29,255 nucleotides of DNA from a virus. Each line of letters starts with the position of its first letter. Position 1 is the first letter of the stretch. Position numbers and translations under genes: made by a program. Under the pieces are notes generated by a model. It ran no database searches. It had not been told where the DNA came from and was given only the letters and a program-made list of their open reading frames with translations. The stretch lies in IMG/VR virus record IMGVR_UViG_3300023501_000034, positions 1 to 29,255 of that record. One strand, 5' to 3'. Below, piece by piece: positions 1 through 29,255 of this stretch.

Positions 1-155
1 TCTTCTGCGAGGTTGGCGTCAAATCCGCTGTCGCTCTCATCGATATCGTCAAGCTCTGGATCACCGATCAGCACGTCACCGTCAGGTAGCTCTTCAATCA
101 TCAGGTCATCTGCGGGTGCGCCCTCGGCAAACGGGATTACATTTGGATCAGCCAT
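1..155 (-). CDS. Probable portal protein, N-terminal fragment (runs off left edge)
   Basis: Reading leftward from an ATG at 155, an open frame continues to the window edge (51 codons). It begins MADPNVIPFAEG and is very acidic (ELPDGDVLIGDPELDD). The start overlaps the end of the terL gene by 8 bases and is preceded by AAAGGAT, a fair ribosome binding site. An acidic N-terminus directly after terL is typical of portal proteins of podovirus-type phages, which form the dodecameric ring for DNA entry and exit at the capsid vertex. The call rests on position and composition, because the conserved portal core lies outside the window. A scaffold or other head protein is the alternative. Confidence 0.6.
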   Translation of the reverse strand, partial: MADPNVIPFAEGAPADDLMIEELPDGDVLIGDPELDDIDESDSGFDANLAE

Positions 156-1656
156 AGAGAGTTATCCTTTGTGGTTCTGGTTCGTCATCTTCAGTCAGGT
201 CTTCAGTGTGACCAAGGAACCAGCCCTTACGCAGTCTTAGCCATGCTTGGGTGCAAGTGTCAACGATATCATCATTTGGGTGAGCAGGGAAGGCGGCACA
301 TATTGAGATCAAATCTTCGGCCCATTTGCGCTTGGGATAGAATATTCTGCCGTCTTCCAGAAGGGCAGATGCGGCGTGTGCGCGAGCTTCTTTATCGCGG
401 TCTGGACTGTACGCCAGCACTGGCACCCCTGCCATTCTGAGGTCTTGCAGAAGGCTTTGCCCTGACGCCTTTTTTTCAATCAAGACTGCGTCTGGCTCCC
501 AATCATCGTATGCTTCCTGTGCCAGCTTGCGTAGCTCTGGATAGCTCACCTTGTCGTACCACGCCTCCAGCACAATGGCGCAGTCATATCCTTGATGCTT
601 AAATACGCCCCAAGTGGTACGGGCGCTGAAGCTAGAGCTTTCCTTTGTTTCAAAGGCTGTATCCCAAGACTGGATTACATATTCGATATTGTCAGGTAAA
701 TTTTCTTTTTCCCACGGCACCCACCAGCTTGACTTGAGTATGCCACCGCCCTTGGGGCTTGGCCGCTGCTGTAGCTGCCCTGCGGCTGCGTAGGAGCCAA
801 GGCTGCGCTCTAGGGTGGTCAGGGTCTTCTCATCCATCCTGTCGGGCCACAGTAGCTCACCCTCGGCTGTTCGTGGGTCTGTGAAGCCAAGGCTTGATCT
901 GTTGGGCGTTGGGTGGCCGATCTCATATCTGGCAGGCAGGCATAGGTGATCCCACTCATTGCCTAGCTCATTGGCGAGTATGTGTCCCGTGAGGTCTTGT
1001 TCGTGCAATCTTTGCATGATGATGACAAACGCGCCCGTCTGCGGATCGTTGAGGCGCGTCTGCATGGCCTGATCCCACCACTCCAGCACACCCTCCCTTA
1101 CTTTGCTGCTGTCGGCCTCCACACTGTTGTGTGGGTCATCGATGCAGATGATGTCACCACCATCACCAGTTAGCGCACCACCGACACTGGTGGCGATCCT
1201 ATAGCCTGTCTGATCATTTTCAAACCGCTGCTTCTGGTTTTGATCGTCGGTCAGCTTAAATTTGTCACCGAAGTGCGCCTTGTACCACGGGCTATCGATC
1301 AGCCTGCGGCACTTCACGCTATCCCTGATCGACAGGGAGGAGGCGTAGGACGCATAGAGGAACTTCTTGTGGGGTTGTGTGGCCCAAGTCCACGCAGGCA
1401 GCGCCACGGCCACGCTGATTGATTTCATGTGTCGTGGCGGCACGTTGATGATTAGGCGCTTGATGTCGCCTTCGGCCACGGCTTGGAGATGATCACTGAT
1501 GGCATCGATGTGCCAGTTGTTTTTGAAATCGACGCCCGGTTCAATCGTCGGCCATGCGGCTTTCGTAAACTCCCTCAATGATCTGCGGTACTTTTCGGCT
1601 CGGACTTGCTCCAATGTGAGGCTGCTCAAAAGCTGCTTCAAGTGCGCTGAGTTCAT
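148..1656 (-). CDS. terL: Terminase large subunit (packaging ATPase/nuclease)
   Basis: This 502-residue protein is the motor that pumps DNA into the procapsid and cuts it. Visible motifs: an atypical Walker A, PPRHMKS (residues 73-79, where PPRHGKS is usual), and a Walker B, IICIDDP, ending at D173-D174. A C-terminal RNase H-like nuclease domain has acidic residues D332 (SWDTAF), E394 (LIEKKASG) and D462/D463/D466 (NDDIVD). Length and architecture match the Terminase_6C/COG5362 type. The ATG at 1656 has AAGGA upstream. No plausible later start exists, so its first 38 codons truly overlap terS (116 bases). The order terS, terL, portal is standard for a head/packaging operon. Confidence 0.95.
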   Translation of the reverse strand: MNSAHLKQLLSSLTLEQVRAEKYRRSLREFTKAAWPTIEPGVDFKNNWHIDAISDHLQAVAEGDIKRLIINVPPRHMKSISVAVALPAWTWATQPHKKFLYASYASSLSIRDSVKCRRLIDSPWYKAHFGDKFKLTDDQNQKQRFENDQTGYRIATSVGGALTGDGGDIICIDDPHNSVEADSSKVREGVLEWWDQAMQTRLNDPQTGAFVIIMQRLHEQDLTGHILANELGNEWDHLCLPARYEIGHPTPNRSSLGFTDPRTAEGELLWPDRMDEKTLTTLERSLGSYAAAGQLQQRPSPKGGGILKSSWWVPWEKENLPDNIEYVIQSWDTAFETKESSSFSARTTWGVFKHQGYDCAIVLEAWYDKVSYPELRKLAQEAYDDWEPDAVLIEKKASGQSLLQDLRMAGVPVLAYSPDRDKEARAHAASALLEDGRIFYPKRKWAEDLISICAAFPAHPNDDIVDTCTQAWLRLRKGWFLGHTEDLTEDDEPEPQRITLYG

Positions 1657-2044
1657 TGATCCCGATCCTTGTGAGGTCTAGTGTAATTATTTTTTCGTCT
1701 TTCACGTTCATGTCTTTGACATCTTTCCAGCCTGCACGGTTTTTTAGAAAGAAAATGATGGCTGTGTTGTCGCGCTCGACGGTAGCATTTTCAAACAGGG
1801 CGTTAGTCACGGCGTCGATCCCCATTGCCTCGCCCCTTTTTATGGCGTCTGAAAATTCCGAATTTTCTGCCTGATGAAGCATGAAGGTGGAGACTGAAAT
1901 TCCAAGCATTCCAGCGCACTGTTCTTTTGTCAGTCCCTTTGCCATCAGCGTTTCTGTGCTTGCAAGAACTTCTTCTGTAATTTTAAACTTCGGCCTACCG
2001 ACTGATTTTTTGGCTGGTTGTTTCTTGGTTGTTTTTTTCGCCAT
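1541..2044 (-). CDS. terS: Terminase small subunit
   Basis: A 167-residue protein just upstream of terL. It has a basic Lys-rich N-terminus, then a GRPKFKIT segment and a helix-turn-helix (about residues 20-60, LTKEQCAGMLGISVSTF) for recognising the packaging site. A helical middle follows, with the ALFENATVERDNTAIIFFLK stretch seen in many phage small terminases. The start at 2044 has a strong AGGAGGG site. The C-terminal 38 residues are encoded in DNA shared with terL. It is the first gene after a strong leftward terminator and an AT-rich promoter-like stretch, so it probably opens the late transcript. The role is established for the family; DNA-site specificity cannot be read here. Confidence 0.85.
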   Translation of the reverse strand: MAKKTTKKQPAKKSVGRPKFKITEEVLASTETLMAKGLTKEQCAGMLGISVSTFMLHQAENSEFSDAIKRGEAMGIDAVTNALFENATVERDNTAIIFFLKNRAGWKDVKDMNVKDEKIITLDLTRIGINELSALEAAFEQPHIGASPSRKVPQIIEGVYESRMADD

Positions 2045-2114
2045 GATACGGCCCTCCTGTTATTTTCATATAATACAAAATTAAATTAAAAAAAAGGGTT
2101 GTCGTTCTTATGAT
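2045..2114 (-). promoter_or_regulatory. Candidate late promoter for terS-terL-portal
   Basis: This AT-rich leader lies between the terminator and terS. On the minus strand it carries TTTTGTATTATAT (2080-2068), containing a -10-like TATTAT but no sigma-70 -35 box at the right distance (CCCTTT occupies that position). A near match (11 of 13), TTTTGTAGTAAAT, lies at 28775-28763 in the only sizeable gap among the right-hand leftward genes. The missing -35 fits use of a phage-encoded specificity factor, possibly the product of the gene ending at 2143. This is inference. Confidence 0.4.
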
Positions 2115-2138
2115 AAAAAATCCCCGCCGAGGCGGGGC
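2115..2138 (-). terminator. Intrinsic (rho-independent) terminator
   Basis: On the minus strand, right after the stop of the sigma-like gene, CCCCGCCTCGGCGGGG folds into a 6-7 bp GC stem with a CTCG loop and is followed by ATTTTTT. This is a textbook terminator. It should end the leftward transcript of the small-gene operon and insulate terS-terL. Confidence 0.9.
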
Positions 2139-2142
2139 TTAC

Positions 2143-2745
2143 TCAATCAAACAGTTCGCACCCTTTGTCGGTTTTTTTATGTCCAACAACTCTACCATGA
2201 TTTGTGACTGACGTTAGGTATCCATTAACCTTGGCATCATATTTCATCATTCTTAACGACTGGCATTCGATCTGCATTACGCGCCCACGGCTCAAGCCTA
2301 AAACTTTTCCAGTTTCTTCTAGGCTCATATTTTGTTTGAAGCGCATATCTATTACTTTTTTCTGCTTGTCGGTTAGTCGAGTATCAAGTTGCTGCAACAC
2401 TTGCGAGTGGGCTATCATTTTCTCTGTTGAGTTGTCTGACATTATTTGTTTCACGCCATCCATATCGATAGTAAATTCGGACGTTGATGTTGATAGCCTG
2501 ATATCTTGCAGGTTTTCGGGCCATATTTCTACTGGCTCCTTTCCGACCATTGCGGCGACATCAAACGCAAGGTTTGTCCAGCCTTTTTCGTTTATAGGTT
2601 TAACTTTCATAGTTACGAGGGCATTAACTGCCCCCTGACTGCGGCCCATTTTGCGCGACAGGTCTGCCACGGATTCATATTTCTTACGAATTGCCTGTAG
2701 CAATCTATTATTTCTTACGGTTATTTTTACGTTAAAGTCTTCCAT
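2143..2745 (-). CDS. Sigma-70 region 4-like transcription regulator
   Basis: A 200-residue protein with two DNA-binding parts. Residues 10-82 form a Xre-like helix-turn-helix region (VADLSRKMGRSQGAVNALV), ending in DVAAMVGKEPVEIWPE. Residues 122-170 match sigma factor region 4: RLTDKQKKVIDMRF, then SLEETGKVLGLSRGRVMQIE. No region 2 is visible, so it is not a complete sigma factor. It may act with host polymerase as a specificity or activator protein. Its ATG follows directly on the TAA of the preceding gene. It is the last gene of the small-gene operon, immediately before a terminator and the candidate late promoter, as expected of a late-gene switch. The fold is well supported; the late-gene role is inference. 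Confidence 0.75.
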   Translation of the reverse strand: MEDFNVKITVRNNRLLQAIRKKYESVADLSRKMGRSQGAVNALVTMKVKPINEKGWTNLAFDVAAMVGKEPVEIWPENLQDIRLSTSTSEFTIDMDGVKQIMSDNSTEKMIAHSQVLQQLDTRLTDKQKKVIDMRFKQNMSLEETGKVLGLSRGRVMQIECQSLRMMKYDAKVNGYLTSVTNHGRVVGHKKTDKGCELFD

Positions 2746-3027
2746 TTATATCACCATCATTGCGATTGCGACAACTGCGACAAGGGTTGCGAAGGCAGCG
2801 CCTGCGATAATTTCTTTGCCCCAGCCGTCGGGCTTTGTGTTGTGTATGCTGACGTGGCCTCGCATATTGATTGCGATCCACTGCCCTGACGCTGCGCCCG
2901 TCTCACCTTCCTGCGTGTGTATCCACAGGTGTGCGCTTCCCGCACGTTTTGAGCATTCTGGCTCCAGCCATTTCGGCATATCTTGGCTCCACTCGTAGCC
3001 CCTAAACTGCCAAGATTTAACGATCAT
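2746..3027 (-). CDS. Small protein with C-terminal membrane helix
   Basis: 93 residues, family not recognised. The soluble N-terminal part is rich in Trp (WQFRGYEW, MPKWLEPE, HLWIH, QWIAI), suggesting a small compact fold. The end, IIAGAAFATLVAVVAIAMMVI, is a single hydrophobic helix that should anchor it in the inner membrane. The start at 3027 has a perfect AGGAGG site and overlaps the previous stop as ATGA. The bases that encode the previous protein's last residues (EDKL) form this ribosome binding site and start. Function unknown. Confidence 0.7.
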   Translation of the reverse strand: MIVKSWQFRGYEWSQDMPKWLEPECSKRAGSAHLWIHTQEGETGAASGQWIAINMRGHVSIHNTKPDGWGKEIIAGAAFATLVAVVAIAMMVI

Positions 3028-3254
3028 AATTTATCCTCCTGATTTTCGACTGCTTCCTCTAATAATTCTTCAAGCATAATCTTTGCTTTGTATTCCACAA
3101 ATTTTGTCAGATATTCTGCGGCCTCGTATGGCTTGTGTATTCTGGACAACAGCGCCTCTGCCATTATGAGAGATGGGTCGCATAAATCTCTGTATAATTC
3201 TTTAAGCTCTTCCAGAGACATTTGCTTACTGCCTCGAATGTTTTTATTGGTCAT
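3024..3254 (-). CDS. Small acidic helical protein, unknown function
   Basis: 76 residues, probably all helical, with Glu/Leu-rich segments (MSLEELKELYRDL, KIMLEELLEEAVENQ) that could form a coiled coil or dimer. It has an ATGA overlap with both neighbours and a strong GGGAGG site. Both this protein and its upstream neighbour end in EDKL, because GAGGATAAATTATGA serves as the next gene's ribosome binding site and start in each case. No family recognised. Confidence 0.65.
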   Translation of the reverse strand: MTNKNIRGSKQMSLEELKELYRDLCDPSLIMAEALLSRIHKPYEAAEYLTKFVEYKAKIMLEELLEEAVENQEDKL

Positions 3255-3457
3255 AATTTATCCTCCCGTTCATCAAACTGGTGAGCCAGCCTGCGTAGCT
3301 CTGTTGCGGTTCCCTTGGTTATGACGCCCGTGAACAGTGGGCGTCGATCCTTTGCGTGTACGGCCTCTCCCGCAATTACTGCGTAGGTCGTGTCTGTCAG
3401 TTCAAATGTCAGGTGGTTCACTTTGAACTGCTCTCGTTTGATTGCCTGTCTGGTCAC
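3251..3457 (-). CDS. Small protein, GTG start, unknown function
   Basis: 68 residues beginning at a GTG (3457) that overlaps the upstream stop as GTGA, with AAGGGA eight bases before it. No in-frame ATG lies nearby. The sequence alternates short strands (VNHLTFELTDTTYAVIAGEAV, LFTGVITKG) and ends in a helix, suggesting a small beta-rich fold. It ends in EDKL, encoded by the ribosome binding site of the next gene. Function unknown. Confidence 0.6.
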   Translation of the reverse strand: MTRQAIKREQFKVNHLTFELTDTTYAVIAGEAVHAKDRRPLFTGVITKGTATELRRLAHQFDEREDKL

Positions 3458-3645
3458 TGCATTTCCCTTTTTTCTGGATTTCTGTGGATATCAAACAGCG
3501 CCTCCCCAGCGCCGACCATAATTTCTGGAAACATGTGATCTAGATCATATGAGTGTATGATTGTTGCGATTACTGCCATAACTTGGGTGTTGCTCATTTC
3601 GTCTGGCATTGCTTCCAAGATTTCTTTTATGTCAATTTCGGTCAT
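3454..3645 (-). CDS. Small acidic protein, unknown function
   Basis: 63 residues, acidic and mostly helical (MTEIDIKEILEAMPDEM, VMAVIATIIHSYDLDHMFPEI). It starts at an ATG with AGGACAG upstream and overlaps the preceding gene by 14 bases and the following gene by 4. No family recognised. It sits in a run of eight similarly sized, tightly packed small genes, a pattern typical of phage early or middle host-takeover proteins; that role is an inference. Confidence 0.6.
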   Translation of the reverse strand: MTEIDIKEILEAMPDEMSNTQVMAVIATIIHSYDLDHMFPEIMVGAGEALFDIHRNPEKREMQ

Positions 3646-3826
3646 AATCTGTCCTGACGTTTTGATATGTTTCCCTCAGCATTTTTCTGGCTTCCTCTAG
3701 CATTTTGAGTGCGTCATTGAGGTCTGGAAAGTCATCTGGCGTTATTTTGCACGACAGCATGTGTTGTATTGTCAGGTCAAGTTTTGACAGAATTTGACCC
3801 AACTCTTCGATGCGTTCTAAGCTCAT
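3632..3826 (-). CDS. Small helical protein, unknown function
   Basis: 64 residues from the ATG at 3826 (MSLERIEELGQIL), which overlaps the upstream stop as ATGA. An earlier in-frame GTG at 3856 would extend it by ten residues but would overlap the neighbour needlessly. No good ribosome binding site precedes the ATG, so translation probably depends on coupling. Heptad-like helices are visible (LGQILSKLDLTIQHML, LNDALKMLEEARKML). No family recognised. Confidence 0.6.
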   Translation of the reverse strand: MSLERIEELGQILSKLDLTIQHMLSCKITPDDFPDLNDALKMLEEARKMLRETYQNVRTDYDRN

Positions 3827-4395
3827 AGCGTGAACCGTGACGCATCGAATGCCCACAGGTTATAGCTGCACTTGGATTGATCTGGCTTTGCCCAGACTTC
3901 AGCCCTTGCAATTTTTGACTGCTTGAACAGGCGGTGGCAGGCATTATTGATATCTTTATCGCTGACATCTTTTTGGTCTGGCTGCTCTTCGCGGTATGCT
4001 GCGATCACCTCTGAAGTTATGAGATACGTGTCGGCGGCTTTGAGCAGAAATTTGATTGTTTCCATAATTTCTTGTGGCGATTGCTTTTGCTCTGTCCACT
4101 CGTTCAGAAGCTGATCCAGCACACCATTATCTGTTTCTGGCTCGTCCTGTGAGATACGTGCTGTTGGGCCACATTCCTTGATCTTAACGCAGCCGACTGC
4201 TCGGTATGGTATGGTTTCGGCCTTGTCTGGATGGTTTGGCACCACATCCATTAGCACCTGATCGCCCACGGATAGTTGTAGGAACCGTGCGAGGTTGTTG
4301 GTTATGAAGGTGTTTTGGCCTTCGGCGTCTACAGCAAAAGCTGAATAATGCTGGGTAATGTTGGTTATTAATCCGTGAATTTTTAGAAGTTCCAT
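3823..4395 (-). CDS. Unknown protein with possible OB-like N-terminal domain
   Basis: 190 residues, the largest of the small-gene operon apart from the sigma-like gene. Residues 1-75 look beta-rich with a barrel-like pattern (GLITNITQHYSAFAVDAEG, VGDQVLMDVVPNH, YRAVGCVKIKEC), which could be an OB-type nucleic-acid-binding fold. Residues 95-190 are helical (LLNELTEQ-like helices and VIAAYREEQPDQKDVSDKDI), possibly a winged helix. It starts at TAATG with AAGGAAG upstream. DNA or RNA binding is an inference from the fold pattern only. Confidence 0.65.
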   Translation of the reverse strand: MELLKIHGLITNITQHYSAFAVDAEGQNTFITNNLARFLQLSVGDQVLMDVVPNHPDKAETIPYRAVGCVKIKECGPTARISQDEPETDNGVLDQLLNEWTEQKQSPQEIMETIKFLLKAADTYLITSEVIAAYREEQPDQKDVSDKDINNACHRLFKQSKIARAEVWAKPDQSKCSYNLWAFDASRFTL

Positions 4396-4604
4396 TATTT
4401 CTTCCTTTGATTGATATTTAGATGGTGGCTTACAGATAGCGATTTTTTACTATCTGTAAAGTTTATTTCATTCTCCCATTTCTGTATTAAATCTTCTAGA
4501 ACTTGCGTGGCTTCTGAATTGAAGATGGATCGCATTGCAGCTTGATTAATTCTTTTGATTTGTTGACGCAGTTCTATCAACTTGTCGAGATCGTATTGGT
4601 TCAT
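4395..4604 (-). CDS. Small helical protein, unknown function
   Basis: 69 residues, helical throughout (YDLDKLIELRQQIKRINQ, ATQVLEDLIQKWENEI), with a basic C-terminus NQRKK. Its stop overlaps the next start as TAATG, and the AGGAAG coding for its last residues serves as that gene's ribosome binding site. Its own start is four bases inside the previous gene. No family recognised. Confidence 0.6.
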   Translation of the reverse strand: MNQYDLDKLIELRQQIKRINQAAMRSIFNSEATQVLEDLIQKWENEINFTDSKKSLSVSHHLNINQRKK

Positions 4605-4864
4605 TTGATGGTATCCATGTTGTCGATTAAATCATCGATAATTCTTGCAATGCGAATGAGACCAGCCAATTCTTTGTGTGGGTGTTTGTGTGGGCATTTT
4701 CTGATCGCATCATATGCTGCGTCATTTAAAATTTTGAGGTGTTCTTTGTATTCGGTCATTGGTTCGCTCTCCCACGGTGCATCTGGAACTGTTACTTTTG
4801 CCGTCCTATTTGTGACGGATGCGGCCTGTCTATTTTTGACGCGCACCGCGCCATCATTGTTCAT
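4601..4864 (-). CDS. Small protein with His-rich segment, unknown function
   Basis: 87 residues. A basic, likely disordered N-terminus (residues 1-30) is followed by a helical part with the segment RKCPHKHPHKELAGLIRIARI. Its Cys and three His could bind a metal, but the spacing matches no known motif. The ATG at 4864 has GGAGGAGG upstream, encoded by the RRR of the preceding protein. Function unknown. Confidence 0.6.
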   Translation of the reverse strand: MNNDGAVRVKNRQAASVTNRTAKVTVPDAPWESEPMTEYKEHLKILNDAAYDAIRKCPHKHPHKELAGLIRIARIIDDLIDNMDTIK

Positions 4865-5058
4865 TTAATCCTCCTCCTGAGTTCGTCCGAATAGGTCATG
4901 CCCTGATCGGCGTAGTAATTTTCTTTGACTGGGTTCCAGCCTTTCATTGCCTCCCGCGCATTGCGGCAGTCTTCTATGACGTGGAGCAGTGCGTTTACGT
5001 CCAAGCTCTTGGCGTGATCTTCCCACTTTTTAAACTCTGCTGCTGTTGCGCCACTCAT
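4861..5058 (-). CDS. Small protein, unknown function
   Basis: 65 residues, helical N-terminal half (FKKWEDHAKSLDVNALLHVI). The C-terminal half has NPVKENYYADQGMTYSDEL and ends in RRRIK, whose codons form the ribosome binding site of the next gene. ATGA overlaps at both ends. No family recognised. Confidence 0.6.
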   Translation of the reverse strand: MSGATAAEFKKWEDHAKSLDVNALLHVIEDCRNAREAMKGWNPVKENYYADQGMTYSDELRRRIK

Positions 5059-5222
5059 TGTGCTGCCTCCCTTTTAAAAGATTTAATTGCGTCTTTGTGG
5101 CTACCCGTGTGATAACCCAATACTTCATACAAAGCCGAACCCCACGCCACGTCACCGTAGCAACGCCATGCCATCACTGCGCTTGTATTTTTCATTTTGA
5201 CCACTACCCAAGTTTTTGTCAT
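5055..5222 (-). CDS. Very small protein (55 residues), unknown function
   Basis: A short gene filling the gap between its neighbours. It reads MTKTWVVVKMKNTSAVMAW and ends KSFKREAAQ. The ATG at 5222 is preceded by GGGAGAGAACGAA, the same leader used by the gene starting at 5535 and very close to that at 8500. The stop overlaps the next ATG (ATGA). It has conspicuous aromatic residues (W5, W19, Y22, W27, Y32, Y37). No family recognised, but the ribosome binding site and coupling make it a real gene. Confidence 0.65.
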   Translation of the reverse strand: MTKTWVVVKMKNTSAVMAWRCYGDVAWGSALYEVLGYHTGSHKDAIKSFKREAAQ

Positions 5223-5246
5223 TTCGTTCTCTCCCAGATTGTTGGT

Positions 5247-5260
5247 GGGGCCGTAGCCCC
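5247..5260 (-). other. Intercistronic hairpin with UACG tetraloop
   Basis: On the minus strand GGGGC-TACG-GCCCC folds into a 5 bp stem with a UNCG-class tetraloop, in the context AACAGG...ACCAAC. It lies between the 88-residue gene and the 55-residue gene and has no T-tract, so it is more likely an mRNA stabiliser or processing element than a terminator. Near copies occur at 15772-15785 and 16581-16598. Confidence 0.6.
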
Positions 5261-5268
5261 CCTGTTGA

Positions 5269-5535
5269 TTAAACGCGACCCATCAGCTTGAAGCATTCGA
5301 CTGCGCTGTTGGCGCGAACTGCTTGGTCACCGTATCCAAGTGGAAATTCTAAAAACCATTCGTTGCGGCCACCACCAGAAGCAGACCCACCGATAATACG
5401 AAACGTATGGCCCCAGTCTGTTTCTCCAGCCCATACACCGCCAGAAACTTTTTCAATTTTTTCTACACACAATGTGTCATAGATTGTGCGTCCGTTAACT
5501 TTGATTTTGTTTTGGTTCAGTGTGATCGTTGTCAT
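5269..5535 (-). CDS. Small Gly-rich protein, unknown function
   Basis: 88 residues, first gene of the leftward small-gene operon. It is beta-strand rich (MTTITLNQNKIKVNGRTIYD, WGHTFRIIGG) with a Gly/Ser loop (GGSASGGGRN) followed by EWFLEFPLGYG. The ATG at 5535 has a GGGAGAG ribosome binding site and lies about 25 bases downstream of a good sigma-70 -10 box. No family recognised. Being promoter-proximal it should be highly expressed early in infection (inference). Confidence 0.65.
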   Translation of the reverse strand: MTTITLNQNKIKVNGRTIYDTLCVEKIEKVSGGVWAGETDWGHTFRIIGGSASGGGRNEWFLEFPLGYGDQAVRANSAVECFKLMGRV

Positions 5536-5560
5536 TTCGTTCTCTCCCTGTTTCTATACA

Positions 5561-5593
5561 ATTATATATAGGATACATTTACGGATACATCAA
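5561..5593 (-). promoter_or_regulatory. Leftward promoter with paired direct repeats
   Basis: On the minus strand TTGATG (5593-5588) is separated by 17 bases from TATATA (5570-5565), which overlaps TATAAT (5566-5561). The spacer contains two ATGTATCC copies (5590-5583 and 5578-5571), 12 bases apart, which look like a direct-repeat operator. The transcript would begin a short distance upstream of the ATG at 5535 and drive the small-gene operon down to the terminator at 2115. It looks host-polymerase driven. Confidence 0.6.
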
Positions 5594-5680
5594 GGGCCAT
5601 CGTTAATTTATTTAGTTTATTTTCTGCTTATTTATTGCAGAGCCGTAAAGGCAATAAATCGAAACGCTCTAAGTACCTTA

Positions 5681-5726
<46 letters not shown>

Positions 5727-5739
5727 GTATTACTGCCCC

Positions 5740-5776
5740 CCACCCCCTACCCACCAACTATGTATGAGGGGGGTGG
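5740..5776. other. G/C-rich hairpin, possible G-quadruplex
   Basis: CCACCCCCT (5740-5748) pairs with AGGGGGGTGG (5767-5776) across an 18-base loop, with one bulged G. Both strands carry several G-runs: plus GGGGGGTGGAGGG, minus GGGTAGGGGGTGGGGGG. Quadruplex formation is therefore conceivable. No T-tract follows, so it is not an obvious terminator for the upstream primase gene. Confidence 0.55.
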
Positions 5777-5901
5777 AGGGTGAGGAGTATAGATACCCCC
5801 CAAGGTGTCGCAATAAATGCAGTAAATACAATAAATCAGAACTTGTTGAAATCATTGACAAATACCCCAATATTTAGTGATGCAGTAAATCATGCAGTTA
5901 A

Positions 5902-8199
5902 TCATTGGATGCTAGGAGAGAACCAAGCCATAGTCGGACGGCCCCGCTTGCCCTCGTTCAGATTGCGGCACTCTATGCCCCTATCATTTGCCAGCGCGTC
6001 CAGAACGTCTCCACGCTTACGCCTATCCATATTTGCGAATGCCCCCACGCTGCGCGTGATCTGGCTCTCCGTTATGCCACCCAGCCCCGCCGTTTCGATC
6101 TTGGCGAACACTGCCTTACAGGCTGCATCAAAGGGGCCATCAGCCATATTGGCCTTAAACATCTTGATGGTTTCGGTGGCGTAATGCTCGACGTAATCTA
6201 TCGACCACTGCATTGCGTCCAGACCAATACTTTCCTGTCCCATTGACCGCGCAATGATCAGTGACAGTCGCATGGCAATCTCTCTGGATCGATTGTACAT
6301 GGCCTCCAGCCCAGTGCCGGCCTCTTTCTTGATGGCGTCCACCAGCCGCTCCTCATAGCGTCTCAGGATCGCCTTGGCCTCTGGCGTGAAGCTGACCTCC
6401 ATTGGTGAGGGCGGCACATCGTGCGTGGAGCCGGGGTCTAGCGTCCCGTTAACGGCGTTAGCGTGATCGCTGGCCCAAGACTTCAGCCGCTCTGAAATTG
6501 TGGACGTTGTGATTTCCTGCGATAGCTGGACGCCGATATCGGTTTTCACGATCAGGAAGCGGTTCAGCAGACCAGACGCCACATCGCCCCCGCCAATTGC
6601 CTTCATAAATTCGCTGGGCGTGGACATACCGACCAGCGTCAGGGATGGACGCCTGACCACCTTCTCCAGCTTTTCGGCCTCGCTGGCCTTCATTGTGTTG
6701 GTTGCATAGCCAGCCTGCCGCATGACCCCGTCTGTACGCCCGAAGCATTCCATAATGGATGTCAAAGCGTCAGCTTTATGCTGATGCCCTACTGCCGCTG
6801 CTGACTTGAGCATACGGCCCATCTCATCGATCACAGATACGTGAACTGGCTTCTTGGTCAGGGTGGACATCACCCCCGCCCCACTGGTGTAGCCTGCTGG
6901 CCCGATCAGGTCTTCCAGTCCAGCCTCTTCAAGCAGCCGCTCCAGCACGGTCTTGCTGTGTTCTTTGCCCGATCCAGTCTCACCAATGTTCAAAAGATAC
7001 AGGCTGGAGAAGTTCCGCTGGTTTGTCACCCAGCGCCTGCCCATTACTGTTGAGCCAAAGGCGATGGCCGCTTGCACCGCAAACTGCGGCTGTGGCTTGA
7101 TGGCGGTGATCGAATAATAGTTGACCACGTCCTGCAATACGCCCGGTATCGACAGCAGATGATCTGGGATATTGCCCAGAGGCTCGGCCTTGGCCGAAGG
7201 CTTGGACATAATTGATGCCGCCACCGTTGCGCCATGCTTGATCGCCTCTTCATCATATTCGTAATCTGGGTTGTTGCTGACGTTTAGGAACGCAGCGGCG
7301 TCTTTGACCGCCTTGGTGACATTGCCCATATGTTCGTACTGCGTCCATAGCTCAAAGCAATCGAAGCTGTGGGCCGAATCAAACGGGTCACTGGCATGGT
7401 GGCTGAAGGCGCGACCATCCTCAAATACTTTGACCCCCGCCAGCTTGGAGGTGCTGTTGGGCGACAGGTATCGATCCTTGGCGGTTTGTTTATAGCCGTA
7501 CTGGATTAATAAACTGTGCATATCATGGGCCTGATTAAAGGCGTCGATGACGCTGGTGCCGTCATTGTTTTTTGGCCGTGGCTTTCTGGGGGGCTGATAT
7601 TCTGGCTCACGCCGCCACGGGCATATGGCTTGCATCTGTGGCCGAAATTTATCCCACTCGCGCCAGATTGTGAGAAGCTGCGGCGGTAGGTCTGGCAGGC
7701 CATCGAAGATACTCCTGCCTGCCCACTCGTAGGGACGGCCCGTGTCTGGGTGGATCGATGGCGGCAGGACATCCTGCACGGCCCCAGCGCGTAGCTCAAA
7801 AACCACCTCTGTCCTTCTGGGATCGCCCTCAACGGGCCAAGATATTTTGTGGGTAATCAGATCGGGCGGTGCCTTAAAGATCAGCTTGCCGCGATTTTCG
7901 CGCCCAATGATTTGGGGAGCCGACTGCATTAACTCTGAGAAATCGATCCCCAGTTCTTCGAAGATCAGCTTGGTGTATTCGACATGATCTATGTCTACGG
8001 CGCACGTTCCAGACGCCCCGTGCAGCAATCCCACATTATGGGTGGGGTTCTGCTCGTAATATTTTCTGGCCGCTTCTGGATCGCTCAATGCCTGCTCTGG
8101 CTTCTGCCAGCCAAAGCGGGTTGGGCCTTTTGTGCCAGCGGGTATCGTAACCAAATACCAGCCCAGCTTCTCGCAATACTCTTCCACTTTTATTGTCAT
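5902..8199 (-). CDS. Prim-pol / DUF3987 primase-helicase
   Basis: A 765-residue replication protein. The N-terminus (about 1-180) matches the bifunctional primase/polymerase (AEP) domain, with the catalytic DxD in CAVDIDH (D69, D71). Residues 220-310 form a linker domain. Residues 345-700 are a DUF3987-type helicase ATPase, with Walker A GETGSGKEHS (406-415) and Walker B VSVIDEM (D458-E459). The C-terminus (700-765) resembles a winged helix (ITESQITRSVGAFA). It should make primers and unwind the fork. No DNA polymerase is seen in the window, so the prim-pol may also synthesise DNA, or host polymerase is recruited. The ATG at 8199 has AAAAGG upstream and lies 13 bases after the HTH gene. It ends in the origin candidate. 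Confidence 0.9.
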   Translation of the reverse strand: MTIKVEEYCEKLGWYLVTIPAGTKGPTRFGWQKPEQALSDPEAARKYYEQNPTHNVGLLHGASGTCAVDIDHVEYTKLIFEELGIDFSELMQSAPQIIGRENRGKLIFKAPPDLITHKISWPVEGDPRRTEVVFELRAGAVQDVLPPSIHPDTGRPYEWAGRSIFDGLPDLPPQLLTIWREWDKFRPQMQAICPWRREPEYQPPRKPRPKNNDGTSVIDAFNQAHDMHSLLIQYGYKQTAKDRYLSPNSTSKLAGVKVFEDGRAFSHHASDPFDSAHSFDCFELWTQYEHMGNVTKAVKDAAAFLNVSNNPDYEYDEEAIKHGATVAASIMSKPSAKAEPLGNIPDHLLSIPGVLQDVVNYYSITAIKPQPQFAVQAAIAFGSTVMGRRWVTNQRNFSSLYLLNIGETGSGKEHSKTVLERLLEEAGLEDLIGPAGYTSGAGVMSTLTKKPVHVSVIDEMGRMLKSAAAVGHQHKADALTSIMECFGRTDGVMRQAGYATNTMKASEAEKLEKVVRRPSLTLVGMSTPSEFMKAIGGGDVASGLLNRFLIVKTDIGVQLSQEITTSTISERLKSWASDHANAVNGTLDPGSTHDVPPSPMEVSFTPEAKAILRRYEERLVDAIKKEAGTGLEAMYNRSREIAMRLSLIIARSMGQESIGLDAMQWSIDYVEHYATETIKMFKANMADGPFDAACKAVFAKIETAGLGGITESQITRSVGAFANMDRRKRGDVLDALANDRGIECRNLNEGKRGRPTMAWFSPSIQ

Positions 8200-8212
8200 T
8201 TTTTTTGACCTT

Positions 8213-8392
8213 TTATTTATACACGGTGAGATATTCTGACAATTTCCTCCAAGTGTTCAGACTGATTCGTTCATTGCCTGTCGCCACGGCCTTTACTGTG
8301 GGGTGCGACAGCCCAGATTTCTGTGCGACAACGGTCAGCCGTCGATCTTGCAGGGCGTCTCTTATTGTCTCAAGAGGTATCATATTGTCCAT
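8213..8392 (-). CDS. Small Cro/Xre-type helix-turn-helix regulator
   Basis: 59 residues from the ATG at 8392, which has TTGGAG six bases upstream; a TTG four codons earlier is a poorer start because it would contain that site. It is almost entirely one helix-turn-helix domain: LTVVAQKSGLSHPTVKAVATGNERISLNTWRKL, where AQKSGLSHPTVKAV is the recognition unit. It is transcribed divergently from the early genes and sits upstream of the primase-helicase gene in the same operon. It probably binds the 8393-8499 region, repressing its own and/or the rightward promoter, as Cro-like proteins do. With no integrase in view this need not mean lysogeny. Confidence 0.8.
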   Translation of the reverse strand: MDNMIPLETIRDALQDRRLTVVAQKSGLSHPTVKAVATGNERISLNTWRKLSEYLTVYK

Positions 8393-8404
8393 TGTGGTCT
8401 CCAA

Positions 8405-8475
8405 TTTTGCATTATTTCAAAAAAGAGCTTTACATGCTCAAAACCATTTAGTAAAGATCGTCTTGTAGAAAAAGT
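8405..8475. promoter_or_regulatory. Divergent early promoter/operator region
   Basis: This lies between the divergent HTH gene and the first rightward gene. Rightward: TTTACA (8429-8434), 17 bases, TAAAGA (8452-8457), a weak sigma-70 promoter. Leftward: TTGAGC (minus, ending near 8436) and AATAAT some 18-19 bases on. The dyad GAGC-N7-GCTC (8425-8439) overlaps both -35 boxes and is a plausible operator for the HTH protein. Boxes were picked by eye. Confidence 0.45.
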
Positions 8476-8499
8476 GTGAATGAAAAAATGGAGAACGAA

Positions 8500-8883
8500 A
8501 TGGACAATATCAATGTCGATATTCTTGCCGCCGATTGGTTGGATATCAAAGCTCAAGAAAAGGCGCTGACAGCAAAGCGCCACGCGATTGAAGAGCAGAT
8601 CGCAGCGGCCCTAGAAGTCAAAGACGAGGGGTCAATCTCCCACAAATTGGACGGCCACAAAATTACGCTGACACAGCCCGTGTCCCGTAAAGTTGACCCT
8701 ATTATTTGGGACAAAATCAGCCGTAAAATTCCAACTAGCCTACACCCTGTGAAACACACAATCAGCGCAGATGCCGCTGGTTGCCGCTACTTGTTGGCTA
8801 ATGAGCCAAAGTTGTGGGCCAAGATCGCGCCTGCCTTTGAAACCCGCGCTGGCAAGATCGGCGTCAAGATTGAGGTGGTGTGA
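8500..8883 (+). CDS. Small early protein near recombination genes
   Basis: 127 residues from the ATG at 8500, chosen because GGAGAACGAA sits directly before it; an in-frame GTG at 8476 would place that site inside the gene. Residues 8-40 form a charged helix (DWLDIKAQEKALTAKRHAIEEQI), probably coiled coil. The rest has a conserved-looking pattern (ISHKLDGHKITLTQPVSRKVD, then WDKISRK, then LANEPKLWAKIAPAFETR). Proteins of this build recur beside Sak4/DUF669 genes in phages, as I recall (DUF7173-like), with no assigned activity. It is the first gene of the rightward early operon. Confidence 0.7.
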   Translation: MDNINVDILAADWLDIKAQEKALTAKRHAIEEQIAAALEVKDEGSISHKLDGHKITLTQPVSRKVDPIIWDKISRKIPTSLHPVKHTISADAAGCRYLLANEPKLWAKIAPAFETRAGKIGVKIEVV

Positions 8884-9035
8884 TGAGCCTGACTGATGTC
8901 GAGCTTGAGATGCTGATTGTTTCTCTGGCCTCCGTCACTGTGATGGACGGACAAAGCAAAAGCTCAAACCAAATCAGGTTAGAGCGTAAATTAAATCGGT
9001 GGCGCGACCACCCAGACTTGGAGTTTGCAGCATGA
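8883..9035 (+). CDS. Small protein (50 residues), unknown function
   Basis: ATG at 8883 overlaps the preceding stop (TGATG), and the stop at 9033-9035 overlaps the next ATG (ATGA). It reads MSLTDVELEMLIVSLASVTV and ends with a basic segment (RLERKLNRWRDHPDLEFAA). It depends on coupling, since no strong ribosome binding site is seen. No family recognised. Confidence 0.5.
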   Translation: MSLTDVELEMLIVSLASVTVMDGQSKSSNQIRLERKLNRWRDHPDLEFAA

Positions 9036-9097
9036 ACCGCAGCATAGATGAAATTTTGGATGAGGTATTCGCCAAAGTATTTAAGGGAGATTGGTAA
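9032..9097 (+). CDS. Putative 21-residue leader-like peptide
   Basis: ATG AAC ... TGG TAA encodes MNRSIDEILDEVFAKVFKGDW, an amphipathic helix. It is coupled at both ends: ATGA with the gene before and TAATG with the gene after. Its last codons (AAGGGAGAT) provide the ribosome binding site of the next gene, so its main job may be translational coupling. It could also simply be a spacer. Confidence 0.35.
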   Translation: MNRSIDEILDEVFAKVFKGDW

Positions 9098-9315
9098 TGT
9101 TTAAGATCGAAAAGGGGGTGCCAATGACGGCACCCTCGCGGGATAGATCGGGCAAGTGGAAAGACTTGCTGGGTAAAATGGACGTTGGAGACAGCGTTGT
9201 TGTCGATGAGCAGTCGCAAGCCACATCCATCCGAAACACGGGAAAACGGATGGGAATGCTGGTGCGTTGCCAGCAGCAGGACGATGGCAGCTTTCGGGCA
9301 TGGAGAATTGAGTAA
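9097..9315 (+). CDS. Small conserved phage-type protein, unknown function
   Basis: 72 residues. The pattern KIEKGVPM, then GKWKDLLGKMDVGDSVVVDE, then TSIRNTGKRMGMLVRCQ and a final DGSFRAWRIE is one I recall from small proteins of marine and other phages, beginning with a K-G-x-P motif and ending R-x-W-R. Function is not known; a small beta-barrel nucleic-acid binder is one guess. The start at 9097 follows AAGGGAG and TAATG coupling; an inner ATG at 9124 is an alternative. It lies directly upstream of the recombination genes. Confidence 0.65.
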   Translation: MFKIEKGVPMTAPSRDRSGKWKDLLGKMDVGDSVVVDEQSQATSIRNTGKRMGMLVRCQQQDDGSFRAWRIE

Positions 9316-9524
9316 TGGCTTGTTTAATTGAATTAACATTGATGGGCCAACATGATGGAGAAGATCACGGATCAGTGATCGTAAACATGGATCGTGTTGA
9401 ACACTTTAGGTCTGTCAAAGAATCAGAGATTTGGATGACTGGATTATTTTTTAAGGGGTATGAGCTGTACGTCAAAGAAAATTATAAGTTAATTATGGAA
9501 GAGGTTAACAATTATGGCAATTGA
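9315..9524 (+). CDS. Small protein, unknown function
   Basis: 69 residues, starting at TAATG. Beta-rich first half (CLIELTLMGQHDGEDHGSVI, VNMDRVEHFRSV), then WMTGLFFKGYELYVKENYKL and a short helix. It resembles small phage proteins with an internal 'N-M-D-x-V' strand, but I cannot name a family. It overlaps the start of the Sak4-like gene by 11 bases, so the two are coupled. Confidence 0.6.
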   Translation: MACLIELTLMGQHDGEDHGSVIVNMDRVEHFRSVKESEIWMTGLFFKGYELYVKENYKLIMEEVNNYGN

Positions 9525-10269
9525 CCTAAAAACACTGAGCAAGCCAAGCGGTCAGCGGCCTATCATCTGCACTCTGTTTGGCGAAGGCGGCATGGGAAAA
9601 ACTACGCTTGCAGCTATGTTTCCCAGCCCTGTGTTCATCCGGACGGAGGACGGCACAGCCAGTCTGGCAGGCAATGATAATGTCAACCTGTTTCCATTGG
9701 CAACATCTACACAGGACGTGCTGGACGCGATTGAGGCGCTTGCAACTCAGAAGCACGACCACAAAACCTTGGTGATTGATTCGATCACCCAGCTTGCGAC
9801 GATGGTCGAGGCTGAGATTGTGGCTGCTGATCCAAAGGCAAAAAGCATCAATCAAGCTGGCGGTGGCTACGGCGCTGGCTATAGCACGGCGGCTGAGAAG
9901 CACAGGCAGATCAGGGAATGGGCGGGATCACTCGCCTACGAAAAAGGACTCAACATAGTCTTCATCGGCCACGCCGATACTGAGATGCTCGACCTGCCAG
10001 ATCAAGAAAGCTACGCACGATACACCGTGCGGATGCACAAGAAGTCGATCCCTCATTACACTGACAATGTCGATATGGTGGGCATGATCAGGCTGAAGAC
10101 ATTTGTTCGTGGCGGTGACGGCGACAAGAAACGTGCGATTTCGACGGGGGAGCGAGAGATCATCTGCCACCCACAGGCGTCGAGCGTCACGAAAAATCGG
10201 TTTAACATCAGTGAGCCTCTGGCCTTCACGTTTGACCGCAACCCATTCGCAGATTTTGTAGCAGAGTAG
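9514..10269 (+). CDS. Sak4-type RecA-like recombination ATPase
   Basis: 251 residues with a RecA-fold core (AAA_24/Sak4 group). Walker A is GEGGMGKTT (23-31) and Walker B is TLVIDS (D89). A Gly-rich stretch, GGGYGAGYS, is followed by a helix and NIVFIGHADTEM (sensor-like, with a conserved His). Sak4 proteins promote single-strand annealing and strand exchange in phage recombination and work with a phage SSB. The next gene, of DUF669, is the usual partner, which strengthens the call. It acts in the cytoplasm on replicating phage DNA. No ribosome binding site as strong as its neighbours' is present, so expression likely depends on the overlap with the gene before. Confidence 0.9.
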   Translation: MAIDLKTLSKPSGQRPIICTLFGEGGMGKTTLAAMFPSPVFIRTEDGTASLAGNDNVNLFPLATSTQDVLDAIEALATQKHDHKTLVIDSITQLATMVEAEIVAADPKAKSINQAGGGYGAGYSTAAEKHRQIREWAGSLAYEKGLNIVFIGHADTEMLDLPDQESYARYTVRMHKKSIPHYTDNVDMVGMIRLKTFVRGGDGDKKRAISTGEREIICHPQASSVTKNRFNISEPLAFTFDRNPFADFVAE

Positions 10270-10284
10270 AAAAGGAAAACTCAC

Positions 10285-10749
10285 ATGGAACTTAACGGAT
10301 TTAACGCAGCGGCTATTGAACCAGCCGCAACATATGAGCCGCTACCAGCGGGAAACTATTCGGCAGTAATTGTCGAGAGCGAGGAGAAGCCGACTAAGGC
10401 TATGACTGGCTCGTATCTTCAGCTTGGTCTGGAGATTGTCGAGGGCCAGTACGCTGGCCGCAAATTGATAGATCGATTGAACCTCAACAATCCGAACCAG
10501 ATTGCAGTGGACATAGCACAGCGCACTCTGTCTGCGATTTGCCACGCCACAGGCGTTATGACGCCCCGCGACAGCAGCGAACTGCACGACAAGCCTCTGC
10601 TGGTGAAGCTGGCAGTTAAGGCCGCAGATGGACAGTACAGCGCCAGCAATGAGATCAAGGGCTACTCAGGTGCAAAAACCAACGGCGCTGTTACAGCGGC
10701 CCCTGCGGCGGCTCCAGCGGTGGCGGCAGCGCCACCGTGGAAGAAGTAA
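10285..10749 (+). CDS. DUF669 protein, probable single-strand DNA-binding partner
   Basis: 154 residues. The core (1-120) shows the DUF669 pattern: YEPLPAGNYSAVIVESEEKP, YLQLGLEIVEGQYAGRKLID, RLNLNN, then AQRTLSAICHATG. After that comes an Ala/Pro-rich flexible tail ending APPWKK, like the disordered tails of SSB proteins, although it is not acidic. DUF669 genes commonly sit next to Sak4 or Erf-type recombinases and are thought to act as phage SSBs. The start has AAAAGGAAAA upstream, 15 bases after the Sak4 stop. A terminator-like hairpin follows. Confidence 0.85.
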   Translation: MELNGFNAAAIEPAATYEPLPAGNYSAVIVESEEKPTKAMTGSYLQLGLEIVEGQYAGRKLIDRLNLNNPNQIAVDIAQRTLSAICHATGVMTPRDSSELHDKPLLVKLAVKAADGQYSASNEIKGYSGAKTNGAVTAAPAAAPAVAAAPPWKK

Positions 10750-10760
10750 TCTATTTTTCG

Positions 10761-10784
10761 ATGGGGCGGCTTTTGCTGCCCCAT
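10761..10784 (+). terminator. Intercistronic hairpin, possible partial terminator
   Basis: ATGGGGCGGC (10761-10770), loop TTTT, GCTGCCCCAT (10775-10784): ten pairs including one G-U. A TTTCTC tail follows, with TATTTTT before it. The T-tract is weak, so it may attenuate transcription into the nuclease and helicase genes or protect the upstream mRNA end. It also reads as a weak terminator in the other direction. Confidence 0.6.
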
Positions 10785-10807
10785 TTCTCAAATAGAGAGG
10801 AGCCGAG

Positions 10808-11740
10808 ATGAACCTTGATAAATACAATCCATCGCCCACAGTGCAGAAAATTTACGAACACTACGAGGCAAGCCGCGATAACGGCCACAGGCCGCATCTG
10901 GGGGGAAGTCAGATAGGCAACCCGTGCAGTCGGGCATTGTGGTATCAGTTTCGACACGCAAGCTCACAGAGCTTTGAGGGGCGTATGCTGCGCCTGTTTG
11001 AAACGGGTGACCGCGAGGAGGAGCGGATCGTGTCAAACTTGAGATCGATTGGCGTTGAGGTGTGGGAGGTCGATCCAGACACTGGCCGACAGATAAATTA
11101 CACGGCCTGCGGGGGTCACTTTGGATTGAGCTTAGATGGAATTGGCGTTGGCTTTCCTGAGAGCAAAGAGCCGCACACTTTGGAATTTAAAACGATGAAC
11201 GATAAGAGCTTTGCCCAGACAAAAATGAAGGGCGTCAGGATCAGTAAGCCCGTTTACTGGGCGCAGTGCCAAGTCGGGATGCACTTGGCTGACATTGATC
11301 GTTGTTATTTCTTTGCCGTGAACAAAAATAACGATGAGATTTATTCTGAGCGGATCAAGCGGGATCGGGCAGAGGGTGAGATGCTAATTAGCAAAGCCAG
11401 CAATATCATCTTTGACGAAAAGCCACCGTCTAAAATCAGCCATGACCCGTCAAAGTTTGCTTGTAGGTTTTGTAATTATATTCCGATTTGTCACGGCGGT
11501 GAACTGCCAGAAGTTAATGCCAGAACAGACGCCCACAGCACTCCAGAGCGGGACGGCACTTGGAGCCGTAAAGAGGGCGCAGGGGGCCACCTGTTTAATC
11601 CTTTCATGGTTCCTGACGATTGGGAGATCATAGACGCTGGAGATGATTTCGTGGAGTATCAGACCCCACATGGCGTCATCCGCAATCAAGACAACAGCGA
11701 AGAATTGAGGGAGAGGTTATTGAGGGAGAGGTTTTCGTGA
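10808..11740 (+). CDS. Cas4/AddB-like PD-(D/E)XK exonuclease with Fe-S cluster motif
   Basis: 310 residues. The nuclease core has H104 and D110 (GGHFGLSLDGIG), E126-x-K128 (TLEFKT) and Q153/Q155 (WAQCQVGMHL), the order expected of the PD-(D/E)XK Cas4-like family. Cysteines C40 (IGNPCSRALWY) and C219, C222, C228 (CRFCNYIPIC) are spaced as in the 4Fe-4S cluster of Cas4/AddB nucleases. The C-terminal 70 residues are an extra acidic region. It should resect DNA ends for the Sak4/DUF669 pathway. The ribosome binding site GAGAGGAG is strong. The 3' end contains a 15-base tandem repeat that encodes LRERL-LRERF and doubles the next gene's ribosome binding site. Confidence 0.85.
   Translation: MNLDKYNPSPTVQKIYEHYEASRDNGHRPHLGGSQIGNPCSRALWYQFRHASSQSFEGRMLRLFETGDREEERIVSNLRSIGVEVWEVDPDTGRQINYTACGGHFGLSLDGIGVGFPESKEPHTLEFKTMNDKSFAQTKMKGVRISKPVYWAQCQVGMHLADIDRCYFFAVNKNNDEIYSERIKRDRAEGEMLISKASNIIFDEKPPSKISHDPSKFACRFCNYIPICHGGELPEVNARTDAHSTPERDGTWSRKEGAGGHLFNPFMVPDDWEIIDAGDDFVEYQTPHGVIRNQDNSEELRERLLRERFS
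11705..11734 (+). repeat. 15-bp tandem duplication at nuclease 3' end
   Basis: TTGAGGGAGAGGTTA (11705-11719) is followed at once by TTGAGGGAGAGGTTT (11720-11734). It lies within the last codons of the Cas4-like gene and provides two AGGGAGAGG ribosome binding sites just upstream of the HNH start at 11740. Confidence 0.85.
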
Positions 11741-12333
11741 TGAAAAACTGGTGGGAAGATTTGGAATTGATGCGGCGTTTGTTTCTCTATGATCCAGAGG
11801 CTGGACTGATTTACGCAAAGGATCGATCAGAGGAAGATTTTTACGACACTGGCGAGGGCAGTTCGTTTGTCAGTGCTGCGGGTGCTGCGGCTAAATATAA
11901 CAAAGAGCGCAGTGGCAAGCTGGCTATGAGCCGCAGGGTAAAGACTGAGAGATCGACGTGCTACTATTTATGCGGTGGCATTTCTTATCGCGGCCATGAC
12001 AAAAAAATGCAGGCGCATCGCGTGGCCTTTTTTCTGCATCACGGCCACTATCCTATTTGGCCTAACTCTGTGGATCACATTAACAGAGATGGCTGCGATA
12101 ACAGGATAGTAAATTTGCGAGAGGTCACGGCGCGTGAGCAGTCTGCGAACACTGGCGTCAGCAAGGCCAACACATCAGGCGTCAAGGGCGTTAGCTTTTT
12201 AAAAGACAAAGGGAAGTGGAGGGCGTCGATGAATATTGATGGCAGAAAAACTAATCTTGGTACGTTTTTAACAATGAACGAGGCAGTGGCTGCACGGCTA
12301 CAAGCGGAAAAAAGAGTTTCACATGACCTTTGA
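11740..12333 (+). CDS. HNH homing-type endonuclease with AP2-like DNA-binding domain
   Basis: 197 residues from the ATG at 11740, which overlaps the preceding stop by one base; a GTG one codon earlier is also possible. The catalytic HNH_3 module lies at about residues 90-140: AHRVAFFLHHGHYP, then SVDHINRDGCDNR and NLREVT. A C-terminal AP2-like DNA-binding domain follows (about 146-193: GVKGVSFLKDKGKWRASM, NLGTFLTMNEAVAARL). HNH-AP2 proteins are usually free-standing homing endonucleases that spread by cutting related phage genomes. This one has been absorbed into the operon with coupled overlaps on both sides, so it could instead serve replication or recombination. Confidence 0.85.
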   Translation: MKNWWEDLELMRRLFLYDPEAGLIYAKDRSEEDFYDTGEGSSFVSAAGAAAKYNKERSGKLAMSRRVKTERSTCYYLCGGISYRGHDKKMQAHRVAFFLHHGHYPIWPNSVDHINRDGCDNRIVNLREVTAREQSANTGVSKANTSGVKGVSFLKDKGKWRASMNIDGRKTNLGTFLTMNEAVAARLQAEKRVSHDL

Positions 12334-13978
12334 ATTACGAGATTATCAAAAAGAGGCCGTCGATGGCTTGTACAACTATTGGGCGAGTAAAGCGGGTGAT
12401 AATCCACTTATAGTCGCACCCACTGGATCGGGCAAGACAGCCATCATAGCTCAGATAGTGAAAGACGCCATGTCATTTTCTGGCACCCGTGTGATGATTG
12501 TGACCCACGTCAAAGAGCTTTTGGAGCAGGGGGCCAATGGCCTACTGAAAATGTATCCAGAAGCTGATTTCGGCATCTACAGTGCAGGGCTGAAACAGAA
12601 GGTGTTGGACAAGCCGATCACATTTGCTGGCATTCAGAGCGTCTGGGAACGCGCCTATGACATCATTCCTGCGCCAGACCTTATTCTGATCGATGAGGCG
12701 CACATGCTGCCAAAAAATACTGAGACGCGATATAATCGCTTTATTGCTGATTTGAAAGTGTGCAACCCTGACATCAAAGTGGTGGGCCTGACAGCCACAC
12801 CCTATCGATTGGACAGTGGCTATCTCCACAAAGGTGCAGGCCATCTGTTCGATGGCATAGCCTATGACATCCCTGTGTCGATGCTGATGGAGCAGGGCTA
12901 CCTGTCGCCTGTCATTAGCAAAGGTGGTCTGAACCAGATCGATCTGACCAACGTAAAAAAACGGGGCGGTGAGTTTATTGAGAGCGACCTCGCAACGGCT
13001 GCGTCTGATCCCGAACTGGTGCGGAAGACGGTTGCTGAGATTGTGGAACTGAGCGCGGATCGCAAAAGCTGGCTGGTGTTTAGCAGCGGCGTAAATCACG
13101 CCTACATGCTGAAGGATGAATTTGAGGCGCACGACATTGATGTCGGCGTGGTGACAGGTAACGACAGCAGCGCCGTGCGGGAGCAAACGATTGCAGACTT
13201 TAAGAGCGGTGAACTTAAATGCTTGATAAATGTGAACGTGCTGACCACTGGATTTGATCACCCTGCTGTGGACGTTGTCTGTTTGTGCAGAGCAACCGCA
13301 AGTTGTGGCCTCTATATCCAAATGGTCGGGAGGGGTACGAGAGTAGCCGAAGGCAAGACTGATGCCCTCGTTCTTGATTTCGGAGCCAATGTTCAGCGTC
13401 ACGGATTTATAGATAGGGTAAAACCCAAGGATGAATCTGCGGGGGCAGGCGAGGGTACGGCACCAGTGAAGCAGTGCGAGGCTTGCCAGACCATGTGCTT
13501 TGCGGCGGCGTTGCAATGCCACGTCTGCGGCCATGAGTTTCCACCACCAACGCTAAACCATAATTCAAACAGCTACAGCGGGGCCATGCTCTCCAGTCAG
13601 GTTAAGGAAGAATGGGTCGATGTGGATAGCGTAATTTACCATCGCCACAAAAAAGAAGGCAAGCCTGACTCGGTCAAAGTCACGTATTACGCTGGGATGT
13701 TATCAGTGAACGAATGGCTATGCCCCGATCACGGGGGCTACGCCGCGAGTAGATACCAAGCGCGTAAGCCTTTGCTATCTTCGGGGGCCGACACAACGAG
13801 CGAGGCTCTTGATGAGTGCCAATGGTGGGATAGCCCCAGCCGCATCAAGATAAAACCCTCGACATACAATCCAAAATATTTTGAGGTTGTGCAGTTTGAT
13901 TATACAAAAGTGGAGAGAAAAATTGAAAAGCAAGAAGGGCTATACGCTGATTGGGGTGTCGAAGACATACCGTTTTAA
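12323..13978 (+). CDS. SF2 DEAH-type helicase with zinc-binding motif
   Basis: 551 residues. Motifs in order: a Q-motif-like LRDYQKEAV (5-13), Walker A APTGSGKT (32-39), DEAH (124-127), LTATP (156-160) and QMVGRGTR (333-340). A four-cysteine zinc-binding knuckle follows: C385/C388 and C399/C402. The C-terminal domain (410-551) is of unknown type. The helicase core resembles the SSL2/type III restriction-like group common in phages, which remodel DNA branches or unwind DNA during replication and recombination. Its start lies 11 bases inside the HNH gene. It is followed by a VRR-NUC nuclease, a pair seen together in many phages and suggestive of a joint role in processing DNA structures. Confidence 0.92.
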   Translation: MTFELRDYQKEAVDGLYNYWASKAGDNPLIVAPTGSGKTAIIAQIVKDAMSFSGTRVMIVTHVKELLEQGANGLLKMYPEADFGIYSAGLKQKVLDKPITFAGIQSVWERAYDIIPAPDLILIDEAHMLPKNTETRYNRFIADLKVCNPDIKVVGLTATPYRLDSGYLHKGAGHLFDGIAYDIPVSMLMEQGYLSPVISKGGLNQIDLTNVKKRGGEFIESDLATAASDPELVRKTVAEIVELSADRKSWLVFSSGVNHAYMLKDEFEAHDIDVGVVTGNDSSAVREQTIADFKSGELKCLINVNVLTTGFDHPAVDVVCLCRATASCGLYIQMVGRGTRVAEGKTDALVLDFGANVQRHGFIDRVKPKDESAGAGEGTAPVKQCEACQTMCFAAALQCHVCGHEFPPPTLNHNSNSYSGAMLSSQVKEEWVDVDSVIYHRHKKEGKPDSVKVTYYAGMLSVNEWLCPDHGGYAASRYQARKPLLSSGADTTSEALDECQWWDSPSRIKIKPSTYNPKYFEVVQFDYTKVERKIEKQEGLYADWGVEDIPF

Positions 13979-14306
13979 GCACTCTGAACACAGCGAACAG
14001 GTGGGTTTTGTGAACTGGTTTCGGGCCAAATATCCAGACACGCTGATTTTTGCGATCCCAAACGGTGAGAAGCGTAGCATATCTGTGGCGACACGGCTGA
14101 AGGCCGAGGGGGTCACCAGAGGGATACCAGACCTGTACATCCCCTCCTGCAATCTTTGGGTCGAAATGAAGCGCGTGACGGGTGGCAGGCTTTCCCCCGA
14201 TCAGAAAAAAGTGATCGAATATTTAAGATCGGTGGGCCACACTGTAATTGTGGGGAAGGGCGCAGGCGATGCGTCGAAGCAAGTGCTGGAGTTTTTGGAA
14301 AAATGA
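13923..14306 (+). CDS. VRR-NUC nuclease, TTG start
   Basis: 127 residues. The nuclease core is recognisable: EHSEQVGFVNWFRAKYP, then IFAIPNGEKRS, GIPDLYIP (catalytic Asp), WVEMKR (ExK) and SPDQKKVIEYL (Gln). This is the compact phage VRR-NUC type, which cuts branched or nicked DNA. I chose TTG at 13923 because GGAGAGAAAAA lies right before it; an earlier TTG at 13881 lacks such a site and no ATG is available. It overlaps the helicase gene by 56 bases. Together with that gene it probably resolves recombination or replication intermediates. Confidence 0.88.
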   Translation: MKSKKGYTLIGVSKTYRFKHSEHSEQVGFVNWFRAKYPDTLIFAIPNGEKRSISVATRLKAEGVTRGIPDLYIPSCNLWVEMKRVTGGRLSPDQKKVIEYLRSVGHTVIVGKGAGDASKQVLEFLEK

Positions 14307-14473
14307 CAAAATGGAGGCTGGATAAATTGATACACCGCGATGAATATCAGATGGTGATCGAACACAACAAACGCTTGGAGGCTGACAATGCTGGCCTCAG
14401 AGAACAGATTAAATTTTACCGAAAAAAGCTGCTGAAGGAGAGGCTAAATGAAGAAACTAACACCAGCGCATGA
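14303..14473 (+). CDS. Small coiled-coil protein, unknown function
   Basis: 56 residues. ATG at 14303 overlaps the VRR-NUC stop (ATGA). It is nearly all helix, basic, with a coiled-coil pattern (HNKRLEADNAGLREQIKFYR). It overlaps the next gene by 26 bases and its codons for KERLN contain that gene's GGAGAGG site. No family recognised. Confidence 0.6.
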   Translation: MTKWRLDKLIHRDEYQMVIEHNKRLEADNAGLREQIKFYRKKLLKERLNEETNTSA

Positions 14474-14630
14474 CGCTGAACTGCGCCATTTGAGGGGCCA
14501 AGTGGATCGTCTGGAGCGAGAGGCTTATCGAAATAGTCCAGTGCCAAATTCACAGAACGATCTCTGGATGGCGAGACAGGAACTGAAAAACTTTGTCAGC
14601 GGATTGCGACAGAACGAATACCAAATCTGA
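14448..14630 (+). CDS. Small coiled-coil protein, unknown function
   Basis: 60 residues with two predicted helices (DAELRHLRGQVDRLEREAY and NDLWMARQELKNFVSGL) joined by a Pro/Asn-rich turn. It starts at an ATG with GGAGAGGCTAA upstream. Like its neighbour it looks like a helical dimer; the two could interact. Function unknown. Confidence 0.6.
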   Translation: MKKLTPAHDAELRHLRGQVDRLEREAYRNSPVPNSQNDLWMARQELKNFVSGLRQNEYQI

Positions 14631-14642
14631 GGGAGAGAGCAG

Positions 14643-15020
14643 ATGACAGACGATAAGCTAGGCCAGAAAATGCTGGAGTTTGAGCGCAGCCAGACAAAAA
14701 TCATTAGAACCACTGGGAATGAGCTTCTGATAGGCAAGCCAATGCGACCCACTTTGCCGTGCGATATGGGAGAGCCACGGGCAAGCCGCACGGATACTGG
14801 CGCGTTTACTCCGATCTTGAGGGCGTTAGCAAAACACGGCCCAATGACCAGTAGAGACTTGGCGCGGCTGCTGAAACAAAACTCACACAATGTTTGTGGC
14901 ACAGTTCGCCACGCCGTGACGGCTGGATTAGTTGATCAGACCCCTCACTCTATCCCAAGAGAAGAAGATGATAAAAAAAACGGCCATATGGACTGCTGGC
15001 TGTATCATCTCGCGGCATAA
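14643..15020 (+). CDS. Probable winged-helix DNA-binding protein
   Basis: 125 residues. Residues 52-125 look like a winged helix: ILRALAKHGPMTSRDLARLL, then VCGTVRHAVTAGLVDQT, followed by a hydrophilic wing and WLYHLAA. The N-terminal half is charged and less ordered. The start at 14643 has GAGGGAGAGAGC upstream. It is the last gene before a hairpin and a promoter-like region, so it could regulate the next operon. That role is inferred from fold and position. Confidence 0.65.
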   Translation: MTDDKLGQKMLEFERSQTKIIRTTGNELLIGKPMRPTLPCDMGEPRASRTDTGAFTPILRALAKHGPMTSRDLARLLKQNSHNVCGTVRHAVTAGLVDQTPHSIPREEDDKKNGHMDCWLYHLAA

Positions 15021-15028
15021 ATTTCATC

Positions 15029-15058
15029 GGGGGAAAGTCGCCCATTTTGGCTTCCCCC
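15029..15058 (+). terminator. Hairpin after the recombination operon, possible terminator
   Basis: GGGGGAA (15029-15035) pairs with TTCCCCC (15052-15058); inside, GCC pairs with GGC around the loop CATTTT, with a four-base bulge (AGTC) on the left arm. ACTTT follows. There is no clean T-run, so termination may be partial. Confidence 0.5.
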
Positions 15059-15086
15059 TACTTTCCCCCTATATACCCCCTATATA
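15054..15086. repeat. Three tandem 11-bp repeats, CCCCCTATATA-type
   Basis: Units at 15054-15064 (CCCCCTACTTT), 15065-15075 and 15076-15086 (both CCCCCTATATA). The period equals about one helical turn, so proteins bound to each would lie on one face of DNA, as in operators or iterons. The block is upstream of a promoter-like sequence and overlaps the right arm of the hairpin. Confidence 0.7.
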
Positions 15087-15118
15087 TTAATTAAATGTAT
15101 TTAGTTTGTATTTTGCTA

Positions 15119-15158
15119 TTGTATCTCCCGATATACCTGCTATGTATAATGGTATAGC
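15119..15158 (+). promoter_or_regulatory. Candidate promoter/operator before the 195-residue gene
   Basis: TTGTAT (15119-15124) is followed after 16 bases by TATGTA (15141-15146), overlapping a perfect TATAAT at 15145-15150. TATACC (15132-15137) and GGTATA (15151-15156) form a 6 bp dyad around the -10 box, a plausible operator. The leader GGAGAGACCCAATGA that follows is identical to that of the gene at 16347. Confidence 0.5.
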
Positions 15159-15175
15159 AACCAAGGAGAGACCCA

Positions 15176-15763
15176 ATGAAAACGCTTCAAGATTACATCA
15201 ACCTCGCATGGAACCAATTTCAAGAGGACGGCACCTTTGCCGCCAAGGCTCACCAGAAAGAGGCGCTGGGTTACTTGAACCTCGCTTATGAAACTGTTCG
15301 CAATACCAACCAGACTTGGCAGCTTGCGCCTGAGACCCGCGCCACAGATGAAGATTACTGGGCAGTCCCTTACGACCTTCACCAAATCCGCGACAAGCAC
15401 ACCCGCTTGTTTAAGGACGATCTCCGCGCTGATCTGGCTCGTTTGGTTGAGCTTCGCCGTGTGTTCAAAGAAAGCACAGTGGTCAAGCCTGCGCCAAAAG
15501 ATGACCGCATCAGCGAAAAGCAAAAGCAAGTCACTGAGACTGTCGTTGACATGATCAATCGTCGTGTCGCCCAATACCATCAGGCAGTCGAGCTTGGCCG
15601 TCTCTTTGGAAACCTTCCAGTGTCTGTCACACCTCACCTTGTGACCAACGAACACAACACAACTTTCACCCGTTGTTTCTTTTATCTGTCAGGCAAGCTC
15701 ACAGCCCTGTCAGTCATCATGGCCGCGCTCGACACGCTGAACCGTGAAAAAGAAAACTCATAA
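15176..15763 (+). CDS. Helical protein of unknown function
   Basis: 195 residues, mostly helical, with no signal peptide or membrane segment. The N-terminal half contains TLQDYINLAWNQFQEDG, KEALGYLNLAYETV and, further on, ADLARLVELRRVF. The C-terminal half has VTETVVDMINRRVAQYHQAV and a final helix that includes TALSVIMAALDTLNRE. No family recognised and no catalytic motif visible. It has its own promoter-like region and a strong AAGGAGAG site, so it may be strongly expressed. It starts a second block of rightward genes that look like host-interaction genes rather than replication genes (inference). Confidence 0.7.
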   Translation: MKTLQDYINLAWNQFQEDGTFAAKAHQKEALGYLNLAYETVRNTNQTWQLAPETRATDEDYWAVPYDLHQIRDKHTRLFKDDLRADLARLVELRRVFKESTVVKPAPKDDRISEKQKQVTETVVDMINRRVAQYHQAVELGRLFGNLPVSVTPHLVTNEHNTTFTRCFFYLSGKLTALSVIMAALDTLNREKENS

Positions 15764-15771
15764 TCCAACGG

Positions 15772-15785
15772 GGGGCTTCGGCCCC
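15772..15785 (+). other. Intercistronic hairpin with UUCG tetraloop
   Basis: GGGGC-TTCG-GCCCC, a very stable C(UUCG)G tetraloop hairpin in the context CCAACGG...ACCCAC, eight bases after a stop codon. No T-tract. It is nearly identical to the minus-strand hairpin at 5247-5260 and similar to 16581-16598; probably an mRNA stability element. Confidence 0.65.
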
Positions 15786-15811
15786 ACCCACTATCCAATC
15801 AGGAGAATCCA

Positions 15812-16258
15812 ATGCTTCCAAGAACTGCCCAAGCCCACACCCCGCTCCGCGCCAGCAAGAGCCTCCGTACATGGTGTGGCCCATACGCCGTTGCTGTGTT
15901 TCTGCGTCAGCACTATGACGCCGCCTATGACGCCTGCCTGCAATTTACATATCGCGGCAAGATCACGGGCATGAGCAACAGCCTGATGAAAGTTGTAATG
16001 GGGGCCAACAACGTCGAGATGACGTTTCACTACAAGCGCGAAATCGGTTCGTATGCCAGAGACAATGCCACGCTGGCAGCTTGGCTCAAGACCCGTGACC
16101 GCAAGAAGACCTATCTGGTCAACATCACGGGCCACTACATTGTGGTGTCGGGCGACAAGACTATCGACAACCAGTCTGGCGAGTGGCACAGCGTCCGTAA
16201 ATCCAAGCACCGCCGCAAGCGCGTGGCCTACGCTTGGGAAATAAAAGCACCCCATTGA
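15812..16258 (+). CDS. Possible papain-fold (C39-like) cysteine peptidase
   Basis: 148 residues, no signal peptide. The segment SLRTWCGPYAVAVFL places a Cys (C22) at the start of a helix, as in papain-fold peptidases. Further on, YLVNITGHYIVVSGDKTIDN supplies a His (H108) on a strand and an Asp/Asn (D119/N120) on the next, the usual order and spacing of a Cys-His-Asp/Asn triad. The length fits a minimal C39-like domain. The C-terminus is basic (RKSKHRRKR). As a cytoplasmic early protein it might cleave a host or phage protein or an isopeptide bond; the substrate is unknown. The ribosome binding site is AGGAGA. Family membership is my reading of motifs, not a certain match. Confidence 0.6.
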   Translation: MLPRTAQAHTPLRASKSLRTWCGPYAVAVFLRQHYDAAYDACLQFTYRGKITGMSNSLMKVVMGANNVEMTFHYKREIGSYARDNATLAAWLKTRDRKKTYLVNITGHYIVVSGDKTIDNQSGEWHSVRKSKHRRKRVAYAWEIKAPH

Positions 16259-16272
16259 TAAATTAATTAACA

Positions 16273-16309
16273 ATACCCCTTGATATATCTTGGGGTATCA
16301 CTATATGTA
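16273..16309 (+). promoter_or_regulatory. Palindrome-promoter before the 75-residue gene
   Basis: ATACCCC (16273-16279) and GGGGTAT (16292-16298) form a 7 bp inverted repeat around the palindrome GATATATC. A -35-like TTGATA (16280-16285) lies inside it, with TATGTA (16304-16309) 18 bases on. A protein bound to the palindrome would block the promoter. As RNA the same sequence would form a stem with a 12-base loop. Confidence 0.5.
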
Positions 16310-16346
16310 TTAGGTAAGATCAAAAATTCAAAAATGGAGAGACCCA

Positions 16347-16574
16347 ATGACATTTACATTCCTCACAGAAAACCAGATCGACATCTTAGCCGAAGAGGCC
16401 GTCACAAATTTTGAAGTAAGCGCAAGCTGGAATGCTGCCGCCTACGCCGCTCTGCAATATTCTCGCGATGAGTGGGGCTTCAACCCATATGGAACTGCGA
16501 TAAAGTTGGTTATCAAACGCGCAAAATTGATCTGGCAAGCCGAAACAATTCGCGTCAAAGCCGTCATCGCATAA
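16347..16574 (+). CDS. Small protein, unknown function
   Basis: 75 residues, helical (LTENQIDILAEEAVTNFEV, YGTAIKLVIKRAKLIWQ) with aromatic residues between (WNAAAYAALQYSRDEWGFNPY). The leader GGAGAGACCCAATGA is identical over 15 bases to that at 15176, suggesting shared translational control or recent duplication of the control region. No family recognised. Confidence 0.65.
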   Translation: MTFTFLTENQIDILAEEAVTNFEVSASWNAAAYAALQYSRDEWGFNPYGTAIKLVIKRAKLIWQAETIRVKAVIA

Positions 16575-16580
16575 CCCAAC

Positions 16581-16598
16581 GGGGGCCATCGCGCCCCC
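16581..16598 (+). other. Intercistronic GC hairpin
   Basis: GGGGGC-CATCGC-GCCCCC, 6 bp stem and 6-base loop, in the context CCCAACG...ACCAACC just after a stop codon and before an AAGGAGAG site. Third member of the recurring hairpin set (5247-5260, 15772-15785). No T-tract. Confidence 0.6.
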
Positions 16599-16618
16599 AC
16601 CAACCAAGGAGAGAAAAT

Positions 16619-16867
16619 ATGAAATACGAATGGGAAGATGAAATCGATCTGGAGGGTATACTGGAGCGGATCAATGAGCCGCTGCCCCTGCACCTTTCTG
16701 TGATTGGCCTTGCAGTAGTTAACACAGACGCCGCCGAAGGGTGTCTGCAAATTGAACAAGACTGGATCGGCAATGATTGGGTTGACGTGATGCAAGACAT
16801 CAAGGGCGATGCCTCTACCGCCTATGAAGAGTGCCGAAAGCGCCCAGATCAGGAGACAGGCAAATGA
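16619..16867 (+). CDS. Small acidic protein, unknown function
   Basis: 82 residues from the ATG at 16619, which has AAGGAGAGAAAAT before it. It is very acidic (YEWEDEIDLEGILERINE and later CLQIEQDWIGNDWVDVMQDI). Acidic early phage proteins often mimic DNA to block host enzymes; there is nothing more specific to support that here. The stop overlaps the next start (ATGA). Confidence 0.65.
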   Translation: MKYEWEDEIDLEGILERINEPLPLHLSVIGLAVVNTDAAEGCLQIEQDWIGNDWVDVMQDIKGDASTAYEECRKRPDQETGK

Positions 16868-17025
16868 TCCCCTGTCCAGAGTGCGACCACACCGATTATC
16901 ACGGCAAGGTCGAGAAAGAAGTCCACCAGCGTTTTGGTGGAACGCTGGAGCCTGTTGGAGAATGGGTCGATTGCGATTACTGTGATGGCAGTGGCGAAGT
17001 GGAGGGGGATGAAGATGAGCGATAA
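16864..17025 (+). CDS. Small zinc-finger protein (DnaJ-type knuckles)
   Basis: 53 residues with two Cys pairs: CPEC (residues 4-7) and CDYCDGSGEV, the latter having the C-x-x-C-x-G-x-G pattern of DnaJ zinc-binding repeats. Together they should bind one zinc ion. Small proteins with split DnaJ-like knuckles are common in phages and may bind nucleic acid or host proteins. The ATG at 16864 overlaps the previous stop as ATGA. Confidence 0.65.
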   Translation: MIPCPECDHTDYHGKVEKEVHQRFGGTLEPVGEWVDCDYCDGSGEVEGDEDER

Positions 17026-17146
17026 AACGGTGGTTGAATTTCCATCTCTGTCCGATTTGGATCGGCAGTTTGAAGAGCTTGAAAGGCAGCGTGAATTGAT
17101 CAGGGAACAGGCGCGACAGCTTGCTGCTGTTCACAAGCCCAAATAG
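17015..17146 (+). CDS. Short coiled-coil peptide (43 residues)
   Basis: ATG at 17015 with GGAGGGGGATGAAG upstream, overlapping the zinc-finger gene by 11 bases. It reads MSDKTVVEFPSLSDLDRQFE, then a helix that includes RELIREQARQLAAV. The 'FPSLxDLDxQFEELERQ' style resembles small phage helical peptides, but I know no function. It is the last gene before a likely new promoter. Confidence 0.55.
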   Translation: MSDKTVVEFPSLSDLDRQFEELERQRELIREQARQLAAVHKPK

Positions 17147-17150
17147 CCGC

Positions 17151-17186
17151 TATAATGCCCCTATTCCATTTAGGGGGTGATGACCC
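17151..17186 (+). promoter_or_regulatory. TATAAT box and hairpin covering the ribosome binding site
   Basis: A perfect TATAAT (17151-17156) has only weak -35 candidates (TGTTCA at 17128-17133). Directly after it, CCCCTA (17158-17163) can pair with TAGGGG (17171-17176) around a 7-base loop. The right arm is the AGGGGG ribosome binding site of the next gene, so folding would hide it. This suggests translational control of the membrane-protein pair downstream. Confidence 0.5.
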
Positions 17187-17663
17187 ATGATCGATCCTGT
17201 GAGCGCCTACGCTGCCGCCACAACCGCCTATAAAGGCGTTAAAATGCTGCTGCAGGCTGGCCGTGAAATCGAAGACGTTTCAAAGCAGCTTGGGTCTTGG
17301 TATAGCGCAGTGGCTGATATTACTCGCGCCGAATCACAGCGCAAAAATACAACGTGGCTGGAAAAGAAACAGCACGGCGAGGCATCGATTGAGCAAGAGG
17401 CGATGGACATCACGATCCGCGCCAAAAAATTAAAAGAGTTTGAATATGAAATTCGCGTAATGTTGGACTATAGATTTGGTTTAGGAACCTATGATCAGAT
17501 GCTTGGCATGAGACGCAAAATTAGGGCAGAGCGAGAGCGCACGGTATATGCCGCAATGGAGAGCAAGCGCCAAATGGCAAACAATCTTGCAATCACGGGA
17601 TTGGCTTTGGGCATTGTGGCCGTGCTGGGCGGTGGCCTTTATCTGATTGCGCTTGCGCTATGA
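17187..17663 (+). CDS. Membrane-anchored helical protein of a recurrent phage family
   Basis: 158 residues. It opens MIDPVSAYAAATTAYKGVK, has a long charged helical middle (IEQEAMDITIRAKKLKEFEY, RRKIRAERERTVYAAME) and ends in one hydrophobic helix (ITGLALGIVAVLGGGLYLIA). The opening and the IEQEAM...KK...Y pattern match proteins I recall from marine phage genomes, all without assigned function. The C-terminal anchor and cytoplasmic coiled-coil suggest it docks something to the inner membrane or forms oligomers there. It overlaps the next gene by 4 bases. The leader hairpin may limit its translation. Confidence 0.7.
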   Translation: MIDPVSAYAAATTAYKGVKMLLQAGREIEDVSKQLGSWYSAVADITRAESQRKNTTWLEKKQHGEASIEQEAMDITIRAKKLKEFEYEIRVMLDYRFGLGTYDQMLGMRRKIRAERERTVYAAMESKRQMANNLAITGLALGIVAVLGGGLYLIALAL

Positions 17664-17929
17664 TTAAAGTTTTATTGATGTCTGTAACGCTGGCTGGCGT
17701 TGCAAATCCCACCCACGTACCGTGCAGTTTGTGGAAACGGATTACTGACAAAAATACTGGTCAGAAAATTTGCGTCTATCGCTTCTCAGCGGGATTTGGG
17801 GGGCTTGGATATCACTATCCAACGCTGTCGTTTTCCGAATGCCCCCGTGTTTTTCAGTGCGTTTATGAGAAGAAAGACAAACGGCCCACGCTAAACGAGA
17901 TATTGGATGGGTTAAGGGACGGCTTCTGA
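17660..17929 (+). CDS. Small exported Cys-rich protein, unknown function
   Basis: 89 residues. The N-terminus MIKVLLMSVTLAGVANPTHV looks like a short signal peptide with cleavage near residue 15-20. The mature part has four Cys (C22, C38, C61, C67) that could form two disulphides in the periplasm. C22 is not in a clear lipobox. It is coupled (ATGA) to the membrane protein before it, so the pair may work together at the envelope; a spanin-like or superinfection-exclusion role is possible but unsupported. It is the last rightward gene: its stop is one base from the stop of the convergent 795-residue gene. Confidence 0.65.
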   Translation: MIKVLLMSVTLAGVANPTHVPCSLWKRITDKNTGQKICVYRFSAGFGGLGYHYPTLSFSECPRVFQCVYEKKDKRPTLNEILDGLRDGF

Positions 17930-17930
17930 G

Positions 17931-20318
17931 CTACTGAGCAGCCTCTCGTATCTGTGCCGCTGCGTCAGTGCCTCTGAGAGCCTTTATGAGAGCCGCTGTG
18001 GCCCCGTCTGCATCAAGTTGCATTGTCGGTACTTTCACACTGTCATACATAGCCTGTGCCTCTGGTGTGGCCGCTTCTGCTGGCCCTACGCTACTTTCAT
18101 TTGTTGAAGACGCCAACAGTGCAGCCTCCAAGAACCCACGACCATCACTAATATTGAGAGCATTTGCCAGTCGTTTAAACGCAGGCGTTTTAATCGCAGC
18201 AGCAATTTCTGGTTCAGACGCTGAGACTGCAAGTTTTTTAAATGTAGGACTATTTAAAAAGTCACCCGCCGCAGAAATTTTTTCTTTGCTGCCTTTATTT
18301 AAAAGCATATCACCTATAGTGTCCACGGCCATAGCCCCTGCTGGGCCTCCCGCCGCCTGACCAACCCCAGCGCGAACTATCCTGTTACCCATAATTCCTT
18401 GGAATACTCTTTTTACAAGACCTTCAGCCGTCAATGCTTGGACAAGAGCCTGATTAGCCTTCCCTGTCTGTAGGACGGCCCCACGGGCCTGTGTGATGCG
18501 TTTAGAGACGTTATTAAGGTCAGACATAAACTGACTACTGTCTTCGCCTAAAATGCCAATAATTTTATTATAGACAGGCTTGTTTCGCTTTAGACCCTCA
18601 AATGTTTTTGAAAACTTGGCAAAATCAAACGGCCCGTCGAAACCTACGGCTTCAGATACTGACAACGCATTTATGGCTGTAGCCATTGCTTCACGCTGTA
18701 GCTCTTTTGGAATGACTTTTAATAGTCTGTTGAGGCCAGCTATATCACCTTTAGTTCCACTGGTTATTGCCGTCCTCAGTTTTCCTGCCAGACTGCCTTC
18801 GCCATCTTTGCCAAAAAATGTGACAATGCGCTTTTCTAGAGCTTTTTGCTTTGCCGTTGTTTGATTTGCCAAACGCAGTGCGGCTCTAGCTTCGTCTCCA
18901 CCAACCCTCTGCGCCGTTGCAAGATAATCTTCGGTTAATGCTCCATATATACGTTTTGCAGTGCCAGTATCCATATCGGCAAATTCACCTTCGCCCTTGT
19001 TTATGGCTTTACCAATACCGTTTCTAAACTTTTTCAATGCGGCGTAAGTCAAAGGCGTGTTTGGGTCTGTCAATGTATCGAAAAGCATCTTTTCTTTGCC
19101 TGTCAGCGCGTTTACGCCACCAAGTTCTTCAAGCATTTTATTTAACAGCATTACACTATTTTGTGGTTCAACCAGTGAGTTTGCTGGAACTACTGAATCA
19201 ACTTGATTGTACAGCCCTTTCGCAGCTTGTTGCAAAGATGTTTGTGTCTGTTTTAATGTTGTTTGAATGCGCTCTGAAATTGATGCAACATCTGGAGTTG
19301 CGTCAATTGTAGCCATCATTTCGTCTGCTTGCTTAGATGCAGCAACAACAATATTTCTAAAATTTGCTTCGGCTTCTGATCCTGCAATTGATCGGCTTAG
19401 ACCAGCCGCGCTTCGTAGCTGCGTATTGTCGCTCAGAACGTCTGCTGGCACGTCAATGCCAAGGCGCTCTGCCGCTGCCGCTGCGTCTGGATTTACTTTG
19501 GCCGCTGCCGCTAGTGCTTCCGCTGCCCTTTGTGAACCTTTGCCACCAGTGGATGCCACACGAATTAATTCGCCCAACGCATCTGGCGTTAGGGTAGGTG
19601 CCGCCCGTGCTGCGGTCTGTGTTGCCACCCGCGCCGTGGGGGCCGCTGCAACAGGGGCAGGGGCTTGAACAGTACGCATTGCGGTGATCTCATCAGGCGT
19701 AAACTGTCTAGCCACCTGTGCCTCTGTTATGCCGCCCACGCTTGGATTAACCACTTTACGGCCACGCATTAGGGAGCTTGGAGAACCCATGAAGGCGTCT
19801 GGCATTGCCATCATATCACGCGCAAATCTTGTTGCGTTTCCCTCGCTCATGCCTGCCTTCATAAACAGGTCTGCAATGCCACCAATAACGTATCCAGCGC
19901 CCTCTGAGGCGGTGCCTGCCACGGTTAGCCCTGCGTCACCAATAAGCTCTAAAGCCAATTGAACGGCTTGGGGGATGGAAATCATGGGGCCGTCTTTTAA
20001 TGACGGGTCTTTGGCCTTCTGAGCATCGCTGTAGCCGTACAGCAATACTTCATCAGGTACGTCAACAATGCCGCCCTCACCAGATAGGTTTACACCTGTT
20101 GCTGCCTGTTCAGCCAGTTCACGCCCCTCTTGGGACATTTGCTGACGCAGTGGGACAGGGGTTCTTTTAGGTTGCACTGTGGCCGTGCCATCATCAGCAA
20201 CAGGAACCATTGGGTCAGCAGTGACGGGTACGGTGGCGGTTTCTGTTTTTTTAGCTTCGGCTTGCCGTGCTTGCGCTTGACGTATTCTGGCCGCTCTAAT
20301 TCTTTCTTCTTTTGTCAT
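17931..20318 (-). CDS. Large Ala-rich virion protein, probable DNA-ejection protein
   Basis: 795 residues. It has a Lys/Ala/Gln-rich helical N-terminus, then a short Gly/Ala hydrophobic stretch (AGTASEGAGYVIGGIADLFM) and a long Ala-rich helical body with coiled-coil segments (IQTTLKQTQTSLQQAAKGLY). A second Gly/Ala stretch (AGVGQAAGGPAGAMAVDTIG) lies near 660. No enzyme motif is visible. A large, Ala-rich, helical protein late in a podovirus structural operon fits the internal or ejection proteins (such as P22 gp16/gp20 or T7 gp15/16) that enter the envelope during DNA injection. That is an inference from composition and position. It is the last gene of the late unit. Confidence 0.65.
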   Translation of the reverse strand: MTKEERIRAARIRQAQARQAEAKKTETATVPVTADPMVPVADDGTATVQPKRTPVPLRQQMSQEGRELAEQAATGVNLSGEGGIVDVPDEVLLYGYSDAQKAKDPSLKDGPMISIPQAVQLALELIGDAGLTVAGTASEGAGYVIGGIADLFMKAGMSEGNATRFARDMMAMPDAFMGSPSSLMRGRKVVNPSVGGITEAQVARQFTPDEITAMRTVQAPAPVAAAPTARVATQTAARAAPTLTPDALGELIRVASTGGKGSQRAAEALAAAAKVNPDAAAAAERLGIDVPADVLSDNTQLRSAAGLSRSIAGSEAEANFRNIVVAASKQADEMMATIDATPDVASISERIQTTLKQTQTSLQQAAKGLYNQVDSVVPANSLVEPQNSVMLLNKMLEELGGVNALTGKEKMLFDTLTDPNTPLTYAALKKFRNGIGKAINKGEGEFADMDTGTAKRIYGALTEDYLATAQRVGGDEARAALRLANQTTAKQKALEKRIVTFFGKDGEGSLAGKLRTAITSGTKGDIAGLNRLLKVIPKELQREAMATAINALSVSEAVGFDGPFDFAKFSKTFEGLKRNKPVYNKIIGILGEDSSQFMSDLNNVSKRITQARGAVLQTGKANQALVQALTAEGLVKRVFQGIMGNRIVRAGVGQAAGGPAGAMAVDTIGDMLLNKGSKEKISAAGDFLNSPTFKKLAVSASEPEIAAAIKTPAFKRLANALNISDGRGFLEAALLASSTNESSVGPAEAATPEAQAMYDSVKVPTMQLDADGATAALIKALRGTDAAAQIREAAQ

Positions 20319-20320
20319 AA

Positions 20321-21751
20321 TTAAAGCCCCAATTCATCCATACGTTTTTCCCAAGCATCAAATTGATCATCCGTTAAAGCACCAACATCAATTTCATTTA
20401 GTTCCGCAGCCAACATAGTAGTGAAATCATAATTTGTTCCAGACTGCCTTAGCTCTGCTTCTTGGCGTTCACGTTCTTCTTGTTCTTGTCTCTGAAGTCT
20501 TAACCAATCACCTACTGTCTTATCTCCATCTGACAAATATACTGCTTGCCCTGTAAGATATTCTGACAATTTTTGCTGTGCATCTATTTTACGATCTAAC
20601 CAATCAGCCAATGCTTCTTCTTGTAAATTTGTGGGTAGTGCTGTATTCAAAGCAAGGCTAAGTTCACCTTGGCTAAGAGCGCCAAATGTTACAGACCCCA
20701 CAACATCTAAGCCAAGACTACTTCTGACATTTTGAAGCTCAATGGTAGACGATCTCCAACTTGGCAACAAACTTTCAATAACACCAGTATTTGCCCCTTC
20801 TTCAACGACCAATCTTCTTGCTTCATTAAGATTTGCAATATTTGTTCTAATTTGTCCGACTTTTTCAAACGCATTTAAAGCAGTATTCACGCCAATAACA
20901 CCAGCACGTCTTGCACCTGATCTTTCACCTTGCAATTGTGTGCCGCGATCTTGCGCTTCTTTAATCGCTTCGGCTGCGTCATCACCTGTTAATTCTACTC
21001 CATCTGATGATCTTACAACTTTTACGGTTCCATCTTTTCCAGCAAATACAACTATGCCACCAGTAATTATTTCAGTGGATTTAGCTTCAAAGCCACCACC
21101 GTCAGTACCATCGCTCCAACCTTCTGGCGGGACTGCTGTCCATCCAGCGGCCTCAAAGTCATCAACATCAGTTTGATTTTTAACAACAGCAGCGGGAAGG
21201 CCAGTTTTATAAAACTTTCGCTCTTTGAATGTGCTGCCTGTTCCAGTTGTCTTATCAACACTTTTAAATCTCGCGCCTTGGTTTTGCAAATCGGCAAAGC
21301 CTTTGGCTGTTAAGAAGTCACGATACGCTGTCTGATAAGCTCCAGTTGGTTGTCCTTTGTCATCCAAGACTGGAATTTCAATCATGTATTCTTTCGGATC
21401 GCGGTATGTCGCCGCCTTCGGCTTCAGCGTTGGCGCAAGGCTAAACGCCGTAGAGGCTACTTTCTGGTCTCTGTCGCGCTTCTCTTTCTTTTTGGCAGTC
21501 AGGTAGTCAAGCGGCACAAGGCCAGCCCCAACAGCCGACCCAAACAATGTGGAACCCGGCTGTGATGCCTGCTTGCCCATTTCCAGAAAGTATCGCAGGG
21601 AAGCCTCCCAAGGATTGGCCTCCTCAACAGGGGCATACATGGCGCTGGCTGCGTCAAAGGCTTTCTGCGCTCCAGCCTTACTGCCAGAAAGCATTCCCAA
21701 TGCACCCATCATTTTGTCAAATTCAGTAGTGTCGCTTGCGCCCAGTGCCAT
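20321..21751 (-). CDS. Virion protein, probable internal/ejection protein
   Basis: 476 residues. The N-terminus (1-90) is helical with Gly/Ala segments. The middle (110-240) is beta-rich (EYMIEIPVLDDKGQPTGAY, GWTAVPPEGWSDG). Residues 290-400 form a helical module with VIESLLPSWRSSTIELQN, GLDVVGSVTFGALSQGEL and NTALPTNLQEEALADWL, a pattern I recall from structural proteins of marine podovirus-like phages. The C-terminus is highly charged (RLQRQEQEERERQEAELR) and then acidic. The start at 21751 has AAAGGG upstream. Role in ejection or the internal core is inferred from position. Confidence 0.65.
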   Translation of the reverse strand: MALGASDTTEFDKMMGALGMLSGSKAGAQKAFDAASAMYAPVEEANPWEASLRYFLEMGKQASQPGSTLFGSAVGAGLVPLDYLTAKKKEKRDRDQKVASTAFSLAPTLKPKAATYRDPKEYMIEIPVLDDKGQPTGAYQTAYRDFLTAKGFADLQNQGARFKSVDKTTGTGSTFKERKFYKTGLPAAVVKNQTDVDDFEAAGWTAVPPEGWSDGTDGGGFEAKSTEIITGGIVVFAGKDGTVKVVRSSDGVELTGDDAAEAIKEAQDRGTQLQGERSGARRAGVIGVNTALNAFEKVGQIRTNIANLNEARRLVVEEGANTGVIESLLPSWRSSTIELQNVRSSLGLDVVGSVTFGALSQGELSLALNTALPTNLQEEALADWLDRKIDAQQKLSEYLTGQAVYLSDGDKTVGDWLRLQRQEQEERERQEAELRQSGTNYDFTTMLAAELNEIDVGALTDDQFDAWEKRMDELGL

Positions 21752-21763
21752 GCTTTAGCCCTT

Positions 21764-22765
21764 TTAATTTGTTGGGTTCATCAATTTATACGCGCTGTAC
21801 AGGCTACCCAGACCGCTAAGTGTCTGGCCGTACACCGAGGGATCAGCCGACATCTGTGTGCCTGTCTGATAGCCTCTTGACGCCTTAGAGTACGGCGTTT
21901 GGGCCAACGCACCCAGAGCAAAGTTGAGCTGCTCTGCTGGATACTCCCGCTGATCCAAATAATCAGCATAGGCCAAGTCAAGCGCCCGTTGATCAAGCAG
22001 GCGTGTGGCCTCGCCAGATGTAATGAGACCCTGCGCCGTTTGCGCCTGCAAGTCAGCCGCCAGTGTGCCAGCCGATCCGTATGCATCCATTTGGCCGCGC
22101 CGTGACGCCTCATCAGTTTCGTAGCCAGTTCGCATAGCGTTTTCTGCGCTAAACCTGTTAGCACGTTCCGTGTCAAAGCGACCAGCGGCAAAGTCTAAGC
22201 CTTCGCGGCCTGCCCTCGCTCTGAGGTCTCCAGCGGCCTGTGCGCCCTCTCCAGCCGCCGTGCCTTCCATTATGCCCAGACGTGAGCCGAAGGCACCACC
22301 GCCTCTTGCAGCACGGCTTCTAGCATCGTTTTGAGAGCGAATGGTCTGCTCTTCAATTTCGCGCACCGCAGGGTCCATCGCGCCTTGGTAGATGTCCATA
22401 AACGGCTGCGCCGTGTCCATGCTAAATGGATCGCCCATAAGCTCTTCGCGTGTTGCGGCGTCATAGCCTTGGCCCAACGTGTCAGCCACGCCCTCGTATT
22501 TATCCAGATACGGCTGAAAGGTTTCGTCCATAGAGCCAAGCATTCCCATGCCCTCGCGCTCTTGGTCGGTCAGCTTGCTGTTATCATCGCCATATGTCGC
22601 AATGCGATCACCCGAATATGTTGGATAGTCTGACGCTGCTATTTCGGAGGCTTTTTCAAATAATGATCGCCCAGCGGAGGATACCCACGATGGAACTTCA
22701 TCTGCGCTGTATGTATCAGATGAGCTTGGTAGCTCCGAATATGATGGTGTGCAGAAACTGCCCAT
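21764..22765 (-). CDS. Virion protein, possible gp7-like ejection protein
   Basis: 333 residues. Low hydrophobicity, with Ser/Asp/Tyr-rich N-terminus and a middle rich in Arg, Ala and Gly (DARSRAARGGGAFGSRLGIM). Helices with RAREG/RFDTERANRF-type repeats follow. The 'S/N-x-A-x-x-G-G-G-A-F-G-S-R' segment occurs in DNA-transfer (P22 gp7-like) and related ejection proteins as I recall. The order of three such genes in a row matches the three ejection proteins of P22-like phages, but sequence identity is not claimed. The TAA stop of the GNAT gene abuts its start. Confidence 0.6.
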   Translation of the reverse strand: MGSFCTPSYSELPSSSDTYSADEVPSWVSSAGRSLFEKASEIAASDYPTYSGDRIATYGDDNSKLTDQEREGMGMLGSMDETFQPYLDKYEGVADTLGQGYDAATREELMGDPFSMDTAQPFMDIYQGAMDPAVREIEEQTIRSQNDARSRAARGGGAFGSRLGIMEGTAAGEGAQAAGDLRARAGREGLDFAAGRFDTERANRFSAENAMRTGYETDEASRRGQMDAYGSAGTLAADLQAQTAQGLITSGEATRLLDQRALDLAYADYLDQREYPAEQLNFALGALAQTPYSKASRGYQTGTQMSADPSVYGQTLSGLGSLYSAYKLMNPTN

Positions 22766-23203
22766 TTAAGCCTCCGTAAACAGTGAGCCGACTTTGGTCA
22801 GACCAAGCCGCTCGTAAAAATTATCTTTGCGATCTACATCGCCAGAATAGACGTGACCTAACTTGACTGGCACTCCAGACTCTTGTCCGATTTTCATAAA
22901 TTTCTTAATTAATCGGGTGGCAATCGTCGATTTTCTGTGTTGGCGATAAACGAAAAACCAGTTGTCAGCCAGATACTTTTTGTCGCTCCACCAGTCGGTC
23001 ATTTCTGCGCCACCAATTGAGCCAATAATTCTGCCGTCTATTTCAGCCACCAACACAACGCCATCGTGAATGGCGCGGCTGATTGCTGCGATCAGCTTGT
23101 CAGATCGGATTGGCGACACATCGTGTATTGTTTCAGAATGCATGACGTGCAGCATTCCGTATAGTGCGGATATATCCAGAGGTGTCGCCGTTCTGATCAT
23201 CAT
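22766..23203 (-). CDS. GNAT-family N-acetyltransferase
   Basis: 145 residues with the GNAT fold in order: RTATPLDISALYGML (first strand and helix), VVLVAEIDGRIIGSIGGAEM (central strands), WFFVYRQHRKSTIATRLIKK (motif A, acetyl-CoA pyrophosphate loop in the R/Q-x-x-R/K-x-S/G form) and DNFYERLGLTKVG near the end. It transfers acetyl from acetyl-CoA to an amine of unknown identity. It sits between virion genes and overlaps neither by more than one base. Acetyltransferases occur in structural blocks of marine phages; acting on a virion or host protein is speculation. Confidence 0.85.
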   Translation of the reverse strand: MMIRTATPLDISALYGMLHVMHSETIHDVSPIRSDKLIAAISRAIHDGVVLVAEIDGRIIGSIGGAEMTDWWSDKKYLADNWFFVYRQHRKSTIATRLIKKFMKIGQESGVPVKLGHVYSGDVDRKDNFYERLGLTKVGSLFTEA

Positions 23204-23535
23204 TAGCCCATGCCGCCCAGTGCGCCCATTTGCTCTGGCGCGGCCTCAGAAGCCATCTGACGGGGCATAGGGGCTTGTCCACCGCCTGCGCCACCCTCTA
23301 TCGCCGCGATAAGTTCCGCAAGCTCTGGAAGCAGCTTCATAAGCACTTGCGCCACCTCTGGGCTGATAACGCTGTCGAGCATTGCAAGCTCCTGCTCAGA
23401 CATTGATCCAAGACGCTGAACAAGAGCAGCCGCGATTTCTGGCGATGCTTGGCCCATGTCTTTTTGTGGGCGTTTTTCCTGCCGCATATTAGCGCCACGC
23501 ATTTCGGGCATTTCGGGCATTTGATCAGGTTCCAT
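23203..23535 (-). CDS. Small Met/Pro-rich virion-operon protein
   Basis: 110 residues. N-terminus is Met/Pro/Glu-rich (MEPDQMPEMPEMRG), then a helical middle (EIAAALVQRLGSMSEQELAML, SPEVAQVLMKLLPELAELI) and a Gly/Met-rich end. Likely a small helical structural or assembly protein. Coupled to both neighbours (TAATG and one-base overlap). No family recognised. Confidence 0.6.
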   Translation of the reverse strand: MEPDQMPEMPEMRGANMRQEKRPQKDMGQASPEIAAALVQRLGSMSEQELAMLDSVISPEVAQVLMKLLPELAELIAAIEGGAGGGQAPMPRQMASEAAPEQMGALGGMG

Positions 23536-24638
23536 TATATTTCCTTCGCTTGATATAGAACAGACCAGTCAGTTTTTTGGCAGAAGAAGCCAACCGACCA
23601 GCAAATTGGTTCCAGAATTTTTCGATAAATCTTGCCCAGATAGTCGGGCTTGTCGCGCTTTCCATAGATAAATGCGATTTCGTTGGCTCTGTGTTGTGCT
23701 AGGTGCCGCCACATCTTGACGCCTTTGCCCTTACGCATTTGCTTTACAACGTGTACGGCCCATACGTGATATCCATTGACGTGCTGTGGCGTCAGGTGGT
23801 CTCTGGTAAAGCGGTAGTCCAGCAATACGTCCTGCCTGCTCATAACGCCCTGCCGCTGCAGTTCGTTGCAGATCACACGGCCACCAATAGCGCCACCAAT
23901 AAATCCACCAATACCGGGCATAATCATGTTGCCAATTGCAGCACCAACGCCAGCCTTTACGCCGCCCTTTGCTGCATCGCCCACGCTTTCCCCCGCTAAA
24001 AGACCACCAATGGCCCGACCAGCGCCGTAGCCATAGCCTACGTTTGGCCCTACTGCTTTAGGAGCCTTTGCCCCGCCAAACATTGATTTACCCGCTGCGG
24101 TGAAAGATTCACCGCGACCTAATCCTTCTATGAGTTTAACGCCTTTACTTGCTGGGCTTCCCAACATAAAGCGCCCAACTCTACCGCCAATCATCCCGCC
24201 CAATTCGCCAGCCGCTGCGATCTTCATTGGCCCCATGTCAGTTGATTGTGCATTTGCAGTGCGTGGCGAGGCCATCATTGGTTCGCCGTTAAGAGTTGTG
24301 CCACCAAAGTCTGGCACAGTGGAAAACGTGCGGGTGCCTGTTTGGACAGGCTTTACAAATTCATACATTGGCATGGCGGCAGTGCCGTAAACGTCTTGAA
24401 GGCGCAAGCCTTGAGCAAGAGTGGGGGCTGGCTGGGACTGCATCTGGTAGACATCGACTGTCTCCATACCGTCCTCCGCTGGCAATGCCCCTAGATTGCC
24501 ATAGGGGTCTGGGAGAGCAATCCCACGCTCATCTGTCAGGGCGATGCCAAATGCCCCTAGATTGCCATAGGGGTCTGGGAGAGCAATCCCACGCTCATCT
24601 GTCAGGGCGATGCCATTTGCGTCATACTGAACTGCCAT
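23535..24638 (-). CDS. Glycine-zipper virion protein with duplicated N-terminus
   Basis: 367 residues in three parts. Residues 9-52 contain two identical 22-residue units with the core GIALTDERGIALPDPYG, the product of a perfect 66-bp tandem duplication. Residues 145-255 are Gly/Ala-rich with glycine-zipper segments (GAGRAIGGLLAGESVG, MIMPGIGGFIGGAIGG) able to insert into or cross membranes. Residues 256-367 form a distinct Trp/His/Cys domain (CNELQRQGVMSRQDVLLDYR, NGYHVWAVHVVKQM) that I recall as a C-terminal module in structural proteins of marine phages. A membrane-active ejection or tail-tip role is plausible. The gene lies between the beta-rich small protein and the Met/Pro-rich protein. 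Confidence 0.65.
   Translation of the reverse strand: MAVQYDANGIALTDERGIALPDPYGNLGAFGIALTDERGIALPDPYGNLGALPAEDGMETVDVYQMQSQPAPTLAQGLRLQDVYGTAAMPMYEFVKPVQTGTRTFSTVPDFGGTTLNGEPMMASPRTANAQSTDMGPMKIAAAGELGGMIGGRVGRFMLGSPASKGVKLIEGLGRGESFTAAGKSMFGGAKAPKAVGPNVGYGYGAGRAIGGLLAGESVGDAAKGGVKAGVGAAIGNMIMPGIGGFIGGAIGGRVICNELQRQGVMSRQDVLLDYRFTRDHLTPQHVNGYHVWAVHVVKQMRKGKGVKMWRHLAQHRANEIAFIYGKRDKPDYLGKIYRKILEPICWSVGFFCQKTDWSVLYQAKEI
24484..24615 (-). repeat. Perfect 66-bp tandem duplication (in frame)
   Basis: Copies at 24484-24549 and 24550-24615 are identical base for base. Each encodes 22 residues and each contains the inverted repeat CCCCTA...TAGGGG. Within one unit GIAL-x-D occurs twice, so it is a repeat inside a repeat. 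Identity at silent sites means the event is recent or is maintained by recombination. Confidence 0.95.
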
Positions 24639-24967
24639 CAGGTTATCTCCAATAGTGAGGCCACAACGTGGAGCCGATTTCCATTTGCCGCCGTGACTTT
24701 AAGTATTTCGCCCTCCTGCACAGTGAGGGGCTGCGTTAAAAGCTCTACCGTTGTATTAGCACCTATTGCTTTCGTTTTGAAGAGGCTAAAAATAGCAGGC
24801 GATGCGGCGGCGTCTGTCAGCGTCACCGTGAGCGTATCTGCATTGCCGCTGTCCTCCGATACTAAGATCGACTTCACCAAGGCAGTTGTTGCGCTGGGCG
24901 CGGTGTACAAGACGGTCACGCCCGTTCCCGTCAGATCAACTTTTGCATTTTTATATTTATTAGACAT
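24638..24967 (-). CDS. Small beta-sandwich-like virion protein
   Basis: 109 residues, almost all beta-strand and Thr/Ala/Val-rich (VDLTGTGVTVLYTAPSATTA, DTLTVTLTDAAA, VELLTQPLTVQEGEILKVTA). This kind of short immunoglobulin-like or jelly-roll protein recurs in structural blocks of cyanophages and marine podoviruses as a decoration or tail accessory. Specific function unknown. The start follows the TAG of the previous gene by one base. Confidence 0.7.
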   Translation of the reverse strand: MSNKYKNAKVDLTGTGVTVLYTAPSATTALVKSILVSEDSGNADTLTVTLTDAAASPAIFSLFKTKAIGANTTVELLTQPLTVQEGEILKVTAANGNRLHVVASLLEIT

Positions 24968-25153
24968 CTAAGAAATAAACCACGCTGTTGCTTCGGCCTG
25001 TTGTACCGCCGTGTTTAAGCTGGAAGAATTGGCAAAATATGTCGCCTGTTTTTCAAGCTCTAGAGTGCTGGTGAGACGCGCCATGTATCCCTGCTGATAT
25101 TGTGCGGGTGGCGATGGCAGGCGCAAGACTGCGAGGGGTGCGGTTCCACTCAT
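24968..25153 (-). CDS. Small protein next to gp10-like gene, unknown function
   Basis: 61 residues. Pro-rich beginning (VLRLPSPPAQYQQGYM), then a helical part (LTSTLELEKQATYFANSS). ATGA overlap with the gp10-like gene. The ribosome binding site is weak, so it depends on coupling. Perhaps a small tail or head-completion component given its place. No family recognised. Confidence 0.55.
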   Translation of the reverse strand: MSGTAPLAVLRLPSPPAQYQQGYMARLTSTLELEKQATYFANSSSLNTAVQQAEATAWFIS

Positions 25154-27066
25154 CTCAGGCCAGCCATTTTTGTATCAATCCGCAAGTCGCCAAGCTGCCA
25201 CTCATCCTGAGTGCCTGTGCTTTGGAACTTCAACGCAATCTGGCGACCCTTGACGCGAGTGCTGATTTTTTCGGTTGTCGATGTAATGTTAAACGGCCCC
25301 TTCACAGTTTCAGCGCCATTGGGGTATTTTCGTGTATTCATAAACAGCGATAAATTGCTGTTCGCGCCCATTGTTGCGTCAGGAATAACGCGATCCACCA
25401 TGTACAGATTTTCGCCTTCGGCTGTAATTTCACGGGGCGATGCCTCAATGAAACAATTCATAGCCGCGCCATCGTCACTTGTGCCTGTCTCTTGATTGTA
25501 TAGGAAACCCTCTGAAGAAAATGCAAATGGCTTTTCCCGCGCCCCAAACGCATCGTTCCACACAGTTCGATCCATTTCTCCAACCGCCCACGCCTGCTCA
25601 TTGTAGTTGTATGTGACGTATGCATCTGGCTCTGGATTGTCTGTATCTGTCGCTGTGCTTTGATCTGACACATAAAACCAAATAATTTCGCTAAACTCTA
25701 CATTATGTCCGACCACAGTTTTACCGATAAAGGCCGTCTGCATACGGTCAAAGACAAAATGTTTTAGTGGACATGGAATTTCTTTAACCACACCGTCATA
25801 AACGTAAAACGACTTTGGCCCCATCCAGAACGCATTGCCATCGATTGCAATCATGGAGTTTATCCCCACGGCTCCAACCCCAGTCGCAAGTAGTCTAAAC
25901 GAAAATATAAACGGATCACCCACAAATGTCATCCCATAGACAGCCTCATCCGTACTGATGATTGTCTCTTCGCGGCTGTTGATCATTGCAACAATTTTTG
26001 TGCCAACCTCTAATCTTTGATCGCCAGCAGTATTTAGTGTGGTGGGCGCAAACTTGGCAAATTCTTCCTGCGATGACCAGCGAACCAACATTGGGTCAAA
26101 CGGCCCAGAGCTACCATTGGTTTCATATTTGCTTGCCCCAGCCACAATAAAGTGTCGGTCTGGAAACGATACCGTACTTATTCTGGCTACTTCTGGGACG
26201 CTTGCAGCGTTGGCTATGCTGGAAACCAATACGGCCCTCGTTGCCACGCCAGCAGACGTGTCCCAATAATAAATTTTTCCATTTCTCAAAGTGGCAATAA
26301 CATCATTGTCCCAAATATTTATGCTCCACGAAGAGTTCTCAAGGTGTATTGTTGTGTCAGCCACGGTTCTGGTCTCGTTCCAACCTAACAAACTCCAACC
26401 ACCAACGCCCCAGCCAAGGGCAGGCACAGAGCTTTGTATCCCAAGGTTTTCGGCCTCTCCAATTAAATATTTTATATCAATTGTGGTGCCGCCGCCTGTC
26501 GCCGTGCTGCTTGCCGCAGTCGGAGATACAATTGTGTATGTGTTGGCATCAACGAGTGTGGCTTGATAGCCAGACATTCTATTGAGCGTGTCGGCTGGAA
26601 TGCCGCCTGTCGCCGTTGCAGAATTAATTACAACAAAGTCGCCTGTTTTTACGCCGTGACCGTTATCCGTGACAGTAATTTCTGTGCTGCCGTTTGCTGT
26701 GGTGATCGGGTTCGTGAGGTTTGAAGTTGTTTTCCGCAGCGGCGTGATGTCGTACAGCGCGTTATTCTCAATGATATACAAATGATTGCTTGTGCCAACC
26801 GCGATCCTGTCAATGCCATCCGTTACGCCGCGCCACGATGACATTTGCCTGCATATGCCAGATATCGATGTCTCAGTGCTGTTAGGATCGCCGTCTGGAT
26901 CAATCGAATAAATTGCGCTCTTTTGCCAGCCGCCAAATTTTTCTGGGTATCCGTTTACAAATCTCACCAGTTGGCTGTCCACCCAAAACGGGCCGTTCTT
27001 GCCAGCAGAATACTCTGTGGTGTCCTTGACGATGCCAGCGTTGTATTTCAGCAATTGCAGTGACAT
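25150..27066 (-). CDS. P22 gp10-like head-completion/tail hub protein
   Basis: 638 residues, beta-rich and repetitive in the way of a beta-propeller. It opens MSLQLLKYNAGIVKDTTEYS, then FVNGYPEKFGGWQKS, a signature I associate with the phage stabilisation protein family (P22 gp10). Blades include RIAVGTSNHLYIIENNALYD, FIVAGASKYETNGSSG, IISTDEAVYGMTFVGDPFIF and AFWMGPKSFYVYDGVVKEI. The protein would close the portal channel and join the tail needle or fibres. An insert (about residues 120-190) looks like an immunoglobulin-like domain (NGSTEITVTDNGHGVKTGDF). The ribosome binding site GGAGAATAAG is good. The assignment is family-level and moderately sure. Confidence 0.65.
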   Translation of the reverse strand: MSLQLLKYNAGIVKDTTEYSAGKNGPFWVDSQLVRFVNGYPEKFGGWQKSAIYSIDPDGDPNSTETSISGICRQMSSWRGVTDGIDRIAVGTSNHLYIIENNALYDITPLRKTTSNLTNPITTANGSTEITVTDNGHGVKTGDFVVINSATATGGIPADTLNRMSGYQATLVDANTYTIVSPTAASSTATGGGTTIDIKYLIGEAENLGIQSSVPALGWGVGGWSLLGWNETRTVADTTIHLENSSWSINIWDNDVIATLRNGKIYYWDTSAGVATRAVLVSSIANAASVPEVARISTVSFPDRHFIVAGASKYETNGSSGPFDPMLVRWSSQEEFAKFAPTTLNTAGDQRLEVGTKIVAMINSREETIISTDEAVYGMTFVGDPFIFSFRLLATGVGAVGINSMIAIDGNAFWMGPKSFYVYDGVVKEIPCPLKHFVFDRMQTAFIGKTVVGHNVEFSEIIWFYVSDQSTATDTDNPEPDAYVTYNYNEQAWAVGEMDRTVWNDAFGAREKPFAFSSEGFLYNQETGTSDDGAAMNCFIEASPREITAEGENLYMVDRVIPDATMGANSNLSLFMNTRKYPNGAETVKGPFNITSTTEKISTRVKGRQIALKFQSTGTQDEWQLGDLRIDTKMAGLR

Positions 27067-27067
27067 C

Positions 27068-27892
27068 TTATTCTCCGATCAAGGCAGCATAAGTCTTAGG
27101 GCCGACTATCCCATCTTCAGTCAAGTCATTTCTTTTCTGCCAATCCATGACAGCCGCCTTGGTCATTAGCCCAAAGACGCCGTCAGCGTCCAGATTGAGC
27201 GCCCCCTGCACTTTAGTGACCTCTGGGCCTCTAGAGCCAACCTTGAGCAGCACAGGGGCTGTCTGGGGCTTGTATGATCCATCTAGTATAGACATTGCGC
27301 GGTGGTAGTGATGCTCCCGATCAGACAGGCCATTATAGCCGCCGTTTACCCGCTTGGTCGCGCCCTTAATGTCGCCGTTGTCAGAGTATTTATTTAGACC
27401 GTTTAAATTCCAGAACCAACAGGCGCTTTCAAGTGCGCCGTCCTTCGTGCCTAAATATTTAATTGTCGCATCTTTGTCCTTGCCTATTGCCTCTGCGAAT
27501 AAACAATAGTTGTGCGCTCCAGTAAGCTGGATGACGCCACGCCCTCTGTGCATCCAGCCTTCTCCGCTAGATGTATCGCCATTACCCATACGATCAGCAT
27601 AGACCACATTAGCGATGCGCTCACTATCGCGGTGATACAGCGATGCGTCACGTCCTGCGTTTTTGAAGTATTTCGGGAATACTGCATTCAAGCCCTTTTC
27701 TGAATAATTCAGATTTTCTTCCAACACCGTAAAATTTAGGCTCTCATGCCCACACTGAGCGATAAACATTGCAATGCGTTGTGGCGTGTTGATCTGGTAC
27801 TTGGCAAGAATTTCTTTGAGAGGCGTCTCCCACGCCTTCCAGTTTTTGTTGCCATGCAGTAGCTGCTCAATTTGACCAGAAGATAATATCAT
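27068..27892 (-). CDS. GH19 endolysin with C-terminal peptidoglycan-binding domain
   Basis: 274 residues. Residues 1-200 are a glycoside hydrolase family 19 (chitinase-like) lysozyme. The region FIAQCGHESLNFTVLEENLNY carries the catalytic Glu E50 and a second acid at E58/E59, and GRGVIQLTGAHNY is the conserved substrate loop. Residues 212-272 form a PG_binding_1 repeat (VGSRGPEVTKVQGALN, DGVFGLMTKAAVMDWQKRN, DGIVGPKTYAAL). It cuts the glycan chain of murein at the end of infection. No signal peptide, so it needs a holin, and holin-type genes lie just upstream. The start at 27892 has GCAGGAAAA upstream. Confidence 0.93.
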   Translation of the reverse strand: MILSSGQIEQLLHGNKNWKAWETPLKEILAKYQINTPQRIAMFIAQCGHESLNFTVLEENLNYSEKGLNAVFPKYFKNAGRDASLYHRDSERIANVVYADRMGNGDTSSGEGWMHRGRGVIQLTGAHNYCLFAEAIGKDKDATIKYLGTKDGALESACWFWNLNGLNKYSDNGDIKGATKRVNGGYNGLSDREHHYHRAMSILDGSYKPQTAPVLLKVGSRGPEVTKVQGALNLDADGVFGLMTKAAVMDWQKRNDLTEDGIVGPKTYAALIGE

Positions 27893-28347
27893 TTTTTTCC
27901 TGCGTATTTACTGATTGCCCGATTTCCAAACCAGAACGCTAAAACTGCGCTCATAAGCCCAGCGGTTTCTTGATCCCACATAAGCTCAACAGCCTCTGTC
28001 CACTCTCCACCAGACTGCCCGACCTTAACCATAATCACCACTTTGGTCGCTACGAACAGTCCGAAAAAGGCATAAGTAATGACAGGACGCACAGAACCCC
28101 GAAGAGCGTTGATAAAGCCTCCAGCGTCAATAGATCGGTCATGTTCATACAAGCCTTTCGTTTCTTCGATGTCAGCTTGCTTATCTAGCTCAACCAGTTT
28201 CATTTCAGAACGCTTTTGGGCAAGCTCTGTCTCGATTTGCATCATTTCGATGCGGTGCTTCTGTTGTTGGTTGGCTTTGAAATAACCCAAAACCTCTGGC
28301 AGAAAAGATGACCCGAAGCCCAGCAGACTTCCCAATAAAGCCATCAT
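27889..28347 (-). CDS. Three-helix holin of GTA type
   Basis: 152 residues. The N-terminal hydrophobic segment (LLGSLLGFGSSFLPEVLGYF) is followed by a charged helix (QQQKHRIEMMQIETELAQKR). Two further hydrophobic helices are VRPVITYAFFGLFVATKVVI and, after a short loop, LMSAVLAFWFGNRAI. This plan matches the GTA_holin_3TM family (PF11351), found in gene-transfer agents and phages of alphaproteobacteria. It should form the lethal membrane hole that lets the endolysin out. ATGA coupling with the gene before, and a 4-base overlap with the endolysin gene. Start is at the first of two adjacent ATG codons. Confidence 0.85.
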   Translation of the reverse strand: MMALLGSLLGFGSSFLPEVLGYFKANQQQKHRIEMMQIETELAQKRSEMKLVELDKQADIEETKGLYEHDRSIDAGGFINALRGSVRPVITYAFFGLFVATKVVIMVKVGQSGGEWTEAVELMWDQETAGLMSAVLAFWFGNRAISKYAGKK

Positions 28348-28553
28348 GGCTTTTCACCATTGATGAAGATGCCAAAGCAGCCCGTCAAAGCACCCATACA
28401 GACACTGACAAGCCCTGCTTGGGCGTTGGTGACAAGATCGGGTGGAATGGACATGAACCAGTGGACTGATTGATATGTAAGCACCGTGACAGCCAACATC
28501 ATTAATCTCGGTAATATTTTGAGTTTATCAAACGTCTCTGGTGTCATATTCAT
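28344..28553 (-). CDS. Small two-helix membrane protein, possible holin partner
   Basis: 69 residues with two hydrophobic segments: LPRLMMLAVTVLTYQSVHWF and AGLVSVCMGALTGCFGIFI. The linker is short (MSIPPDLVTNAQ), so both ends probably face the same side. Such proteins often sit next to a holin and may be a second holin or antiholin. That role is inferred from position and shape. Confidence 0.65.
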   Translation of the reverse strand: MNMTPETFDKLKILPRLMMLAVTVLTYQSVHWFMSIPPDLVTNAQAGLVSVCMGALTGCFGIFINGEKP

Positions 28554-28557
28554 TTCA

Positions 28558-28755
28558 TCACCCCATTTTAGTTAGCACCGCCAAGAGCATTAAGATAATT
28601 GCCGCACTGGCACCGATCATAATTGCCTCTAAACGCTTCACCCTCGTAAACAACTCTTTGTGCTGTATGGTCACCTCCGTGCGTAAGGACGCAAAGGTAA
28701 CATTTAGATCATCAATTCTGCTGTGTGCAGAGGCCACTGTGCGCTTATCCATCAT
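28558..28755 (-). CDS. XhlA-like coiled-coil membrane protein
   Basis: 65 residues. Heptad-patterned helix (IDDLNVTFASLRTEVTIQHK, LFTRVKRLEAI) followed by one C-terminal membrane helix (MIGASAAIILMLLAVLTKMG). This is the plan of hemolysin XhlA-like proteins that cooperate with holins. It forms the third membrane protein in the lysis cassette. Two adjacent ATG codons (28755, 28752) are possible starts; TAGGTG lies upstream of both. Confidence 0.65.
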   Translation of the reverse strand: MMDKRTVASAHSRIDDLNVTFASLRTEVTIQHKELFTRVKRLEAIMIGASAAIILMLLAVLTKMG

Positions 28756-28762
28756 TACACCT

Positions 28763-28775
28763 ATTTACTACAAAA
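28763..28775 (-). promoter_or_regulatory. Possible late promoter motif before the lysis cassette
   Basis: TTTTGTAGTAAAT on the minus strand matches TTTTGTATTATAT upstream of terS in 11 of 13 bases. It lies in the 42-base gap between the tail chaperone and XhlA-like genes. AT-rich sequence makes chance matches easy, so this is only a candidate. Confidence 0.25.
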
Positions 28776-28797
28776 CCACACTCATTCATATCTGCCA

Positions 28798-29205
28798 TTA
28801 GCTAGGCTCAACGGGCCAAGTCACATTTGTGGGAAACCCAGACTGTGCGGGTACGTCACGCAGTGCTTGTCGGTAGGCTGCCTCCAGACCAGCCATAGTA
28901 CGGTCAGTAACCGCCATCCAGTCAGATTCCTTTAGCATCTCGTTACGAGCAGCACGGGCCTCGTCAGCGTTAAGCTCTACGATATCCCAGCCTGCTGTCC
29001 ACCGACCTTCTACTTCCTTTGGAAATCCCCAAGGAACAACCTTGTAACCTACATCAGGTTTAGGCTTAGAGGCCGGGAACACCCGGTAGACACCGTGTGG
29101 GTTGAGGTGCTTGTCTGCACTCCCTGTGGTCTTGTAGTCACCACGGAATTGCTCATGGGAGTAAGCTCTTGCCACACCATCTACTACTTTGATTAGTTCA
29201 GGCAT
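28798..29205 (-). CDS. Phage tail-assembly chaperone-type protein
   Basis: 135 residues. The C-terminal half has the pattern of the Phage_tail_APC family (PF16778): ARNEMLKESDWMAVTDRTM, then AAYRQALRDVP, QSGFP and VTWPVEPS. The N-terminal half (VYRVFPASKPKPDVGYKV and VPWGFPKEVEGRW) is beta-rich and usual for fibre-associated accessory proteins. Such proteins help fold or attach tail fibres. The start overlaps the stop of the upstream gene (TAATG), so it is coupled to a probable tail or fibre gene lying off the right edge. Confidence 0.75.
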   Translation of the reverse strand: MPELIKVVDGVARAYSHEQFRGDYKTTGSADKHLNPHGVYRVFPASKPKPDVGYKVVPWGFPKEVEGRWTAGWDIVELNADEARAARNEMLKESDWMAVTDRTMAGLEAAYRQALRDVPAQSGFPTNVTWPVEPS

Positions 29206-29255
29206 TAGATTATCTCCTCACCGATAAGGTTTACTGTTGTCCCACCATCCATAGT
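29205..29255 (-). CDS. C-terminal end of an upstream gene, probably tail/fibre protein (partial)
   Basis: Reading leftward from the right edge the open frame is TMDGGTTVNLIGEEII followed by TAA at 29207-29205, which overlaps the next ATG. Only 16 residues are visible. The identity is inferred from the following tail-assembly chaperone gene, which usually follows a fibre gene. Confidence 0.5.
   Translation of the reverse strand, partial: TMDGGTTVNLIGEEII

Follow-up and report, generated by a model that had tools for sequence, protein, structure and literature searches.

An in-frame 66-bp tandem duplication beside a lineage switch in the gene of a putative phage virion protein

The duplicated gene and its neighborhood

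The window analyzed here is a 29,255-nucleotide stretch of viral DNA (IMG/VR record IMGVR_UViG_3300023501_000034, positions 1 to 29,255). Its minus strand carries an open reading frame (ORF) of 367 amino acids (positions 23535 to 24638), close to the start of which lies a tandem duplication. Its start codon and the stop codon of the preceding gene overlap; that small gene (24638 to 24967, minus strand) encodes 109 amino acids of family phrog_1276 and resembles lineage A (defined below). Neighboring genes in the window match phrog_4287 (DNA ejection protein), phrog_770 (DNA transfer), and an endolysin. A GNAT acetyltransferase–like gene (PF00583; 22766 to 23203) lies within the structural module.

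The 367-aa protein comprises a GxxxG stretch (residues 128 to 260) and a conserved C-terminal domain (residues ~254 to 367). A sequence-only reading of this DNA had described a glycine zipper, and the pattern is indeed enriched: residues 128 to 260 hold 17 GxxxG motifs against a mean of 9.2 in shuffled sequences, with 2 of 2000 shuffles as high. The C-terminal domain is conserved across 33 aligned sequences. It is also found in Puniceispirillum phage HMO-2011 (gp49) and Pelagibacter phage HTVC033P, where it is 40 to 43% identical to that of the window. These phages (HMO-2011 in two records) were the only matches in a phage collection, and they match in the C-terminal domain only. The N-terminal part of the window protein, including the duplicated segment, is unmatched in them, and the N terminus of gp49 is different.

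The sole family match of the window protein is a weak one to phrog_167 (tape measure; E = 5e-4). PHROG tape-measure matches were obtained for 24 of the 33 members (best E = 9e-8), but they are ascribed to the glycine-rich stretch and not counted as evidence of membership. A likeness to colicin B, the best PDB profile (E = 0.021), was likewise set aside as composition, as it runs over a glycine/alanine-rich stretch. Pfam returned no match for the protein, and an AlphaFold2 model built from 33 sequences was too poor for use (mean pLDDT 39.9). Judged by its gene position, the protein is probably located inside the virion and may enter the cell envelope; position and glycine pattern together suggest a DNA-ejection or tail-interior protein. 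It shares a glycine-rich middle and ejection or DNA-transfer neighbors with the podovirus ejection proteins (P22 gp7, gp20, and gp16; T7 gp14, gp15, and gp16; reviewed in PMC8954989), but it has no sequence match to them in the Pfam and PDB profile searches given above.

Within this gene, a 66-bp unit occurs twice in direct succession on the minus strand. Copy 1, the 5′ copy in gene order, occupies positions 24550 to 24615 (gene offset +23 to +88), and copy 2 occupies positions 24484 to 24549 (+89 to +154). Tandem Repeats Finder and a direct-repeat search of the window agree on a period of 66, 2.0 copies, 100% identity, and zero indels, and the frame of the 367-aa ORF is kept. This confirms the perfect in-frame duplication at 24484 to 24615 that had been read from the letters. 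A match of 66 bp is far beyond chance. No other long exact direct repeat exists in the window, where repeated 20-mers are found only at offsets 66, 3, and 313. The offset of 3 represents a TAT microsatellite, with (TAT)8 at positions 5694 to 5717.

At the protein level, residues 9 to 30 read GIALTDERGIALPDPYGNLGAF, and residues 31 to 52 are the same except for the last (F to L), giving 21 matches among 22 residues. The duplication thus adds 22 residues, as had been claimed, but they start at residue 9 and not at the very N terminus. The GIAL sub-repeat described within the unit is present, although weak in the DNA (13 of 24 bases), and the CCCCTA/TAGGGG inverted repeat was found in the unit as well.

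Copy number among relatives

An IMG/VR scan identified 70 loci that encode relatives of the 367-aa protein, 24 of which share its N-terminal segment. We find that this segment is single-copy in every one of the 24. A degenerate motif scan returned 18 contigs, all belonging to these 24 relatives, with one match each; at the duplication site, neither set includes a member of the same species as the window. Two copies were therefore counted in 0 of 24 relatives, which limits the duplication to the window lineage. The idea that length change is ongoing is not supported, since copy number is not variable among relatives (the motif is single in all 18 contigs that have it). The motif was not found in GTDB genomes. 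A search for octad arrays in other phages with the looser pattern DxxG(I/V)A(I/L) gave 20 contigs, 18 of which are from this family; the reading frames of the other two, L091 and L092, look unrelated.

The N-terminal segment contains a pair of octads (GIALTDER GIALPDPY, or GVAITDEN GVALADPL, and close variants) in all 24 relatives. Furthermore, four of the 24 (L014, L015, L019, and L021) have an extra leader of 17 to 20 residues directly after the second codon. The leaders map near position 24632 in window terms. Those of L014 and L021 are identical in DNA, yet the genes fall in different downstream clades.

One relative, L021, carries the identical 66 bases once. Its gene is 95% identical to that of the window over +89 to +399. 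A recent change had been deduced from the identical silent sites of the two copies, but a very recent age is unsupported: the L021 unit is unchanged despite 95% gene identity, so identical copies do not prove a very recent or ongoing change. For 66 bases, a divergence of 0.8% would leave 0 differences with a probability of 0.59, and one of 4.5% with a probability of 0.05. Copy identity is a loose age bound only, compatible with a divergence of up to ~4.5%.

Mosaic structure around the duplication

The alignment for mosaic analysis comprised 18 of the 24 relatives, among which we distinguish lineage A (L015, L017, L018, and L019) and lineage B (L021/L005). Upstream of the start codon, the window is ~99% like L015, and 100 of 101 strict diagnostic sites are of A type (one is neither). 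From +89 to +449, 71 of 73 such sites are of B type, with one A and one neither. The B-like tract (24189 to 24615, minus strand; L021/L005-like) contains both copies and is flanked by stretches that best match L015. Adjoining it is a 43-bp tract shared by A and B (24616 to 24658, minus strand), which includes both the stop/start overlap (TGATG) and a ribosome-binding site (GGAG). The last A-specific site lies at −21, and B-specific sites begin with the first base of copy 1. Thus, the A-to-B switch falls inside the 43-bp tract next to the duplication. Past ~+440, the best match reverts to L015 and then shifts to L002/L007.

Phylogenies on either side of the start codon also differ. Upstream, lineage A and the window form one clade (support 100/100), and a clade of the window, L021, and L005 is rejected (P = 5.8e-7). 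Downstream, the clade of lineage A and the window is rejected (AU test, P = 0.0013), and the window groups with L005, L002, L004, and L046 (99/98), then with L021 (100/100). An exact downstream clade of the window, L021, and L005 is rejected as well (P = 0.016), which indicates that the true donor is absent from the sequence set. L014 is placed with L005/L021 upstream and outside their clade downstream, which makes it one further candidate for an exchange, possibly at the same tract. A conserved start tract linking many different genes was considered and dropped, as the pattern gave 48 stretches, many of them chance matches or other families.

Mosaic exchange at conserved boundary sequences has been described in tailed phages (PMC3029335). 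The window likewise switches in a short tract common to two diverged lineages, at a gene boundary; it differs in having a perfect tandem duplication directly next to the switch. In the window, this tract also serves as ribosome-binding site and stop/start overlap, which gives a separate reason for its conservation. Moreover, the gene shows several mosaic switches, which makes the one adjoining the duplication only mildly surprising: it is suggestive, not proof.

Origin of the duplication

We hold with moderate confidence that the duplication is real, and that it is ordinary in kind, a length change in a single lineage. We lean toward the view that it arose once in the N-terminal spacer, by homology-independent joining at the edge of an exchanged segment, and was kept as tolerable. 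A single event in the window lineage, a marine-type tailed phage, would have joined sequences by template switch or by end joining of overlapping ends. The joining would have taken place at the edge of the exchanged gene segment, and its product would have been retained because it is in frame and 22 extra spacer residues can be tolerated. These added residues are probably near-neutral. We infer that the joining event and the allele exchange were mechanistically linked, although both copies are of B type and the two therefore need not be one event. If real, the duplication is a clean example of in-frame length change in phage structural genes, placed exactly at a gene-exchange point. It reveals no new system, and its main use would be as a marker for copy-number variants in reads from the source habitat.

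The duplication is known from one assembly, because none of the other contigs of this phage species spans it. An assembly artifact, in which two overlapping contig ends were joined and a 66-bp overlap was left uncollapsed, is in our view unlikely. Such a joint would also account for the position of the copy edge at the first A/B diagnostic base, because points of haplotype divergence are where contigs tend to break off. There are exactly two copies, without a partial copy or microhomology, and the longest same-species contig (G002) ends at window position 22501, short of the duplication, so confirmation by another contig is absent. An exact scan for the A-type start tract returned 4 contigs, all of known lineage A, in a set that may lack records closely similar to the window. 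Against an artifact, the duplication is in frame (a chance of one in three), and the gene contains several mosaic switches, which are typical of natural exchange and are seen in other contigs alike. In the stretches compared, the window and the same-species contigs L203 to L206 share 99 to 100% identity. In the full layout of same-species contigs, the pieces aligned to window positions 1 to 22501 are 98.6 to 100% identical, bar a 1.1-kb difference near 14300, which argues that the assembly is generally sound. Furthermore, another perfect in-frame tandem duplication of this genome, two copies of 15 bp at positions 11704 to 11733 near the 3′ end of a 310-aa gene (10808 to 11740), is confirmed by the same-species contigs (4 of 4); of 76 further loci compared, which include truncated ones, 0 have it as a perfect string.

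An HNH endonuclease–like gene (PF13392; 11737 to 12333) lies just ahead of a helicase gene. Near 14300, a same-species contig is ~1.1 kb longer (L284:8202-9298) and has a gene matching TET-associated glycosyltransferase (PF20691, E = 3e-44) that is missing in the window.

Plain replication misalignment would do without recombination: a nascent strand stalled at the hairpin would have re-paired 66 nt back. We regard this, too, as rather improbable. The CCCCTA/TAGGGG hairpin stops 4 nt short of the junction. Among the 24 relatives, only L021 shares the perfect 6-bp stem seen in the window. The 3-nt word GCA sits 2 nt from both breakpoints. Slippage normally relies on direct repeats. The breakpoints themselves show 0 bases of microhomology on either side, and slippage between direct repeats is thus not favored. 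In addition, L021 has the same hairpin but one copy, and the sample is a single duplication. The earlier suggestion was that this inverted repeat may promote slippage. The hairpin is close to the junction, but with a perfect stem in only 1 of 24 relatives, a role for it is possible and rests on one case.

A more specific version of the joining event treats the duplication as a scar of exchange. Here, a strand copied from A would have crossed to a B template at the start-codon tract, extended for 66 nt, and been end-joined to a B fragment beginning at the point of divergence. We consider this sequence of steps doubtful. Were it true, tandem duplications would be diagnostic of start-proximal exchange of N-terminal spacers, as the scars it leaves behind, and this N terminus, with its alternative leaders of 17 to 20 residues, would be a swap site for the N termini of virion proteins. 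Adaptive expansion, in which the doubled GIALxD octads were selected for an added docking motif or for reach, is very improbable with one case only, even though the retained octad pair points to some constraint on the motif and the leaders that four relatives have at this site instead indicate that N-terminal length is evolvable.

A search of the literature for tandem duplication with illegitimate recombination in mosaic phages found nothing related, as judged by title. Returning to the favored reading of a single tolerated duplication, events of this kind are common in genes at the same position. We examined 80 loci with a small upstream gene of the phrog_1276 type, in 78 of which the next gene was readable; this slot is defined by position after the small gene and does not imply homology to the window gene. 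Tandem arrays (period of at least 24, at least 85% matches) occur in the next gene at six of the 78 loci (L128, L131, L137, L149, L164, and L172), all with periods divisible by three. The window duplication resembles such in-frame arrays of phage structural genes in having a unit length divisible by three. It differs from them in being base-perfect, in having exactly two copies, and in its junction without microhomology.
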